Positions 1 to 64,000 of a stretch of DNA of 64,000 nucleotides are shown here, one piece after another; the stretch's first letter is position 1, and each line of letters begins with the position of its first letter. The notes under the pieces are model-generated. The model had not been told where the DNA came from. It saw only the letters and a program-made list of their open reading frames with translations, and did no database searches. This DNA is from Prevotella sp. E15-22 (GTDB lineage Bacteria > Bacteroidota > Bacteroidia > Bacteroidales > Bacteroidaceae): the NCBI RefSeq assembly GCF_023204875.1, contig NZ_CP096247.1, forward strand, positions 3,038,001 through 3,102,000, written 5' to 3'. The translations under genes and the position numbers were made by a program.

Positions 1-1911
1 CAGTTCAACCCCAACTTCCCCATCTATGCAGAGAACGGCCAGTATGCTCAGGCTCTGGGTGCTTACTCAGAGCGTGAGAATCCGCTGAGCATGATTCGCA
101 ATGCTAAGGACAACGAGTATACCCTGTGGCGCATGTTCGGTGACGTTCACCTGAGCGTAACCCCGTTCAAGAACTTTACCCTGCGCACCACTTTAGGCTT
201 GGACTACACCCAGAAGGAGCAGCGCTTCTTCATGTACCCCATTGCCAATGGTAAGGTAAAGCGCACCGACACAGCCGTAGAGAGCAAGCAGGAGCACTGG
301 ATGCGCTGGATGTGGAACGCCATTGCTACCTATAACCTGGAGATTGGCAAGCACCGTGGTGATGCTATGATTGGTATGGAGGTCAACCGCGAACAGACCA
401 AGTGGAGCAGTGCCCAGCGCTATGAGCTGGCTATCTTGAATACAGACTATATGTGGCCGTCAGCCGGTTCTGGCAAGCAGTTGGCTTTAGGTTCTGGCGA
501 TGGCTATTCACTGGTGTCCTTCTTTGGTAAGATCAACTACACCTATAATGACAAGTACCTGGCTTCGTTCACCATCCGTCGTGACGGTTCCAGCCGTTTC
601 GGTAAGAACAACCAGTATGGTACCTTCCCCTCTGTCAGTGCCGGTTGGCGCCTTTCTGAGGAGTCGTTCATGAACTTCACCAAGAGCTGGCTGGACAACC
701 TGAAGGTTCGCTACTCTTGGGGACAGACGGGTAACCAGGAAATCTCCAACATCGCACGCTATACCATCTATAAGTCTGTGGTATCTACAGGCTTGTGGGG
801 CAGTGGTCAGGCAGGTTCTGCCTATGACATCACCGGCCGTAACGGCGGCTACGACCTGAGCAATGGCTACGTTCGTCAGCAGCGTGCCAATGAGGACATC
901 AAGTGGGAGACCACCACGCAGCATAACATCGGTGTCGACTTCGCCTTCCTGCACAACTGCATCTATGGTAGCTTTGACTGGTTCGACAAGAAGACCACCG
1001 ACATCCTGCTCTTCATGGACGGCATCGCCGCGATGGGCGAGGGTGCCTCACAGTGGATCAATGCCGGTGAGGTGAAGAATACCGGTTGGGAATTCAGCCT
1101 GGGCTACCGTCATAAGCTGGCCAATGGCTTCTCATGGGACATCAATGGTAACATCAGCCGTTATAAGAATGAGATTACGAAGTTGCCTGAGACGGTGGCT
1201 GCCAAGGGTACGTATGGTGGTAATGGCGTGAAGAGCGTCGTTGGTCGCCCCATGTTTTCTGAGGTGGGCTATGTCGCTGACGGCATCTTCAAGAGTCAGG
1301 AGGAAATTGACAACCATGCACAGCAGGACGGTGCAGGACTTGGTCGCATCCGCTATAAGGACTTGAACGGTGATGGCAAGATTACCGAGGCCGACCAGGA
1401 CTGGATTTACGACCCGACACCCGACTTCACATGGGGTCTGAACATCTACCTGCAGTACAAGGACTTCGACTTCACCATGTTCTGGCAGGGTGTGCAGGGT
1501 GTTGATGTCAACTGTATTGGTTATAAGTCGCAGACCGACTTCTGGGCCAACTCTAATGTCAACGTGCCTTACCTGAACAAGGGTACACGCGTGTTGAACG
1601 CCTGGAGTCCTGCCAATCCAGACAGCGACATCCCCGCACTGACCACATCAGACACCAACCGCGAGGGTCGTCTGTAAACCTACTACATCGAGAATGGCTC
1701 TTACGCCAAGCTACGTACCGTACAGCTGGGCTATAACATGCCAAAGAGCATTACTGAGAAGCTGAAGATGGACCGCATCCGTCTGTACGTCTCTGCCCAG
1801 AACCTGCTGACCATCAAGAGCGGCAAGTTCACTGGCAACGATCCTGAGCGTCCTGGATTTGACTATCCTATTCCTCTCAACCTCACCTTCGGCGTGAATG
1901 TAGGATTCTAA
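1..1911 (+). pseudogene. SusC-family TonB-dependent outer-membrane transporter, 5'-partial and interrupted by an in-frame stop
   Basis: The frame is open from base 1, so the signal peptide, carboxypeptidase-like domain, plug and first strands lie outside the window. What is visible is the SusC C-terminal beta-barrel: WRLSEESF, DLNGDGKITEADQ and, near the end, LGYNMPK and SAQNLLT, the usual SusC closing motifs. A TAA at 1675-1677 ends the frame after NREGRL, but the same frame continues without a break for another 77 codons (TYYIENGSYAKLR onward) to a normal TAA at 1909-1911 and the aromatic C-terminal GF. One base change would restore the gene. Without the last strands the barrel should not assemble, so this is either a recent nonsense mutation, a mixed population or a sequencing error. 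It pairs with the SusD gene 32 bp downstream and would import an oligosaccharide, probably a fructan given the GH32 gene. Confidence 0.85.
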
Positions 1912-1943
1912 AGACCACGAATGCAATTAAACGAATAAAAGTT

Positions 1944-3692
1944 ATGAAAACAACATATATAAAATACATCTGTGCCATGTGCGCCATCTGCGGTCTGACG
2001 GCTTGTTCTGATTTCCTAGAGGAGCAGGTGCCACAGGCTACGCTGACTCAGGACGAGGTGAAGAAACCTGAGTATATCGATAATGTGCTGATTTCTGCCT
2101 ATGCCGGACTGCTCAGCATTGAGGACATGAACTCCTCGTTCTCTCTATGGAACTACGACACTCGTTCCGACGATGCTTATGTAGGCGGTGCCGACTTCTC
2201 CGATGGTGAACCTTTCCATATCCTGGAGCTGCACACCACCGTGATGACCAAAGACTGGCCATACAATGACATCTGGCAGCGCTTCTATAAATTCTTGTCA
2301 CGTGTAAGCTTGTCACTCGACATGCTGAACGAGGCCGACCAGAGCAATGCTACCATCCAGCAGCGCACTGCCGAGATGAAGTTCCTGCGTGCCTATGGCC
2401 ACTTCCAGCTGAAGCGCCTGTTCAAGAAGATTCCTTTTGTCAACAAACTGAACATGACAGAGGACGACTATAACAACATGTCGAACACGGAGTATACCAA
2501 CGACGAGGGCTGGCAACAGATCATCAACGACCTGGAGGATGCCTATGCCGTACTGCCCGTGACACAGAGCGAGAAGGGCCGTCCCACCAAGGCCGCTGCA
2601 GCAGCCTTCCTGGCAAAGGTCTATCTCTATAAGGCTTACCATCAGGACAATGCCAACAACAACCAGGTGACCAGCATCAATGAGGCTGACCTGCAGAAGG
2701 TCGTTGACTATACGAATCCTTCTATCTATGCCGCTGCCGGCTATGGCTTGGAGAGTGATATGCACAACAACTTCCGTCCGGAGGAGCAGTATGAGAATGG
2801 CAAGGAGAGCATCTGGGCCATCCAGTACTCTAAGAACGACGGTACCACTTGGGGCAACTTGAATTTCTCTAACCGTCTGATAGTACCCTGTATTCCTAAG
2901 GTGCATGACTCTGGTTGCGACTTCTACAAGCCCTCTATCAACCTAGTCAATGCCTATCGTACCAATGCCGACGGACTGCCTCTCGTGGCTACAGCAGCCA
3001 CCAAGGACTACGAGGTGGGCTCTGCACAGACTGTCGATCCACGTCTTTTCGTCACCGTTGGTCTGCCAGGTACTCCCTACATGTTCAACACCAACTACAT
3101 GATGAGTAAGACCAATACCTGGAGCCGCTCAGGTGGTAAGTATGGCTACTTCGTGTCGCTGAAGCAGAACGTAGACCCCGCAACCATCAACGAGTACATC
3201 TTCAATGCCGACAACCAGTGGGCCAGCTCTATGAACCGCGTCGTCTTCCGCTATGCTGACGTGCTGCTCATGCGTGCCGAGGCGCTGGCTCAGCAGAACA
3301 AAACTGCCGAGGCCATCGCACTGGTCAACCAGGTGCGTGAGCGTGCTAAGGCGATGGCTGCCAACAGCGTCGTGTCTAACTATCCTAATAAATATGGTGT
3401 ACACTTTGCCATCAATAGCTATAAAGGCACCTACGACAAGGATGCTGCTATGGAGATTGTGAAGACTGAGCGTCGTCTGGAACTGGCTATGGAGAGCGAG
3501 CGCTTCTTTGACCTCGTGCGTTGGGGCGATGCTGCTACCGTCATCAACAAATTCTATACTTCGGAGAGCGAGAAGATGAGCTTCCTGAAGGGCGCCCGGT
3601 TCACTGCCGACAAGAACGAGTATCTCCCTATTCCCTGGGAGCAGTTGTCAGCCTCTAACGGTCACTATACACAGAACTGTGGCGAGTGGTAA
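1944..3692 (+). CDS. SusD/RagB-family glycan-binding outer-membrane lipoprotein
   Basis: This 582-residue protein has a short hydrophobic signal and an LTAC lipobox with Cys21 as the lipidated residue. The fold is read from typical SusD features: FLEEQVPQATLT after the anchor, tetratricopeptide-like helices (AEMKFLRAYGHFQLKRLF), RPTKAAAAAFLAKVYLY, and near the C-terminus RRLELAMESERFFDLVRWG followed by EYLPIPWEQL. SusD proteins form the lid of a SusC barrel and hold the glycan for import. It starts 32 bp after the end of the SusC reading frame, so the two form a transport pair; here the SusC partner carries a premature stop. Length is normal for the family. The ligand cannot be read from sequence; fructan is inferred from the GH32 gene at 5241. 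Confidence 0.95.
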   Translation: MKTTYIKYICAMCAICGLTACSDFLEEQVPQATLTQDEVKKPEYIDNVLISAYAGLLSIEDMNSSFSLWNYDTRSDDAYVGGADFSDGEPFHILELHTTVMTKDWPYNDIWQRFYKFLSRVSLSLDMLNEADQSNATIQQRTAEMKFLRAYGHFQLKRLFKKIPFVNKLNMTEDDYNNMSNTEYTNDEGWQQIINDLEDAYAVLPVTQSEKGRPTKAAAAAFLAKVYLYKAYHQDNANNNQVTSINEADLQKVVDYTNPSIYAAAGYGLESDMHNNFRPEEQYENGKESIWAIQYSKNDGTTWGNLNFSNRLIVPCIPKVHDSGCDFYKPSINLVNAYRTNADGLPLVATAATKDYEVGSAQTVDPRLFVTVGLPGTPYMFNTNYMMSKTNTWSRSGGKYGYFVSLKQNVDPATINEYIFNADNQWASSMNRVVFRYADVLLMRAEALAQQNKTAEAIALVNQVRERAKAMAANSVVSNYPNKYGVHFAINSYKGTYDKDAAMEIVKTERRLELAMESERFFDLVRWGDAATVINKFYTSESEKMSFLKGARFTADKNEYLPIPWEQLSASNGHYTQNCGEW

Positions 3693-3697
3693 TGAAG

Positions 3698-3729
3698 AGT
3701 TTAAAGTTTAAAGTTTATAGTTGAAAGTT
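3698..3729 (+). repeat. 7-bp tandem repeat (AAGTTTA type) in the SusD/lipoprotein gap
   Basis: The short gap between the SusD gene and the next lipoprotein is built of about four and a half 7-base units (AGTTTAA, AGTTTAA, AGTTTAT, AGTTGAA). The last unit sits where a ribosome binding site would be. The same 7-base periodicity, with different words, recurs at other gene edges in this window. Confidence 0.7.
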
Positions 3730-5112
3730 ATGAAAACGATATATAGTATCATTTGCATGGTTTGTCTGCTTTGCGGGTTCACTGCCTGCAACGACGACCA
3801 TACGGGCAGCATCAATGTTGGCGGCTCGTGTCTGGTAGAGTCTTTTGAACTCAACAACCAGTTCAAGGCTACCATCAGCCATGAGAAGCGTCTCATCAAA
3901 ATCAAGGTCCCTGAGACCTTTGCACAGAAGGGCGACATGGAGATTACCAGTCTCACACTTCCTGCTGGCGCCTCTGCTAACTTTAAGTTGGGCGACCACA
4001 TCAATCTGAATGCTGACAAGACACTGCGCGTCACCAATGGCGACCTGCAGCTGGAGTATCAGGTTAGCGTACGCAACGATGAGGCCCTGCTGAAACAGTT
4101 CCTGCTGGAGGGTGTCAAGGGTGCCATCAACCAGGATGACAAGACGATTACCGTCAGTATGATGGCCAGCAGCGGCATCGACCTCTCTAATGCCACCTTC
4201 GAGGCTGTGGTTAGCGAGGATGCCACCTGCAGTCCTGCCAGCGGTACGAAGGGCAACTTCACAGAGCCTTTCCTGCTGACCGTCAATGACAATACGGCAA
4301 CCAATGTATATACCGTCAATGTGACGTTGATACAGGCTCCTGTCGCTATCTTCGTGGGCGACGCTGAAAATGTAGAGGCACTGAACGACGAGGAGAAGGC
4401 TGCTGCCAAGTGGCTGACAAGTAATGTCGCCGGTTCGGCATATCTCTCATGGAGTGACATTAACTCTGGCAGCGTGTCGCTTGACAAGGTTCGCCTGGTA
4501 TTCTTCCATCGCCACTGCCCGGCTTATGGCAACTACAATGGCTTTGCCGATGCCGAGACAGGCGCTATGACTGCACTGCCCAAGATGAAGGAACTCTACC
4601 AGAACGGAGTAGGCTTCGTACTGCAGCGCTCAGCTGTCAACTATGCCATCGCACTGGGTGCACAGCCTGAGGACTCTTATCCTAACAACGTCTGGGGTGG
4701 CAACGGAGAAGGTTCCGACGTGATGGGACCAGAGCCTTGGACCTATCGTGTTGCTGACATCAACCATCCATTGTGGAAGGACCTGAAGCGCTCAACAGGA
4801 CTGGGCGACGACCGCATCATCACACTCGACGAGGGCTACACCATCTGTAACACCACATCACAGTACGGCTTCTGGGGTGACTATCCTGACGAGAATGCTG
4901 TGGCTGCCAGGACTGGCGGTCGTGTCCTCGGTGGCGACGGCAATGTCTCTTCATGGGAGTTGAAGAATGCCGCAGGCAACTACGGTAAGGGAGGCATCGT
5001 CTGCTTCGGTACTGGTGTCTTCGACTGGAACTCTCCGACTCCTTACACCTCTGTATACCACGACAACATGGGTCAGATTATGCTCAACGCACTGGAGTAC
5101 CTTGGTAAGTGA
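3730..5112 (+). CDS. PUL surface lipoprotein with ThuA/DUF4960-like C-terminal domain
   Basis: The ATG at 3730 is preferred over the in-frame TTG at 3721 because it gives a clean signal peptide with lipobox GFTAC (Cys20). About 460 residues. Residues roughly 25-200 look like one or two beta-sandwich modules with DUF5018-like character (VYTVNVT). From about residue 205 the protein changes to an alpha/beta fold beginning VAIFVGDAENVEALNDEEK and containing KVRLVFFHRHC, GVGFVLQRSAVNYA and GRVLGGDG, which resembles ThuA-like domains and the DUF4960 family I associate with levan/fructan loci of Bacteroides. The position between SusD and a GH32 enzyme supports a role as a surface glycan-binding protein. 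The domain names are from memory of the families; the binding role is inferred. Confidence 0.75.
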   Translation: MKTIYSIICMVCLLCGFTACNDDHTGSINVGGSCLVESFELNNQFKATISHEKRLIKIKVPETFAQKGDMEITSLTLPAGASANFKLGDHINLNADKTLRVTNGDLQLEYQVSVRNDEALLKQFLLEGVKGAINQDDKTITVSMMASSGIDLSNATFEAVVSEDATCSPASGTKGNFTEPFLLTVNDNTATNVYTVNVTLIQAPVAIFVGDAENVEALNDEEKAAAKWLTSNVAGSAYLSWSDINSGSVSLDKVRLVFFHRHCPAYGNYNGFADAETGAMTALPKMKELYQNGVGFVLQRSAVNYAIALGAQPEDSYPNNVWGGNGEGSDVMGPEPWTYRVADINHPLWKDLKRSTGLGDDRIITLDEGYTICNTTSQYGFWGDYPDENAVAARTGGRVLGGDGNVSSWELKNAAGNYGKGGIVCFGTGVFDWNSPTPYTSVYHDNMGQIMLNALEYLGK

Positions 5113-5240
5113 ATAGAGAAGGCTGCGATTAAGCGAGAGCAGTGCCATGCTTGCATGAGCAATGCCGAGCGTAAGCAGGCTCGACCGTAGGTCAATAGTG
5201 AAAAGTGAAAAGTGAATAGTGATAAAAAATAAGGAATAAT
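5113..5240 (+). repeat. Intergenic dyad and 7-bp repeat block
   Basis: The 128-bp gap between the lipoprotein and GH32 genes holds a GC-richer stretch with the palindrome CATGC-TT-GCATG at 5146-5157, in a context that looks like a dispersed intergenic element. It is followed by 7-base units (AATAGTG, AAAAGTG, AAAAGTG, AATAGTG) at about 5192-5221 and an AT-rich ribosome-binding region. I see no open frame here. It may be a small transcript-stabilising or processing element; that is a guess. Confidence 0.45.
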
Positions 5241-6926
5241 ATGAAGACAATGATATATTCAGCAATCGCACTCATCCTGTCAGCCTCTGCGCTGACAGCA
5301 TGCAGCAGCGACGACGGTGTGACGGGCGATGCCGCTCGCAACTGGGCAGGTACAACAAATGCGTTCACCCCCACTGACGAACAAGGCTTTGGCACCTACT
5401 ACATGCCAGCTATCGGACGCGTCGGAGACCCCATGCCTTTCTACGATAAGAAGGCTGGCGACTTCAAGGTGCTCTACCTGCAGGAGTTCGACAACAATAT
5501 GAGTCACCGCTTCCATCCCATCTGGGGCGTCTCTACCAAGGACGGCGCCAGCTACCAGTCACTGGGCGAAGTGCTGCCCTACGGCAGCAACGACTATGTG
5601 CAGGATGCTGCGCTAGGTACCGGCTGTGCCTACTACGACGAGGCAAACGGCCTGTACTACATCTACTATACCGGTCACAATGGCAACTGCCAGTATCGTG
5701 AGGTTGTCATGCGTGCCACCTCTACCGATTTCAAGACGTGGACAAAGGACGAGCTGTGGGCACTCAATGGTCCCGACTACGGCTATTCTGCCAACGACTT
5801 CCGCGACCCGCAAATCTTCGTAGCTGACGATGGACTCTACCGCATGGTGATCTCTACCTATCCCAAGAATGGCGGCGACCCGCAGTTTGCTGAGTTCAAG
5901 TCCAGCGACCTGAAGAACTGGGAACATGTCGGTCCCTTCAAGATGATCTGGGACCGCATGCTGGAGTGCCCTGACATCTTCAAGATGGGCGACTACTGGT
6001 ATCTGGTCTACAGTCAGAGCTTCCGCGCCAGCTGGAGCCGCAAGGTGAAGTATATGTTCGCCGACAGCTGGGATGCACTGAAGGACTGCTTCAACAACGG
6101 TCCCAAGTGGCCTGCCGATGGTCCGCTGTGGCGCGAGGGCAATCTCGACACCCGTGCCTTCTATGCAGGCAAGACAGCCTCTAACGGCACCGACCGCTTC
6201 ATCTGGGGCTGGACACCATACCGCTCTGGTGCCGATATCCACGAGAAGAATGTCAACGTGGGTGCAGGCGACGGCAATGAACCCAACTGGAGTGGTGCAC
6301 TGGTATGCCACAAACTCATCCAGCATGCCGATGGTACGCTGTCGATGGGTGCCGTGCCCGCTATGGCTGCCAAGTACAGCAAGCCCCAGGAAGCCAAGGT
6401 GATGGCATCCAATGGCTACGACAATGGCAAGCTCAGCGGCGACGATGCCTATGTGCTCTACAGTCGTCTGGGCACCTGCAACCACATCTCGTTCAAGGTG
6501 ACCACCTCCAACAACAAGGATAAGTTCGGAGTCTCCTTTGTACGCAGCACTGACCCCGACTACTACTATACGCTCGTTGTCCAGCCCGAGAAGCAGGATG
6601 ATGATGAGGAGAACATCCGTAAGGTAAACTTCGAACAGGAAGGCTATCGCATCGTAGAAGAGTGGAGCGAGGAAGAGCAGAAGATGGTGGAGAAGAAGGT
6701 CTATGGCAAGGGCTTCATCGAAGGTGCCGACGGCTATGGATTCTATCGTCCCGAGAACAACGAGTACAACATCGACATCTATACCGACAATAGTGTCCTC
6801 GTCATGTACATCAACGACATCGTCTGCTGCACCCACCGCATCTATGGCATCCAGAAGAACTGCTGGAGCATCAACAACTATGGTGGTAACATCACCATTA
6901 GCGACTTGAAGATTAGTCAGCAGTAA
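5241..6926 (+). CDS. Glycoside hydrolase family 32-type lipoprotein (fructan hydrolase)
   Basis: This 561-residue lipoprotein has lipobox LTAC (Cys21). Three clan GH-J signatures are visible and spaced as in five-bladed propeller fructosidases: VGDPMPFYD with Asp63 at the nucleophile position, NDFRDPQIF with Asp189 as transition-state stabiliser, and MLECPDIF with Glu242 as acid/base. A C-terminal beta-sandwich follows from about residue 390. The usual WMNDPNG nucleophile motif is replaced by a GDP variant, and the substrate (levan, inulin or another fructan) cannot be read. It is the last gene of the SusC/SusD locus and is followed by a strong terminator. Lipid anchoring suggests a surface or periplasmic enzyme. 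A GH43-like activity is a less likely alternative because of the ECPD motif. Confidence 0.85.
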   Translation: MKTMIYSAIALILSASALTACSSDDGVTGDAARNWAGTTNAFTPTDEQGFGTYYMPAIGRVGDPMPFYDKKAGDFKVLYLQEFDNNMSHRFHPIWGVSTKDGASYQSLGEVLPYGSNDYVQDAALGTGCAYYDEANGLYYIYYTGHNGNCQYREVVMRATSTDFKTWTKDELWALNGPDYGYSANDFRDPQIFVADDGLYRMVISTYPKNGGDPQFAEFKSSDLKNWEHVGPFKMIWDRMLECPDIFKMGDYWYLVYSQSFRASWSRKVKYMFADSWDALKDCFNNGPKWPADGPLWREGNLDTRAFYAGKTASNGTDRFIWGWTPYRSGADIHEKNVNVGAGDGNEPNWSGALVCHKLIQHADGTLSMGAVPAMAAKYSKPQEAKVMASNGYDNGKLSGDDAYVLYSRLGTCNHISFKVTTSNNKDKFGVSFVRSTDPDYYYTLVVQPEKQDDDEENIRKVNFEQEGYRIVEEWSEEEQKMVEKKVYGKGFIEGADGYGFYRPENNEYNIDIYTDNSVLVMYINDIVCCTHRIYGIQKNCWSINNYGGNITISDLKISQQ

Positions 6927-6955
6927 GAGATTATTAGCGACAAATAAGAAAAATC

Positions 6956-6997
6956 GTTCAAGGTAACGTAAAAATGTTACCTTGAACATTTTTTTTA
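6956..6997 (+). terminator. Rho-independent terminator after the fructan locus
   Basis: A perfect 12-bp stem GTTCAAGGTAAC / GTTACCTTGAAC (6956-6967 and 6976-6987) with an 8-nt loop is followed by a run of eight T. It closes the transcription unit that ends with the GH32 gene. Confidence 0.95.
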
Positions 6998-7088
6998 TTC
7001 TATGAAACATTATTGATAGTACTTATTGTAATTTGATACTAATTTTGCAGCAACAAAAAACAATATTAACTCTAAAACAACAACGCTT

Positions 7089-7952
7089 ATGAAAAAAGTA
7101 TTTTTACTCATGTGCCTGATGGCAACCACAGTTATCGCTTCAGCAACCGACGTTTGGGAAGGAGAGCATGCTGTTAGCTGGAGTAACACCCTGACAATCG
7201 AAAAGGGTAAGTTTACAGATATGAAGGTTGGCGACAAACTCGTCATTGAGTTTAAGGACGCTGCAGGCGAGGTTATCGAGCTGCACAGCAACGCAGGAAT
7301 GCTCCCCGGCACACGCTTTGAACATCACATTTTCCCCGACCAGAGCAGTGTTGAGGTCTTCGCTACCCCTGCAATGCTTGCATCCCTGAAGGAGTATGGC
7401 CTTGAAGTCTGCGGTGTCAACTTCACCGCTACCAAGATATGGTATGGCGATGGCAAGGATAATATTGATGAGAACACCGCATGGAGCGGCTTCTTCTGGA
7501 TGGACGATTGGAGCACGCTGGAGATTACAAAGAACTGTTTCGCTGGCGTCGACTGGAGCAAGGTCAAGGCTATCCGCTTCTATTCTGAGGCCAACCGTAC
7601 CGACTACGTCATCAATGTTCTGACCAAGTGGGGTGAAGGTGGCAAACTGGGCGATCAGACCACGATGACTATGACCAACGAGTATGCAGAGCTCAATGTA
7701 GAGAATATCGATATGGCAGCAGCCCTTGCTGATGTTGACCGCCTTATGATTCAGTGCAACAAGGAGGCTGGCGATCCTTTCAACTTTACAGCCGTCGTGC
7801 TCGTCAAGGATGGTGCTACTAGCATTGCTGCCGTTGCCAAGAGCCAAGAGCAAACTGCCAACAGCCAATACTTCAACCTCGCTGGTCAGCGTGTCGCTCA
7901 TCCTGCTAAAGGCCTGTATATCGTCAATGGAAAGAAAGTTATTGTTAAATAG
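7089..7952 (+). CDS. Secreted protein of unknown function with Bacteroidota C-terminal sorting-like tail
   Basis: I do not recognise the central domain. The 287-residue protein has a clear signal peptide (MKKVFLLMCLMATTVIASA, cleavage near residue 19). Two stretches look related to each other, VWEGEHAVSWSNTLTIEKG near residue 22 and AWSGFFWMDDWSTLEITKN near residue 133, suggesting two copies of a beta-sandwich, perhaps carbohydrate-binding. The C-terminus FNLAGQRVAHPAKGLYIVNG plus KKVIVK matches the tails used for sorting or surface attachment in Bacteroidota. A -7 box TAATTTTG lies at 7040-7047; no good -33 box is placed correctly. A strong terminator follows at 8003, so the gene is monocistronic. 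Confidence 0.8.
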   Translation: MKKVFLLMCLMATTVIASATDVWEGEHAVSWSNTLTIEKGKFTDMKVGDKLVIEFKDAAGEVIELHSNAGMLPGTRFEHHIFPDQSSVEVFATPAMLASLKEYGLEVCGVNFTATKIWYGDGKDNIDENTAWSGFFWMDDWSTLEITKNCFAGVDWSKVKAIRFYSEANRTDYVINVLTKWGEGGKLGDQTTMTMTNEYAELNVENIDMAAALADVDRLMIQCNKEAGDPFNFTAVVLVKDGATSIAAVAKSQEQTANSQYFNLAGQRVAHPAKGLYIVNGKKVIVK

Positions 7953-8002
7953 TTAGGTTTGGTTAGTAGTTTTATTTGATGATAAGATTGTTAGTTAGTG
8001 TG

Positions 8003-8040
8003 TCGCCCGCAGTCTGTGTAGACTGCGGGCGATTTTCTTA
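8003..8040 (+). terminator. Rho-independent terminator
   Basis: A perfect 13-bp GC-rich stem TCGCCCGCAGTCT / AGACTGCGGGCGA (8003-8015, 8020-8032) with a 4-nt loop is followed by TTTTCTTATT. It ends the secreted-protein transcript. Between here and the tRNA terminator at 8168 I see no gene, only a short direct repeat GTTTACGCA at about 8141-8163. Confidence 0.93.
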
Positions 8041-8167
8041 TTGTCGCTGAAATACCTTCCCTTCACTGGCGTCAAGCGCTCTTTTAATATTAGTCCCTGT
8101 GGCATTCATATTATGTTGCAGAAAAGCGGGGACTGAAATAGTTTGTTTACGCATTGTTTACGCAGAC

Positions 8168-8202
8168 ATAAAAAAGCACTTGCGAGAAACTCGTAAGTGC
8201 TT
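8168..8202 (-). terminator. Rho-independent terminator of the tRNA gene
   Basis: On the minus strand a 13-bp stem AAGCACTTACGAG / CTCGCAAGTGCTT (one mismatch) with a 3-nt loop is followed by a T run, 12 bp downstream of the tRNA 3' end. Confidence 0.85.
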
Positions 8203-8213
8203 GATTTTCAGTG

Positions 8214-8287
8214 TGGACCAGCCAGGGCTTGAACCTGGGACCTCCAGATTATGAGTCTGTTGCTCTAACCAACTGAGCTACAAGTCC
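8214..8287 (-). tRNA. tRNA with CAT anticodon (Met elongator, or Ile2 read through lysidine)
   Basis: The 74-nt minus-strand gene folds as a cloverleaf: acceptor GGACTTG with CTGGTCC, D-stem GCTC/GAGC with the AGTTGGTTA loop, anticodon loop CTCATAA, and T-arm CCAGG-TTCAAGC-CCTGG. The anticodon is CAT. It does not have the initiator pattern of three G-C pairs below the anticodon loop, so it is an elongator tRNA-Met or the tRNA-Ile whose C34 becomes lysidine; these cannot be told apart by eye. The CCA end is not encoded. It has its own promoter and terminator. Confidence 0.93.
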
Positions 8288-8309
8288 GAGCAAAAGTTTT
8301 TTGCGGCTG

Positions 8310-8340
8310 CAAAGGTACGAGTAAAATGTGAATTATCCAA
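8310..8340 (-). promoter_or_regulatory. Bacteroidota-type promoter of the tRNA gene
   Basis: On the minus strand TTGG (8337-8340), a 19-bp spacer, then TACCTTTG (8310-8317). This fits the primary-sigma consensus TTTG-N19-TAnnTTTG and places the start about 20 bp before the tRNA. Confidence 0.8.
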
Positions 8341-8378
8341 ATAATTTGTGTAAAAAGACGTAAAACGACCACGATTCT

Positions 8379-8409
8379 TTTGCTTTTTGCGCACTTATTA
8401 GTAACTTTG
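8379..8409 (+). promoter_or_regulatory. Promoter of ribF, nearly leaderless
   Basis: A perfect match: TTTG (8379-8382), 19-bp spacer, TAACTTTG (8402-8409). The ribF ATG is only 7 bp after the -7 box, so the mRNA should have little or no leader. Confidence 0.85.
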
Positions 8410-8416
8410 CACCCAT

Positions 8417-9358
8417 ATGAAGACGATTTTTTTCCCAGACCAGACAGTACATGATGGCACATACGCTGCCACCATCGGCTTCTTCGACGGCGTGCACAAA
8501 GGGCACCAGTTTCTGATGGAACGCCTGAAGAGAGAAGCGGCAGAACGTGGACTACTGTCGATGGCCATCACCTTTGAGCGCCATCCGCGCCAAGTGGTGC
8601 AGGGGGATTGGAAGCCAGAGTTCCTGACGGAGCTTCACGAAAAGCTGAAGCTGCTGAAGGCCACAGGCATCGACGTGGTGGTGGTGTTGCGCTTCAACCG
8701 CCAGATGGCAGACCTGTCGGCAGGCGAGTTTATGCAGCTGATGCACGACCGGCTGGGCGTGAGGATGCTGCTGACGGGCTATGACAACCGCTTTGGCCAC
8801 GACAGGACGGAGGGCTTTGAGGACTATCAGCGCCACGGACAGGAGATTGGCATCGAGGTGCTGTGCCATGAGGCCCTGTCGCTGGGCGAGCAGAACGTGA
8901 GCTCGTCGAGGGTGCGCCAGCTGCTGAAGGAAGGCAACATTGAGGAGGCCACCCAATGTCTGGGACGCCCCTATAACATCAGTGGACAGGTGGTTCACGG
9001 CGAGCAGATAGGTCGCACCATCGGCTTTCCAACGGCCAACCTGCAGCCCGACGACAACCTGTTGATTCCGCAGGACGGCGTCTATGCCGTGATGGTGGAC
9101 CTGGACAACGGCATGCAGAAGCCCGGCATCATGAACATTGGCACGCGCCCCACGTTCAACGGCACCAACCGCACGCTGGAGACCAACCTGCTGGAGCCCG
9201 TTGGCAACCTGTACGGACAGCGCCTGGTGATCCATTTCATCGGTCGTTTGCGCAGCGAGCAGCAGTTCCCCTCGGCCGAAGCACTGGCCGACCAGATTAA
9301 GAAAGACAAAGCGCAAGCGGAAGAGATGCTTGGAAAATTAAAAGGATTAGAAAGATAA
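8417..9358 (+). CDS. ribF: Bifunctional riboflavin kinase / FAD synthetase
   Basis: RibF phosphorylates riboflavin to FMN and adenylates FMN to FAD in the cytoplasm. The 313-residue length is standard. The N-terminal FAD synthetase half shows IGFFDGVHKGHQFL, the nucleotidyltransferase signature, and SSSRVRQLLKEGNIEEA; the C-terminal kinase half shows GRTIGFPTANLQ and the GTRPTFNG loop. The start is fixed by the promoter just upstream. It is followed after 18 bp by a CPBP membrane protease gene, probably co-transcribed. Confidence 0.97.
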   Translation: MKTIFFPDQTVHDGTYAATIGFFDGVHKGHQFLMERLKREAAERGLLSMAITFERHPRQVVQGDWKPEFLTELHEKLKLLKATGIDVVVVLRFNRQMADLSAGEFMQLMHDRLGVRMLLTGYDNRFGHDRTEGFEDYQRHGQEIGIEVLCHEALSLGEQNVSSSRVRQLLKEGNIEEATQCLGRPYNISGQVVHGEQIGRTIGFPTANLQPDDNLLIPQDGVYAVMVDLDNGMQKPGIMNIGTRPTFNGTNRTLETNLLEPVGNLYGQRLVIHFIGRLRSEQQFPSAEALADQIKKDKAQAEEMLGKLKGLER

Positions 9359-9376
9359 AAAAGGTAAAAAGACGAT

Positions 9377-10204
9377 ATGAACAAAAAACTATTCCCCTAC
9401 ATAGCCATCGCCTATGTGCTGATGTTCCTGTTCATCCAGGTGGTGTGCCAGTATCTGGCCATGGGCATTGAGAAGTTGATTAGTGACGAACCAACAACGG
9501 GTCTGTCGTATATGGGCGTCATCATCTCGCTGGCGGTCTATACGCTGGTGGCCATCGCCGTTTTCCTGAAGTGGAAATGGGCCGAGGTGTCGAGAAACTA
9601 CATCATGACACGCCCCTGGGCCACCCTGGCATGGAGCGTTGTTGCCGCCCTTGGCGCCGTGGTTCCATCGGCCTTCCTGCAGGAGCAGATGCCCGAATGG
9701 CCCGATGCCATTCAGAAGCTGATAGAACAGAACGCCCAGCAGTTGATTGGCATCATGAACACGAGGGGCGGCTATGCCGTGATCTGTCTGCTGGCGCCCA
9801 TTGCCGAAGAGCTGGTGTTTCGTGGCGCCGTGCTGCGCAAGCTGTTGGAATGGAAGCCTGAGCATCGCTGGCTGATGATTATCTTCTCGGCCGTGCTCTT
9901 TGCCGTGGCCCACATGAACCCAGCACAGATGATTCATCCGTTGCTCATCGGCATCCTGCTGGGCTGGATGTACGAGCGCACGGGCAGCATCCTGCCAGGC
10001 ATTGCCTATCACTGGGCCAACAACACCGTGGCCTATCTGATGACCCGCCTCTATCAGGACCCCGACATCACCCTCACCCAAATTATGGGCTCAGAGAGAC
10101 AAGCTCTTATTTCAACAGGCTTTTCGCTGCTCATCCTCATCCCAGCCATCTATCAGTTGAACCTCTGGATGAAGAAGGCCGACAAGTCTTATCTCAAGAG
10201 ATGA
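9377..10204 (+). CDS. CPBP-family intramembrane metalloprotease
   Basis: This 275-residue integral membrane protein has about seven hydrophobic segments. The CPBP (CAAX protease and bacteriocin-processing) motifs are present: EELVFRGAVL with the paired glutamates and arginine, FAVAHMNPAQM, and HWANNTVAYL. Members are glutamic or metallo intramembrane proteases; substrates in Bacteroidota are mostly unknown. It lies 18 bp after ribF and its last 16 bp overlap the end of dprA on the opposite strand. Confidence 0.9.
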   Translation: MNKKLFPYIAIAYVLMFLFIQVVCQYLAMGIEKLISDEPTTGLSYMGVIISLAVYTLVAIAVFLKWKWAEVSRNYIMTRPWATLAWSVVAALGAVVPSAFLQEQMPEWPDAIQKLIEQNAQQLIGIMNTRGGYAVICLLAPIAEELVFRGAVLRKLLEWKPEHRWLMIIFSAVLFAVAHMNPAQMIHPLLIGILLGWMYERTGSILPGIAYHWANNTVAYLMTRLYQDPDITLTQIMGSERQALISTGFSLLILIPAIYQLNLWMKKADKSYLKR

Positions 10205-11316
10205 TAACTGCCGCCGGCCATTGCACGCACCACGCCCTTCATCTCCATCTGGAAGAGCAGCGCCGTGAGTTGGCCAATAGGAATATTTGATTTCACCGAC
10301 AACTGGTTGAGTTGAAAATCGCCGAATTCATCGAGGATTCTGGCGATTTTTTGTTCCTCGTCACTCAGTTCTGGAAACATCGAGCGCTCAATACCCTCGG
10401 TCTGTGCCTGACGCAGTTTGGCATCCATCTGCCATCCCATGGCCTTGACAAAATCGTCGGCACTGGTGATGAGCGAAGCCCCATTGTCGCGAATCAGGTT
10501 GTTGCAGCCCTCGCTATAGGGTGCCCCCACAGGACCAGGGAAGGCAAAGACCGCACGGTCGTAGTCCATCGCGATGCCAGCGGTGATGAGTCCCCCACCC
10601 TTGGCAGCACTCTCCACCAGGATGGTGGCATCGCATATGCCCGCCACAATACGGTTGCGCCTTACGAAGTTCAACTTGTCGGCACGCGTCTCGGTCATAT
10701 ACTCCGTGAGCAGTCCACCATGCTTCACCATCAGCTTGGCCGCATCGCGATGACTACTGGGATAGATCACATCCAGACCATGCGCCAAGACGCCCACCGT
10801 TTCGTAGCCGTTTTCCAACGCTTCATGATGGGCGCAGATATCCACGCCATAGGCCAGTCCGCTGACAATGAGCACCTCTGGGCACATCTGCTTGAGGTCT
10901 CGGACAAAGCGGCGGATGAGGTCCTGACCATAGATGGTGCACTGACGTGTGCCCACGATATTCACCACACGCCGCTGGTTCAGGGGAGCCGTACCCATAT
11001 AATACATGATGATGGGCGCATCGGGACATTCGGCCAGGCGCTGCGGATAGGCCTCATCGCCCAGCAACAGCGGCTGTACGTGGTGCTTGGTGATGAACTC
11101 CATCTCCTGGGCAGCACGCGCCAGTGCCACCGTCCAGTCCTTCAGACTCTCGGCCAGGCGGTCGGTGCATTCAGGCAGTACGTCCTTCATGTCCAGCCGA
11201 TGCTCGTAGACAGCCTGTCCACTGCCCAACTCCCTATACAGGCGCAGTGCCGTCTGGAAGTTGAAGCCCGTCATGCGCGTCAGGGCAATGGTGTAATAGA
11301 CTTCCTGCTCGTTCAT
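10189..11316 (-). CDS. dprA: DNA processing protein DprA
   Basis: DprA loads RecA onto incoming single-stranded DNA in natural transformation and is also widespread in species not known to be competent. The 375-residue protein has an N-terminal helical region, the Rossmann-like core with VGTRQCTIYG, SGLAYGVDICAHHEAL, PSSHR, FVRRNRIVAG, SAAKGGGLITA and FPGPVGAPYSEGCNNLI, and a C-terminal winged-helix-like segment that ends in HLLR. Its ATG overlaps the thioesterase stop by 4 bp, so translation is probably coupled. It converges with the CPBP gene. Confidence 0.95.
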   Translation of the reverse strand: MNEQEVYYTIALTRMTGFNFQTALRLYRELGSGQAVYEHRLDMKDVLPECTDRLAESLKDWTVALARAAQEMEFITKHHVQPLLLGDEAYPQRLAECPDAPIIMYYMGTAPLNQRRVVNIVGTRQCTIYGQDLIRRFVRDLKQMCPEVLIVSGLAYGVDICAHHEALENGYETVGVLAHGLDVIYPSSHRDAAKLMVKHGGLLTEYMTETRADKLNFVRRNRIVAGICDATILVESAAKGGGLITAGIAMDYDRAVFAFPGPVGAPYSEGCNNLIRDNGASLITSADDFVKAMGWQMDAKLRQAQTEGIERSMFPELSDEEQKIARILDEFGDFQLNQLSVKSNIPIGQLTALLFQMEMKGVVRAMAGGSYHLLR

Positions 11317-11714
11317 GCGATATACTTTGCAAACGCTGCATCGTAGTCAGCACTGTTCGACAGTCGGCCGTTGACCAGGCACACCAGCTCGATCTTGCCA
11401 CGGAAGCAGAGCTGCTCGTCGCTGGCGCGATAGATGTCCTGATGGAACACATACTTGATGCCTTCCTTCGTCAGGTTCAGACGCGAGATAAACTCATCGT
11501 CAGGGCGCAAGGGCACCTTATACTGCAACTGCATGCGAGCCACCACGGCATCAACGCCCTTGGCGTGCATATCGGCAAATGACAGGCCGCACTCCTTCAA
11601 GAAAAGGTGGCGTGTGTGCTCACAATAATGAACATACTGGGCATTGTTCACAATGCCTTCGATGTCGCACTCGTAGTCGCGCACTTCCATGCGCGCTTCA
11701 AAGATATAATTCAT
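11313..11714 (-). CDS. Acyl-CoA thioesterase, hot-dog fold (4HBT type)
   Basis: This 133-residue cytoplasmic protein matches the 4-hydroxybenzoyl-CoA thioesterase-like family: VRDYECDIEGIVNNAQYVHYCEHTRHLF near the start, in which the catalytic Asp sits in the DIEGIVNN motif, then RPDDEFISRLNL. It probably hydrolyses short or medium acyl-CoA or acyl-ACP; the substrate is unknown. It is the middle gene of the DUF2851-thioesterase-dprA operon and its TGA overlaps the dprA ATG. Confidence 0.9.
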   Translation of the reverse strand: MNYIFEARMEVRDYECDIEGIVNNAQYVHYCEHTRHLFLKECGLSFADMHAKGVDAVVARMQLQYKVPLRPDDEFISRLNLTKEGIKYVFHQDIYRASDEQLCFRGKIELVCLVNGRLSNSADYDAAFAKYIA

Positions 11715-11733
11715 ATGCGGTTTATTTTAATTT

Positions 11734-11768
11734 TTCATCTTTCATCTATCATCTTTCACCTTTCCTCA
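11734..11768 (-). repeat. 7-bp tandem repeat spanning the 3' end of the DUF2851 gene
   Basis: Five 7-base units (plus strand TTTCATC, TTTCATC, TATCATC, TTTCACC, TTTCCTC) run through the stop codon of the DUF2851 gene into the gap before the thioesterase gene, so the last codons (KGER-stop) are made of repeat units. Expansion or loss of a unit would change the C-terminus or the gene spacing. Confidence 0.75.
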
Positions 11769-13050
11769 GGTATTCATAGCCAATGCGGCAGCGAAGGCAG
11801 TCGCGCTTGTCGCAGTATTGTTTTTTGAGTTGTATCAGGGCCTGCGAGTCGCCAGCCGTGTTCACCTCCAGACCGCAAGCCTTCCACATGCGGATGATAT
11901 GGTTGTCCTCCGCCTTCAACTGCTCGAGGAAGTCGAAGGCACGGTCGCAGTATTTCTCGTTCTGACGATGGCGACCCACGGCAAAGAGCATGGGGATGGC
12001 CGTATTGATAATCAAAAGATTGGCCGATGAAATCGAAGTTTTTTTACTGCTCTGCGGACTCTCGGCTCCAAAGAGGAAGTGGGTTTCCCAATAAGGCGTG
12101 ACATGCGTCTGGAGCAACTGGCGCAACTGCTCCAGCGTTTCGCACTCCAGCAGCACACTCAGTCCTGCCTTGCGCTCGTAATAGAGGTTGGCCAGTTGGG
12201 CAATACGGATATGGGGGAAGTTCTGCGGACGCAAACGCAGGAACTGCCACGGCTCGTAACTCATGGGGGTAAGCGTGAACTTATGGGCCAGATAGAGGTA
12301 CTCGTTGCGCAACTTGGCAAAGTAGCCCTCGTTCAGGGCATCCGCCTGGTAACGCTCAGGGATGCTCTCCAGCTGCAGCAGTCCAGCCTGTCCCATGAAG
12401 ATGGCCTCTATCTGAAACAGGTCGTCGCGATGCTTACCCACAGCACGCAGCGGCACGTTGAGCGCCCACTGCTCGAAGGCCTCACCATTGATGCCAAAGC
12501 CATAGTTGCGCGCCAAGGTCACAAAGTAGGCATCCTCCCACGAGCCGTCGCACTGGTCAACCCGCCTCTGGATGGCCTCCGTCTTCTGTTCCAGGCGCTC
12601 CGTCTGGAGGGCAGCCATCCAGGAGTGAACCGTTAGTCGGGTGAGGTCAGGAATGATGCGATAGCAAGGCGGATACTGGTCGTTGTGCAGCAGTTCTTCG
12701 TAGTTGTCCTTCAAGGGCTGCGGAATCTGGAGTACCATCTGCGGCAGGTAGTTGCCGTCCTGCGTCTTGGCCTCCATGTCGGCCAGCGCCACCACATGGA
12801 GCACCACATTGTTATAGTGCGCATCGCGGTCGTGCCCATGGCGATACCAGTCGCTCGACTTCATATGAATCTCCACGTTGCCCACCCACAGGGTGCCGCC
12901 AATTTTCACCTTGGCATTAAAAAAGTCAGGCCCTGCATTACGATTATACAATCCAGGGTCCAGTATCTCGATGACACGTCCGTCCGTGGTCTGCAGCTCT
13001 GTCAGCGGCAGCAGCTTGTGTTTCCAGACGTAGTGAAGCAGTTCTTCCAT
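11749..13050 (-). CDS. DUF2851 family protein
   Basis: The 433-residue protein begins MEELLHYVWKHKLLP and contains the family features GRVIEILDPGLYNRNAGPDFFNAKVKIG, WVGNVEIHMKSSDWYRHGHD and HYNNVVLHVV. DUF2851 proteins are common in Bacteroidota and have no established function; the N-terminal pattern of charged residues has a nuclease-like look but that is speculation. No signal peptide. It is the first gene of the operon with the thioesterase and dprA, so a link to DNA uptake or processing is possible but unproven. A strong promoter lies at 13071-13101. Confidence 0.9.
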   Translation of the reverse strand: MEELLHYVWKHKLLPLTELQTTDGRVIEILDPGLYNRNAGPDFFNAKVKIGGTLWVGNVEIHMKSSDWYRHGHDRDAHYNNVVLHVVALADMEAKTQDGNYLPQMVLQIPQPLKDNYEELLHNDQYPPCYRIIPDLTRLTVHSWMAALQTERLEQKTEAIQRRVDQCDGSWEDAYFVTLARNYGFGINGEAFEQWALNVPLRAVGKHRDDLFQIEAIFMGQAGLLQLESIPERYQADALNEGYFAKLRNEYLYLAHKFTLTPMSYEPWQFLRLRPQNFPHIRIAQLANLYYERKAGLSVLLECETLEQLRQLLQTHVTPYWETHFLFGAESPQSSKKTSISSANLLIINTAIPMLFAVGRHRQNEKYCDRAFDFLEQLKAEDNHIIRMWKACGLEVNTAGDSQALIQLKKQYCDKRDCLRCRIGYEYLRKGER

Positions 13051-13070
13051 TGTTTACGGTTTTGTGCATG

Positions 13071-13101
13071 CAAAGGTAAGAATTTTTTCTGTACAGACAA
13101 A
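13071..13101 (-). promoter_or_regulatory. Promoter of the DUF2851-thioesterase-dprA operon
   Basis: Minus strand: TTTG (13098-13101), 19-bp spacer, TACCTTTG (13071-13078), an exact match to the Bacteroidota consensus. The -33 box lies inside the T tract of the upstream blaR1 terminator. Confidence 0.85.
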
Positions 13102-13132
13102 AAAAACCGAATCGAAAAAGTTCGATTCGGTT
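13099..13132 (-). terminator. Rho-independent terminator of blaI-blaR1
   Basis: A perfect 12-bp stem AACCGAATCGAA / TTCGATTCGGTT (13121-13132 and 13105-13116) with a 4-nt loop is followed on the minus strand by eight T. It overlaps the -33 box of the next promoter. Confidence 0.9.
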
Positions 13133-13159
13133 AGAACAACATACATATAGTTATGTTTC

Positions 13160-14623
13160 TTATTTCTTCTCAGCTGGTTTATTGAGTTTGAACGTTACGG
13201 GAATAGTATACATCACATTAACTTCCTGACCTCTCTGCTTACCAGGCTGCCACTTCGGCATGGCGTTGACAACACGCAGAGCCTCAGCATCCAGCTTTTC
13301 GTCAACACTTCTCACCACCTTGGCATTGTTCACAGCGCCATCCTTGCCGACAACGAACGTCACAACGACGCGTCCCTGCTTGCCAGCCTTCTCAGCCTCA
13401 GCTGGATACTTGATATTGTCTTTCAAGAACGACATCAAGCCCGCATCGCCACCAGGGAACTTTGGCATCTGCTCAACAACATTCCATACTCGGTCATCCT
13501 TGTCATCGTCGATAACACCAATGGCCACTTTCTCGTCTGCCACAGGATTCTTCTTTTTAACAACAACATTCGAAACGGTGGCATCCTTCTTGGCCTTCAC
13601 CACGACGTTCTTGACAGCAGCATCCTTCTTGGCCTTGTTCTGAACTGGGGCGGCAGGCTTGACAGCCTTCACCTCGACCTTCTTCGTACCTACCTTCACC
13701 TGGGCATTCTGGTTGCCCTTCTTCACTACCTTTGTCTGGTTCTGCGGCTGTTCAATCACGTAGTCGTTCACGGTTTCGGCCTGCAGGGCCAGGGTCATAC
13801 CCACGATGGGTGTCAGTGCCAGCAGCTTCAGCAAGCTGGCGCGACTTGAATTCTTATGTAGCATCATATTTATGCGGTTTTTAAGGGTACTATGACTAAT
13901 ACCGTTGGCCACCGAGTACCCACACTGGCTGACGGCTTTTTGGATTAACAGATACTGATATTGGCACATATTGATGCCTTGAGAGAGTACCGCTGCATCG
14001 GCCTCGTACTCGTGGATGGCGCGCAAGTCCTGGCGCAGCATCCACATGGCGGGGTTGAACCACTGCAAAGCGGTGAGCGAATCAACGAGGAGCAGGTCGA
14101 GCGAATGGTGCCGACGGATATGCCCCCGTTCATGAGCGAGGATAGAGGCATCGTTAGCCTCATAGTCGCTACGAGAGAGTACAATATACTTCATCCAACT
14201 GAATGGCGACACGTCGCCAGGAGCCACGCAGATCACGGTACCATCTGTCTGCTGATGTTGCTCACTATGCTGGATGAGCAGCCACACACGCACCACGCTC
14301 ATGATCGTATAGCCCAGTGTGACTATCATGCCGATGAAGAAGATAGCAATGGCGGCCATCTGCCAGAACGGCATCGCAGCGTCGTCCACCACCTCGGCAT
14401 CCAGACAGCCGATGGCCACATCACCCTCAGCGAGGTTGAGTACCACCGTTTTGTGCAGTGTGATGACACACAGCGGCAGCACAAACGAGGCCACTGCCGT
14501 GAGGAGCAACACCACGCGGTTGACACCATGGAACGTCTCGCGACTCAGTAACAGTCGGTAGAACATATAGAATACTGCCACCAACACAGCTACCTTCAGG
14601 TCGTATGCCAAAAACTCCATCAT
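13160..14623 (-). CDS. BlaR1/MecR1-like M56 metallopeptidase with C-terminal TonB domain
   Basis: This 487-residue inner-membrane protein has about four membrane segments in the first 320 residues. The M56 zinc motif HERGH is at residues 164-168, followed by NPAMWMLRQDLRAIHEYEADAAV. A Lys/Val-rich linker of about 60 residues leads into a TonB C-terminal domain (GRVVVTFVVGKDGAVNNAKVVR, LDAEALRVVNAMPKWQPG). In the BlaI/BlaR1 model the peptidase destroys the BlaI repressor; the TonB-like tail, common in Bacteroidota, would reach the periplasm. The beta-lactam sensor domain of classical BlaR1 is absent, so the signal is unknown. It lies 39 bp downstream of blaI. Confidence 0.92.
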   Translation of the reverse strand: MMEFLAYDLKVAVLVAVFYMFYRLLLSRETFHGVNRVVLLLTAVASFVLPLCVITLHKTVVLNLAEGDVAIGCLDAEVVDDAAMPFWQMAAIAIFFIGMIVTLGYTIMSVVRVWLLIQHSEQHQQTDGTVICVAPGDVSPFSWMKYIVLSRSDYEANDASILAHERGHIRRHHSLDLLLVDSLTALQWFNPAMWMLRQDLRAIHEYEADAAVLSQGINMCQYQYLLIQKAVSQCGYSVANGISHSTLKNRINMMLHKNSSRASLLKLLALTPIVGMTLALQAETVNDYVIEQPQNQTKVVKKGNQNAQVKVGTKKVEVKAVKPAAPVQNKAKKDAAVKNVVVKAKKDATVSNVVVKKKNPVADEKVAIGVIDDDKDDRVWNVVEQMPKFPGGDAGLMSFLKDNIKYPAEAEKAGKQGRVVVTFVVGKDGAVNNAKVVRSVDEKLDAEALRVVNAMPKWQPGKQRGQEVNVMYTIPVTFKLNKPAEKK

Positions 14624-14662
14624 ACTCTTTTTCTTTTTAACGGTTAAACACTTTATTATTTT

Positions 14663-15028
14663 CTAAAGCGCTTCTTGACTTTCTATCTTATCAATCAGTT
14701 CTCTCAACTCTTCCACGGAGATTTTTTCTTCCTTCACGAAGGCCGAGACGGCACTCATATAGGAATCATTAAAATAGTCTTTGATGATGCCCGTCAGACT
14801 GCTGCGTCCGTATTCTTTCTCCGTGACGAGTGGGAAATACTGATAGGAAGTGCCATACTGCTTATGACCCAGGAATCCTTTCTTCTCAAGGATGCGGACC
14901 GTGGTAGAAAGCGTATTGAAGTGGGGTCGCGGCTCGTCGTAGTACTCGAGGAGTTCCTTGACGAACATTGGGCCGTGCTCCCAGTACAGCTCCATGATTT
15001 CCCGTTCTTTCGTGGTTAGTCTTTTCAT
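14663..15028 (-). CDS. BlaI/MecI-family transcriptional repressor
   Basis: The 121-residue protein has the BlaI winged helix: LTTKEREIMELYWEHGPMFVKELLEYY, then FNTLSTTVRILEKKGFLGHK, and a dimerisation and cleavage region with DYFNDSYMSAVSAFVKEEKIS. It represses its own promoter until cleaved by the partner M56 peptidase encoded downstream. Two matching 17-bp palindromes at 15132 and 15155 are its probable operators. Confidence 0.95.
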   Translation of the reverse strand: MKRLTTKEREIMELYWEHGPMFVKELLEYYDEPRPHFNTLSTTVRILEKKGFLGHKQYGTSYQYFPLVTEKEYGRSSLTGIIKDYFNDSYMSAVSAFVKEEKISVEELRELIDKIESQEAL

Positions 15029-15125
15029 TGTTCCAACGTTTTAAGTTCGTTTCAGCTCTTGTCCTTTCTACTCATTTCACCTTGGTTCATTTTCAAAAGG
15101 GAGCGCCAATATCTGTATCCGTTGG

Positions 15126-15171
15126 CAAAGTAACTAAAAATTTTAGTTCGATGTAACTAATTGCTTTAGTT
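15126..15171 (-). promoter_or_regulatory. BlaI operator pair over the blaI promoter
   Basis: Two 17-bp dyads, AACTAAAAATTTTAGTT (15132-15148) and AACTAATTGCTTTAGTT (15155-15171), start 23 bp apart, about two helical turns. A -7-like box TTACTTTG (minus strand, 15126-15133) overlaps the first, so bound repressor would block RNA polymerase. The blaI ATG is about 100 bp further downstream on the minus strand. Confidence 0.75.
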
Positions 15172-15246
15172 TTTAAAGAAAATTAAGTAGTTTGTGGCTT
15201 TTTTTTTAGTTATTCACACAAGTATTTGAAAATTTTCGTCGTTTTA

Positions 15247-15278
15247 TTTGTTTTTTGTTGAAAAGATGACTACATTTG
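15247..15278 (+). promoter_or_regulatory. Promoter of the C4-dicarboxylate transporter gene
   Basis: TTTG (15247-15250), 20-bp spacer, TACATTTG (15271-15278), 29 bp before the ATG at 15308. It diverges from blaI and lies beyond the operator dyads. Confidence 0.65.
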
Positions 15279-15307
15279 CATCATTACTAACCTAATAACA
15301 TTCGAAC

Positions 15308-16636
15308 ATGCTGATAATGATCTTGCAGCTCCTCATTGTGCTGGGAGCATTATGGGTAGGATCACGATACGGATCACTTGCCCTTGGAGCCATCTCTGGC
15401 ATCGGACTGGCCATACTTGTATTGGGGTTCGGACTGAAACCAGGCACCCCGCCTACGGAGGTCATCTATATTATCATCGCTGCTGTCACCTGTGCAGGCA
15501 TCATGCAGGCCTCAGGTGGTATGGACTGGCTGATTCAGGTGGCCGAGAAACTGCTGCGCAAGCATCCAGACCGCATCACCTTTCTGGCTCCCCTGAGTAC
15601 GTTCTTCCTCACCGTATTGGTGGGAACGGGTCATGTGGTCTACACGCTGATGCCCATCATCTGCGACATCGCCCTGAAGAAAGGCATCCGTCCTGAGCGC
15701 CCGTGTGGTGTGGCCAGCATTGCCTCGCAGGTGGGCATCACCTGTTCACCCATAGCCGCTGCCGTGGTGGCCTTTGTGAGCATCTCGAACACCAACGGCT
15801 TCGACATCACCATTCCCCAGGTGCTGATGGTGAGCATCCCTTCCTGCCTGTGTGGACTGATGCTGGCGGCCACAGCCTCGTACAAGCGTGGACTCGACCT
15901 TGACAAAGACCCCGTCTTTCAGGCACGACTCAGAATTCCTGAACAGCGCGAATATATCTATGGCAGCAGCGCCACTACCCTCGACAAGGTGATTCCCGTT
16001 GAGGCCAAGCGCGCCGTCTATATCTTCCTGGCAGCCCTCTGCGTCATCGTACTGTTTGCCGCTGTGCCCTCCTTGCTTCCGTCGTGGGACGGCAAGTCGC
16101 TGAAGATGAGCATCGTGATTCAGATTGTGATGATCACGGCGGCTGCCCTGATGATTATCTTCTGTAATGCATCGCCCAAGAAAGCCGTGGCAGGTCCTGT
16201 GTGGCAGTCGGGCATGGTGGCTGTGGTGGCCATCTATGGCATTGCATGGCTGGCCGACACCTATTTCTCGAACTATCTGGGCGAGATGCAGACGGCGCTG
16301 ACGGAGATTGTGAAGGAATACCCATGGAGCATCGCCTTTGTGTTCTTCCTGGTCTCTGTGCTCATCAACTCGCAGGGAGCCGTTGTCGTGGCCATGCTGC
16401 CCCTGGCCTATTCCCTCGGCATCGAGGGCCCTGTACTCCTGGGCGTGCTGCCGTCGGTCTATGGCTACTTCTTCATCCCCAACTATCCATCGGATATTGC
16501 CACGGTCAACTTCGACCGCTCTGGCACCACAGTCATCGGCAAATACCTGCTGAACCACTCGTTTATGATGCCTGGACTGGTCTGCGTCACCACGTCGACC
16601 ATCGTGGCCTATCTTCTTTCTCTCCTATTCTTTTAA
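15308..16636 (+). CDS. Anaerobic C4-dicarboxylate transporter, DcuA/DcuB family
   Basis: This 442-residue inner-membrane carrier has 10-12 hydrophobic segments. Typical Dcu signatures are GLKPGTPPTEVIYIIIAAVTCAGIMQASGG, the loop GTGHVVYTLMPIICDIA, RPERPCGVASIASQVGITCSP, and near the C-terminus PSVYGYFFIPNYPSDIATVNFDRSGTT. Dcu carriers exchange fumarate, malate or aspartate for succinate in fumarate respiration, which fits a succinate-producing gut anaerobe. It is followed after 21 bp by the cytidylate-kinase-like gene and both end at the terminator at 17287. Confidence 0.95.
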   Translation: MLIMILQLLIVLGALWVGSRYGSLALGAISGIGLAILVLGFGLKPGTPPTEVIYIIIAAVTCAGIMQASGGMDWLIQVAEKLLRKHPDRITFLAPLSTFFLTVLVGTGHVVYTLMPIICDIALKKGIRPERPCGVASIASQVGITCSPIAAAVVAFVSISNTNGFDITIPQVLMVSIPSCLCGLMLAATASYKRGLDLDKDPVFQARLRIPEQREYIYGSSATTLDKVIPVEAKRAVYIFLAALCVIVLFAAVPSLLPSWDGKSLKMSIVIQIVMITAAALMIIFCNASPKKAVAGPVWQSGMVAVVAIYGIAWLADTYFSNYLGEMQTALTEIVKEYPWSIAFVFFLVSVLINSQGAVVVAMLPLAYSLGIEGPVLLGVLPSVYGYFFIPNYPSDIATVNFDRSGTTVIGKYLLNHSFMMPGLVCVTTSTIVAYLLSLLFF

Positions 16637-16657
16637 CAACCCATCAATCCTACAGAT

Positions 16658-17281
16658 ATGAACAAGAACGAAAAATTTGTCATCACCATCAACCGTGAGG
16701 CTGGCTCTGGCGGACGCACCGTTGGCTCAAAGGTGGCCGAGAAACTGGGTGTTCCCTTCTACGACAAGGCACTCGTACAGGCTCTCATGGAGAAATATAA
16801 CCTCACCGTAGAGGAGATTGAGAGTCTGAAAGGACGCAAGCACAACTGGTGGTCGGAGTTCAAGCGTGTGGTAGGCATCGAACGCTCGATGGCCGACTCC
16901 GTCATCGACACGCCCGATATGTATAATGCCGCCGACATCTTCCGACGGGAAGTGGAGATACTCAAGGGCATTGCCGAGTCGGAATCGTGCGTCATCGCGG
17001 GCCGCAGTGGCTTCTTTGTGTTCGAAGACCATCCCAACCACCTGAGCATCCTGATCACGGCACCCCTGGAGCAGCGCATCCAGCGCCTGATGAGGAAACA
17101 GGGACTCACCGAAGAGGAGGCCAGGAAGGCCATCAAGAAGGTGGACACCACGCGCGAGAACTATATCAACAAGTTTACAGGCACCTCGCGTTACGACACG
17201 CGCAACTACGACCTGGTGATCAACATGGCAGGCAAGACCGAAGACCAGATTGCCAACCTGATACTGGCGTATATAGAATAA
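16658..17281 (+). CDS. Cytidylate kinase-like family protein
   Basis: The 207-residue protein resembles the cytidylate-kinase-like family (PF13189 type): it starts FVITINREAGSGGRTVGSKVAEKLG, where the P-loop is represented by REAGSGGRTVG rather than the canonical GxxGxGKS, then VPFYDKALV and CVIAGRSGFFVFED, with a lid-like RIQRLMRKQGLTEEEARKAI. It probably transfers phosphate to a nucleotide or a related small substrate; this family is separate from true Cmk and the substrate is not established. No signal peptide. Co-transcription with the Dcu gene is likely. Confidence 0.88.
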   Translation: MNKNEKFVITINREAGSGGRTVGSKVAEKLGVPFYDKALVQALMEKYNLTVEEIESLKGRKHNWWSEFKRVVGIERSMADSVIDTPDMYNAADIFRREVEILKGIAESESCVIAGRSGFFVFEDHPNHLSILITAPLEQRIQRLMRKQGLTEEEARKAIKKVDTTRENYINKFTGTSRYDTRNYDLVINMAGKTEDQIANLILAYIE

Positions 17282-17286
17282 AAAAG

Positions 17287-17322
17287 GAGGCCCACCGTTG
17301 AAGTGGGCCTCTTTTTTTATTT
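17287..17322 (+). terminator. Rho-independent terminator, probably bidirectional
   Basis: Stem GAGGCCCAC / GTGGGCCTC (17287-17295, 17303-17311) with T7 on the plus side and A5 before it, so it can also serve the DUF4374 gene that ends at 17333 on the minus strand. Confidence 0.92.
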
Positions 17323-17332
17323 ATGATTTATC

Positions 17333-18550
17333 TTAATCGAGGGCGAAGAAGCCGCCCACGAAGGTCGTTGACACACGGGCACCACGCTCGGCACGGGCTG
17401 TAGCCACATCGGTGCGATAGATATAGACACCATCGGCCGTTGACACAGGCAGATAGACATAGCCGTTCTCCACCAGGCAGGCAAAGCGGCGACCGCCATT
17501 GCCATTGTGAACGGGGATGCCCTCAACATCCGTCACCGTCTGGTTCACCAGGTCGATGATGCAGCACTTCAGACTCTTGTCACCCCAGCGGTCGTTGGTC
17601 GTCTGAGGGTTCAGCGTACTCACCTCGGCAAACACCAGTCCGTTGCCCACATAGGTTACGTGCGCAGGCTTCAGTCCACCCGTGGCAGCCTCAAAATCAA
17701 AGAAATAGTCGGCATCGAACGCCGTCGCACCCTTCTTGATGCGCAGGAAGCCAGCATGCTTGGTACTCTGTGAATAGCCGTTCGAAAGGGCCGAGTTCGA
17801 CATCACATAGAGGTTGTCGGCCTCGTCTTTCAGCAGTCCGTTGAAGGCACCCCACGAGCCGCCAGGCCCCATACGCGTGTCTTTCATCAGCGTCTGAAAC
17901 TGCATGGTGGGATAGCTATATACAGCCACAAAACACGTATCGGTATAGGCCGTCTCGAATGTCATGCTGTTCATCGGCGTATAGGTTACATAAAGGTTGC
18001 CACCGCTGTACATCATGCCCGTCAGCGAAGGCCAGTCCAACTGGTCGATGGGAGCAACGGCCGTCTGCGTGTTCTTACTGAGGATAGCGGCGCTGTTGGT
18101 ATCCACGGTATAGAAGGTGAGCTGTGTGCCGCTCTCCTTGTTGGCAGGCAGTTCCAGACCCACCATCGTGTTCTGGTCCACCTGACAGAAGCCACTCAGC
18201 TTATCGTCGAACACAAACTCGCCCTGCTCCTTCAGCAGGCCATCGGCACCACGCACCACGGCCGTAGCACTGGTCAGGCCCAGTCCGCCAATGCAAAAGA
18301 TGCTGCGGCCACCCTGCTGATAGTCGTGATAGCCGTTCTGCTCGATGCCCTTGCCCACAGCATTGATGGTGCCCTCCATCAGGTTGTCGGTAGACACCAC
18401 ATAATAGGTGGTATTGCCATTCGAGGTCACACCCAGACTCAGCACATAAGGTGCAAAGGGTGTCTCCTGCTCGGCGGTGAGGTCATCCTCGCACGAGGTG
18501 AGTGAAAAGGCTGCCATCATCAGCAGCATCATGCTATATATCTGTTTCAT
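17333..18550 (-). CDS. DUF4374 domain lipoprotein of a TonB-receptor locus
   Basis: This 405-residue lipoprotein has lipobox LTSC (Cys20). The body looks like a beta-propeller with repeated short strands (YYVVSTDNLMEGTINAVG, GLTSATAVVRG, GFLRIKKGATAFDADYFFD, NGNGGRRFACLVENGYVYLPV) and corresponds to the DUF4374 family, which in Bacteroidota accompanies siderophore-type TonB receptors. It lies 20 bp after the TonB receptor gene on the same strand. A role in binding the receptor's ligand is inferred from the pairing only. Confidence 0.85.
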   Translation of the reverse strand: MKQIYSMMLLMMAAFSLTSCEDDLTAEQETPFAPYVLSLGVTSNGNTTYYVVSTDNLMEGTINAVGKGIEQNGYHDYQQGGRSIFCIGGLGLTSATAVVRGADGLLKEQGEFVFDDKLSGFCQVDQNTMVGLELPANKESGTQLTFYTVDTNSAAILSKNTQTAVAPIDQLDWPSLTGMMYSGGNLYVTYTPMNSMTFETAYTDTCFVAVYSYPTMQFQTLMKDTRMGPGGSWGAFNGLLKDEADNLYVMSNSALSNGYSQSTKHAGFLRIKKGATAFDADYFFDFEAATGGLKPAHVTYVGNGLVFAEVSTLNPQTTNDRWGDKSLKCCIIDLVNQTVTDVEGIPVHNGNGGRRFACLVENGYVYLPVSTADGVYIYRTDVATARAERGARVSTTFVGGFFALD

Positions 18551-18570
18551 CGTTTTTCTTCTTTTGGGGT

Positions 18571-20736
18571 TTACTTACTTAAATAAAGGCGGAACTTCAC
18601 GTTGAACGAACGGCCAGGCTTCTGCAGGCGGTAGTTGTCGTAGAGCTTAGCGTCGGTCAGGTTCTGACACTCGGCCACAATGCTATAGCGACCGTCACAG
18701 AGGCTATAGCCCAGCGACACATTGTGTGAGAACTGCTCTGGGATCACCTTCTTGGTGGCCTTGGCGCCCAAGCCTGTGAACGACAGGTAGTAGTCGTGAA
18801 CGTAATTCACGTCGTAGTTCAACGACAGCGTGTTGCCCTTGGCGCCCAGGTCAACAAACTGATAGTCGGCATGACCGTTCATGAAAAGATAAGGGATGTT
18901 GGGCAAGCGCTGTCCGTAGGTGATATTCTCGCTGATGCCATCGCCCACGAACGTATTTTCTGATGTCTCGTACTTCATCTTGTCCTTGATATCCTGATAG
19001 GTCAGGTTACCGTTAAGATGCAGCACCTCCTTGTAGGCATAGCCCAGCGAGGCCTCAACGCCACGTGTCTGCACCTTACCCAGGTTGTCGTAGCTGGTGG
19101 TGGGGTTGCTCGACATGCTCACACCCTTGAGAATAAAATCCTTCGTGTCGCGATAGATATAGTTCACCTCGGCCTGCAGGCGATGGTCGCCCAAGGTGTG
19201 GTCGAACAGGAGACCAGCATTCAGGTTGTTACTGCTCTCTGGCTTCAGGTCGGGATTGGCTTTTTGTACCAGTCCGTCGCCAAACATCTCGACAGCCTCG
19301 GGCATGCGGTAGGCGCGCTCAAAACTCACCTTGGCCTGCAACGAGGGTAACATATAATAGGTGGCGGCGGCACCATAGCCATAACGCTGTTTGCGGTCTG
19401 TCAGTTTCTCCCAGCGCTGGTTCTCAGTAAACTGGTCCATCAGCTTGTTCGTCGAGCTATACAGGCGATACATCTTAGCAAACACATTGGCGTTCCAGCG
19501 ATTGTAGCGGATCTGATAGCCCAGGCCTGTGATGTTCTTCGTCAACTGCTGGGGCACGTTGTTCATCTCGTCGTCAGGATACATCGCGTCGCTGCTCTTA
19601 CGACGGAGGGCCGAGAATACGTTGTTGAGGGTGAGCGAATGGTGGTCGCTGATAATGTAGCCCATGTTGGCATTGGCTTGCCACTGGCGCTCGCGAATGG
19701 TGGCATCCGTCAGATAGGCCTCGCCTGCCGACGTACTGTTCATCCACTGTCCACGCCAGTTATAGCGGCGTGCCAGGGTGTCCACGTTATAGGTGTTCAC
19801 CATACTGTAAGTGCCATAGAGCGAGAGCGACAGACCTGGCACCAGGAGGTCGTTCTTCTTATAGCGGATGCTGGGGATAAGCGACCAACTGCGATTCTTC
19901 ACGCCACCATACACGGCATCCATCGTGGCACCCGTCTGCACGTTGCGCTTATCGGCCGAGGCAATCATACCTACAAGTAGGTAGTCGGCCCACGAACGGC
20001 GCACCACACCCGTCTCCATCTTCACGCCATACGACTGATAGCCGTCGTTGAAGCGCTTCACCCACTCTTCGCCCTCCTGCTTGTTGGTCTGCAGGTTGAC
20101 GATGGGCGCCCACACCTCATAGTCGTTGTCCGAGTAGTTGGCAAAGGCGTTGGCACGCAGGGTAAAGCCGCTCTTCGAGGTATAGACACCATTGACAGCA
20201 GCGCGATGGGTGTTAAACGACCCAACGGAATAGGTGGCATCCAGATAGTTGGCATTGGTGCGCGACACGATGTTCACAGCACCACCCAGTGCATCGCTGG
20301 CCAGACTCACGGGCAGCACGCCCTTATATACCTCGATGCGGTCGGCCATGTTGGCCGAGATGGTGGCCAGGTTGAACGACGAGCCAAAGTTATCCATGGG
20401 AATGCCGTCGAGGAAAAACTTCACCTGGTTGCCCGAGAAGCCATTCATCGAGAAGCTGTAGTTGGAACCCAGTCCACCGTCCTCGCGAATATTCACTGAG
20501 GTCACTGTGTTCAACACCTTATTTAAAGGGGAAGCGGTTTGATACTTGGTAGCCAAATCGACCACCGATACGGCATAAGCCTGTTCGTGCATCTTGCGAG
20601 CCTTACTTTTGCCCACGATGCTCACCTCGTGCAGACTCAGCGAGTCGTGCACCTCATTTTTCTGTGCCTCTGCCTGACCGCAAAGAGCCAGTGCCACAGC
20701 AAGGCACATCACATGTCTTGAGTTAAGTCTTGTCAT
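18571..20736 (-). CDS. TonB-dependent outer-membrane receptor (siderophore or metal type)
   Basis: The 721-residue protein has a signal peptide ending near QAEAQ, then a TonB-box-like region and plug (VSIVGKSKARKMHEQAYAVS, IREDGGLGSNYSFSMNGFSG, DRIEVYKGVLPVSLASDALGGAVNIVSR) and a 22-strand-type barrel ending in a C-terminal strand (RSFNVKFRLYLSK). It lacks the N-terminal carboxypeptidase-like domain of SusC proteins, so it is more like siderophore, haem or cobalamin receptors; the DUF4374 partner favours iron uptake. A promoter with TACCTTTG lies at 20777-20784. Confidence 0.93.
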   Translation of the reverse strand: MTRLNSRHVMCLAVALALCGQAEAQKNEVHDSLSLHEVSIVGKSKARKMHEQAYAVSVVDLATKYQTASPLNKVLNTVTSVNIREDGGLGSNYSFSMNGFSGNQVKFFLDGIPMDNFGSSFNLATISANMADRIEVYKGVLPVSLASDALGGAVNIVSRTNANYLDATYSVGSFNTHRAAVNGVYTSKSGFTLRANAFANYSDNDYEVWAPIVNLQTNKQEGEEWVKRFNDGYQSYGVKMETGVVRRSWADYLLVGMIASADKRNVQTGATMDAVYGGVKNRSWSLIPSIRYKKNDLLVPGLSLSLYGTYSMVNTYNVDTLARRYNWRGQWMNSTSAGEAYLTDATIRERQWQANANMGYIISDHHSLTLNNVFSALRRKSSDAMYPDDEMNNVPQQLTKNITGLGYQIRYNRWNANVFAKMYRLYSSTNKLMDQFTENQRWEKLTDRKQRYGYGAAATYYMLPSLQAKVSFERAYRMPEAVEMFGDGLVQKANPDLKPESSNNLNAGLLFDHTLGDHRLQAEVNYIYRDTKDFILKGVSMSSNPTTSYDNLGKVQTRGVEASLGYAYKEVLHLNGNLTYQDIKDKMKYETSENTFVGDGISENITYGQRLPNIPYLFMNGHADYQFVDLGAKGNTLSLNYDVNYVHDYYLSFTGLGAKATKKVIPEQFSHNVSLGYSLCDGRYSIVAECQNLTDAKLYDNYRLQKPGRSFNVKFRLYLSK

Positions 20737-20776
20737 GTTATCCTGATTTATATTTTCTTGCTTTGTTTTTCGACTG

Positions 20777-20807
20777 CAAAGGTACTATATTTCAGGAAGA
20801 TAGACAA
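20777..20807 (-). promoter_or_regulatory. Promoter of the TonB receptor-DUF4374 operon
   Basis: Minus strand TTGT (20804-20807), 19-bp spacer, TACCTTTG (20777-20784), about 40 bp before the ATG. From here to 20950 there is AT-rich sequence with no gene that I can support. Confidence 0.65.
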
Positions 20808-20950
20808 TACCTAAAAATGATGAATCGCAGGAAGAGGCGACCCCTGTTCCTTGCGATTCCTTATATCTATAAATCATCTTTTTACATCCTTTTCTTTATA
20901 TTTTTGCAAATTTGTTTGCAGAATTGCAAAGAACACCATATCTTTGCAGC

Positions 20951-21037
20951 GTAGTCATTTTCATAGGTGGTGTGATGAATATACGTTTTGTGGGAACACA
21001 TTCTGAATATGATAAGATAGACTGTTCAACAATATAA
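20951..21037 (+). pseudogene. C-terminal remnant of a HigB-family toxin gene
   Basis: The frame reading VVIFIGGVMNIRFVGTHSEY then DKIDCSTI and a stop at 21035-21037 matches the conserved end of HigB-type mRNA interferases (RFVGTHAEYDKID..TI). No other part of the toxin is present upstream: the frame runs into unrelated AT-rich sequence. An ATG inside (20975) could still express a 20-residue stub, without the catalytic part. It stops 15 bp before the HigA antitoxin gene, the normal higB-higA order and spacing. A -7-like TATCTTTG at 20939-20946 may now drive the antitoxin. Confidence 0.7.
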
Positions 21038-21052
21038 AAGAAAGGAGAAGTT

Positions 21053-21448
21053 ATGAACAACAAATTAACAACGAAACAAGAATACAACAAGGTTAAAAAC
21101 CTTGTGGAATCTCTTATTGCTGAGGCAACAGAAAAAGGGATGCTTGAACCTGAAATGGATAACGAATACACAAGAAAGATTTCTGATTTGAGCAAGCAGA
21201 TGGCGCAATACGAAGATGAATACATGGATATTATGCCTCTTCGCGAAAAGACGCCATTAATAAAATCTATCGAGGAGTACTTCTATGCTCGAAACATGAA
21301 GCAGAAAGAAGGAGCCAAGTTTCTCGGAATCAATGAATCAGTATTCAGTCAGATACTAAGTGGCAAAAGACGTATCACCATGCCACTTGCCAAACGGCTA
21401 CGCACAAAACTCGGCATTGATGCAGAAACAATTCTTGAATATGCATAA
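21053..21448 (+). CDS. HigA-type antitoxin, helix-turn-helix, orphaned
   Basis: The 131-residue protein has the layout of Bacteroidota HigA: an N-terminal helical, acidic region (EYNKVKNLVESLIAEATEKG) and a C-terminal HTH (MKQKEGAKFLGINESVFSQI, LSGKRRITMPLAKRLRTKLG). It would bind its own promoter and neutralise HigB, but the toxin gene upstream is reduced to its last codons. A good ribosome binding site AAAGGAGAA precedes the ATG. It may persist as a free regulator or as protection against related toxins. The low GC content fits the surrounding island. Confidence 0.88.
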   Translation: MNNKLTTKQEYNKVKNLVESLIAEATEKGMLEPEMDNEYTRKISDLSKQMAQYEDEYMDIMPLREKTPLIKSIEEYFYARNMKQKEGAKFLGINESVFSQILSGKRRITMPLAKRLRTKLGIDAETILEYA

Positions 21449-21486
21449 AACAGGACTTGCACAAATCTGTGCAAGCCCTGTTTTTT
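21449..21486 (+). terminator. Rho-independent terminator of the higA transcript
   Basis: A 15-bp stem with one mismatch, AACAGGACTTGCACA / TGTGCAAGCCCTGTT, 4-nt loop, followed by T6. The IS element is inserted 17 bp beyond it. Confidence 0.9.
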
Positions 21487-21543
21487 CTGAGGAATCAAAA
21501 ACTGAAGTGAACCCAGAAAGTTGGACACAACAGAAAGGTTCAA

Positions 21544-22080
21544 ATGAAAAAAGAATTTAGTTTAGAAGAAAAGATGTCCGCAATTGGGTTTGTGTTCCAA
21601 GGCGAGTCAGCCCGTTCTGTGTCCCGTAGACTCCACTTAGGCCATCATATTCTATATGAGTGGATAGAGAGTTACAAACTCCTTGGCATTGAAGGTCTAA
21701 AATTAAAGCCGAAGAAGAAAAAGAGGCTTTCATATGAAGAAAAATGCAAAATAGTTCGTGATTATCAGGAAAGTGAATTAACTTTGTTCCAGCTTTCAGC
21801 CAAATATCAATTGTCAAGCTCGATAATTGGCAATTGGGTTAAATTGGTTGAGCGAAATGGATTTGAAGCACTGGAATCTCGACGATCCAGGCATTTCCAA
21901 ACTGGTGAGCATATGGTTAAACGACTACCAAAAGAAGAGTACGAAAAGGAGAACGAGCGTCTTCGCAAGGAGAACGAACGCTTAAGACTGGAGAATCTCC
22001 TGCTAAAAAAAGTGAGAGCCTTAGTCGAGGAAAGAGAAACCCAAAACAGAGCGATTGGGCGCAAGCCATCGAAGAACTAA
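21544..22080 (+). CDS. IS3-family transposase OrfA (helix-turn-helix protein)
   Basis: The 178-residue product has two helix-turn-helix modules (FVFQGESARSVSRRLHLGHH and LFQLSAKYQLSSSIIGNWV) and a C-terminal leucine-zipper-like coiled coil (ENERLRKENERLRLENLLLK), the usual OrfA layout for terminal-repeat binding and oligomerisation. At 22005-22011 seven A followed by G give a -1 slippery site that would fuse OrfA to OrfB. Confidence 0.95.
   Translation: MKKEFSLEEKMSAIGFVFQGESARSVSRRLHLGHHILYEWIESYKLLGIEGLKLKPKKKKRLSYEEKCKIVRDYQESELTLFQLSAKYQLSSSIIGNWVKLVERNGFEALESRRSRHFQTGEHMVKRLPKEEYEKENERLRKENERLRLENLLLKKVRALVEERETQNRAIGRKPSKN
22005..22012 (+). promoter_or_regulatory. Programmed -1 frameshift site between OrfA and OrfB
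   Basis: A7 followed by G, read CTA-AAA-AAA-GTG in the OrfA frame. Slipping back one base continues as AAA-AGT-GAG into the OrfB frame, which is open from here to 22916, giving a fused OrfAB transposase of about 457 residues as in other IS3 elements. Confidence 0.8.
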
Positions 22081-22127
22081 GGCGTAATGAGCATGCGGAC
22101 TTAGATGTCCTGCTAGAGCTCAAGAAG

Positions 22128-22916
22128 ATGGCGCGTAGCACGTTCTACTATCACCTCAAGCACGGCAAGAAGAAAGACAGGTACAAGGAAGTAAAAGATA
22201 TGATATACACCGTATTTCATAAGCACAAAGGTCGTTACGGCTACAGGCGTATAACGCTGGAACTCCGTAAAGATGGCTGTCCTATCAATCACAAGACAGT
22301 CAAGAAGCTTATGGACGAAATGGAACTGAAGAGCGAGGTGAGGAAGGTGAAATTTCACTCCTATAAAGGAGAAGTTGGCAAGACTGCGCCTAATATCATA
22401 GACAGGGATTTTACAGCTGAAAGACCTTATCAGAAGCTTGCAACAGACGTGACCCAGATGACGATAGGCGGACGCAAGATTTACCTGTCACCTATACTTG
22501 ACATGTGCGATGGTGAGATTCTTGCATATTCAATCACAGAGAAGCCAAACATGGAAATGGTACTCGGTATGCTCAACCAGATGTACAGGCGTATAAAGCT
22601 GCCTGAGGGTGTCGTATTGCACTCTGACCAAGGATGGCACTACCAGCACGTAGCCTACCAGAATAGTCTAAAGAAACATGGCATTATCCAAAGCATGTCT
22701 CGCAAGGGAAATTGTCTGGATAACGCCATGATGGAGAATTTCTTTGGTCTCATGAAGTCAGAGCTGCTGTATTCTGGAAAGTACACATCAGCAGACACCT
22801 TCATCAAAGACCTGGTAGAATACATGGAATATTATAATAACGAGAGAATAAAACTGAGGCTTAATGGCATGTCGCCCGTACAATACAGGAAGATGCTTAC
22901 TGCTTCGATTGTTTAA
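22128..22916 (+). CDS. IS3-family transposase OrfB (DDE integrase domain)
   Basis: The rve/DDE catalytic core is complete: LATDVTQM (first Asp), VVLHSDQGWHYQ (second Asp) and CLDNAMMENFFGLMKSELLY (Glu), with the C-terminal YNNERIKLRLNGMSPVQYR typical of the family. The product is probably made mainly as the OrfAB fusion by frameshifting at 22005; the ATG at 22128 is only the first internal start of that frame, which is open further upstream. Confidence 0.95.
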   Translation: MARSTFYYHLKHGKKKDRYKEVKDMIYTVFHKHKGRYGYRRITLELRKDGCPINHKTVKKLMDEMELKSEVRKVKFHSYKGEVGKTAPNIIDRDFTAERPYQKLATDVTQMTIGGRKIYLSPILDMCDGEILAYSITEKPNMEMVLGMLNQMYRRIKLPEGVVLHSDQGWHYQHVAYQNSLKKHGIIQSMSRKGNCLDNAMMENFFGLMKSELLYSGKYTSADTFIKDLVEYMEYYNNERIKLRLNGMSPVQYRKMLTASIV

Positions 22917-22975
22917 TCCGTCCAAACTTTGGGGTTCACTTCAAAACCTGTCCCTGTGATAGCTTTCTCAATCCA

Positions 22976-25288
22976 TTATTTTAAAAATTCATATTCAAAT
23001 AGGATTGGGACTATTTCTTTGTTATAATAACCCTTTACAAGTTCTGCTAGTGTTTCAATATTTCCGTTTAACTCAGGATAATCAGGAACAGAATCACCAG
23101 TATCTGTGTCAATATGCTCAGTGTTCAGCTCTGTTTTTATCTGATACAAGCCATAATTGTATTGTGGTTGGTAATTTGCAGTTTGCTTAGCTTCTTCTAT
23201 TATTTTATTTAGCAATTCCAGCATCGTCTCCTCGTCATCAGTTTTCTTCATACTTTTTAGTCTCTCTGAAGCAAGAGTATCACCGTTTGTTGTATCAAGA
23301 CATAATTGATTTTTGTAATGTCTGCCATCAGAGCCAACAAATTCACGCATATGATTCTGAGGTTCAAGAATGGTAAATAGCAAACACTTTAACAGATATG
23401 CATCAAGTTTTCCTGAGGAAACTGCCTTCTTAAATCTTTCTGCTCCATCTCCAGATTTCATGATACGACTACGTTCCGTCCATTCTCTATTATACGTAAT
23501 ATATCGACTTGCTGCAAACATAGGAAGTTTTTCCAAATAATTATCATTACGAAGAAAGAAGCCATTGCCATCATATCTTCCAGCAATGAGAAGACTTGCC
23601 ATATTGTCGGGATTATCAAAACCACTACTATAAACTGCCATATAACCAAGAATATTAGAGTTGAGAATTGGCTTAATCCTTATTGTATTAGAAACAAGTC
23701 TTTCTGTTCCATCCTTGCTACAAAGAATACCCTCATTTATTATATCATCAGAGAATGTACGCTTGTCAAAATACAGCTGACTATACGACGAGTGTATTTT
23801 CTTTATAGCTAAATCTCCTACATAATCCAAGTTGTTCTCAGCATTGATATCATATGCAGCTATATTGAAACTATCTAATTCTTTATCATCTTCGTTACTC
23901 CAGAATGCAACCATAATTGTAGCTGCAATATTTGTATGGAAGTGTTTTCGATTAAAAGCAAAACCTCCAAGGAATTTCTTGTCAATCAAATGTTGCGCTT
24001 TCCAATATTTAACAGGCGAATAAACTATATAGCTATCTGTAGGCTGGCGAAGATAGTATTTAAATGCAGACCAAATGAATACATTACCCAAATCATTAAG
24101 GGCCGTGCCCTTCACCTCTTTCTTCATCTCTTTAAAGACATCATACGTCTTCCATTCAGAGCTTTTCTTACCAGCATTTTTCTTTTGGTGTTCAATCGAT
24201 GTAGTGTCTGCAAAAGGTGGATTCTCAAACAAGATAATAGTGCATTGTGGATTGCGAACATATTGCATGATAGTCTCATTATTAACATAATCCATGCTTA
24301 AGGCGTTTGCACCTCGAACCATGCCTCCATTAAAGGTGTCGATTTTTTCAGTTGGAGGAATTATATGCCTTACCTTATCACCAAAAGTTTCCAGTAGCAC
24401 TTTATATTCATAGTACTCATATGTAGATACAATTGTATGCGTAAGTTCCTCTGTAGTCATTCCTGACTCCAAATTACCTGTTCCTGCACAGCGATCTATT
24501 ATCACATAATCATTTCCAATGGGTACTCTTGCAATTGCTTTTCGAACTAGTTCAAGAGATTTTTTAGCATATACGGTGTGGGTATAGAAAGCACCTAAAT
24601 CTTTCTTGTGTAAATCATCATTTAGACGATCCATCAGATAACGGAATTTCTCATTACTCTTTCCTTTATATGGATAGATATAATCGCGAAATTTATCTGG
24701 TTTCCTTATTTCACCTATAATTTTTGTCTCTCCTGTTTCATCTCCAATAAATTCTGCTTTTGTAGATTTTGGATACTGTTTATAGAAAAAAGATGCCCAT
24801 CCAACTATGCAGTTTTCGTCGATATGAATCTTCGTATAATTCTCAGTTCGAAGTATTCCTATCAACTTTTCTTCTTCAATGGGATTGCTATAACTAAGTC
24901 GCAAGAAAGGGTCATCTGCAACAAATGTTTTATTGTTTCTTGACGCAGCTCCGACATATACCTTTTCAATTTTTTCAAGATAATCCGCAGAATGATATAT
25001 GTAGGCAGTTGTATCATTCAACGAGATAAGGATGATATTTGCAGGTAATGGGCGTCCTTTTAATCTCATTGACGACAACAATTTTATTGTTTGTGAAAGC
25101 ACTACATTTAAATTCTCTATCTGTGTCTTAAATTCAAGAAGATTTCCACGAACGACACCATCACTATAATATTTCTGCACATCAGAAATATCCAACGATC
25201 GGTCAACTCGAGGAAGATACTTCTGCAATAATTCTATCTGACCTTGCAGTTCTTTGTCGTACTTCTTAGTAAATGATAATTCATCCAT
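22976..25288 (-). CDS. Single-chain restriction-modification-type protein: N6-adenine DNA methyltransferase with N-terminal nuclease-like domain
   Basis: This 770-residue protein carries adenine methyltransferase motifs in N6-gamma order: GAFYTHTVYAKKS (motif X, 232-244), VIIDRCAGTGNLE (motif I, about 262-274) and FENPPF (motif IV, 354-359). The first 110 residues contain SDGVVRGNLLEFK with Asp43, Glu52 and Lys54 spaced like the D...ExK of PD-(D/E)XK nucleases, then SQTIKLL (Gln66). That layout, nuclease then methylase and a long C-terminal region for target recognition (roughly 430-770), resembles type IIG enzymes such as the Eco57I group, which cut and methylate with one polypeptide. The assignment of the nuclease is inferred from motif spacing. 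The gene is markedly AT-rich against its neighbours, which suggests transfer. No separate restriction or specificity gene is nearby. Confidence 0.8.
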   Translation of the reverse strand: MDELSFTKKYDKELQGQIELLQKYLPRVDRSLDISDVQKYYSDGVVRGNLLEFKTQIENLNVVLSQTIKLLSSMRLKGRPLPANIILISLNDTTAYIYHSADYLEKIEKVYVGAASRNNKTFVADDPFLRLSYSNPIEEEKLIGILRTENYTKIHIDENCIVGWASFFYKQYPKSTKAEFIGDETGETKIIGEIRKPDKFRDYIYPYKGKSNEKFRYLMDRLNDDLHKKDLGAFYTHTVYAKKSLELVRKAIARVPIGNDYVIIDRCAGTGNLESGMTTEELTHTIVSTYEYYEYKVLLETFGDKVRHIIPPTEKIDTFNGGMVRGANALSMDYVNNETIMQYVRNPQCTIILFENPPFADTTSIEHQKKNAGKKSSEWKTYDVFKEMKKEVKGTALNDLGNVFIWSAFKYYLRQPTDSYIVYSPVKYWKAQHLIDKKFLGGFAFNRKHFHTNIAATIMVAFWSNEDDKELDSFNIAAYDINAENNLDYVGDLAIKKIHSSYSQLYFDKRTFSDDIINEGILCSKDGTERLVSNTIRIKPILNSNILGYMAVYSSGFDNPDNMASLLIAGRYDGNGFFLRNDNYLEKLPMFAASRYITYNREWTERSRIMKSGDGAERFKKAVSSGKLDAYLLKCLLFTILEPQNHMREFVGSDGRHYKNQLCLDTTNGDTLASERLKSMKKTDDEETMLELLNKIIEEAKQTANYQPQYNYGLYQIKTELNTEHIDTDTGDSVPDYPELNGNIETLAELVKGYYNKEIVPILFEYEFLK

Positions 25289-25290
25289 AT

Positions 25291-25336
25291 GCGATTGATA
25301 GTTTTAAGTCAAAATTAGGCATGAACTATCAATCGC
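25291..25336 (-). promoter_or_regulatory. 13-bp inverted repeat enclosing a -7 box at the restriction-modification gene start
   Basis: GCGATTGATAGTT (25291-25303) and AACTATCAATCGC (25324-25336) are perfect inverted arms around 20 bp that contain, on the minus strand, TAATTTTG (25310-25317), a match to the -7 consensus. The inner arm ends 2 bp before the ATG. This looks like an operator for autoregulation or an mRNA hairpin over the start. No -33 box is correctly spaced. Confidence 0.65.
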
Positions 25337-25367
25337 CTACGCACAAAGAAAGCGTGATGCTCCTTAT

Positions 25368-25557
25368 GCGTTAAGCTGGGGTATGCCTAGGAAAATGGGC
25401 CCCATCCTGTCATATAAGTATGCACCACGCCTATTGCGTCGATGCATTGCTATAATATTGACAGGATGCGAGTATACATATTCCTATACCCACAAATCTC
25501 TATTACTTCAGAGCGTTTCTTATCCCAATTTGTTTCCTAGGCATATTGGCTTAACGC
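25368..25557 (-). ncRNA. Candidate structured RNA (multi-branched) in the leader of the restriction-modification gene
   Basis: Read on the minus strand, nested complementary arms close a region of about 190 nt: P1 GCGTTAAGC / GCTTAACGC, P2 ATGCCTAGGAAA / TTTCCTAGGCAT, then inside a multiloop P3 CAAAT / ATTTG with an inner CTCT / AGAG, P4 GTATA / TATAC, and P5 ATCCTGTCA / TGACAGGAT that continues through ATGCA / TGCAT and ACGC / GCGT. A -7 box TAACTTTG at 25611-25618 (minus) and a small GTTCGG / CCGAAC hairpin precede it, so it could be transcribed toward the methyltransferase gene about 80 bp downstream. No open frame explains the pairing. It could be a regulatory leader, an independent small RNA or a miniature transposable element. 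I recognise no known RNA family. Confidence 0.5.
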
Positions 25558-25610
25558 GAAATAATAGCAAATGCTTCTTAATTTGTTCGGATTTCTCCCC
25601 GAACCAGCTG

Positions 25611-25618
25611 CAAAGTTA
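25611..25618 (-). promoter_or_regulatory. -7 promoter box upstream of the structured region
   Basis: TAACTTTGCAGC on the minus strand matches the Bacteroidota -7 element. No TTTG is found 19-20 bp upstream, so the promoter is only half supported. Confidence 0.4.
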
Positions 25619-25716
25619 CGAAAAAGTTTGGAAAGAGAAGGACTTTAAGAGAATAAAATGAAAAAAATGATGAAAAGAAATGATACGATAAATTTATACA
25701 GAATTTCCCAAAACCC

Positions 25717-25917
25717 CTGGTACCAAGCGGTTGGTACTCACAGTACCAACCCCTCTGGTATTTTCAGTACCAACGCCTCTGGTACTCTCAGTACCAAGGC
25801 TTGGTAGCGTCAGTACCAAGCTTTGGTAGGCACACTACCAAGCTTTGGTAGTCAGGCTACCAAGCCGTGGTAGCGTGGCTACCAACGTATGGTAGTCACG
25901 ATACCAAAATTCGGTAG
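25717..25917. repeat. Tandem palindromic array: nine TACCAA / TTGGTA units at about 22-bp spacing
   Basis: TACCAA occurs at 25721, 25744, 25768, 25792, 25814, 25836, 25858, 25880 and 25902: steps of 23, 24, 24, then five of exactly 22. Each is paired with an inverted GGTAC or TTGGTA (for example TACCAAGCTTTGGTA), so every unit is a small dyad and neighbours can also pair. Units on the left carry GTACCAA, those on the right CTACCAA, with a hybrid in between, which looks like amplification followed by drift. Spacing of two helical turns would put all dyads on one face of DNA. The array starts 13 bp beyond the GH51 stop codon and fills the gap toward the structured RNA promoter. It is not coding (steps are not multiples of three) and not CRISPR (no spacers). 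Confidence 0.9.
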
Positions 25918-25930
25918 TATAATAGGACTA

Positions 25931-28423
25931 TTAGAGTTCGATTACACGGAAGGTGTAGGGAGGAAGCGTGGTGGGCTCGCTGGTCTCGATTTCAACGGCC
26001 TTTGCCTTCTGGTCGTCGATGGCGCCAGTGAACTGCTGACACTTGACGGTGGCAGGCAGGGAGATGCCCTCGACAGAGATGTTCAGGGTTGAAGGCAGGG
26101 CGTTGATGAGTTTCAGATAGCACTTGCCCGTCTTCGAGTTGCGCACAACACTGGCACCCACACGATGAGATAATTGAGAATTGACAATGGATAATTGAGA
26201 ATTCACATACTTGTCGCCACCATAGACAGAGAAGAGACGCTGAATCTCGTAGGCAGGCGTGGTGCGAATATCTGTATTAGAGAAATAAATCATGTCAGGG
26301 TTCCAGTTGGAATGGCCATCCTTACTGAGCATGGGCGCATACGATGTCATCTCGACCACATCGCCATTGCGCTCGATGTCCGTGAGGTAGAGGGCCTCGG
26401 CCAGTGCCGTCTCCACATTGGGGCGCTTCACGTTGGTAGAGGCAGCCCACTCGCCCAGGTAGACCTTCGCCGCCGAGCGGTCGTAATGGTCGTAATAATC
26501 GCGGTTGTGCATAAACCAGCCCGTACTCTCGTAGTAGTGCTCATCGACCATATACTGCAGGTCGGGATGCTTCTTCGTAAAGTCCCAACCCTCCATATAG
26601 TCGGCCGAAGGACTATGGAACGGACCCACCGTGCCACATATCTTAATATCAGGATAGCGCTCGCGGATGGCCTTGCAGAGCATCTCGTAGCGCTCCTCGA
26701 AGACCGTCGAGATGATGTCCTCGTTGCCCAGGCCCAGATATTTCAGGTTGAAAGGCTTGGGATGACCAGCCGCAGCACGCATGCGAGCCCACTCGCTGGT
26801 GGCAGGATCGCCGTTGGCCCACTCGATTAAATGGCAGATTTCATCGATATAGGCCGGCATATCCGCCATGGGGATGCCACCCTGCTGTCCGCCGATGCCC
26901 TCAGCATTATTGGCCGAGTTCTGACAAGGCACGCCAGCCGCAAGGACAGGCAGCGGCTCGGCACCGATATCCTCGCAGAACTGGAAATACTCGAAGAAGC
27001 CCAAACCACGCGTCTGGTGATAGTTCCAGATGTTGAAGTCAGGCATGCGACTCTCGAGCGGACCCACCGTATGGTTCCAGTGATAGATGTTTTCAAGACC
27101 CTGACCATGACTCATACAGCCACCAGGGAAGCGCACGAACTTGGGATGCAGGTCGGCAATGACCTGCGCCAGATCCTTTCGCAAGCCGTTTTTACGGCCC
27201 ATAAAGGTTTCCTGTGGGAAAAGCGACACCATATCGATACCTACGTGGGCTGCTTTCTGGGGGATGATGACCAAACGCGCCTTTTCATCGCTCGCCTTAG
27301 CCTTGAGCACCGTTGAGAACTGCTGCCAGTCGGAAGCATGTGTCTTCAGCTTGCTCTGAGCCAGCACCTGTCCCTTCTGGCCAACCAACTGGATGAGAAA
27401 GTCCTGCTTCTGACCACCTGCAAGGACAAACATGGAAAAGTCATATTTTTTGCCCTTTTCAACGACGATGCCATCCCATCCCTCGTTCCATAGTGTGTCA
27501 GGCCAGATGAGGGCATAATGAGGATTATTAGGATGCAACGGGTGCTCAGTAGCTATCTCTATTGGTTTTGATGAGTGCCAAGCCGTGGTGGCATTCCAGC
27601 CACGATGGTCCCTCGAGGAATATTCGAAGTCGCGGTTCTGAATCAGTTCGGCATAAAGACCACCATCGGCCGCATAACTGATATCCTCGAAGAAGATGCC
27701 AATGAGTTTGTCGCTGATATTTTTCTCCTGCTGAGGAAGAACCGTCAGTGTGGCGTTAATCACCGATGGAATCGATAATTTTTGCGCATCATCGTGCATG
27801 CGCTCGCCAGTCAAAGCACCCTTTTGGGCCTGCAGGCGTGCATCCTGCCGCACCACCTGCAACTCGGCATCAGAGATAGAAAAGATCTGGCCGATGCGCT
27901 GCTCGCCCTTGATAATGACCGTGTCACGCTGCCACAATCTGGCATCAGCATTAACGACCTCATCACCGATGAAATGGCGGAATTCTGCATCAGCATTGAC
28001 ACGATGCACGGCACCATCAGCCGACTGATAATATACTTGGAAGGCATTGCCGACCGACTGAACCACAGGCTTGAGGCACTGGGGCGAAGAAACGCGAGGA
28101 TAGTCCTGCGGACGCCACGTCACAAGGTCGCGGCTATAGGCTGCTGCAAAGAGCGGTGAGCGGTCGTTCACCTGAAACACCAGTCGCCACGAGCCATCAG
28201 TGGCACGACAGAGGGAGGGGTGATACATTTTCTTCTCGACACCCCACGTGCCATAGTCGGACGAGCACAACTGACGGAGATCGGTCCATGCGTTGTCCTC
28301 GAAGACAGCCATGTGCAGGCCGCCGCCAGGATTGGGTGAATAGAAGAAAACCTTTTGCTGGGCGTTGGCACTCACACAGGCCAACGAGACTGCTACGGAA
28401 AACAGTATAGTTCTTAGTTTCAT
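25931..28423 (-). CDS. GH51 alpha-L-arabinofuranosidase with N-terminal propeller-like extension
   Basis: The 830-residue secreted protein has a signal peptide ending near ANAQ. Residues about 25-215 form an extra module with propeller-like text (MYHPSLCRATDGSWRLVFQV, FAAAYSRDLVTWRPQDYPR) that resembles GH43-type blades without obvious catalytic residues. A GH51 entry follows (DKLIGIFFEDISYAADGGLYAELIQNRDFE), interrupted by a CBM4/9-like insert about 285-405, then the TIM barrel with KFVRFPGGC, LGLGNEDI (Glu568, acid/base) and VYLGEWA (Glu658, nucleophile). A beta-sandwich ends the protein. It releases arabinose from arabinan or arabinoxylan side chains. Near residue 750 two copies of NSQLS are encoded by 7-base repeats. 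A -7 box TATCTTTG is at 28453-28460 (minus). Confidence 0.93.
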   Translation of the reverse strand: MKLRTILFSVAVSLACVSANAQQKVFFYSPNPGGGLHMAVFEDNAWTDLRQLCSSDYGTWGVEKKMYHPSLCRATDGSWRLVFQVNDRSPLFAAAYSRDLVTWRPQDYPRVSSPQCLKPVVQSVGNAFQVYYQSADGAVHRVNADAEFRHFIGDEVVNADARLWQRDTVIIKGEQRIGQIFSISDAELQVVRQDARLQAQKGALTGERMHDDAQKLSIPSVINATLTVLPQQEKNISDKLIGIFFEDISYAADGGLYAELIQNRDFEYSSRDHRGWNATTAWHSSKPIEIATEHPLHPNNPHYALIWPDTLWNEGWDGIVVEKGKKYDFSMFVLAGGQKQDFLIQLVGQKGQVLAQSKLKTHASDWQQFSTVLKAKASDEKARLVIIPQKAAHVGIDMVSLFPQETFMGRKNGLRKDLAQVIADLHPKFVRFPGGCMSHGQGLENIYHWNHTVGPLESRMPDFNIWNYHQTRGLGFFEYFQFCEDIGAEPLPVLAAGVPCQNSANNAEGIGGQQGGIPMADMPAYIDEICHLIEWANGDPATSEWARMRAAAGHPKPFNLKYLGLGNEDIISTVFEERYEMLCKAIRERYPDIKICGTVGPFHSPSADYMEGWDFTKKHPDLQYMVDEHYYESTGWFMHNRDYYDHYDRSAAKVYLGEWAASTNVKRPNVETALAEALYLTDIERNGDVVEMTSYAPMLSKDGHSNWNPDMIYFSNTDIRTTPAYEIQRLFSVYGGDKYVNSQLSIVNSQLSHRVGASVVRNSKTGKCYLKLINALPSTLNISVEGISLPATVKCQQFTGAIDDQKAKAVEIETSEPTTLPPYTFRVIEL
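26168..26206 (-). repeat. 7-bp repeats inside the GH51 coding region
   Basis: The plus strand reads GATAATT, GAGAATT, GACAATG, GATAATT, GAGAATT: five 7-base units. In the minus-strand frame they encode NSQLSIVNSQLS, a 7-residue near-repeat, so the element was absorbed in frame (three units make 21 bp). Confidence 0.75.
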
Positions 28424-28592
28424 ACGATTTAGTTTTGTAAGTTTTTATGGTGCAAAGATAATGATTTATAAGCAGATGGCCACAGCGGTTTAAGCAATTT
28501 TAACTTATAACGCATTCCACTATTGAAAAAAATTGTATACCTTTGCACCGAATTCATATATATTATTGTACACGCGCAACAAGAACATAGCT

Positions 28593-30812
28593 ATGAAAAA
28601 GTACCTCAAATATAGTTTAGCATTCCTGATAGCAGCCCTTTTTGCAGGCTGTTCGCACGACGTGGTGTTTACAGAGCCATCGAACGAAGAGGCCCTTCAG
28701 AACGCCGCCGAGAGACTGGGTGTAGAGATAGACCCCAACCAGAAATGGAACTTGGCCACCGCTATCCAGGCCAACGTGTCCGTTAACCTGGGACTGGATC
28801 AGGAATACACACTGGTGATCTACGACAAGAACCCATTGTTCAACGACGATGTGCACTACTATGCCAAGACCATGGTGACAGAAGGCGACACTGCCCGACT
28901 GAACCTGGACATGCCTACGGCCGACAGCGTGCTCTATGCAGCCGTGTTCGACAGTAAGTATCGCCGCATTGTGCAGAGTGCCTATGTGGAGGACAGCGTC
29001 TTCAACATCAGCTTTGGAGGCAAGCAGGAGGAACCTGCCGCAGAAGCCCGCTCGTGGAATCGCGCCTCTGAGACCGACGACGATGCCGCTCCCTATGCCA
29101 AGACACTGAACGACTACCTGAACCCCTTCTATACGAAGGTGAACAGTTGGGACCAGGTGCCCACGGTGGATCAGATTAGTCTGGAGCAGATGAAGAACTA
29201 CACCATCATTGACGACGACATCGTAGGCTCGAAGTTCCAGGGCCGCAGTCTGCAGAACCCCACTTACAACCGGCAGGGACAGCCAGAATACTATGGCGAC
29301 ATGAGACACTATCGCGTGCCTGCCAATGTAGAACTGAGACAGATATTCAATACCAATGGCTACAATGGTGTGGTGAACGGCCTGGTGGTCTATATCGAGG
29401 GCAAGGTACACCTGGTAGGCAATAGTCTGAACGACATCACGCTGGTGGTGGCCGACGGTGGCGAGATTATCCTTGATACCGACGAGAACCACTTCAGCAA
29501 CCAAGGCAGATTCGTGGTTTGTCCTGGCGGCAAGATCACAGGCAAAAACGGTGCTGTGTTCAATGTGAACAATGGTGGCTGGTGCTATAACGCAGGTACC
29601 ATCGACTATAACGGCACACTGAACCTGAACGGCTCGCGTTTCTATAACAACAACATTGTGAACGTGGATGTGCTGATGGGCACCACCCAGGGCACGCACT
29701 TCACCAACTTCGGACATATCACCGCCCGTACCAATGCCATGCAGGCCGATGCCTACAACCAAGACATTGTGAACGGCTGTTATATGAAGTTTACAGAGAA
29801 CTCTGGCGTGGGTGGACTCATCATGCTGAAGAACAGTCGATTGGATGTGGGTGGCCAGCTCTATATCACAGGCAACGGTCTTTATGGCGGTTTTCTCAAC
29901 GAGCTCCATCACCTCAGCATGATCACGGCTGGCTCTATCAAGGCCAACGGTGCCACCATCTATGGCCCCAGAAACTATAACGAGTTTGCCGTGGTGAAGG
30001 TGGGCAGCGTGTTTGCCAACAACGACACTGACCTGCAGACCGCCTACAACCTGTATATGGACTGGAATCCCAGCAACTTCTACTACCATTACGGAGCGAA
30101 GATTGACAACAGCAACACCTATATGCGTGGCCTGGTGTACAGGATATCGAAGTGGACCAACGAGGATAACTCAACCTTCACTATCCCTCGCGGCGACTGT
30201 ACTGGCACAGGCTATCACGACACAAGCTCTGTTCCCTCGCAAGACATCCCTGGCGAGCCTGCCGTATGGACCTACGCCTTTGAGGATACACCCTTGGGCG
30301 ACTACGACATGAACGACGTGGTGATCAGAGTGAACGAGAATGCTGAGGACGAGAATGTGCTCGACGTGACCCTCTGCGCCACTGGTGCTGCCTTCAACCT
30401 GAATGTCTATCTGGACGACAAGATGCTGTTTGCCGGCGGCGGCAAGGAAGTGCATCGCATCTTCGGCCATCAGGGCGGCGTGTTCATCAACACGGTGAAC
30501 AACGGCATCAAGGAGGAGTTTGTGACCACAACCATCACCAAGCCAGCCAACTTCTCGTACGAGACGGCCGACTTCTGGATTAAGACGCCTTATATGGAGG
30601 TGCACGTGGCCAAGCAGGGACAGGATCCTCACGGCATCGTGGTGCCAGGCAAATGGCGCTGGCCGCGCGAGGCACACAGCATCAAGGATGCCTATCCCAA
30701 CTTCATTGAGTTTGCCAAGGATGCCTCTACCACCGATGAAACCGTGAGAAAATGGTATCAGACAACCCAGACAAACCCCGTTGAGGACGAGATCTACAAG
30801 CCAGAAAACTAA
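28593..30812 (+). CDS. LruC/DUF4842-domain lipoprotein, large
   Basis: The ATG at 28593 is chosen because it gives a proper lipoprotein signal (LFAGC, Cys20); the upstream in-frame ATG at 28533 lies over the -7 box TACCTTTG (28538-28545). The 739-residue protein has an N-terminal stretch NAAERLGVEIDPNQKWNLATA, seen also in LruC2/LruC3 in related wording, then a long Asn/Gly-rich region (about 270-530) with repeated short strands (FNVNNGGWCYNAGTIDYNGT) that looks like a beta-helix. The C-terminal LruC domain starts WTYAFEDTPLGDYDMNDVVIRV. Function unknown; surface-exposed structure likely. It converges with the next LruC gene at a shared terminator. Confidence 0.82.
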   Translation: MKKYLKYSLAFLIAALFAGCSHDVVFTEPSNEEALQNAAERLGVEIDPNQKWNLATAIQANVSVNLGLDQEYTLVIYDKNPLFNDDVHYYAKTMVTEGDTARLNLDMPTADSVLYAAVFDSKYRRIVQSAYVEDSVFNISFGGKQEEPAAEARSWNRASETDDDAAPYAKTLNDYLNPFYTKVNSWDQVPTVDQISLEQMKNYTIIDDDIVGSKFQGRSLQNPTYNRQGQPEYYGDMRHYRVPANVELRQIFNTNGYNGVVNGLVVYIEGKVHLVGNSLNDITLVVADGGEIILDTDENHFSNQGRFVVCPGGKITGKNGAVFNVNNGGWCYNAGTIDYNGTLNLNGSRFYNNNIVNVDVLMGTTQGTHFTNFGHITARTNAMQADAYNQDIVNGCYMKFTENSGVGGLIMLKNSRLDVGGQLYITGNGLYGGFLNELHHLSMITAGSIKANGATIYGPRNYNEFAVVKVGSVFANNDTDLQTAYNLYMDWNPSNFYYHYGAKIDNSNTYMRGLVYRISKWTNEDNSTFTIPRGDCTGTGYHDTSSVPSQDIPGEPAVWTYAFEDTPLGDYDMNDVVIRVNENAEDENVLDVTLCATGAAFNLNVYLDDKMLFAGGGKEVHRIFGHQGGVFINTVNNGIKEEFVTTTITKPANFSYETADFWIKTPYMEVHVAKQGQDPHGIVVPGKWRWPREAHSIKDAYPNFIEFAKDASTTDETVRKWYQTTQTNPVEDEIYKPEN

Positions 30813-30830
30813 GAGAACTAACATAAAGAA

Positions 30831-30870
30831 AGAGGCCGTTTCCTGCGAAGAAACGGCCTCTTTTTATATT
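30831..30870 (+). terminator. Rho-independent terminator between convergent LruC genes
   Basis: A perfect 12-bp stem AGAGGCCGTTTC / GAAACGGCCTCT (30831-30842, 30850-30861), 7-nt loop and T5. The 3' end of the opposing LruC gene lies 11 bp further. Confidence 0.92.
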
Positions 30871-30880
30871 TCCCCCGTAC

Positions 30881-32155
30881 TTAATACACCTGCGGTTTGG
30901 TGGCATTCTCGTAGAGCCACCAGTCTTTCGAGCTATTACGATTGCGCCCCCACTGACCAAAGGAGTGATTACGACGGCTATAGGCACCTGATATCTCGCC
31001 ATCGCGATACATGCCCAACGTGATGCCCTCGACAGGGTAATGGAACGTGGCATCTGGAATCATCAGTGCCCAGGGCACACGGTCGTCCATACCGCCAGAG
31101 CCTGTGGTATAGTGCCACAAGGCCTCGTCGTACTTATGCATATAGGTGTGCACCTCGACACACATACCGTTGTTGGCCACGATGATAAAAGGGTCGATAT
31201 CGGCCAGCGACAGATAATAGGCATTGATGGACGACTTGAGATGGAGGTCGTAAGTACGGGTGACGGTGGGCACAACGGCTGCCTCGTCCTCGATCTCGTA
31301 TTTCAGGGTATTATAGCGCAGGCGCACCACCTGACCCATCGACTCCTCAGGCTTCAAGCTCCAGTGGGCATCCTCGAAGAGGTTGATGACAGCCGAGCCG
31401 TCAAGACCGCTGCTCACCACCTCATCGTCAGAGATGAAATAACGACTGGTGGCATAGTTCTCGTCGAAGCGAGAGCCCTCCTCTATTGTCACATCGTGCA
31501 CATCATCCCTGTTGATATGCGGCAGACGGATGGCAGCGCCAATCTGCTGGGCAGAACCAACGGCAGCCAGTGTGACTTGAACAGCCAGGGTGCTGTCGTT
31601 GACGGCATGCTGCGAGATACGAAGCACCACATCATTGAAATCGAAATCGCCAGGGAAGGGATAATCCTCTTCAAAAAGATAGGTAAACGTCTGATAGATA
31701 GGCTGATGGAGTTCTCCGTCGTTAATCACCCTACTACCGCCTATCGTCACATCAACAGCATTGTCGACAGGCACCACATAATATCGGCCCTCACCGTTTA
31801 CGGCAGCTACATAGAGGGTGGGCATCACATTGGGCACCTTGAAGGTGGGGCGAACCACCTGACCCGTCTTACAGGGGCGCTCGGCCAGCACCTCGACACC
31901 CTCGCTGATATAGGGGTTACCATTCAGTATCTGCACTTTCTGTATGTCCTGGTCGGCAATCTTCACACGGATGGTCAACGCCTTGTCTTGCAGCAGGTCC
32001 CACGTATGATAGCTGTCGATGGAATCGATGGGATAGTTGGCCTGAATAATCTGGCGCCACTGCTCGTTGCTCATCTCCATATGGCGACAAGACGACAGCA
32101 GAAAGGGGGCCGTCAGCAACACTATTCCACAAAAAATCTTGATGATATTCTTCAT
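30881..32155 (-). CDS. LruC/DUF4842-domain lipoprotein, short form
   Basis: This 424-residue lipoprotein (LLSSC, Cys23) lacks the long repeat region of its two neighbours. After an N-terminal segment with SYHTWDLLQDKALTIRVKIAD, resembling the matching part of the first LruC protein, comes the signature EEDYPFPGDFDFNDVVLRIS and a long LruC domain (VTLAAVGSAQQIGAAIRLP) to near the end. The acidic DFDFND motif suggests calcium binding, which is inferred. It is divergent from the third LruC gene across 187 bp. Confidence 0.82.
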   Translation of the reverse strand: MKNIIKIFCGIVLLTAPFLLSSCRHMEMSNEQWRQIIQANYPIDSIDSYHTWDLLQDKALTIRVKIADQDIQKVQILNGNPYISEGVEVLAERPCKTGQVVRPTFKVPNVMPTLYVAAVNGEGRYYVVPVDNAVDVTIGGSRVINDGELHQPIYQTFTYLFEEDYPFPGDFDFNDVVLRISQHAVNDSTLAVQVTLAAVGSAQQIGAAIRLPHINRDDVHDVTIEEGSRFDENYATSRYFISDDEVVSSGLDGSAVINLFEDAHWSLKPEESMGQVVRLRYNTLKYEIEDEAAVVPTVTRTYDLHLKSSINAYYLSLADIDPFIIVANNGMCVEVHTYMHKYDEALWHYTTGSGGMDDRVPWALMIPDATFHYPVEGITLGMYRDGEISGAYSRRNHSFGQWGRNRNSSKDWWLYENATKPQVY

Positions 32156-32292
32156 GACATTTCTTCCAATTTGTTGGCGAAATTACAAAAAAACAATCGT
32201 TCGCACCGCATGAAATACGGTTTTTTATTGAAGTATCTGTCGTTTTTTAGTCTTTTTAACGATTTACACAAGCCCACCACGACTTTTTTGCT

Positions 32293-32300
32293 TACCTTTG
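32293..32300 (+). promoter_or_regulatory. -7 box of the third LruC gene
   Basis: TACCTTTG at 32293-32300, about 43 bp before the chosen ATG. No convincing -33 box at 19-20 bp. Confidence 0.45.
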
Positions 32301-32342
32301 CAACGAGAATCTAGATAACATATTTTGCGCAAAAAAAAGAAG

Positions 32343-34274
32343 ATGATAAAGATGAAGAATTTGTATTTGTTAGGAACGGCTGCGATGATGATAGCCATGG
32401 GGCTTACGAGCTGTTCTCATGATTTTGAAGGAACTAATCTAAGCCAGGTAGAACTCAATTATCGCACCAGTTTCGTTAACACATTCGGCGTTCCCGCCGC
32501 CGATCAGGACTGGGGTTTTGGCGCAGAGACAGCCAACGCCCGCAGAACGCGTGCCATCCAGCCCACGTTCAATTTCCCTGAGGACGCCCCCGCCAGCAAA
32601 TTTCTGGCCGACGTGCCTGCCGGCGTGGAGAAGCTGACACAGAACGTGGCTCGTGCCAACAACTATATTGATGAGACATGGCAGGGCGACCTGAACATCT
32701 GGGGCGGTGCCACTGCCGAGGGCAATTGGCAGGACCGTTCGGGCGGTGTGCTCTATATCAAGGGTAACTGCGACTTCTCGAACCGCAGTTTCTATTTTGA
32801 CGGCCACTCTGAGCTGTATCTGGTCGAGGGTGCTACCCTGACGCTGAACGCCAGTAATGCCGCCAACCTGCAGACATACACGAACATCTATATGGCACCC
32901 AACTCGAAGATTGTGACGCCTGGCGAGCTGAAGCTGAACAACGGTCTGCACATCTTCAACCACGGCACTATCGAGGCCAACAAGCTCTCGACCAACAGCG
33001 ACAGCTGGCTGGTGAACACGGGTCTGGTGAAAGTCACCACGAAGATCTCTGTAGAGAACGACTACTCGGTGGTTGAGAACAATGGCATTATCACGGCTGC
33101 CGACCTGAACACAGCAGGAACGGGTAAGTTCGAGAACAACGATTCTGTACGCATCACAGGAACAACCTTCGTGAACAGCAACAACAACACATGGGTGAAC
33201 AACGGCCATTATCATACGGGCAACTTCATCTATAACGCTGCCAGCGACGAGGTGATCAACAACTGTTTCCTGACGGTGGACGAGGACTTCAATATCAACC
33301 TGGGTGACAACCCTGGCAACGGCAACTTCAAGATGGATGCCGGCTCGAGCGTGCTGACGAAGAACTTCAACGGCGGCGGCAACTGGGCGAAGCAATACTC
33401 CACAGGTTGGAGCGCCTTTAACGGTGGACCGTTCTTCGTCTATATGGGCGAGAACTCAGTGTTTAAGGTGACAGAGACCTGCACCATGAACGCCACCAAG
33501 GCCTACTACGGCTTCTATGGCCCTGAGACAGGCGGCTATGCCGTGCTGGATGCCAAGAACATTGTGAAGGGGGCCCAGAATCAGGGCTACGAGGTGACCT
33601 ACGGCGGCAACCTGTATGTCAACGCTGAGACCCACTTTGGCAACGGCTATTCTGGCCAGTATCCCTATATCGACTTCTCAGGCAACGCCAAAATTTATGC
33701 GCCTGGCTTTGAGGACGGCAAGCCCGCCATCACCATCAAGCCCACACGCTGCTGTCTTGGTTTTGCCGGCAGCGGTAGCATTGAGCCAGAGCCTGACCTC
33801 GACCTGACGCCCGATGTTCGTATCATCGCCGAGGACTTGAGTGCTTCGGAGTCGTCGGACTTCGATTTCAACGACGTGGTGTTTGACGTGACTTACACCT
33901 CGAACACAACGGCCATTATCACCCTGCAGGCCGCTGGTGGTACACTGCCCCTCACCGTTGCCGGTCAGGAGGTTCACCAGTTGTTTGGCGTAGGCACAAG
34001 CGTGATGGTCAACACCTACGAAAATCGCAAGAGCGAGAAGACACCAGTATCGTTTGACATCACTGGTATCGACAGGACACAAAGAGGCCGTGACATCCAG
34101 ATTATGGTCAAGAAGAACGACCAATGGTATCCACTCGAGGCACATGCTGGCGTGCCCGCCGCAAAGATTGCGGTGAAGCCCACCTACGAATGGTGCGATG
34201 AGTTCGAGTCTATCGAGGTGAGATACCCGAAGTTCAAGGATTGGGTTCATAACAAGGATGTTATCTGGTATTAA
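32343..34274 (+). CDS. LruC/DUF4842-domain lipoprotein with Asn/Gly-rich beta-helix-like region
   Basis: The TTG-initiated longer frame from 32325 is less likely; ATG codons at 32343 and 32352 both give a lipoprotein signal (GLTSC). About 643 residues. The N-terminus carries NTFGVPAADQDWGFG, then a long region of short strands (LNNGLHIFNHGTIEANKLST, GIITAADLNTAGTGKFENND) like a right-handed beta-helix, and the C-terminal LruC signature SESSDFDFNDVVFDVTY. It is built like the first LruC protein, and the two flank the short form, suggesting duplication. A terminator follows at 34319. Confidence 0.82.
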   Translation: MIKMKNLYLLGTAAMMIAMGLTSCSHDFEGTNLSQVELNYRTSFVNTFGVPAADQDWGFGAETANARRTRAIQPTFNFPEDAPASKFLADVPAGVEKLTQNVARANNYIDETWQGDLNIWGGATAEGNWQDRSGGVLYIKGNCDFSNRSFYFDGHSELYLVEGATLTLNASNAANLQTYTNIYMAPNSKIVTPGELKLNNGLHIFNHGTIEANKLSTNSDSWLVNTGLVKVTTKISVENDYSVVENNGIITAADLNTAGTGKFENNDSVRITGTTFVNSNNNTWVNNGHYHTGNFIYNAASDEVINNCFLTVDEDFNINLGDNPGNGNFKMDAGSSVLTKNFNGGGNWAKQYSTGWSAFNGGPFFVYMGENSVFKVTETCTMNATKAYYGFYGPETGGYAVLDAKNIVKGAQNQGYEVTYGGNLYVNAETHFGNGYSGQYPYIDFSGNAKIYAPGFEDGKPAITIKPTRCCLGFAGSGSIEPEPDLDLTPDVRIIAEDLSASESSDFDFNDVVFDVTYTSNTTAIITLQAAGGTLPLTVAGQEVHQLFGVGTSVMVNTYENRKSEKTPVSFDITGIDRTQRGRDIQIMVKKNDQWYPLEAHAGVPAAKIAVKPTYEWCDEFESIEVRYPKFKDWVHNKDVIWY

Positions 34275-34318
34275 GATACGCATTGTTTAAGAGAATTTTT
34301 TAATTTTTTTCATTTTGG

Positions 34319-34352
34319 AGGACGTCTATGTGAATAGGCGTCCTTTTTCTTG
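34319..34352 (+). terminator. Rho-independent terminator after the third LruC gene
   Basis: An 11-bp stem with one wobble pair (AGGACGTCTAT / ATAGGCGTCCT), GTGA loop, T5 tail. Confidence 0.85.
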
Positions 34353-34360
34353 TATATTTA

Positions 34361-34392
34361 TTTGGCTTTTCGCTCACTTCTTTGTACCTTTG
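34361..34392 (+). promoter_or_regulatory. Promoter of the SpmA/SpmB-like gene
   Basis: TTTG (34361-34364), 20-bp spacer, TACCTTTG (34385-34392). It lies inside the longer open frame from 34315, so the true start is the ATG at 34402, 9 bp after the -7 box. Confidence 0.75.
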
Positions 34393-34401
34393 CACATTGG
34401 T

Positions 34402-35634
34402 ATGGTACTGAATTATATTTGGATAGCATTCTTTGTCATCGCATTTTTCGTGGCATTGGTGCGACTGATTTTCTGGGGCGACTTTGACGTGTTCCCCGCC
34501 ATGATGGACTCAACGTTTTCATCCTCGAAGACGGCATTCGAGATATCCCTCGGCCTGACGGGCGTTCTGTCGCTGTGGCTGGGCGTGATGAAGATTGGCG
34601 AGAAAGGCGGCGTGGTCAACGTTCTGGCACGCATGCTGTCGCCGTTGTTCGTCAGACTGTTCCCCGATGTACCTAAGGGACACCCCGTCACGGGCAGTAT
34701 CTTCATGAACATTGCAGCAAACATGCTGGGACTCGACAATGCGGCTACACCACTGGGACTAAAAGCCATGGAGCAGCTGCAGGAGATTAATCCCAAGAAA
34801 GACACGGCATCGAACCCCATGATTATGTTCCTGGTGCTGAACACCAGCGGACTGACCCTGATTCCTGTCAGCATTCTGGTGTATCGTGCCCAGATGGGTG
34901 CGGCACAGCCCACAGACATCTTCATCCCCATCCTGCTGGCCACGTTCTTCTCGACCATGATAGGCGTGCTTATCACTTCTATCTTTCAGCGCATCAACCT
35001 ATTTAACAGGGTTATCTTCGTAACGCTGCTGGGTGCGTGCTTGTTGGTGTCAGGCATCATCTGGGGCTTCAGTCAGATGGACGGCGAGACGATGAACACG
35101 GTGAGCACCACGGCAGCCAATATCCTGCTGATGACCATCATCATTGCCTTTATCCTGGCTGGCGTTTTCAAGAAGGTGAACGTCTATGATGCCTTTATCG
35201 AAGGTGCCAAAGATGGCTTTTCGACTGCCGTCCGCATCATCCCCTATCTGGTGGCTATTCTCGTGGGCATCGGCGTGTTCCGTGCATCGGGCGCCATGGA
35301 CTATCTGATTGATGGCATCCGTAGCGGCATTGAACTGACAGGCATGAACAGCGACTTCGTGGGTGCACTGCCCACAGCACTGATGAAGCCACTCAGCGGC
35401 AGCGGTGCTCGCGGCATGATGGTTGATGCGATGACCACCTATGGCGCCGACTCGTTCATCGGTCGCCTGTCGTGCATCTTCCAGGGCTCAACAGACACAA
35501 CATTCTATATCCTCGCAGTTTACTTCGGCAGCGTGGGCATCGTGAAGACACGCCACGCGGTGGTCTGCGGACTGCTGGCCGACCTGGCAGGCATCATAGC
35601 AGCTATCTTCATTGCATATTTCTTCTTTGGATAA
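34402..35634 (+). CDS. SpmA-SpmB-type fused membrane protein (nucleoside recognition/gate domains)
   Basis: About 410 residues with at least ten membrane segments. Two gate-like domains are seen: SLGLTGVLSLWLGVMKIGEKGG with GHPVTGSIFMNIAANMLGLDNAATPLGLKAME (SpmA-like) and DGFSTAVRIIPYLVAILVGIGVFRASGAMD with ALPTALMKPLSGSGARGMMVD, STDTTFYILAVYFGSVGI (SpmB-like). In Bacillus the pair acts in spore core dehydration; in non-sporulating Bacteroidota the fused protein has no clear role and may be a transporter. Start set by the promoter at 34361. Confidence 0.9.
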   Translation: MVLNYIWIAFFVIAFFVALVRLIFWGDFDVFPAMMDSTFSSSKTAFEISLGLTGVLSLWLGVMKIGEKGGVVNVLARMLSPLFVRLFPDVPKGHPVTGSIFMNIAANMLGLDNAATPLGLKAMEQLQEINPKKDTASNPMIMFLVLNTSGLTLIPVSILVYRAQMGAAQPTDIFIPILLATFFSTMIGVLITSIFQRINLFNRVIFVTLLGACLLVSGIIWGFSQMDGETMNTVSTTAANILLMTIIIAFILAGVFKKVNVYDAFIEGAKDGFSTAVRIIPYLVAILVGIGVFRASGAMDYLIDGIRSGIELTGMNSDFVGALPTALMKPLSGSGARGMMVDAMTTYGADSFIGRLSCIFQGSTDTTFYILAVYFGSVGIVKTRHAVVCGLLADLAGIIAAIFIAYFFFG

Positions 35635-35636
35635 AG

Positions 35637-35700
35637 AAAGGCAAAAGAAAAAGGTAAGAACGTAAGAGGGTAAAAAGGTAAAAAAAGACAAAAGACAAAT
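35637..35700 (+). repeat. Imperfect 7-8-bp A/G-rich repeats before the flippase gene
   Basis: The whole 67-bp gap consists of variants such as GTAAGAAC, GTAAGAGG, GTAAAAAG and AAAGACAA. A similar short piece (AAAAGGATTAGAAAGATAAAAA) is seen before the CPBP gene at about 9342. The block also acts as a purine-rich ribosome-binding region. Confidence 0.5.
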
Positions 35701-35701
35701 A

Positions 35702-37159
35702 ATGGCAAATCTTAAGTCACTTGCAAAAGACACGGCCATCTACGGCCTTTCAAGCATCGTTGGCAGATTCCTGAACTATCTGCTGGTGCCACTGTACACA
35801 CACTACATGCCCAAGGCATCGGGCGACTATGGCGTGAGTACGAACATCTATGCCTATACAGCACTCATCCTGGTGCTTCTCACCTTTGGCATGGAGACCA
35901 CACTGTTTCGCTTTGCCAACGACGAGCGCCATAAGTCCGACACGGTATTCTCGACAGTGATGGCGGTGGTGGGCTCGCTGACGCTGGTATTCCTGCTGCT
36001 CATCTTCGGCTTTATCACACCTATCAGTAACAGTCTGGGCTATGCTGAGCACCCCGACTATCTGTTGATGATGGCAGTGGTGGTGGCACTCGATGCCCTA
36101 CAGGCTATTCCTTTCAGCTACCTGCGATTCCAAAAGCGTCCTATCCGCTTTGCATCGCTAAAGATGCTGTTTATCGTATTGAACATTGGTCTTAACGTCC
36201 TCTATTTCGTATGGTTGGGCAAGACATCTGTATTCTATGTCTTCTTCATCAACCTGGTATGTACAGGACTCATCACCTTCTTCTTTATTCCTGGACTGTT
36301 CAGCATCAAATGGCAGTTCGACGGCAAACTGCTCAAGCAGATGCTCGGCTACTCATGGCCTATCCTGATTCTGGGCATTGCCGGCATTCTGAACCAGGTG
36401 GCCGACAAGATCATTTTCCCACTGGTTTATCCGGATGAGGCAGAGGCTAACGTGCAGTTGGGCGTCTATGGCTCGTGTGTAAAGATTGCCATGATCATGG
36501 CCATGATTACGCAGGCCTTTCGCTATGCCTACGAGCCCATCGTCTTTGCCAAGAGTAAGGATGCCGACAAGACGGAATACTATGCCTCGGCCATGAAATA
36601 CTTCTTGATATTCACCCTACTGGCCTTCCTGTGTGTGGTGGGATGGATGCCTGTGCTGCAGTATATCATCGGAGAGGAGTATCGCGAGGGACTGGGCGTG
36701 GTGCCCATCGTCATGATTGCCGAGATTATGATGGGGGTCTATTTCAACCTGTCGTTCTGGTATAAACTTATCGACAAGACCATCTATGGTGCGTGGTTCT
36801 CGCTGGCTGGCTGCACAGTGCTCTTTGCCGTTAACATCCTGCTGATACCGAAGTATGGCTACTGGGCCTGCGCCTGGGGGGGGGTGGCCGGCTATGGCAC
36901 AGCCATGGTGCTGAGCTATATCGTTGGTCAGATCAAGAATCCTATTCCCTATCCCATGAAGGATATCGTATCCTATGTCGTTCAGACCTTTGCGGCTTTC
37001 TGGGTGATGTACTGGGCACAGGAAGAGTTACCCACCTGGGCATCGCTGACGCTGAGCACGCTGCTTATCATTGGCTTCCTGGTCAGCGTCATCAAAAAAG
37101 ACCTGCCCCTAAGCAGTCTCCCCGTTGTTGGACGATATTTCAGAAAACAAAAAACCTAA
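35702..37159 (+). CDS. Polysaccharide flippase of the Wzx/MATE-like (MOP) superfamily
   Basis: The 485-residue protein has 12-14 membrane segments and begins LAKDTAIYGLSSIVGRFLNYLLVPLYT, the usual start of O-antigen/lipid-linked oligosaccharide flippases, with FGMETTLFRFAN after the second helix and a long C-terminal set of helices ending ISFRKQKT-like basic residues. It would move undecaprenyl-linked glycans across the inner membrane. No glycosyltransferases are adjacent, so the substrate is open. Confidence 0.9.
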   Translation: MANLKSLAKDTAIYGLSSIVGRFLNYLLVPLYTHYMPKASGDYGVSTNIYAYTALILVLLTFGMETTLFRFANDERHKSDTVFSTVMAVVGSLTLVFLLLIFGFITPISNSLGYAEHPDYLLMMAVVVALDALQAIPFSYLRFQKRPIRFASLKMLFIVLNIGLNVLYFVWLGKTSVFYVFFINLVCTGLITFFFIPGLFSIKWQFDGKLLKQMLGYSWPILILGIAGILNQVADKIIFPLVYPDEAEANVQLGVYGSCVKIAMIMAMITQAFRYAYEPIVFAKSKDADKTEYYASAMKYFLIFTLLAFLCVVGWMPVLQYIIGEEYREGLGVVPIVMIAEIMMGVYFNLSFWYKLIDKTIYGAWFSLAGCTVLFAVNILLIPKYGYWACAWGGVAGYGTAMVLSYIVGQIKNPIPYPMKDIVSYVVQTFAAFWVMYWAQEELPTWASLTLSTLLIIGFLVSVIKKDLPLSSLPVVGRYFRKQKT

Positions 37160-37194
37160 TTTATAACAATAACTAAAAGAACCATTATCAAACC

Positions 37195-40100
37195 ATGTGG
37201 AATAGCGCATTGACCTTTGCCATTGTCATCAACGAACTCATGGCATCAAACGCTGGCTCAGTGATGAGCCCCGCTGTCAACTTCGACAGTTGGATTGAGT
37301 TGTATAACCCGACAGAACAAACCATCAACCTTGCAGGTATGTATCTCAGTAACAACGAGAACAACCTGACACGTTGGCAAATGCCCAATAACATAGGCAC
37401 CCTCCCTGCCAAAGGCCATCTCGTCGTTTGGCTCGGCTCCAACGACATCAAGAGCAACCAGGCACCTTTTAAACTGAACTGCGACGGAGGTTCCATCTTC
37501 CTGAGTGACCAGAACGGCCAGCTTATCACCAGCATGCAATATCCACAGGCAAAGAGTCGCACGGCCTATGCCCGCACCACCGACGGTGGCGAGGAATGGG
37601 GATGGACTGCCACCCCTACCCCTGGAGAATCGAACGCCAAGGCCCAATATGCCTCAGAGCGCCTCGATGCCCCAGTGGTTGACCAAGGCAGTCAGCTCTT
37701 CAACGGCTCGCTCAATATCAAGGTCACCATCCCCGAAGGCACCAAACTGATGTATACCACCGATGGCAGTCTGCCCGTTTCTCTGGACGGAATGGATCCT
37801 TGGACAAACCGCGTAAAGAACAGCAGCTGCGAAGGCAGCGATGCCTCGTGCTTTCTTTGTCACGACGGCAACACCACGGGCAATGTGAACCGCATCACCG
37901 ACGGTGTGGGTATCGACGGATCACGTGGTATCAAGGTACACTCTGTGGCCAATGCCAGCAGCGACCGTACCACCCAGTTCTTCGTCTATACCCCAGACCA
38001 CACCTGGAAGACGGGCGAGAAGTTCCGTTTCCACATGAAGGTGCGTGCCGATCATCCCACCACCATCACCAATATCGCCCAGAAGAAACCTGGTCAGACC
38101 CTCGTCAATAACATTCTGGGGGGCGAGTTTCAGGTGACCACAGACTGGAAGGACTTCGTCTATGAAGGCACCCTTACCAAAGAACAGGCCGGCGAGAAGG
38201 AGGAATGGGACTGGTGGAACACTACCATCACCTACTCGCTTCAGACCATTGCCTTCAATCTGAACAAGAAGAAGGACACGGACAATAACTTCTATTTCGA
38301 CGAGATCTATTGGGAAGTCATGGACGACAACGTCAGCAGTCAGGAGAGCACCACTGGCGAGTTCACCATCTCGCAGACCACCAACCTCACCTTCCGTTTG
38401 TTCCGCGACGGTTATCTGCCCAGTGTTCCCGTTACTCGCAGCTATATCCGTACCAGCAACAACTACACGCTACCAATTATCAGCATTGTTGGCAATCAGA
38501 AGTACTTCACCGACCCCAAGATTGGACTTGACTGCGACGGTGATGGTACTAACGGAAAGACAGGAAACGGTCAGGACACCCCCAAGAACTACAACATGGA
38601 CTGGGACCGCCCTGTGAACTTCAGCTATCTGAGTCCTGACGGAAAGATGCTCTTCAATCAGGATGTCAACATCAGTGTCTCGGGTGGTTGGACACGTGCC
38701 CAGTCAAAGCGTTCGTTCAAGTTGAAGAGTAACAAGATCTTCGACGGTCAAAACCGCTTCGACTATAGTTTCTTCCCACAGAAGCCCTATATTCGCAACA
38801 AAACGCTTCTGGTGCGCAATGGCGGCAATGACATGTACACCCACAACGCTCGTTTCATGGATCCTGCCTTGGAGACTATCATCCAGCGCTCGGGCATAGA
38901 CCTCGACGTGCAGTCGTATGTGCCTGTCATCGAATATGTCAACGGTCAGCTGCGTGGTGTACTGAACCTGCGTGAGCCCAACAACGCCAACTTTGCCTAT
39001 GCTAACTGGGGCTATGTTGACGAAGAACTCGATGCTTTTGAGAACATGCAGATGAAGAATGGCAATGACTCTGTCATCAACCGCATCTTCGAACTGGGCA
39101 GCAACGCCACCAATGATGCCGCCTACGAAGAGTTGAAGACCCTGCTCGACATCGATGAGTTCACCAATTATATGGCTGTCACGATGTTCCTCGACAATGA
39201 TGACTGGCCCAACAACAATATCAAGGCTTATCGCAGTCGCAACGACGGCCGTTACCGCTTCGTCAGCTTCGACCTCGACTATGCTTTCGCCCTGCGCAAC
39301 TTCAACAAAGACAACGACGACCCATTCAAGTATTTCGTCCGTTTCAAGGACGCCGACAAGGTGTATAACGAGGACAACAAGAACCGCGAGATTGTGCGTC
39401 TCTTCCTCAACCTCCTGGGGCGTGAGGACTACCGCCGCAAGTTCACCGACACTTTTTGTTTGGTGGGCGGCAGCGTCTTCGAGCCCACCCGTGCCGGAAA
39501 GATTGTCGATGAGCTGCTGGCCAATGTCAAGGCCATGTGCCAACTGATGCAGCAACAGGGTATCACCGACGGTCATGAACCCAGCAGGACTGCCAGCACC
39601 ATCAAGACCAAGCTGAAGGGACGTGCCAAGAAGATGGCTACCAGCATGAAGAACTTCTCGTACCTGAATCTGAAGAATACGACTGCTCAGAACGTCATTC
39701 TGAGCACTGACACTGAGGGGGCCACCCTCCTTGTCAACGATATAGAGGTGCCTTACGCCGATTTCAACGGCTATCTTTTTGCGCCCGTCGAGTTGACAGC
39801 CAAGGCACCTGCCGGCTATCGCTTTGCTGGCTGGAAAAAAGGCAGCGAACAGTATGCCAACGAGAGCACCATCACCCTACCCTCAGATGCTACTGTCCAG
39901 TTGACCGCCACCTTTGTACCACTCAGCGACAATGAACGTAAAGCACAGGGATTTACACCTGTCTGTGTCAACGAGGTGAGTGCTGCCAACAGCGTCTTCG
40001 TCAACGAGCTCTTCAAACGCAACGACTGGGTTGAGCTGTATAACAACACTGACCAGGCCATTGATGTAGAGGGCATGTATTTGAGCGACAATGCCGATAA

Positions 40101-40560
40101 GCCAACGAAATATCAGATTGTGAAGACCGACGGCGTGGAAACCATCATCCAACCACACGACTATCTGATTATCTGGTGCGATAAGCTGGAGCCTCAGTCA
40201 CTGTTGCATGCCTCTTTCAAACTGGCTGCCGAGGGAGGTGACGTGCTTCTTAGCGCCGATGACCAGTCGTGGACCAGCAGACTCACCTATGCCGCCCACA
40301 ATGGTGATCAGACCGTAGGCCGCTATCCCGACGGTGGCAATAGTGTCTATGTGATGAACATCCCCACCATTGCCAAGGCCAATATCATGAGCAGCTATGC
40401 CACCATCGTGGGACAAACCATCGGAGCCAATGGCATCAGCGACATGATGGCACAGCAGTCAGATGCTGAGCAGACCTACGACCTGAAGGGTCAGGCTGTG
40501 CAGGGCAACCTGAAGCCTGGCATCTACATCAGAAATGGAAAGAAAATTTTGATTAAATAA
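37195..40560 (+). CDS. CotH-domain protein with lamin-tail domains at both ends and a sorting-like tail
   Basis: 1121 residues. Domains in order: lamin-tail domain (about 9-130, IVINELMASNAG, WIELYNPTEQTINLAGMYLS), a chitobiase/Fn3-like piece (VKVTIPEGTKLMYTTDGSLP region, about 170-200) into which a carbohydrate-binding-like insert is set (about 205-385), the CotH kinase-like domain (about 420-790, FKLKSNKIFDGQNRF, LLVRNGGNDMYT, RFVSFDLDYAFAL), an InlB-like GYRFAGWKKG segment, a second lamin-tail domain (about 925-1060, VNEVSAANSVFVNELFKRND) and the tail GIYIRNGKKILIK. CotH kinases phosphorylate spore-coat proteins in Bacillus; the role here is unknown. Oddly there is no usable signal peptide: the lamin-tail starts at residue 9 after MWNSALTFA. 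Confidence 0.85.
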   Translation: MWNSALTFAIVINELMASNAGSVMSPAVNFDSWIELYNPTEQTINLAGMYLSNNENNLTRWQMPNNIGTLPAKGHLVVWLGSNDIKSNQAPFKLNCDGGSIFLSDQNGQLITSMQYPQAKSRTAYARTTDGGEEWGWTATPTPGESNAKAQYASERLDAPVVDQGSQLFNGSLNIKVTIPEGTKLMYTTDGSLPVSLDGMDPWTNRVKNSSCEGSDASCFLCHDGNTTGNVNRITDGVGIDGSRGIKVHSVANASSDRTTQFFVYTPDHTWKTGEKFRFHMKVRADHPTTITNIAQKKPGQTLVNNILGGEFQVTTDWKDFVYEGTLTKEQAGEKEEWDWWNTTITYSLQTIAFNLNKKKDTDNNFYFDEIYWEVMDDNVSSQESTTGEFTISQTTNLTFRLFRDGYLPSVPVTRSYIRTSNNYTLPIISIVGNQKYFTDPKIGLDCDGDGTNGKTGNGQDTPKNYNMDWDRPVNFSYLSPDGKMLFNQDVNISVSGGWTRAQSKRSFKLKSNKIFDGQNRFDYSFFPQKPYIRNKTLLVRNGGNDMYTHNARFMDPALETIIQRSGIDLDVQSYVPVIEYVNGQLRGVLNLREPNNANFAYANWGYVDEELDAFENMQMKNGNDSVINRIFELGSNATNDAAYEELKTLLDIDEFTNYMAVTMFLDNDDWPNNNIKAYRSRNDGRYRFVSFDLDYAFALRNFNKDNDDPFKYFVRFKDADKVYNEDNKNREIVRLFLNLLGREDYRRKFTDTFCLVGGSVFEPTRAGKIVDELLANVKAMCQLMQQQGITDGHEPSRTASTIKTKLKGRAKKMATSMKNFSYLNLKNTTAQNVILSTDTEGATLLVNDIEVPYADFNGYLFAPVELTAKAPAGYRFAGWKKGSEQYANESTITLPSDATVQLTATFVPLSDNERKAQGFTPVCVNEVSAANSVFVNELFKRNDWVELYNNTDQAIDVEGMYLSDNADKPTKYQIVKTDGVETIIQPHDYLIIWCDKLEPQSLLHASFKLAAEGGDVLLSADDQSWTSRLTYAAHNGDQTVGRYPDGGNSVYVMNIPTIAKANIMSSYATIVGQTIGANGISDMMAQQSDAEQTYDLKGQAVQGNLKPGIYIRNGKKILIK

Positions 40561-40569
40561 TAAAATATA

Positions 40570-42645
40570 ATGAAAAAATTATTTCTATTACTCGTCACAT
40601 TTCAATTCTCACTTCTCACATCTCATGCTGATGAGGGCATGTGGACCCTTTACAACCTGCCCAACGCTGTATATGAGCAGATGAAGGGCTATGGTTATCA
40701 GTTGCCCTACGAAAAGCTGTATCAGGCTGACGATGCCATCATGAAGGCCGTGGTTAACTTCTCGGGCTACTGCTCGGGCGTGGTTGTGAGTCCTGACGGA
40801 CTGGTATTCACCAACCACCACTGTGGCTTCGAGGCCATCCGTTCGCATTCTACTGTGGAGCACGACTACATGCTGAATGGTTTCTATGCCAAGACCTATG
40901 CCGACGAGCTGCCCAACAAGGACATGTTTGTGAGCTTCATGGTGGAACAGAAGGACATCACCGACCAACTCATGGCTCAGGGCTTTGACAAGATGAGCAA
41001 CGACCGTCGCTCGGAATTTCTCGATTCCATCGAGAATGCCATGTCGAAGGACGTGAAGGCACAGGACTCTACCCTGCGTCTGGAGATTAAGCCTTTCTAC
41101 GAGGGCAACCGCTATTTCGCCACCACCTATCGCGACTTCACCGACCTGCGTCTGGTGTTCGCCATTCCTAAGTCGATGGGTAAGTTCGGTGGTGAGACTG
41201 ACAACTGGATGTGGCCACGCCAGACCTGCGACTTCTCGGTGTTCCGTATCTATGCCGACCCAAAGACCAACGGTCCTGCTGCCTACTCGAAGGACAACGT
41301 GCCTTATCACCCCAAGCACTGGGCTCGCGTGTCGGACGAGGGCTATCAGGATGGCACCTTCTCAATGACCATGGGTTATCCTGGCAGCACTAACCGTTAT
41401 CTGTCAAGCTTCGGCATCAAGGAGCGCTACGAGGAGAACGCTATCCGTGCTCAGATCCGTGGCATCAAACAGGAGGTGATGAAGCGCCATATGGATGCCT
41501 CGGAGGCCGTACGCATCAAGTACGACTCGAAATATGCACAGTCGTCAAACTACTGGAAGAACTCGCTCGGCATGAACAAATGTATCGATTCCATCGGTCT
41601 GATTCAGCAGAAGGAGCTCTTCGAGGCAAAGATTAAGGAATGGATGGACAGCACAGGTTTGCTGATGACCCAACTGAACTTCGACCAGATGAAGCGCCTC
41701 TATGCCAAGCGTCTGGCGACCAGCAAGGCGTATATGTACTTTGCCGAGACGTTCAGTCGTACCGACGAACTGTCGAAGCGTGCTTTGAAAGCCCACAACG
41801 GCATCTCGCCCAAAGGTAAAGGCAAGCGCCAGTATATCACGTTCGATGATAACAGCGAGACCTGGGACTATGATACCGACCGCGAGACGCTGGGCACGCT
41901 GCTGAAGAACTATCGCGAAAAGGTGACCGATGCCAAGTACCTGCCCGAATTCTACCAGACCATTGACAAGTCATTTGGCGGCGATTGCCAGAAGTATGCC
42001 GACTACCTATACAGCAAGTCGAAGGTCCTGAAGAAGGGTGCACGTCTCTATCCCAACAAGAAGTCGTTCATGAAGGACCCCGCCATCATGTTTGGCCTCG
42101 ACCTTACTGAGTTGTACATGAACCTGCGTAGCGAGTTTAAGGAGGTGGTTGACAGCATCGACCTGCAGGAGCGTTACCTCTGCGCTGCTAAGTTGCGCAT
42201 GGAGGAAGACCTGCCTCACTACAGCGATGCGAACTTCACCATGCGCTTGAGCTACGGTCAGGTGAAGGAGTACAAACTGGGTGGTGTATCGTCTGGTTAT
42301 CAGACCAAGGCTCCCAGCATCGTGAAGAAGATGAAAATGGGCGAATCCTTCGAGGATTATAAGGTGGAGCCCGAGATGATTGACCTACTGGAGAGCGCTG
42401 GCGACATGCCGCTCTGCTTCCTCACCACCAACGACATCACTGGTGGAAACAGTGGTAGCCCAATGTTCGACGGCAAGAACCGCCTTATCGGTCTGGCCTT
42501 CGACGGCAACTGGGACTCACTGTCGAGCGACCTCTTCTTCGACTCGCAACTGGCACGCTGCATTGGTGTCGACATCCGCTATGTCCTCTTTATGATGGAC
42601 AAGTGGGGCCACGCTGACCGATTGATCGATGAGATCAAGAAATAG
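40570..42645 (+). CDS. S46-family dipeptidyl peptidase, DPP7-like
   Basis: This 691-residue secreted serine peptidase removes dipeptides from peptide N-termini in the periplasm, feeding amino-acid fermentation. The mature start DEGMWTLYNLP, the TNHHCGFEAIRSHST motif with the catalytic His, and GGNSGSP with Ser628 are all typical of S46. Eighteen residues after the serine is Gly646; in Porphyromonas the matching residue is Gly in DPP7 (hydrophobic P1) and Arg in DPP11 (acidic P1), so DPP7-type specificity is inferred. The signal peptide region (TFQFSLLTSHA) is encoded by 7-base repeats. It starts 9 bp after the CotH gene. Confidence 0.93.
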   Translation: MKKLFLLLVTFQFSLLTSHADEGMWTLYNLPNAVYEQMKGYGYQLPYEKLYQADDAIMKAVVNFSGYCSGVVVSPDGLVFTNHHCGFEAIRSHSTVEHDYMLNGFYAKTYADELPNKDMFVSFMVEQKDITDQLMAQGFDKMSNDRRSEFLDSIENAMSKDVKAQDSTLRLEIKPFYEGNRYFATTYRDFTDLRLVFAIPKSMGKFGGETDNWMWPRQTCDFSVFRIYADPKTNGPAAYSKDNVPYHPKHWARVSDEGYQDGTFSMTMGYPGSTNRYLSSFGIKERYEENAIRAQIRGIKQEVMKRHMDASEAVRIKYDSKYAQSSNYWKNSLGMNKCIDSIGLIQQKELFEAKIKEWMDSTGLLMTQLNFDQMKRLYAKRLATSKAYMYFAETFSRTDELSKRALKAHNGISPKGKGKRQYITFDDNSETWDYDTDRETLGTLLKNYREKVTDAKYLPEFYQTIDKSFGGDCQKYADYLYSKSKVLKKGARLYPNKKSFMKDPAIMFGLDLTELYMNLRSEFKEVVDSIDLQERYLCAAKLRMEEDLPHYSDANFTMRLSYGQVKEYKLGGVSSGYQTKAPSIVKKMKMGESFEDYKVEPEMIDLLESAGDMPLCFLTTNDITGGNSGSPMFDGKNRLIGLAFDGNWDSLSSDLFFDSQLARCIGVDIRYVLFMMDKWGHADRLIDEIKK
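40594..40628 (+). repeat. 7-bp repeats inside the S46 signal-peptide coding region
   Basis: Five 7-base units, TCACATT, TCAATTC, TCACTTC, TCACATC, TCATGCT, run from 40594 to 40628 and encode the end of the signal peptide. The frame is intact. A change in unit number would shift the frame and switch the protein off, so this could act as a slow phase switch. Confidence 0.65.
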
Positions 42646-42668
42646 GAGAAAGAAATACTAAACGAACC

Positions 42669-43844
42669 ATGAACAAATGGTTGATCATACTACTGAGCCT
42701 GCTGTGCATCGATGCCGATGCGCAGCAGGCTCTTTACTCTAAGAAGCTCGTCCTGTCGGAACGGAATTTTGCCGATTCCATCGGGATTGAATGGGAACGC
42801 AATCAGGTATACGTGCCCGTTCAGATAAACGGCAGGAACTATCGTTTTCTGTTGGACACAGGCGCAGCCCAGTCGGTGGTCTATGCCGACACGCCCATCG
42901 ACGGCTGTCAGGCGGCAGGCTATATCCGCTCGCACGATGCCACTGGTGCCATGGACACGGTGCCCATGGTGATTCTGCCACCTATGACTTTAGGACGCCT
43001 CACCATCAGCCGCTGTCAAGCCACGATACAACAACGTCCTATAAGAATGCCAGGCGTTGACGGCATTCTGGGGTTCAACCTCATTAACAGCGGACTACTG
43101 GCAAAGATAGACGTCTATCGTCGTCTCCTTGTCCTCACCGACCGCAAGAAGCACTTTAAAGAGGAGAAGGGTATCGACATGCCCTATAAGTTGCGCTACC
43201 ACGTGCCTTATCTGGATGTCAACCCCTTTGGCCGCTACCATGAGATGACGCTTTTCGACACTGGAAGTCGCCACCTTTACGTGATGAACCGTACGAGCTT
43301 TAACCGCTGCGCCGACATGACTGGCTCGCTCATCGACTCGCAGGTGGAAGGACGTAGCATGGGGCGTCACGCCATTGGTCATTTTGGTGTAGAGCCATTG
43401 AATGAAGTTGTTTTTCTATGTCTGAGCAACCTGCACGTGGGCCGCTACACCCTCCATAACCTCCACACGTTAACCTCCCAAGGCGAGTCGCACCTTGGTG
43501 CCCAATTATTAACCTACGGCGCCATGATTATCAATCCCAAGAAAAAACGTATGACCCTGTTGCCATACAACGGACAGCAGGCCGACAGTGTGAACAACCG
43601 CCAACTGGACATCGCCTTTGTGTCGGAGTTAGGTCGGCCCTGCGTCGGACTTGTATGGGAGCAAGGTGAGCCTTATCGGTTGGGGTTCCGACAAGGCGAC
43701 ATCATCACAAAAATCAATGATTCCATCGTAAGAGACTTCTCTCAGTTTATTTCCTGGCCATTCATCATCGGCCGCGAATATCGCTTCACAGTGCGTGGGC
43801 TCTATGGTGAGACAAAGGAGATACGATGGGTGAGAATAAAATAA
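42669..43844 (+). CDS. Secreted aspartyl protease with PDZ domain
   Basis: The 391-residue protein has a signal peptide (cleavage near DADAQ) and two retropepsin-like lobes: YRFLLDTGAAQSVVY with Asp63 and MTLFDTGSRHLYV with Asp197, each in an Asp-Thr-Gly motif, plus VDGILGFNLIN closing the first lobe. The C-terminal 90 residues (FRQGDIITKINDSIVRDFSQ) form a PDZ domain. Such proteins are common in Bacteroidota and have no fixed substrate. Having both DTG motifs in one chain could let a monomer form a complete active site. It is 23 bp after the S46 peptidase gene. Confidence 0.88.
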   Translation: MNKWLIILLSLLCIDADAQQALYSKKLVLSERNFADSIGIEWERNQVYVPVQINGRNYRFLLDTGAAQSVVYADTPIDGCQAAGYIRSHDATGAMDTVPMVILPPMTLGRLTISRCQATIQQRPIRMPGVDGILGFNLINSGLLAKIDVYRRLLVLTDRKKHFKEEKGIDMPYKLRYHVPYLDVNPFGRYHEMTLFDTGSRHLYVMNRTSFNRCADMTGSLIDSQVEGRSMGRHAIGHFGVEPLNEVVFLCLSNLHVGRYTLHNLHTLTSQGESHLGAQLLTYGAMIINPKKKRMTLLPYNGQQADSVNNRQLDIAFVSELGRPCVGLVWEQGEPYRLGFRQGDIITKINDSIVRDFSQFISWPFIIGREYRFTVRGLYGETKEIRWVRIK

Positions 43845-43896
43845 TTTTAAGATATCTTCAACGGTGTTGAAGACAACAGAGAAGGAGAGGTAAGAA

Positions 43897-44997
43897 CTAT
43901 ACTTCTTCCAAAGTCTGATAATCGGCAGGCGAAATGCCTGTCTTTTCCTTGAATTTCTTTTGGAAATAACTGCGATCACTGAATCCGCAGTGCTGAGCAA
44001 CACTTTCGTTACTCCAATCGCGGTGAGCCATAATGATACGCTTGGCCTCGTCTATGCGCAGGTTCGTCATCCATTCGGAGTACCTCAGATCCTGTTGACG
44101 CAACCAAGATGACAACAGGTAGCGCGGCACGCCAATAGCATCGGCGGCCGTGGGCATCGTCAAGCCACACTGCAGATAACCCCTCTTCTCGAGCCATGAT
44201 TCAATAGCTCGCTCCACGCGTTGCAAGGCCTCTGTACTAAGGGACGTACTTGCTGTCGTTTCCTCCTCATCACTATTGCTCTCGGCCTCCTGAATCTTTT
44301 TGGGAGCAGAGCTCATAACGAAACTACTAAAACTATCTATCAAAAAGAAGATGGCCACAAAGAAGACAATGCCACATATGGCCAACACGATTTGTAATGG
44401 ACAATAAATAAGAAGTGGTACCATGAGCGCCATCACAGGCGGAATGATCACGCCAAGTTGCATCCAGTGTACCACACAAGCCATGTCATTATCGTAATAA
44501 TCCTCCATCGCATTCTGGATGGCACGCATTCTCAGGATATGTCTGTTGGTGTAATAGCCCTGCATAAAAATATAAATCGCCGACGACAACATCTCGGCCC
44601 AGCGTAATTCTGTCGTATCACTCAGCAGTGGCTCGCCATCGATAGCGGCTGCTACACCTAACAGCGTGAGCGACACGCCCCAGCACAATGCTCCCAAATA
44701 CTTATCGAGCCAGGTAACAGAGCCCTTGCGCTGCAAGTAGATAACCGACAGCGAGAACATCCACGAACAAGGAATGAACAAGGCGAGATTGAGCATGGCA
44801 GCTTGCGTCACGCCCATAGCACGCAAACCAAAAATTAATTGCAATAGGAACTGGAATACCAAAGCGATGGTGCCCGCCATCATCATCCAGCGTGATTTGT
44901 TTGCAGCTGGGTTCACCGAAACCTTACCAGGAAGTAGCAACAGTTTCAGGGTTAGTAGGGTCATCAGCACAACGGCTGTAAATTGCATGTATTCCAT
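43897..44997 (-). CDS. AraC-family regulator with N-terminal membrane domain
   Basis: The 366-residue protein has about seven hydrophobic segments in residues 1-215 (MQFTAVVLMTLLTLKLLLLPG, FLLQLIFGLRAMGVT and others), then a charged linker and a C-terminal AraC-type double HTH (LRIDEAKRIIMAHRDWSNES, VAQHCGFSDRSYFQKKFKEK, TGISPADY). It probably senses a signal at the membrane and controls nearby genes. It is divergent from the sulfatase operon, and three TTACACACC repeats lie between the two promoters. Confidence 0.9.
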   Translation of the reverse strand: MEYMQFTAVVLMTLLTLKLLLLPGKVSVNPAANKSRWMMMAGTIALVFQFLLQLIFGLRAMGVTQAAMLNLALFIPCSWMFSLSVIYLQRKGSVTWLDKYLGALCWGVSLTLLGVAAAIDGEPLLSDTTELRWAEMLSSAIYIFMQGYYTNRHILRMRAIQNAMEDYYDNDMACVVHWMQLGVIIPPVMALMVPLLIYCPLQIVLAICGIVFFVAIFFLIDSFSSFVMSSAPKKIQEAESNSDEEETTASTSLSTEALQRVERAIESWLEKRGYLQCGLTMPTAADAIGVPRYLLSSWLRQQDLRYSEWMTNLRIDEAKRIIMAHRDWSNESVAQHCGFSDRSYFQKKFKEKTGISPADYQTLEEV

Positions 44998-45006
44998 TTC
45001 AGGTTA

Positions 45007-45140
45007 CAAAAGTACAATTTTTTTCGAAATTATTATCAAAAAGTAGTGAAAATTGTTACAATTTACACACCTTTTTGTCGTATTTTACACACCATTGTCG
45101 AAAATTACACACCATAATATCCTTTTAATTCCTATTTTTG
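45007..45140. promoter_or_regulatory. Divergent AraC/sulfatase control region with three TTACACACC direct repeats
   Basis: TTACACACC occurs at 45063-45071, 45085-45093 and 45105-45113 (steps 22 and 20 bp, about two turns), in the orientation of the sulfatase. A -7 box TATTTTTG for the sulfatase operon lies at 45133-45140 and a minus-strand TACTTTTG for the AraC gene at 45007-45014. The repeats occupy the place of the missing sulfatase -33 box, as expected for activator sites of an AraC-type protein. Confidence 0.65.
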
Positions 45141-45194
45141 CACATGAATTAAATACCTACTATATAATAATACAAAACAACAAATAACCGAATT

Positions 45195-46841
45195 ATGAAA
45201 CAAAACCCTACCTTCCGCACGGCAGCGCTGCTGACCACTGGTGCCGCCATGCTGATGGCCTGTACAGACTCGCAGGACAGTACAAAGAATGAGAATCAGC
45301 CAACGACAAACGCCGATGGCAAGTACAACATCATTTTTATCACCTGTGATCAGGAAGCCTACATGGAAGAATACCCTGCCGGCAGCAACTATACAGCGCG
45401 TGAACGTCTTCGCCAGATAGGTACTACCTTTGAGAAGCACTACGCCTGTGCCAACGTATCAACCAGTAGCCGTTCTGTGATTTACACCGGTCGTCATATC
45501 ACCGAGACCTGCATGCTGGACAACACCAACTATGCGTTTGTTAATGACATGCCTCGCAACCTTCCTACCGTAGGCGATATGTTACGCGATGCAGGTTATT
45601 ACACAGCTTTCAAAGGAAAATGGCATGTTTCCAAAGATACAGTATCTTTAGAGGACTATGGTTTCAGCGACTGGACCGAGGGCGACATGTACGGTTCTGT
45701 ACAAGAGGGTTACCACGAAGATGGAACCATTGCCGAGCACGCCATTGCATGGTTGAAGGAGAAAGGAAAAGAGCTGAATGACAGTGGACAGAGCTTTTTC
45801 CTGGCTGTCAACTTCCTAAACCCACACGACATCATGTATTTCAACGAGGATAGCATTGGGGGTATTGCCGGTTCTGGAGTGCCTGAACCCGACGATCCTC
45901 TTTACCAGCAAACCTACAATGTGGAACTGCCCAGCACTTGGAACGAGCCACTCAACAAGCCCGGGCGTCCACAGGCCCACACCGAGTATTACTACAACTG
46001 GGAGCGCATGGTGGGACCAACGCCTAAAAGTGCGGAAAGCTGGCTGCGGTTCCGCAACTATTACTTCAACACCATCAAGGACGAGGATAACCACATGCTT
46101 ACACTCATCAATTACCTTGAGAAGGCTGGCCTGATGAAGAACACTATCATCGTCTATACCAGTGACCACGGTGAAATGCAAGGCGAGCACGCCATGAAAG
46201 GTAAGGGCGGCAATATCTACGAGAACAACATCCACGTGCCCTTGGTCATCTATCACCCCGAGATTCAAGGCGGACGTCACTGTAGGAACCTTACCTCACA
46301 TCTCGACCTGGCTCCCACCCTTATCGATTGGGCTACCAATGGTGACAAGAAACAGTTCCAGAAGATTGCCGGAGCACTGCATGGTCACTCTCTGGTGCCT
46401 GCAGTGAAGGATCCCAACGCTGATATCCGCAACGCAGAAGGAGCTCTGTTCTGTTTCGAGATGCTTTCAATGATAGACAGCGCCTTCGTTATCGACCCCG
46501 ACATCCAACCTGCCTATCGTGCTGACTTGCACAAACGCGGCTTCGTACGCGGCATCATTACCCCTGAATATAAGTTTGCCCGTTATTTCTCGCCGTTGCA
46601 GTTTAACAGTCCGACTGACATCGACACTTTATATAAATACAACGACGTGGAACTCTACGAGTATGGTAGCGATGAGACCAATAATCTGGCATGGCCTAAA
46701 GGCAGCAACACCACACTCGTCAATCATATGAACCAAAGACTCAATGCACTTATCCAACACGAGATAGGTGCCGACGACGGCCACGAGGTGAAGATGGGTG
46801 GCGGTTATCGCGGTGGTATCAGATTATATTCAAGAAACTGA
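45195..46841 (+). CDS. Sulfatase (S1-type) lipoprotein with unusual Ser-type active-site motif
   Basis: The 548-residue lipoprotein (LMAC, Cys23) has the alkaline-phosphatase-like sulfatase fold: IIFITCDQ (Asp52, metal), YTAFKGKWHV, FFLAVNFLNPHD and VYTSDHGEMQGEH (metal Asp and His). The active-site motif, normally C/S-x-P-x-R before TGR, reads S89-T-S-S-R93-SVIYTGR. Ser89 is therefore the residue to be oxidised to formylglycine, and the usual Pro/Ala at position three is Ser. Ser-type sulfatases need the radical SAM maturase, which is encoded 2 bp downstream. Likely a glycan sulfatase; substrate unknown. Confidence 0.9.
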   Translation: MKQNPTFRTAALLTTGAAMLMACTDSQDSTKNENQPTTNADGKYNIIFITCDQEAYMEEYPAGSNYTARERLRQIGTTFEKHYACANVSTSSRSVIYTGRHITETCMLDNTNYAFVNDMPRNLPTVGDMLRDAGYYTAFKGKWHVSKDTVSLEDYGFSDWTEGDMYGSVQEGYHEDGTIAEHAIAWLKEKGKELNDSGQSFFLAVNFLNPHDIMYFNEDSIGGIAGSGVPEPDDPLYQQTYNVELPSTWNEPLNKPGRPQAHTEYYYNWERMVGPTPKSAESWLRFRNYYFNTIKDEDNHMLTLINYLEKAGLMKNTIIVYTSDHGEMQGEHAMKGKGGNIYENNIHVPLVIYHPEIQGGRHCRNLTSHLDLAPTLIDWATNGDKKQFQKIAGALHGHSLVPAVKDPNADIRNAEGALFCFEMLSMIDSAFVIDPDIQPAYRADLHKRGFVRGIITPEYKFARYFSPLQFNSPTDIDTLYKYNDVELYEYGSDETNNLAWPKGSNTTLVNHMNQRLNALIQHEIGADDGHEVKMGGGYRGGIRLYSRN

Positions 46842-46843
46842 TC

Positions 46844-48028
46844 ATGGAACACGACGAACTACGTCACTATGCCATAGAAGTAAAACCCATCGGTGCCACC
46901 TGTAATCTGAGGTGCAGATACTGTTACTATTTGGGAAAAGGAAGTGGAGCAACCACTTCCTCTTTACTCATGTCAGACGAGGTTCTGGAAAAATACATCC
47001 AACAAGTTATAGCCATCCACGGCCAACAAGCAGAAATTGAGTTCGCATGGCATGGCGGAGAACCAACACTCTGTGGTATTCCCTTCTTCGACAAAGCCAT
47101 GACTCTCCAGCATAAGTATAGCGAAGGGCGTCGAATCCTGAACACACTTCAAACCAACGGCACGTTGCTCACAGACGACTGGTGCGAGTTTTTTCGTGCC
47201 AATAGCTTTCGCATCGGTATTAGTATCGATGGACCGGAGCATCTCCATAATCATTATAGAAAAGATGTGCACGGAGAAGGAACCTTCAGCCGCACGATGC
47301 ATGGCATAGAGTTGCTGGTGAAGCATCGCGTAGAGTTTAACACCCTGACCACTGTCAATGCAGCAAATTCCCTGCACGCCAAGGAGGTATATAACTTCCT
47401 ACGTCAGTTCAGTGATTTTATGCAATTTTTGCCAGTGGTAGAATGTCTTCCACTAGAAAATGCAGGCAATGTAGCCCTTCCCCCTGGGGTCTACAGTCAA
47501 GTGGACCCCAAACATAGTATAGCCGACTACTCGGTAGAGCCCGAGACTTATGGTAAATTTCTTTGTTCCATCCTTGACGAATGGGGCTGCAAGGACATAG
47601 GCCACAAGTTTGTACAGACCATCGAAGCAGCTTTTGGCAATCTGACCCGACGTCCGGCAGGACTCTGTGTGCACGAGGCTGTTTGCGGGCATTGCGGCGT
47701 TATCGAGAAGAACGGCGACCTCTATCGCTGCGACCGTTTTGTCTTCCCCGAATACCGAGTGGGAAATATTCTCAATACACCTCTATATGACCTGATGCAA
47801 ACAAACCGTCACTTTGGAGAATACAAACTGGACAGTCTGCCCACGACCTGTCTCCATTGCGATGTGGCCGACCTTTGCTTCGGTGGCTGTCCCAAGGATC
47901 GTCTTAACGAGCGTATAACCATCTATGGACCAGAGCGGCTCAACTATCTATGTACGGGTTATCGCCTGTTCTTCCGATATTTCAAGCAACAAGTACCAAA
48001 ACTAATAAAAAATCAGATTTGTAAATGA
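46844..48028 (+). CDS. Anaerobic sulfatase-maturing enzyme, radical SAM/SPASM
   Basis: The 394-residue protein has the radical SAM motif CNLRCRYC (Cys20, Cys24, Cys27), IEFAWHGGEPTLCG, LQTNGTLL and GISIDGPEHLHN, then a C-terminal SPASM region with many cysteines (CVHEAVCGHCGVIEKNGDLY, CLHCDVADLCFGGCPKDR) for two auxiliary iron-sulfur clusters. This is the anSME layout: it oxidises the active-site Ser or Cys of sulfatases to formylglycine without oxygen. It is coupled to the sulfatase (2 bp gap) and overlaps the next gene by 4 bp. Maturation of another peptide, such as the small product at 53159, is possible but unproven. Confidence 0.93.
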   Translation: MEHDELRHYAIEVKPIGATCNLRCRYCYYLGKGSGATTSSLLMSDEVLEKYIQQVIAIHGQQAEIEFAWHGGEPTLCGIPFFDKAMTLQHKYSEGRRILNTLQTNGTLLTDDWCEFFRANSFRIGISIDGPEHLHNHYRKDVHGEGTFSRTMHGIELLVKHRVEFNTLTTVNAANSLHAKEVYNFLRQFSDFMQFLPVVECLPLENAGNVALPPGVYSQVDPKHSIADYSVEPETYGKFLCSILDEWGCKDIGHKFVQTIEAAFGNLTRRPAGLCVHEAVCGHCGVIEKNGDLYRCDRFVFPEYRVGNILNTPLYDLMQTNRHFGEYKLDSLPTTCLHCDVADLCFGGCPKDRLNERITIYGPERLNYLCTGYRLFFRYFKQQVPKLIKNQICK

Positions 48029-51000
48029 AACCATTCATCACCTCTCATCTCAACCGGGTCCTCACCCTGATTCTGACAATAATAGCACTTGTTATGGGTC
48101 AGAACACATGGGCCGACAATGGCTGGGACATACAAACCAACACCAGCGGCAACGTTACCACGTTTACCATTACCCGCACCAACACGGCAGTGGCCGAAAC
48201 AGTGCGCTATCGCCTGGTGAACCTAAGTGCTTATGCCATGCAACACTACTATGTGAGTAAAATAAATGGAGAAGACGCCGATCTGACAGTACCAGTAATG
48301 AATCTGAGAGGCGAGTTCACCTTTACCGCAGGCGAAACTAAGAGCAGGACCATTACCGTCACGGAGCAGACAGCCAATAACGATGCCTACCTGTATCAGA
48401 CAGGCACCGAACGTAGCTATAAATTGGAGGTGACTGACATAGGTGGTTTCCTACTTGCCGAAAAAACTCGCAGTTTCAAAACTGGCACCAACATTAGCGA
48501 CAATATATTCAGAATTAGGGATATAACCATTCAATCTGACGAGTATAAGAACACAGACGCTGGTTATGAAAATAACAATGTCAAGTCAGTAGCAAGTTCT
48601 AGCTATTTTGACTATGTCGCTCCAAGAACCTACTTTCAACATATTGGTGCCGAGCTGCGTATGACACTAACTATGGATGTCAGGGAACAAAATGACGGCT
48701 ATCAGTACATGTCTATTCTAACCTCAAAAACTTTATTCGACAATCGCTCTGGTTGTAGTAATGGGGATCCTGGCAATATCAATAATTCGCTTTACATGGC
48801 CGGCTTTGAGCACAAAACTAACGGTAAGGACACAGAGTATAAAAGTTATAGTTTTCCTGTAACTTCTGTAAGCGACAACGAAGGACATAGTAATCCCTGG
48901 GGCCACGGTACACAATATATCTTGAGTAAACAGAAATTCAATACAAATCGTCGGGCTTCTGACGGTCGTCTTATCCTACCTCTGGATTTTGATTATCTTG
49001 CTGTTCGCTGCAACGCCTCTGGCGGTGGTACTGATCACGATGAGTGGTGGGCTAAGAACGTCAAGGCCCACATCCAGGCCGTGGACGCCACTGCGCCCAG
49101 CGTATTAGCTGGCTTCGTGGCTCCTGGCAAGCACGCTGCCGGCAATACAATGTACGTATCTTTGGCTTTCAACGAGATTGTCAAGGTGACAGGCACACCG
49201 ACACTCAATACCGCAAACGGTTGGGGCACACTCAGTTATGTGGCCGGCAGCGGTTCCAACGTGCTGACGTTCAGCGGAATAATCGGCGACAACGCTCTTG
49301 GCTATCTCACCATCACAGGCTGGAGCGGCACCATCACCGATTTGGCAGGCAACGCGCCCAGCAGCATCACCTACAACAGTAATTGTGAACGCGATGCCAG
49401 CTACGCCTATTCTATCGGCTATAGCTTAAACGGTGGCCAAAACCCAGGCAACCCAAGTAAATACACATACGACACAGAAACATTCACACTGAATGCCCCC
49501 ACCAGGACCGGTTACACCTTCGCAGGATGGACGGGCAGCAACGGCGACACGCCTGAGACAACCGTACAGATTTCCAAGCATTCGTATGGTAAGAAGAGTT
49601 TTACCGCCCACTGGACGGCAAACCACTACACCGTGCACTTCGATGCCAATGCTACCAACGGCATCAATGCTACCGGTTCAATGGACGACCAGACTTTTAC
49701 CTACGATGAATCCCAGGCGCTTACAAAGAATACCTTCACTCGCCCGGGCTACACCTTCGCTGGTTGGAACACCAAATCCGATGGCACTGGAACGAGCTAT
49801 GCCGACGGCTATAAGCTCAATAATCTCAGCGCTACCAACAACGGCACCGTGACCCTCTATGCCAAATGGAACGTCATCAATTGGACAGGTAACGGACAAG
49901 ACATGAATCACGCTTACATGATCGAGTACCCCTCACAACTCATCAAACTTTCTGAGGACGTGGCAGGTGGTAATAAATATGTCTCTTTTTGTTTCAAATT
50001 GAAAAACGATATCGATATGCAAGGTGTTACTTTCAATGGAATAGGCGATAACGATCATTCATTCCAGGGAAGGTTTAATGGTAACGGCAAGGCCATCAGA
50101 AATCTCACCATCAACAGACCAAGCAGTAACTATGTTGGGCTCTTCGGCTATGTCACTAGCGAATATGCATCTGTCAAGAATCTCACCATTGACGGGGCAG
50201 ACATTATTGGCAATAATTATGTTAGCGCCATTGTAGGGTATAACAGTAGTACTATTGAGAACTGTCTTGTTAAGAATAGTTCCGTTAAAGCAAAAGCCTC
50301 AGATGCTTTAGCAGGCGTCTACGTTGGACACAATAACAGTTCTAATAACACCCTTAACAAGGACTACTACATCAATTGCACGAGAAAAATAGGCAACGCC
50401 ACCAATAGCAGCACCAACATAGGTACAGGCGATGGCGATATCAAAGGTATACACAGCTTGCACACCATTACGATGGATGATGACAGAATAAGCGCCAGCG
50501 GCGAGACCCTTGTCCTTGACAACGTCACTTACTACGCCAGCAACACTACTGTCATGCTGAGTTGTTCCGGTGTTCCCGAGGGCTATTCTTGCGCTTACAG
50601 CACCAACAAGGGTGCCAGCATCAACAGTTCGTTTTCCATGCCAGCTGAAAACATAAGGATTTATGTCTCCATGGCCCCAGATTTCTGGCGATGGTGGCAT
50701 GCCGATGCTGATCACGATGGAACGACAGAAGATAGAGCCTACATCATCAGAACAGCCACAGGCATCAATCTGTTGGCAAATCTGGTGAGTCAGGGAAATA
50801 CCTATAAGAACAAATTCTTCAAGTTGGAACATGACATCAAATACGATCCCAACAACCTTGATGAGAATGGTGAGAACTACACCCCTATTGGAAACTTCTA
50901 TCACAATTTTCAAGGCACCTTCGATGGTCAAGGATATACCATCAGTGGTATCCGTCTGAAAAAGATGGGCGACAACAATACTCAAAATGGCAAACAGGGC

Positions 51001-53154
51001 ATTTTCGGTGTGATTATGGATGCAACAATTAAGAACGTCGTTCTGAACGATGCAATCATTACAGGCTGTAACCAAGTGGGCGGTATTGTGGGTGACACCA
51101 GTAGCAAAAACACCATTGAAAACTGCCTAGTGCTCAACTCTGAGATAAACAACACATCGGGTACTCAATGCGGTGCTATCCTCGGTATGTATTCTAGCAA
51201 CGTCACCCTCGCAAATAACTACTACTATCATTGCACCGTCAACGGAAAGACCACCAACATTGGAACCTATCAAGGTGATAAGCCCACTAACAACGGTGCC
51301 CTTTGTGTCTACACCATGACACGACAAAGAAATATTCGCGCTGCGGCACAACCCATTCTCAACTATCGGGAAACAAATTATTATCTGCCCGGCACCCCTG
51401 TCAAACTGAGCCACGTAGACGGTTTTAACATGACCGCCTATACAGTGAAGGATGCCAACGACAACGACATCGCCCTGACCAACGGCAACACCTTTGAGAC
51501 GCCTGCCAGCGATGTAACCATCACGGCCGATCTCACCGCCATACCATGGGATGGCGACGGCCGACGGATTAACCCATTTGTGATTGAATACCCCAGTCAG
51601 CTGGATCTGCTCGCCAAGAAAACAATCGGCCTCGATGGTTTCGAGCCCAACTACTTCGCCGGTACATACTTTATATTGAAAAACGACATTAGATACGACC
51701 CTGAAGACCTCGATGCTGAGGGCAAAAACTACACACCCATAGGAAATAATACAAGACCTTTCGCAGGCATCTTTGAGGGTAACGGCCACACCATCAGCGG
51801 CATCCGCGTTGCCAGAAGAGGTAATACTAACGATGATAGTTATCTAGGACTTTTCGGAAATGTCATAAGCGGAGAAATACGGAATGTTATCCTGAATGAT
51901 GCCCGTTTCTTCGGTTACAGTAATATTGGCAGCTTTGTTGGCCGTGGCGTGACTACTCTTATAAAAAATTGTTATACAACAGACAGTGTCTTCGTTTGGG
52001 CAGGATACAATGGAAGCCAATGTTTGGGCGGAATTGCGGGATATCTATTCGATAGTAAGATAGAAGGCTGTATCAATTTTGCACAAGTCAAAGACAATGC
52101 CAACTCCAACTGTAAGTATTTCGGCGGAATTGTGGGATATGAAAGTCTATCAGCTATCAGTCATAACACGGTTATCGAATCAACTATTGCAGCAAGTAGT
52201 TACGTTGGTGCTATCAGCGGATGTACGGAAGATTTTTCTCACCTCAACAACAACTACTATTATGGAGCTAAGGTCATAAAGAATGCTAACAGTACATGGG
52301 ACGGAATAGGCAACGGAGGCATAGGCTTGAGTGGTGGTTTTGCCGATATCACCGATAATGATGGTGCAGTGAAGGCTAATGGCATACCTCTATCGGATGA
52401 CCACAAGAATACCTTCATCCTACGAAAGTACTATAAAGATGAAAAAGGCTCGCGATCGTTCACCCTTACTGGTCGCAGATTCATTGTTAGTGACAAGACA
52501 TGGAACACGGTTTGCCTACCGTTCTCCATCTCTGAATCTGCAATGAAGAATAACACTGCTCATCTGTTCAACGACGCCATCGTCATGGAAATGGATCCGG
52601 ACGAGACGACCCTTGATAATGGTGTACTCCGTTTGGCCTTCAAACAGACTAAAAGTATTCAAGCGGGCAAACCCTACCTTATTAAGGTCGTCAACCATCT
52701 ATATCAACCGAACACGTCTCCCACGTTCAATAATGGCTATATTAGTGTCGTTGAACCAGAAGCTGTAACAAGCAATGATGGGACGGTGACCTTCGTCGGA
52801 CAGTTCGATCCGTTCGTCGTCAGCGACGGTCGCAATGACGAAGACTATAATCCCACTCCCAACAACATTAATGATATTGTCATGTTGGGTAATAATAATA
52901 CGTTGGGGTATTCCAAGAATCCCCGCACGCTACATACCTTCCGCTGCCATTTCTATGTGTCATCGGGTTCTGACAAGGCACGCGACTTTGAACTAAACTT
53001 CGACGATGGTGAAATAACATCGGCAACCGACACAGAGATGGTCGTTGAATTCAAGTTAGACAACTGGTACACCCTCGATGGCAAAAAACTTGATGGCGAG
53101 CCCACCGAGAAGGGTGTTTATATATATAAAGGTAAAAAGGTAATAAAGAAGTAA
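48025..53154 (+). CDS. Very large secreted surface protein with InlB-like and GLUG-type repeats
   Basis: 1709 residues with a signal peptide (cleavage near TWADNG). After an N-terminal beta-rich region come an Ig-like segment (about 350-475), two InlB B-type repeats (GYTFAGWTGSNGD and GYTFAGWNTKSDGT, about 475-620) and three long modules of GLUG-like repeats that each start WDGDG or WTGNG plus YPSQL and contain PIGN, FQGTFDGQGYTISGIRL, GLFG and ENCLV (about 625-800, 890-1080, 1170-1440). The end DNWYTLDGKKLDGEPTEKGV leads into the sorting-like tail YIYKGKKVIKK. An adhesin or glycan-binding role is likely by family. It shares an operon with the sulfatase and maturase (4-bp overlap), suggesting it binds the sulfated glycan. 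Confidence 0.85.
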   Translation: MKPFITSHLNRVLTLILTIIALVMGQNTWADNGWDIQTNTSGNVTTFTITRTNTAVAETVRYRLVNLSAYAMQHYYVSKINGEDADLTVPVMNLRGEFTFTAGETKSRTITVTEQTANNDAYLYQTGTERSYKLEVTDIGGFLLAEKTRSFKTGTNISDNIFRIRDITIQSDEYKNTDAGYENNNVKSVASSSYFDYVAPRTYFQHIGAELRMTLTMDVREQNDGYQYMSILTSKTLFDNRSGCSNGDPGNINNSLYMAGFEHKTNGKDTEYKSYSFPVTSVSDNEGHSNPWGHGTQYILSKQKFNTNRRASDGRLILPLDFDYLAVRCNASGGGTDHDEWWAKNVKAHIQAVDATAPSVLAGFVAPGKHAAGNTMYVSLAFNEIVKVTGTPTLNTANGWGTLSYVAGSGSNVLTFSGIIGDNALGYLTITGWSGTITDLAGNAPSSITYNSNCERDASYAYSIGYSLNGGQNPGNPSKYTYDTETFTLNAPTRTGYTFAGWTGSNGDTPETTVQISKHSYGKKSFTAHWTANHYTVHFDANATNGINATGSMDDQTFTYDESQALTKNTFTRPGYTFAGWNTKSDGTGTSYADGYKLNNLSATNNGTVTLYAKWNVINWTGNGQDMNHAYMIEYPSQLIKLSEDVAGGNKYVSFCFKLKNDIDMQGVTFNGIGDNDHSFQGRFNGNGKAIRNLTINRPSSNYVGLFGYVTSEYASVKNLTIDGADIIGNNYVSAIVGYNSSTIENCLVKNSSVKAKASDALAGVYVGHNNSSNNTLNKDYYINCTRKIGNATNSSTNIGTGDGDIKGIHSLHTITMDDDRISASGETLVLDNVTYYASNTTVMLSCSGVPEGYSCAYSTNKGASINSSFSMPAENIRIYVSMAPDFWRWWHADADHDGTTEDRAYIIRTATGINLLANLVSQGNTYKNKFFKLEHDIKYDPNNLDENGENYTPIGNFYHNFQGTFDGQGYTISGIRLKKMGDNNTQNGKQGIFGVIMDATIKNVVLNDAIITGCNQVGGIVGDTSSKNTIENCLVLNSEINNTSGTQCGAILGMYSSNVTLANNYYYHCTVNGKTTNIGTYQGDKPTNNGALCVYTMTRQRNIRAAAQPILNYRETNYYLPGTPVKLSHVDGFNMTAYTVKDANDNDIALTNGNTFETPASDVTITADLTAIPWDGDGRRINPFVIEYPSQLDLLAKKTIGLDGFEPNYFAGTYFILKNDIRYDPEDLDAEGKNYTPIGNNTRPFAGIFEGNGHTISGIRVARRGNTNDDSYLGLFGNVISGEIRNVILNDARFFGYSNIGSFVGRGVTTLIKNCYTTDSVFVWAGYNGSQCLGGIAGYLFDSKIEGCINFAQVKDNANSNCKYFGGIVGYESLSAISHNTVIESTIAASSYVGAISGCTEDFSHLNNNYYYGAKVIKNANSTWDGIGNGGIGLSGGFADITDNDGAVKANGIPLSDDHKNTFILRKYYKDEKGSRSFTLTGRRFIVSDKTWNTVCLPFSISESAMKNNTAHLFNDAIVMEMDPDETTLDNGVLRLAFKQTKSIQAGKPYLIKVVNHLYQPNTSPTFNNGYISVVEPEAVTSNDGTVTFVGQFDPFVVSDGRNDEDYNPTPNNINDIVMLGNNNTLGYSKNPRTLHTFRCHFYVSSGSDKARDFELNFDDGEITSATDTEMVVEFKLDNWYTLDGKKLDGEPTEKGVYIYKGKKVIKK

Positions 53155-53158
53155 GATT

Positions 53159-53332
53159 ATGAAAAAGATATATTCAAAGCCTGAGATGCAGGTCGTCACG
53201 ATTCAACAGCAGGGCCACCTGCTGGCAGGAAGCTCTAAGTTTTATAAATATGAATTTAATAAGTTTGAGAATAAGGACGAGAAACTTGAATTCAAATTCG
53301 ACGGATTTGATGACGACGAATATGATTATTAG
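53159..53332 (+). CDS. Small 57-residue peptide with KPEM...LLAGS leader-like start
   Basis: A short open frame follows the large surface protein after 4 bp. It reads MKKIYSKPEMQVVTIQQQGH then LLAGSSKF, and ends in a strongly aromatic and acidic core (FDGFDDDEYDY). The N-terminal pattern, basic start, KPEM, hydrophobic VVTIQ, then LLAGS, recurs in short Bacteroidota proteins and looks like a leader followed by a core, as in processed or modified peptides. The radical SAM gene two genes upstream makes a modified peptide product conceivable. I do not know a function. It is probably translated: spacing is tight and the frame is clean. Confidence 0.65.
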   Translation: MKKIYSKPEMQVVTIQQQGHLLAGSSKFYKYEFNKFENKDEKLEFKFDGFDDDEYDY

Positions 53333-53399
53333 AACCCAAAGTATTCTGCCACAGATATGTAGAAATAATTTGTAATTCTAAAAAAATATAACAATATTC

Positions 53400-53430
53400 T
53401 TGGTGGATTCAAATATATATTGTATCTTTG
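53400..53430 (+). promoter_or_regulatory. Promoter of the 126-residue secreted protein gene
   Basis: TTGG (53400-53403), 19-bp spacer, TATCTTTG (53423-53430), 52 bp before the ATG at 53483. Confidence 0.7.
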
Positions 53431-53482
53431 CCACCGATTAAACAAATCATACACATACTTACACTTAATTTCAACCGCAAAA

Positions 53483-53863
53483 ATGAAAGCTAAAAACCTT
53501 TGCAAAGGAATCCTGCATTCCAAAGTGGCAATGAGCATGCTCGTGGCCCTGTTTTCAGCATCAACGGTTTGCGCCCAGGACAATGTCAAGGCCAACACCG
53601 CTGACAGTACCAACGTAAAGACAGCCATCAAGGCCGTAGTTGTTGACATTAAAAAAGGTAAGAATGCCAAAACTGCCAAGGACAAGGACGCTACCATTCT
53701 GAACCATAGCGGCAAAGGCACTACTACTGGCACAGGTACCCCCACCGAGTTCCAGGATGGAGACGATTTGTGGTTGAGATTCAGAGATGGTCGTCGTTTC
53801 ATGCAGAGACCAACTGAAAAGGGAATCTACCTCCACCAAGGCAAGAAGATCGCCATACAATAA
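53483..53863 (+). CDS. Small secreted protein consisting mainly of signal, Lys-rich linker and sorting-like tail
   Basis: The ATG at 53483 is preferred over the longer frame from 53420, which overlaps the promoter. The 126-residue product has a signal peptide (cleavage near VCAQ), a low-complexity Lys/Thr/Ala region (IKKGKNAKTAKDKDATILNH) and the tail LWLRFRDGRRFMQRPTEKGI then YLHQGKKIAIQ, similar to the tail of the large surface protein (PTEKGVYIYKGKKV). No other domain is visible. It may be a minimal substrate of the same export or attachment route, or a decayed gene that kept its ends. Confidence 0.7.
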   Translation: MKAKNLCKGILHSKVAMSMLVALFSASTVCAQDNVKANTADSTNVKTAIKAVVVDIKKGKNAKTAKDKDATILNHSGKGTTTGTGTPTEFQDGDDLWLRFRDGRRFMQRPTEKGIYLHQGKKIAIQ

Positions 53864-53886
53864 TCCCCCTCTATAAAAACATTTTT

Positions 53887-53940
53887 AATTAGTTTGGTTA
53901 GCAATCACCATAGATTTGCTGACCAAACTAATTTGTTTAT
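53887..53940 (+). terminator. Rho-independent terminator
   Basis: An 18-bp stem with one wobble (AATTAGTTTGGTTAGCAA / TTGCTGACCAAACTAATT), 11-12-nt loop, followed by TGTTTATT. It separates the sulfatase/surface-protein region from the sigma factor gene. Confidence 0.88.
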
Positions 53941-53982
53941 TAACACTCTCTAAGCTCGTTTGCACAGCTTTCAAATAAAAAA

Positions 53983-54014
53983 TTTGCTTTTTTCTCGTTT
54001 TATTTGTAACTTTG
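53983..54014 (+). promoter_or_regulatory. Promoter of the ECF sigma factor gene
   Basis: TTTG (53983-53986), 20-bp spacer, TAACTTTG (54007-54014), 32 bp before the ATG. This is the housekeeping form, so the sigma factor is probably expressed constitutively at some level. Confidence 0.65.
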
Positions 54015-54046
54015 TCCCACGTGAATCGTCATACTAAATAGAGAGG

Positions 54047-54565
54047 ATGAAAAAGATCAGTTTTCGCACCGACGTGTTGCCGCTGAAGAATGAACTCTTC
54101 CGCGTGGCGCTTCGCATCACTCTCAATCGCGAGGATGCAGAAGATGTGGTGCAGGAAACAATGATCCGAGTCTGGAACAAGCGAGAACAGTGGGAACAGA
54201 TAGAATCCATCGAAGCCTTCTGTACCACTATCTGCCGAAACTTGGCGCTCGACAAGACAAAACGAGCCAGCAACCAAGACGCATCGCTCGACGACGAGGG
54301 GCACGACGCACCCGACCACTCATACGGCGCCAATCCTGAGGAACAGGCTGTACAGCGCGACAAAGTGGAACGTGTGAGGACGCTGATGAACCATCTGCCC
54401 GAGAAGCAACGCACTTGTATGCAGTTGCGCGACGTAGAAGGCAAGTCATACAAGGAGATAGCCGCGGTGATGGACATTACCGAACAGCAAGTAAAGGTAA
54501 ATATCTTCCGAGCCCGACAAACAATTAAACAAGAATTTTTGAAACAAGAACAATATGGATTATAA
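54047..54565 (+). CDS. ECF-family RNA polymerase sigma factor
   Basis: 172 residues with region 2 (FRVALRITLNREDAEDVVQE, TMIRVWNKREQW) and region 4 (LMNHLPEKQRTCMQLRDVEG, KSYKEIAAVMDITEQQVKVN) joined by a short acidic linker. ECF factors redirect RNA polymerase to a regulon under control of a partner. Its end overlaps the start of the next gene by 11 bp, so that gene is the likely anti-sigma partner. Confidence 0.95.
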   Translation: MKKISFRTDVLPLKNELFRVALRITLNREDAEDVVQETMIRVWNKREQWEQIESIEAFCTTICRNLALDKTKRASNQDASLDDEGHDAPDHSYGANPEEQAVQRDKVERVRTLMNHLPEKQRTCMQLRDVEGKSYKEIAAVMDITEQQVKVNIFRARQTIKQEFLKQEQYGL

Positions 54566-55031
54566 ATACATCGAACAACTGCTGGACCGCTACTTCGAGG
54601 CCGAAACGACCTTGAAGGAGGAGCAGATTCTGAAGGCCTTCTTCGAGCAGAGCGAGGAGGAGTTGCCCGAGAGCCTGCGCCAGTACAAGCCCTTGTTCGC
54701 TGCCATGGAGCAAGACGAGACACTGGGCGATGATTTCGATGCACGCCTGCTGGAGATGACGGAAGAGAAGATGTTGGTGAAGGCTCGCATCATTAGCCTC
54801 AGCGACCGTATCCGTCCATTGATGCGCGCTGCCGCAGTAGTTGCCATCTTGCTGACGCTGAGCACCGCCCTGAACCAGTCGTTCAAAGAAGACAAGGTAT
54901 GGGCCGACGAGTCGGACTATGCTCTGAGATACGAGCCCACGGGCAATGAGCCTGCCATGGCCTACGATCAGGTCAACACAGACTCGGTGAAGAGCGACTC
55001 GCTCTATAAGCCCTCCGGCTATTTTGAGTAG
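54555..55031 (+). CDS. Putative anti-sigma-type single-pass membrane protein
   Basis: 158 residues. Residues 1-85 are acidic and helical (YIEQLLDRYFEAETTLKEEQ), a single membrane segment lies at about 92-108 (AAAVVAILLTLSTAL), and about 50 residues are outside. This layout and the 11-bp overlap with the ECF sigma gene suggest a partner that holds the sigma factor at the membrane. It does not show a canonical zinc-type anti-sigma motif, so the role is inferred from position. Confidence 0.75.
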   Translation: MDYKYIEQLLDRYFEAETTLKEEQILKAFFEQSEEELPESLRQYKPLFAAMEQDETLGDDFDARLLEMTEEKMLVKARIISLSDRIRPLMRAAAVVAILLTLSTALNQSFKEDKVWADESDYALRYEPTGNEPAMAYDQVNTDSVKSDSLYKPSGYFE

Positions 55032-55120
55032 AATACATTTCTATGCTTTCTCTATATTAAATGAATCATTTATTTTGAATTAAAACGAGCCTTTCTGGAA
55101 GTTGAGAAAACTTCGAAAGG

Positions 55121-55155
55121 AAAAAAGGCCACCCCAGCGAGGATGGCCTTTTTTA
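55121..55155 (+). terminator. Rho-independent terminator
   Basis: AAAAAAGGCCA / TGGCCTTTTTT (55121-55131, 55144-55154) around a 12-nt loop; symmetric, so it may act in both directions. A second small hairpin GAAGTT/AACTTC lies just before it at about 55099. Confidence 0.85.
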
Positions 55156-55188
55156 TGTTGTTATGATATTTATCTCAAAAAAAATGTC

Positions 55189-55196
55189 TACCTTTG
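55189..55196 (+). promoter_or_regulatory. -7 box of dusB, leaderless arrangement
   Basis: TACCTTTG (55189-55196) followed by CACCC and the ATG at 55202. The longer open frame from 55163 runs through this box and is therefore not the real start. Confidence 0.65.
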
Positions 55197-55201
55197 CACC
55201 C

Positions 55202-56182
55202 ATGAAGATAGGAAACATTGAATTTGGTCCGCACCCGGTGTTCCTGGCACCGATGGAGGACGTTACCGATATTGGCTTCCGCCTGCTGTGCAAGCGTTTT
55301 GGTGCCTCGATGGTCTACACAGAGTTTGTGAGCGCCGAGGCCTTGATACGTGATGTAAAGTCGACCCAGCAGAAGCTGACCATCAGCGACGAGGAGCGAC
55401 CTGTAGGCATACAGATCTATGGTCGCGACGTGGACGCCATGGTCGAGGCGGCCAAGATTGTAGAGCAAGCAGGCCCCGACCTCATTGACCTGAACTTCGG
55501 CTGTCCTGTGAAAAAAGTAGCCGGCAAGGGTGCTGGCGCCGGCATGCTACAAAATATCCCCAAACTTTTGGAGATTACCAAGAAGGTGGTGGACGCCGTA
55601 AAGTTGCCCGTCACCGTAAAAACACGCCTGGGCTGGAATCAGGATCAACTGATTATCACCGAGTTGGCCGAGCAACTGCAGGACTGCGGCATTCAGGCAC
55701 TGACCATCCACGGTCGCACCCGTGCCCAGATGTATACTGGCGAGGCCGACTGGACCCTGATTGGTGAGGTGAAGCGCAATCCACGCATCCACATCCCCAT
55801 CATTGGCAATGGCGACATCACCTCGCCCGAAGAGGCAAAGGCCGCCTTCGAGCGCTATGGCGTAGATGCCATCATGGTGGGTCGTGCCACCTTTGGTCGT
55901 CCATGGATTTTCAAAGAGATTCGCGACTATATAGATAATAATATGGTGGACAGCAGTTTCGATTTCAACAAAAAACTGGATGTACTGGAAGAACAGTTGC
56001 GCATCAATGTGGAGCGCATTGACGAGAAGCGCGGCATTCTGCACACCCGTCGTCACCTGGCTGCCACACCCATCTTCAAGGCAATTCCCAACTTCCGTCA
56101 GACGCGCATAGCCATGCTACGTACCGAGAAGATGGACGAACTACTGCAAATATTGGAAAGTACACGCACCCTTCTAGGATGA
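55202..56182 (+). CDS. dusB: tRNA-dihydrouridine synthase, DusB type
   Basis: From the ATG at 55202 the protein is 326 residues. Dus enzymes reduce uridines in the tRNA D-loop using FMN and NADPH. Family motifs are clear: FLAPMEDVTDIGFRLLCKRFGA, IDLNFGCPVKKVAGKGAGAG with the catalytic Cys, VTVKTRLGW, LTIHGRTRAQMYTGEADW and GNGDITSPEEA, VGRATFGRPWIF. The start was chosen because the in-frame upstream ATG at 55163 overlaps the -7 box. Its end overlaps the recombinase gene on the other strand by 9 bp. Confidence 0.95.
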   Translation: MKIGNIEFGPHPVFLAPMEDVTDIGFRLLCKRFGASMVYTEFVSAEALIRDVKSTQQKLTISDEERPVGIQIYGRDVDAMVEAAKIVEQAGPDLIDLNFGCPVKKVAGKGAGAGMLQNIPKLLEITKKVVDAVKLPVTVKTRLGWNQDQLIITELAEQLQDCGIQALTIHGRTRAQMYTGEADWTLIGEVKRNPRIHIPIIGNGDITSPEEAKAAFERYGVDAIMVGRATFGRPWIFKEIRDYIDNNMVDSSFDFNKKLDVLEEQLRINVERIDEKRGILHTRRHLAATPIFKAIPNFRQTRIAMLRTEKMDELLQILESTRTLLG

Positions 56183-57088
56183 GTGCATGATGTTACGCGG
56201 ATGATGGGTCAGCACCTCTTCGCGTAAGGTCTGCATAGACAAGTGCGTATAGATCTCGGTGGTGCCGATACTCTCGTGACCCAGCAAAGCCTGGATAACA
56301 CGGAGATCGGCACCACCTTCTAATAGTGCCGTAGCATAAGAATGGCGCAGGGTATGGGGCGAGATGGTCTTTTGGATACCTGCCTCTAATGCTTGTTCTT
56401 TCAGCATGATGAGTATCATGGTGCGGGTGAGATGACCACCGCGACGGTTCAGAAAAACATAATCCTCCTCACCCGGTTTTATTTTCAGTCCCTGTCGCCA
56501 CGGCAAGTAATTCTCTATATCCCTCAGTGCCGTGTTAGAGATGGGCACCAAACGTTCCTTTGAACCTTTACCAAGGATACGCAGATAGCGTTCTTCGGTA
56601 AAGACCTGCGACCACTTTAGATTGACCAGTTCAGACACACGTAAACCACACGAGAACAATACTTCAATGATAGCACGGTTACGATGTCCTTCAGGCTTTG
56701 ACACGTCAACACTAGCTTTCAGTTTATCAACCTCCTGCGTTGTCAGAAACTCGGGCAGATGTTCACCCAGCACAGGCGACTCGAGCAATTCCGTAGGGTC
56801 GCTTTCCATATAGCCATCCATCACCATAAACCGATAGAACGAACGAACGCCACTCAGTATGCGACATTGCGACCTCGGCCCAATGCCGATGTCGTGGAGT
56901 CCGGCGGCAAACTGTTGAAGGTCACTCAGTTCCACCTGTTCCGGATGTTTTTCCTGATGACAGAGGAACACCAGCAACTTATCCAAGTCGCGGGCATAGG
57001 CATCCAGCGTATTGGTCGACATGTTGCGCTGCAATCGCAAGTAGCGCAGATAGTCCTTTTTCAGTTTCTTTGTTTGCTCGTCCATCAT
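56174..57088 (-). CDS. xerD: Tyrosine recombinase, XerD type
   Basis: About 304 residues from the ATG at 57086-57088; the in-frame ATG at 57112 lies upstream of the -7 box and is rejected. The N-terminal core-binding domain (YLRYLRLQRNMSTNTLDAYA, RSFYRFMVMDGYMESDPTEL) is followed by the catalytic domain with SCGLRVSELVNL (Arg), LGKGSKERLVP (Lys), SPHTLRHSYATALL (His, Arg), LGHESIGTTEIYTH (His, Tyr). Length and motifs fit the chromosomal dimer-resolution recombinases XerC/XerD; the SPHTLRHSYATAL and single-copy housekeeping setting favour XerD. A role in DNA inversion elsewhere cannot be excluded. Confidence 0.92.
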   Translation of the reverse strand: MMDEQTKKLKKDYLRYLRLQRNMSTNTLDAYARDLDKLLVFLCHQEKHPEQVELSDLQQFAAGLHDIGIGPRSQCRILSGVRSFYRFMVMDGYMESDPTELLESPVLGEHLPEFLTTQEVDKLKASVDVSKPEGHRNRAIIEVLFSCGLRVSELVNLKWSQVFTEERYLRILGKGSKERLVPISNTALRDIENYLPWRQGLKIKPGEEDYVFLNRRGGHLTRTMILIMLKEQALEAGIQKTISPHTLRHSYATALLEGGADLRVIQALLGHESIGTTEIYTHLSMQTLREEVLTHHPRNIMHSS

Positions 57089-57092
57089 GCTG

Positions 57093-57124
57093 CAAAGATA
57101 CATGTTTTTCATCAGTCAAACAAA
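57093..57124 (-). promoter_or_regulatory. Promoter of the xerD-type gene, nearly leaderless
   Basis: Minus strand TTTG (57121-57124), 20-bp spacer, TATCTTTG (57093-57100). The ATG begins 4 bp after the -7 box. Confidence 0.7.
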
Positions 57125-57160
57125 CCATTCGTCACAAAAAGAAGCAGAATATCCCATTTA

Positions 57161-57192
57161 TTTGGCACAAACTGTAATAAACTCTACTTTTG
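57161..57192 (+). promoter_or_regulatory. Promoter of the outer-membrane beta-barrel gene
   Basis: TTTG (57161-57164), 20-bp spacer, TACTTTTG (57185-57192), 60 bp before the ATG at 57253. Confidence 0.7.
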
Positions 57193-57252
57193 CAGCGTCG
57201 AATGTATATGGCAACAAAAAGCCTTAGTACAAACATTAAAATTTTTAGGATA

Positions 57253-59439
57253 ATGAAACATTTGTTTTTGAGTTTATCGGCCGTGATGGCTGCAATGATG
57301 ATGCCCGCGACAGCGCATGCCGAGGAAAGCGACAGCCTGAATGCGGATACCACAAGATGGTATAACCAGACACAAGAACTGAGTGGCGTAACCATAAAGG
57401 GCCGTTTGCCCAAGACGCGCGCCAAAGGCGATGCCATGCGTACCACCGTGGCAGGTACCATCTTAGAGAAAGCCGGCACCGTGAGCGATGCCCTCTCGAA
57501 GATTCCCTTACTGGAGGCTGAGCGCGACGGTGGAGTGAAAGTAACAGGTCGCGGCGATGCGGAGGTATATATTAATGGACGCCGGGTGCTGGACACGAAG
57601 GAGCTCTCTCGCCTTCGTTCCGATCAGATTCTGCATGTCGATGTGGTGCAGAACCCCGGTGCCCGTTATGCCGCTTCGACCAAGGCCGTAGTGCGCATCA
57701 CACTGAAGAAAGCACAGGGCGAGGGGCTGAGTTTCCAGGACAATCTCTCAGGCTACTATCAGTACGGGCATACACTGCACAACAACCTGGATGTGAACTA
57801 CCGCACAGGTGGTCTCGATGTCACTGCCACATTCTGGGCAGGTCGCTATGGTCACTCCAAGTCACTGCAAGAAGACGACATGTTCTATTATGTAGGCAAC
57901 GACCAATATCTTGGAAAGACCAAGCAGGAGACCAAACAGCTGTGGAAGGGCTGGTCACCGCAGTTGCAGATTAACTACATGGTTGACCTGAACCACAGTT
58001 TTGGTGCGTTTTATAAATACGACCGTCACAGCAGTGGCGAGATGAACAGCGAGTTTAATACCGACAACTACGAGAATGGCATATGGCTTGAGCGCTCAGA
58101 GAGTCGCATCTGGATGGACGACAATTTCGACAAGCACATCTTCAACGCCTATTATAACGGCAAGATAGGCAAACTAGGCATCGACTTTAATGTGGACGGT
58201 CTCTTCGATGACACAAAGACACCAGGCAGAACCTGTGAGACAACAACACCGGTAGAGCAGGGTGTTATTACACAGCAGCCAACACAACGCAACATAGAGA
58301 GCAACACCAACAGCGGCAATAACTTCTGGGCATCGAAGCTCATCTTCACCTATCCTATATGGCAAGGCAACCTGTCGGTAGGAGGAGAGTATGCTTACAA
58401 CCACCGTACCGATGCCTACACCTTTACCTCGACCGAGGTGGTGCCAGTGAAAGCCACCGACAGCGAGATTAACGAAAAGAGCACTGCAGGCTTCGTGGAG
58501 TATGGTCGTCAGTTTGGCAGAGTATTTGCCCAGGTGGGTCTGCGCTACGAGCACCTGACTAACGACTATTACAACTTCGGACAAAAAGAAGACGAAGTGT
58601 GTCGCGACTACGGTGACTGGTTCCCCACGGCAGTGGTGGCCATGCCCGTTGGTAAGGTACAGTTGTCACTCTCCTACCGTCGTGACATCCAGCGCCCCAA
58701 CTATAGCAGTCTGACCAACTCTACTATATACCTGAACCGCTATGCCTATCAGAGCGGCAACCCCTATTTGAAGCCCACCTACACGCATAGCATGGTACTG
58801 AATGGAGCCTATCAGTGGCTAAATGCCACGGTGAATTATTCGCGAGTGAAGGACTCAGAGACCATGTCGACCGAGCCCTTCCCAGGTTCCGCCGATCCGT
58901 TGGTCAGTTTGGTACGTCCCATCAACAGTCACGAGGACTATAATCAGTTGATGGCAGGCGCTCAGGCCCGTCCCACTATAGGCTGCTGGCATCCCTCATG
59001 GAGCTTCTATGCCATTTTTCAGGATTACAAGTCGCCAACGGCCGATGGTTCTACCATCACCCTGAAACGCCCATACTACAGTTTCTCCTGGCAGAACGAC
59101 ATCGAGTTACCCAAGGGTTACCGTCTGAATATACGTGCTGCCTACAGCACAAAAGGCGACTACAACAACTACCGCGTTACGCGCGAGAGTTTTAATACCT
59201 TGTTGGGCATTCAGCGCGACTTCAGCCTGAACACCTTTGGCACACTGACCGCAGACATACGCTGCAACGATATCTTCAACACCAACAAGAGCGAGACCAT
59301 TATTTACGGCATGCGCGAGCTAACCGCCTTTAACCCTGCCCGTCGCACGTTTGTGCTCGACCTCACATGGAAATTCAACGAAGCACGCAGCAAATATCGT
59401 GGCTCTGGTGCCGGAGAAAAACAAAAGGCAAGAATGTGA
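57253..59439 (+). CDS. TonB-receptor-like outer-membrane beta-barrel protein (OMP_b-brl_3 type)
   Basis: From the ATG at 57253 the protein has 728 residues and a clear signal peptide (cleavage near AHAEES). A plug-like region (VTIKGRLPKTRAKGDAMRTT, SDALSKIPLLEAERDGGVKV, VYINGRRVLDTKELSRLRSD) is followed by a barrel of many aromatic strands ending FVLDLTWKFNEARSKYRGSG. It belongs with the outer membrane beta-barrel family (PF14905-like), which resembles TonB receptors and usually lacks a known ligand. The C-terminal extension after the last strand (KYRGSGAGEKQKARM) is basic. Confidence 0.88.
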   Translation: MKHLFLSLSAVMAAMMMPATAHAEESDSLNADTTRWYNQTQELSGVTIKGRLPKTRAKGDAMRTTVAGTILEKAGTVSDALSKIPLLEAERDGGVKVTGRGDAEVYINGRRVLDTKELSRLRSDQILHVDVVQNPGARYAASTKAVVRITLKKAQGEGLSFQDNLSGYYQYGHTLHNNLDVNYRTGGLDVTATFWAGRYGHSKSLQEDDMFYYVGNDQYLGKTKQETKQLWKGWSPQLQINYMVDLNHSFGAFYKYDRHSSGEMNSEFNTDNYENGIWLERSESRIWMDDNFDKHIFNAYYNGKIGKLGIDFNVDGLFDDTKTPGRTCETTTPVEQGVITQQPTQRNIESNTNSGNNFWASKLIFTYPIWQGNLSVGGEYAYNHRTDAYTFTSTEVVPVKATDSEINEKSTAGFVEYGRQFGRVFAQVGLRYEHLTNDYYNFGQKEDEVCRDYGDWFPTAVVAMPVGKVQLSLSYRRDIQRPNYSSLTNSTIYLNRYAYQSGNPYLKPTYTHSMVLNGAYQWLNATVNYSRVKDSETMSTEPFPGSADPLVSLVRPINSHEDYNQLMAGAQARPTIGCWHPSWSFYAIFQDYKSPTADGSTITLKRPYYSFSWQNDIELPKGYRLNIRAAYSTKGDYNNYRVTRESFNTLLGIQRDFSLNTFGTLTADIRCNDIFNTNKSETIIYGMRELTAFNPARRTFVLDLTWKFNEARSKYRGSGAGEKQKARM

Positions 59440-59514
59440 AACATAGCGATTTAACATAATTTTGGAATGATTGACAAGGTTTTATGATGATTTTTCACTA
59501 TATTTGCTGCCGAT

Positions 59515-61014
59515 ATGCGGCCAATAACTAAAATCATCAATAAGACCTTGTCAGTTCGTTTAAGTCTGATGGTTGTAGCGGCTATGACTATACTGCTCAT
59601 GGCCTCCTTGTTTGTATTGCTGCATTTCTCCAGAAGAACCATCAAAGATGAAGCACTGAGAAAAGCCTCTCAGACGTTGGAATGCACAACTGAGCACATT
59701 GACAACATCCTGTTGAGCATAGAGCAGGCAACAGGCAACATCTATTATAACTTGCGCCCCGAGATTAACAATCAAGACATGGTGAGAACCAGTTGCAGGC
59801 AATTGGTGGAATCAAATCCATATATCGTGGGAGCGGCCATCGCCATGAAACCAGGTTATTACAATGATGGTAAGAACTTCATGGCCTACTTCCATCGCGA
59901 GCTAAGCGACACTGTTTTGTGGAACGACTCACCCATTCTGCAACTGAAGCTGTATAACAATCAGCCATATGTTCAACAGGCTTGGTATAAAGAGCCCATG
60001 AGCACCAATAAACCTACATGGATGGTTCCTTTGGAGGATATGGATACCCATGTGGAACCTATCATCACCTTCTGTCTGCCTATTCCCGGAGACGACGGTA
60101 AACCCATAGGCATCATTGGTGCCGACATGTCGCTAAGAGTGCTTTCTAAAATAGTTTTAGAAGGCAAGCCATCGGCCAACTCCTACTGCACACTTTTGGA
60201 TTCCGACGCATCGTTTATCGTTCATCCCAATGGCGAGAGACTGCTTCAGCAGAGTGCCTTCACCATATCCCGACACGCTGCCGACCCCACTATAAAAGAA
60301 GCCATACGCTCCATGTTGTCGGGAGAGACTGGCTACAAGTCGTTTACAATGAAAGGCACCACCCACTATGTTTTCTATAAGCCCTTCACACGCATGGTTG
60401 TTCCAGGACGCTCAACAGAGGACCTTGGTTGGAGTATTGGAATCATCTATCCAGAAGACGATATCTTTGGCGACTACAACGACCTGTCGTACTACGTCAT
60501 TATCATCGCCATCGTTGGTCTGCTCATCATCTTCCTGCTTAGTCGTGCCATTATCCATCGCCAACTATTGCCACTGCGCCTTCTAACAGCATCGGCCCAG
60601 CGTATCACAAGGGGCAACTACACCGAGCCCATTCCCGACAGTCGTCAGGAAGATGAGATAGGTAAGTTGCAAAACAACTTCCAGCACATGCAGCAGTCAT
60701 TGGCCAATAACATTGGTCAACTGGAGCAACTGCAGGCCACCCTGCAGGAGCACGAGCAAAGTCTGCGTAAGGCATATAACCATGCCCAAAAGGCCGACCG
60801 CATGAAGACGACCTTCCTGCACAACATGACAAACCAGATGACAAAACCGGCCCTGACCATTGGCAACGATGTTCATAAGTTGTGCAAAGACAACGCCAAC
60901 ATCAATGAGCTGGTAGACGAGATACAAGAGAACGGTAAAACCATTGCCGAAATTCTGAACAACATCATCAATGCATCCGACGAACAGATGAGAAAGGAGG
61001 TGGACCATGATTAG
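59515..61014 (+). CDS. Cache/HAMP sensor protein with degenerate histidine-kinase end
   Basis: 499 residues: membrane helix about 20-38, extracytoplasmic dCache-like sensor (about 40-325, YIVGAAIAMKPGYYNDGKNF, PIGIIGADMSLRVLSKIV), second membrane helix about 328-348, HAMP and a coiled coil, then a dimerisation-like segment TTFLHNMTNQMTKPALTIGN. In a kinase the H-box would read THQIRTP or SHELRTP; here Asn440 stands in place of the phospho-accepting His and the ATPase domain is entirely missing. It cannot be a normal kinase. It overlaps the complete kinase gene downstream by 8 bp and looks like its paralogue, so it may form hetero-oligomers or supply a second signal. A -7 box TATATTTG lies at 59499-59506. 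Confidence 0.85.
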   Translation: MRPITKIINKTLSVRLSLMVVAAMTILLMASLFVLLHFSRRTIKDEALRKASQTLECTTEHIDNILLSIEQATGNIYYNLRPEINNQDMVRTSCRQLVESNPYIVGAAIAMKPGYYNDGKNFMAYFHRELSDTVLWNDSPILQLKLYNNQPYVQQAWYKEPMSTNKPTWMVPLEDMDTHVEPIITFCLPIPGDDGKPIGIIGADMSLRVLSKIVLEGKPSANSYCTLLDSDASFIVHPNGERLLQQSAFTISRHAADPTIKEAIRSMLSGETGYKSFTMKGTTHYVFYKPFTRMVVPGRSTEDLGWSIGIIYPEDDIFGDYNDLSYYVIIIAIVGLLIIFLLSRAIIHRQLLPLRLLTASAQRITRGNYTEPIPDSRQEDEIGKLQNNFQHMQQSLANNIGQLEQLQATLQEHEQSLRKAYNHAQKADRMKTTFLHNMTNQMTKPALTIGNDVHKLCKDNANINELVDEIQENGKTIAEILNNIINASDEQMRKEVDHD

Positions 61015-62947
61015 CATCCGCAAATCTCTCTCGAACAAGCTCAGTCTGAGTATCATCCTCCTGTCTGTTCCTACGTTTGTCATAGCTCTGGGAGTACTGT
61101 TCTCACAATCGCGCCACATCATCCGCAAGGAGGCCGTGAACCGTGCTAACAGTGTGCTGAGCACCACCATGCAGCGTGTTTATCGTAACATGCTGACCAT
61201 CGAGATGGGTACCAATGCCAATTCCTGGTTGGTAACGCGCCACCTGAACCCCGACTCTGTTCTGGAACTTTCCAACCGTATTGTGCGTCTCAACCCCCAT
61301 ATGGACGGTTGTTCCATCAGCATGGAACCAAATGTCTTCCCTCAGCACGGTCGCTACTTCTCCGCCTATTCTATTAGGAAGAATCATCGTTACCTTACTG
61401 GTGATAATCAAGAGAAAGACAGCATCTCAACAGTTGTTGAGGAGCAATACGAATACTTTGATAAGATCTGGTATTCGATGCCTCGCGATGAAAACCGCCC
61501 TTGCTGGGTGGTGTATTTCGATGAGTGCGACTCACTGGCGCTGACACTTGACGGCATGCTTGCCTCCTATAGCAAACCGCTGTACAACGACGACGGGGAA
61601 TTTGTAGGCGTTATCTCAAGCGATCTCTCACTGCTGCGCCTTTCTAAGGTTATCAATCAAGAGAAGCCCTACCCCAACTCATACTTCATGATGATTGACG
61701 AGAGTGGAAACTATTATGTACATCCAGACTCATCGCGCCTCTTTACCCATAGCATCTTCGACGACACCAACCCCAAGGACCAGGCCGGCCTCATAGCCAT
61801 GGGACATGAGATGACTGCAGGCAAGCAAGGCAGTATGGCCGTAGATATTAACGGCAAGTCATGTTTGGTGTGCTACCAGCCGGTACCTGGCACCGCATGG
61901 AGTATGGCACTCGTATGTCCAGAGAGCGATGTCCTGGCAGGCTATCAGCAGCAAACCTATATTGTCATAGCACTACTCATCATCGGACTGGCTGTCATCC
62001 TTCTGCTATGTCGTAGAGCCGTGGCACGTGCCATCGGACCGCTCCACGAATTACTCAAGAAGACAAGGAGCATTGCCGAAGGCAACATGGAAGTACACAT
62101 TCCACGCAGCAATCGCATAGATGCCGTGGGACGACTGCAAAACAGTTTTGCCGCTATGCTGGAATCACTGAATTTCCACATGGGTAGTGTTCGCTACACC
62201 TCAGAGCAGACGCAACACCGCAACGAGGAGTTGGTAGTGGCCACCCGACTGGCTGAAGAGAGCGATCGTCAGAAGACTGCCTTCATCCAGAACGTGACAC
62301 ACCAGATTCGCACCCCATTAAACATCATCATGGGTTTTGCGCAAGTGCTCAGAGATTCGGCCAGCACCCAACCTTCGGAAGACGATATGAAGAGTATCAC
62401 TAAGACAATGGATCATAACGCCAAACTGCTTTATCGTTTGGTATCCATGCTGTTCGACAGCTCCGATGCGGCATTCACCGAAGAATTGAACAGTCCACAA
62501 ATGGATATGGTACCTTGTAATGAGGTGGGACGCGAAACTCTGCACTACCTAAAGGAACACTACCCCGATGTTCCTGTCACCTATCACTCGGAGGTAGACG
62601 ATAATTTCTGTTTCCAGAGCAATCATCTGTACATCATGCGCTGCCTGCGTGAATTGCTTTACAATGCAGCAAAATACTCCGATGGCAAGAACGTATCACT
62701 AAGCGTATCGGTTGTCGGCGACAGGATCCGATTCATTGTACAGGATACGGGCAAAGGTATTGCTGAGTCCGATCGCGAGTTGATGTTTAAGTTCTTCACC
62801 AAGGTAGACGACCTTTCGGAAGGACTAGGACTTGGACTCCCCCTAGCCAAGCGACATGCACAGAACCTAGGTGGCGACCTGACCCTGGACGAGAATTATC
62901 ACGACGGCTGTCGCTTTATCGTCGACCTGCCATTAAGAAAGGCATAA
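61007..62947 (+). CDS. Cache/HAMP sensor histidine kinase
   Basis: 646 residues: membrane helices at about 13-33 and 318-336, a dCache-like sensor between them (HMDGCSISMEPNVFPQHGRY, FVGVISSDLSLLRLSKVI), HAMP about 336-390, DHp helix with QNVTHQIRTPLNIIMGFAQV (phospho-accepting His432) and an HATPase domain with ELLYNAAKYS (N box), DTGKGIAESD (G1) and GLGLGLPLAKRHA (G2). All catalytic motifs are intact. No response regulator gene follows; the LytTR protein on the other strand is a possible but unproven partner. It shares its whole layout with the degenerate sensor upstream. Confidence 0.93.
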   Translation: MISIRKSLSNKLSLSIILLSVPTFVIALGVLFSQSRHIIRKEAVNRANSVLSTTMQRVYRNMLTIEMGTNANSWLVTRHLNPDSVLELSNRIVRLNPHMDGCSISMEPNVFPQHGRYFSAYSIRKNHRYLTGDNQEKDSISTVVEEQYEYFDKIWYSMPRDENRPCWVVYFDECDSLALTLDGMLASYSKPLYNDDGEFVGVISSDLSLLRLSKVINQEKPYPNSYFMMIDESGNYYVHPDSSRLFTHSIFDDTNPKDQAGLIAMGHEMTAGKQGSMAVDINGKSCLVCYQPVPGTAWSMALVCPESDVLAGYQQQTYIVIALLIIGLAVILLLCRRAVARAIGPLHELLKKTRSIAEGNMEVHIPRSNRIDAVGRLQNSFAAMLESLNFHMGSVRYTSEQTQHRNEELVVATRLAEESDRQKTAFIQNVTHQIRTPLNIIMGFAQVLRDSASTQPSEDDMKSITKTMDHNAKLLYRLVSMLFDSSDAAFTEELNSPQMDMVPCNEVGRETLHYLKEHYPDVPVTYHSEVDDNFCFQSNHLYIMRCLRELLYNAAKYSDGKNVSLSVSVVGDRIRFIVQDTGKGIAESDRELMFKFFTKVDDLSEGLGLGLPLAKRHAQNLGGDLTLDENYHDGCRFIVDLPLRKA

Positions 62948-62966
62948 CACAGTTGAACAACATAAA

Positions 62967-63003
62967 AAAGAAGCCATCAAATTTCCTTGATGGCTTCTTT
63001 TAC
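62967..63003. terminator. Bidirectional terminator shared by the kinase and LytTR genes
   Basis: AAAGAAGCCATCAA / TTGATGGCTTCTTT (62967-62980, 62987-63000) with a 6-nt loop and A/T runs on both sides. The last six codons and the stop of the LytTR gene lie inside this hairpin. Confidence 0.9.
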
Positions 63004-63843
63004 TTGTGTCATATTACTACGCGACACCGGAATGGCATCGTGACTATGTTTTATCATCAACTGCATGGAGCCAGCATGCGAAACAACCTGCTCAACCTGA
63101 GCCAGATTAACAAGGAAAGCACGATGGCAACGCACCACCATGGGATAGTCTCTCAGTTCATCCTCTATCTGCTTAGAAGTGGCACGCAACATGTCTGTTT
63201 GCACCACACCCTCGCGCAAACGACACACCTTTACATAGTTGCCAACAGCCTCAACATAAAGCAAGTCGGCCACCTGGAGGGTTACAGTATCGTTCGTCGT
63301 ACCTGTAAGCACCAGCGCTCCTCCTTTCTCTGCCACCTCTTCCCGTTCCACCTTCTCTACCTTTGTCAGTTGGTCGTTCAACTGCTTTGTCTCTTCCAGT
63401 TCCACCTTTAGGAACTTACTACGGAACTTGAAGCGCCAATAAAGACCGATGGTAAACGAACAAAAGGCTATAATCAATAACGATTCTATAAAGTTAACCA
63501 CCGACAGCTGGTTGTTTTCCGTCCCATTGCTCAGCACGAAATGTCGATAAAAACAAACAGACAATGCTACCAGCGGCGTATTGATAAGCTGGAACCAAAG
63601 ATTACGACGAATAACATACTCGACTCCCTTTTCATAAGAGCGAGGCATACGAACAACATATTTCAGGATGAGACCTGTCAGCATACATATCGAGATGCCG
63701 ATGATCCATAAGACAGCCAGATGCACATAAGCTTGCCACTGCCAGGTATCAAGTCCGAAAGGCTTGAATACCGCCAATGCAACAATAACAAACGTCGTAC
63801 TAATAGCGCGAGTGGATATGGTTTGATTTCTTTCTTTATTCAT
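62977..63843 (-). CDS. LytTR-domain transcriptional regulator with membrane N-terminus
   Basis: 288 residues with four hydrophobic segments in the first 145 residues (TFVIVALAVFKPFG, LAVLWIIGISICMLTGLILK, ESLLIIAFCSFTIGLYW), a coiled coil (ELEETKQLNDQLTKVEKVER) and a C-terminal LytTR DNA-binding domain (LLYVEAVGNYVKVCRL, DYPMVVRCHRAFLVNLAQVE). It lacks a receiver domain, so it responds through its membrane part or an unknown partner. A -7 box TACCTTTG is at 63852-63859 (minus). Its 3' end is embedded in the terminator shared with the kinase. From 63860 to the end of the window I see no gene, only AT-rich sequence. Confidence 0.9.
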   Translation of the reverse strand: MNKERNQTISTRAISTTFVIVALAVFKPFGLDTWQWQAYVHLAVLWIIGISICMLTGLILKYVVRMPRSYEKGVEYVIRRNLWFQLINTPLVALSVCFYRHFVLSNGTENNQLSVVNFIESLLIIAFCSFTIGLYWRFKFRSKFLKVELEETKQLNDQLTKVEKVEREEVAEKGGALVLTGTTNDTVTLQVADLLYVEAVGNYVKVCRLREGVVQTDMLRATSKQIEDELRDYPMVVRCHRAFLVNLAQVEQVVSHAGSMQLMIKHSHDAIPVSRSNMTQVKEAIKEI

Positions 63844-64000
63844 ACAGCCGACAAAGGTAATAAAATATTGCGAAAGAAAAAAACGGAAGCAGAAAAAGTG
63901 CTGTCATTCATCACATTTATTGCATTTTTCCCTCCACTCGTCACATTTCCCTGCAGAATATCCCAAATCTTTGGTGGAAAATAGATAATTTTATACTTTT

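Follow-up and report, generated by a model that had tools for sequence, protein, structure and literature searches.

The window is a stretch of 64,000 nucleotides of the genome of Prevotella sp. E15-22 (NZ_CP096247.1, positions 3,038,001 to 3,102,000), and positions below are counted from its first letter. Its minus strand carries a gene for a 770-aa protein (22976..25288), preceded by a leader RNA of about 320 nt, bounded by a promoter box (25611-25618) and the ATG at 25288. The family assignment of the protein depends on the CAGTGNLE and NPP motifs, which we take to be N6-methylase motifs. The protein gave no Pfam, NCBIfam or PDB sequence match; it has 3414 scored database relatives, both motifs are invariant in the family, and it may be an uncatalogued fused restriction-modification enzyme. 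An IS3-like transposase pair (21544-22916, rve and HTH domains) adjoins the methylase gene on the opposite strand, and beyond it lies an HTH gene (21053-21448) with a weak PADLOC likeness to PD-Lambda-2_B. Between the RNA promoter and an arabinofuranosidase gene, positions 25732-25918 hold an array of units of about 22 nt with TACCAA/TTGGTA inverted words, possibly protein-binding sites or an intergenic repeat. The features of the leader and its gene are as follows.

25611..25618, minus strand: -7 promoter box TAACTTTG (sequence)
25585..25605, minus strand: P0, 5' hairpin GGTTCGG..CCGAAC (MFE fold, sequence)
25567..25576, minus strand: 5' element AAGCAUU.GC, nearly invariant, candidate partner of the RUGC loop of TH (invariant columns)
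25560..25567, minus strand: 5' strand of PK1, CUAUUAUU, pairs with 25500-25507 (alignment of 28 copies)
25549..25557, minus strand: 5' strand of P2, GCGUUAAGC, the outer arm (covariation)
25534..25542, minus strand: 5' strand of P3, GCCUAGGAA (covariation, 63 copies)
25524..25528, minus strand: 5' strand of P4, UUGGG, extends P3 beyond an internal loop (covariation, 63 copies)
25498..25514, minus strand: Pa hairpin, whose loop AGUAAUAG (25500-25507) is the 3' strand of PK1 (inspection of relatives)
25470..25491, minus strand: Pb hairpin, variable (MFE)
25459..25467, minus strand: 5' strand of Pc, AUCCUGUCA, pairs with 25404-25412 (MFE; sequence-variable in relatives and left out of the pair counts)
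25420..25447, minus strand: P6 hairpin, whose 3' strand GGCGUGGUGC (25422-25431) shows complementarity to the loop strand of AH as well (covariation)
25400..25404, minus strand: 5' strand of PK2, UGGGG, pairs with 25377-25381 across P3 (locus parse)
25385..25393, minus strand: 3' strand of P3 (covariation, both alignments)
25377..25381, minus strand: 3' strand of PK2, CCCCA (locus parse)
25368..25376, minus strand: 3' strand of P2, GCUUAACGC, last bases common to the base of AH (covariation, folds, sequence)
25339..25371, minus strand: AH, switch hairpin ACGCAUAAGGA-GCAUCACGC-UUUCUUUGUGCGU, loop strand 25351-25360 complementary to the P6 3' strand
25291..25336, minus strand: TH, start-codon hairpin, stem of 13 bp, loop RUGC, 2 nt between its end and the ATG
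22976..25288, minus strand: gene for the 770-aa protein, N6-adenine methyltransferase-like, CAGTGNLE and NPPF motifs (motif only)

Thermodynamic folding of 25289-25620, a check proposed in an earlier note on this DNA, gave -116 kcal/mol against -80.5 +/- 4.6 kcal/mol for 100 dinucleotide shuffles (z -7.69), none of which was as good. The nested arms described in that note are present on the minus strand where it had placed them: the 9-bp outer arm (25549-25557 / 25368-25376), the GCCTAGG arm (25534-25542 / 25385-25393), inner pairs and, 54 bp before the outer arm, the -7 box, presumably of the Bacteroidota type. The extent of about 190 nt was too short, as structure continues through the 5' hairpin (25585-25605) on one side and through the hairpins at 25339-25371 and 25291-25336, up to the start codon, on the other. 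The word ATGCCTA does recur (25538-25544, 25316-25322) as had been observed; the idea that it marks a shared site was rejected, AUGCCUA being found in only 3 of 164 start-hairpin loops, the window copy among the three, where RUGC alone is conserved. In relatives P0 has other arm sequences (by eye), and some copies have other sequence in its place. Of 232 loci, 213 have a TANNTTTG box in the 150 nt that precede the core (22.5 expected from shuffles).

Compensatory base changes had also been suggested as evidence to look for, and they go beyond shuffled and slid controls in alignments of 28 and of 63 copies. In the 28-copy alignment, made from sequence only, the 45 pairs of five helices were formed in 98.4% of cells (93.3% shuffled), and covariation was 0.214 (0.116 when shuffled, none of 500 shuffles reaching 0.214); with the partners displaced by 1-3 columns, it was 0.062 or less. 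All nine pairs of P2 are formed in 28/28 of these sequences, four of them with double changes, and one position takes all four Watson-Crick types (CG, UA, AU, GC). Among 63 diverse copies, whose alignment was fitted to the structure and is hence biased in its favour, double compensatory changes occur in 34 of 35 core pairs and covariation is 0.499 versus 0.179. In this larger set, double changes affect 9/9 pairs of P2, 8/8 pairs of P3 (each formed in 63/63 sequences) and 5/6 pairs of P4 (86.8% of cells paired).

Two further helices cross these. PK1, between the 5' strand CUAUUAUU and the loop of Pa, has 98.6% of cells paired and is nearly invariant, with zero double changes (28 copies). PK2 joins XGRGG inside P3 to CCYCX' outside it. 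Of 186 loci 170 could be parsed (16 could not), and all pairs of PK2 form in 166 of the 170, a count much of which is built in, because the parse demands GRGG and CCYC and picks the best candidate. Free tests come from the outer base, which exchanges among A-U, U-A, C-G, G-C and G-U, and from the third base: each of the 58 parsed copies with GAGG has CCUC opposite, never CCCC. Judged by its relatives, the leader is a conserved structured RNA, and the core (P2-P3-P4, Pa, Pb, Pc-P6 and the crossing PK1 and PK2) would form a compact folded domain.

The 3' strand of P6 has two partners. Within its own hairpin 12/12 pairs show double changes, and 88.2% of cells are paired (63 copies). Against the AH loop strand, the same P6 strand has a complementary stretch of about 8-10 bases, in which 97.8% of cells are paired in 28 copies, two pairs with double changes and six varying on one side. 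Duplexes of the true P6 and AH partners reached -15.99 kcal/mol against -13.75 kcal/mol for permuted partners (0/2000; 138 of 186 loci placed, 121 distinct, 48 unplaced), and among dissimilar representatives -15.9 kcal/mol when matched against -11.9 kcal/mol when mismatched (0/5000 permutations; 49 of 67 placed, 18 unplaced), relatedness being only partly removed in both tests. AH itself was seen by eye in 27 of 28 folded tails, one of which (L018) has another foot, and L024 folds otherwise; the foot of AH is shared with the 3' strand of P2. Since the P6 3' strand is unable to hold both partners at once, the arrangement is a classic sign of a conformational switch. Going by covariation, two exclusive structures on one P6 strand are both selected, which is a criterion for riboswitches. 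The strand would pair either inside P6 or with the AH loop, so that the leader would have two exclusive states. The earlier note had hinted at strand exchange by way of ATGCCTA; the exchange supported here is a different one, between the P6 3' strand and the AH loop.

To count as the start-codon hairpin TH, a hairpin had to have a perfect stem (7-13 bp), UGC in the loop or at it, and an AUG no more than 11 nt away. Of 235 loci whose cores are distinct, 164 passed this test, or 164 of 227 full-length tails, against 12.7 expected from shuffles (8 of the 235 tails, too short, were left out of this comparison), and about nine of the 164 are type B-like copies, described below, in which the hairpin is probably accidental. 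Stems of at least 10 bp number 131 versus 0.7 in shuffled tails, and in 152 of the 164 a gap of 0-6 nt separates the hairpin from the AUG. A version of the test without the UGC condition was passed by 150 of 186 loci, with UGC in the loop of 131 of the 150 (19.9 shuffled). The stem is almost invariant in close copies (GAUUGAUAGU/ACUAUCAAUC; 0/10 pairs with double changes in 28 copies), and the structural conservation of TH rests on distant copies such as L087, L152, L278, L283 and L284, which retain the hairpin despite another stem sequence. Duplexes between the TH loop and the 5' end of the core beat permuted ones (0/1000), with a small effect of 0.3 kcal/mol. Kissing of the TH and AH loops, which had first been expected, is unsupported (254/1000 permutations as good), and a third helix, P7, in which AH would pair with the foot of TH, is weak (2/1000 permutations, 0.4 kcal/mol) and is not claimed.

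By position, between a promoter and a start codon on the same strand, the element is placed like a cis-regulatory leader. The earlier note had left open a regulatory leader or a separate small RNA linked to a defence gene; the structured RNA and the methylase gene are borne out, and a leader is favoured because the start-codon hairpin occurs in 164 of 227 tails against 12.7 in shuffled ones. A separate small RNA from this region (6S-like or an RNA antitoxin), coupled to the gene only incidentally, would account for the own promoter, the compact fold and the type B copies, which have AH without a conserved start hairpin and usually lie tens of nt from the gene. The placement of the start hairpin near the AUG far above chance, the same-strand orientation of the type B reading frames in 34/34 cases and the many unrelated protein families to which one RNA could hardly be antitoxin make this improbable.

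Two covariance models were used, R1 (core, 204 positions, from 28 copies) and the broader R2 (from 63 diverse copies). R1, which carries out the model search proposed at the outset, matched 165 of 398 sampled genomes of the genus, 92 of 399 genomes in a family sample, where 16 of 30 genera were represented, and 3 of 395 in a class sample, namely the own genome and two weak matches (E 0.008-0.009). R2, in a class sample of the same size, found the own genome and two other weak matches (E 0.006). A distribution restricted to the genus was rejected, as the leader occurs in 16 of 30 genera of the family. Detection was biased to R1-like copies, and searches of more than 40 genomes applied stricter filters by which weak matches are lost, so that leader counts are lower bounds.

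An exact 22-base pattern was found in at least 119 stretches of named genomes, of which 80 loci were used; their titles include Prevotella, Xylanibacter ruminicola, Bacteroides rodentium and Marseilla, together with MAGs, including Muribaculaceae and Paludibacteraceae (submitters' labels). All 80 gave R1 matches with E of at most 0.001; in three the contig stops before the leader does, and four hold little beyond the 5' part (29-38 bits). The pattern had no match in viral contigs, nor did the leader by blastn in plasmid and phage records. Blastn of the own genome found one full-length close copy, and copies were present in relatives; the blastn count of 51/199 is inflated by short promoter-only matches, and model counts were used instead. 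The truncated L026 and L031 were left out of alignments A1/A2, 14 named loci were dropped as identical, nine genus-sample loci were left out of the later set as repeats, and L264-L273 and L314-L315 lie outside the analysis. L113 has two leaders about 3.7 kb apart at one locus on the same strand (G292:C5 3642-3841 and 7384-7591). The leaders of L176, L191, L202, L223 and L026 end after the 5' part and are joined to unrelated or coding sequence; these may be decayed copies or chimeric MAG contigs.

In line with the earlier note, which recognised no known RNA family, no Rfam 15 family reached its gathering score in the window, in 18 homologous loci or in 10 type B loci. At relaxed thresholds the window copy gave a weak, full-length match to the RNase MRP model (21.3 bits, gathering 50, E 3e-4); this RNase MRP/P likeness was rejected as chance because 0/18 homologous loci and 0/10 type B loci match.

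The proteins behind the leader were classed by Pfam. Among the 161 loci that pass the TH test and have an open reading frame, 126 belong to clusters whose representative carries a restriction or methylase domain, the classes being taken from scanned representatives while some members were unscanned. The 126 comprise EcoRI_methylase (112), N6_N4_Mtase including type III Mod (6), HsdM/N6_Mtase (3), MmeI-like (2) and one each of an HSDR_N-N6_Mtase fusion, an N6_N4_Mtase protein and HSDR_N. Beyond the 126, L165 is similar to the EcoRI cluster by BLAST, six further loci of the 161 belong to the 770-aa family of the window, and two small clusters (DUF4268; L049/L053/L056/L151) and an exonuclease-like pair were assigned to no class. 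Copies that fail the TH test head, among others, a C5 methylase (L279) and an SNF2/ResIII helicase (L274). The systems behind the leader are mutually unrelated: EcoRI-type, type I, IIL, III, C5 and PLD/helicase. Exceptions are a glycosyltransferase (L150), another by the look of its sequence (L180) and a phosphoesterase (L112). Further exceptions are L198, L282, L284, L285 and L291, where Acyl_transf_3-type genes of one cluster take the place of methylases (four were scanned, L291 was classed by cluster), hinting at a link between restriction and surface modification. At L214 (CAMAGM010000103.1) a complete leader and about 14 methylase-like codons are in frame with an acyltransferase-like open reading frame, which suggests gene swapping behind the leader, or is a MAG assembly error.

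In 60 hand-picked genomes of the genus, EcoRI_methylase was present in 37 of 41 with the leader and in 1 of 19 without it. A manual comparison covered 51 EcoRI_methylase genes, 6 fragment rows being excluded: a model match lies just upstream of 35 and is absent from 13, and 3 fell outside the matches listed; the leader is thus common on these genes and not obligatory.

In the own genome, R2 ranked two loci after the window copy, G000:C1:2186603-2186745 (E 0.0046; only 12 bits with R1) and 1121031-1121177 (E 0.037). The second copy (L003/L316) has P2 UUGUCUUGA/UCAAGACAA, P3 CCUAGGAAA/UUUCCUAGG and the P6-AH complementarity GCGUGGAC/GUUCACGC, and no clear start hairpin was seen in it; it heads an EcoRI_methylase gene followed by a 365-aa gene, presumably a DUF262-type partner by its look. 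In the third, which has P2 GCGUCGUGA/UCACGAUGC, the arms GAUAUAGUUUU..AAAACUAUAUC form a hairpin whose loop contains GGUGC, about 8 nt upstream of the ATG (by eye; MFE); the gene behind this leader encodes a PLD/SNF2 restriction-type protein of 1137 aa (scan of the first 462 aa) and is followed by one for a 1246-aa protein with DPACGSG and NPPY motifs. Both were accepted because of structure and gene context, E-values alone being insufficient. The own genome probably has three leaders, of which the two highly diverged ones each precede a further restriction-modification operon. A fourth candidate is partial (E 0.22), with no gene seen behind it.

A set of 34 copies (95-131 bits), called type B, shares the promoter, the 5' hairpin, the core and AH, lacks a conserved TH and has varied genes downstream. 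The nearest downstream open reading frame is on the same strand in 34/34 and starts within 142 nt in 30/34. A bias to secreted proteins was not claimed (17/34 versus 46/118 neighbours, p = 0.32). Since type B lacks a conserved TH, not every member can work by start-codon occlusion, and since it heads other genes, the core is not restricted to defence genes. The core would be a general regulatory module, with restriction-modification genes as its main, not sole, users in the sample.

From the fold, the covariation, the alternative pairing, the position and the gene association, all obtained by sequence comparison, we consider it reasonably probable that the leader is a new class of cis-acting RNA switch that gates the translation of restriction genes in Bacteroidaceae. 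Transcription of the leader would start at its own promoter, and restriction-modification operons would have the leader as their 5' UTR; that leader and operon form a single mRNA, in which direction the switch works and that translation is what it controls, we infer. The core would hold or release AH through the P6 strand and so decide whether TH blocks the start codon. A TH that is formed and docked, perhaps through its RUGC loop to GCAUU at the 5' end of the core, would block ribosome entry; with TH opened, the restriction-modification gene would be translated. The trigger may be a metabolite, an RNA-binding protein of the host or a change brought about by phage.

Large riboswitches are known in general for expression platforms built on mutually exclusive pairing, and S-adenosylmethionine is the cofactor of every methylase. 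A metabolite riboswitch, with the core as aptamer (for S-adenosylmethionine or a nucleotide signal, for example) and AH/TH as expression platform, is a serious alternative that we nevertheless hold to be rather unlikely. The size, crossing helices, invariant bases and exclusive-pairing platform of the leader resemble those of a large riboswitch, and most attached genes in the sample encode methylases, that is, users of S-adenosylmethionine. An S-adenosylmethionine riboswitch leaves unexplained the acyltransferases, the glycosyltransferase, the PLD/helicase proteins and the many unrelated genes of type B, and no Rfam SAM riboswitch matched the window, the 18 homologous loci or the 10 type B loci even at relaxed thresholds. 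The leader shares with large riboswitches a complex conserved core, crossing helices, a strand common to two helices and a start-codon output hairpin; it differs from them in having no Rfam match, in lying mainly on restriction-modification genes and in that no ligand is known.

The leader might instead be the landing site of a host RNA-binding protein or a phage protein, with the defence genes kept off until the protein remodels it, a reading to which we also give a minor share of belief. The near invariance of the TH stem in close copies and the use of one leader on unrelated defence genes agree with this, the reading fits the defence context, and there is a precedent in abiD1, whose 5' UTR is bound by a phage protein that activates translation (PMC12373285). 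Against it, a broader host signal is suggested by the type B copies, which lie on non-defence genes, and no candidate protein was identified.

A selfish or DNA-level element captured upstream of genes (a miniature transposon or a folded recombination site) could explain the inverted repeats, the patchy distribution, the truncated 5' pieces (L176, L191, L202, L223) and the leader-codon-acyltransferase joint of L214, yet this is very improbable, as is the dispersed miniature element by which the earlier note would have been refuted, given one full-length close copy in the own genome without viral, plasmid or phage match, a promoter at a similar place, crossing pairings, constant orientation, a short distance to the start codon, truncated pieces that may be MAG assembly artefacts, and genes behind the window copy and the two likely diverged copies of the own genome, if not behind the fourth partial candidate.

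The preferred reading, a cis-acting switch on restriction genes, has partial parallels in the literature. A 2025 review notes that antisense RNAs or hairpins restricting access to the start sites of restriction enzymes have been observed, and as means of control it names proteins, methylation of promoters and antisense RNAs or hairpins specific to single systems (PMC12707154). The leader resembles the hairpins and antisense RNAs of EcoRI, Eco29kI and PvuII in an RNA-level limit on restriction-modification translation (here inferred); those controls are local and system-specific, whereas the present leader is about 320 nt long, conserved and common to unrelated systems. For PvuII, disruption of the hairpins had no significant effect (PMC2997769). 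As with the RCd22/abiF RNA and the abiD1 5' UTR, a structured RNA lies directly upstream of a phage-defence gene (PMC12373285). RCd22 is a repeat-based RNA antitoxin that binds its toxin; no tandem repeat was found in 25270-25640 and the downstream proteins are mutually unrelated, and a type III toxin-antitoxin RNA was rejected on these grounds. RptR and C-protein likewise provide common control of restriction-modification systems (PMC12255303), as protein regulators acting on promoters, while the leader is an RNA. Among the matches listed from full-text literature, outside subscription papers and preprints, no paper described such a leader. It may be an unnamed row in the tables of PMC8040213, which presents 3161 candidate structured RNAs of human microbiomes.

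The elaborate RNA that many Prevotella-like bacteria of gut and rumen have before unrelated restriction genes may serve these genes as a common on/off switch. A wider extension, in which restriction-modification systems and acyltransferases of Bacteroidaceae form an anti-phage regulon tied to one intracellular or phage-induced signal, is possible and is offered tentatively; the acyltransferases could then alter surface phage receptors, and new defence genes could enter host control by acquiring the leader RNA. For most systems it is open how restriction waits for methylation of the host DNA and whether it responds to phage, and the leader makes the question of restriction control directly testable in gut bacteria. 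It could also bear on the barriers to genetic manipulation of Prevotella and relatives. If the proposed reading is true, one conserved RNA on unrelated restriction-modification systems would amount to a portable, RNA-level control of immunity.
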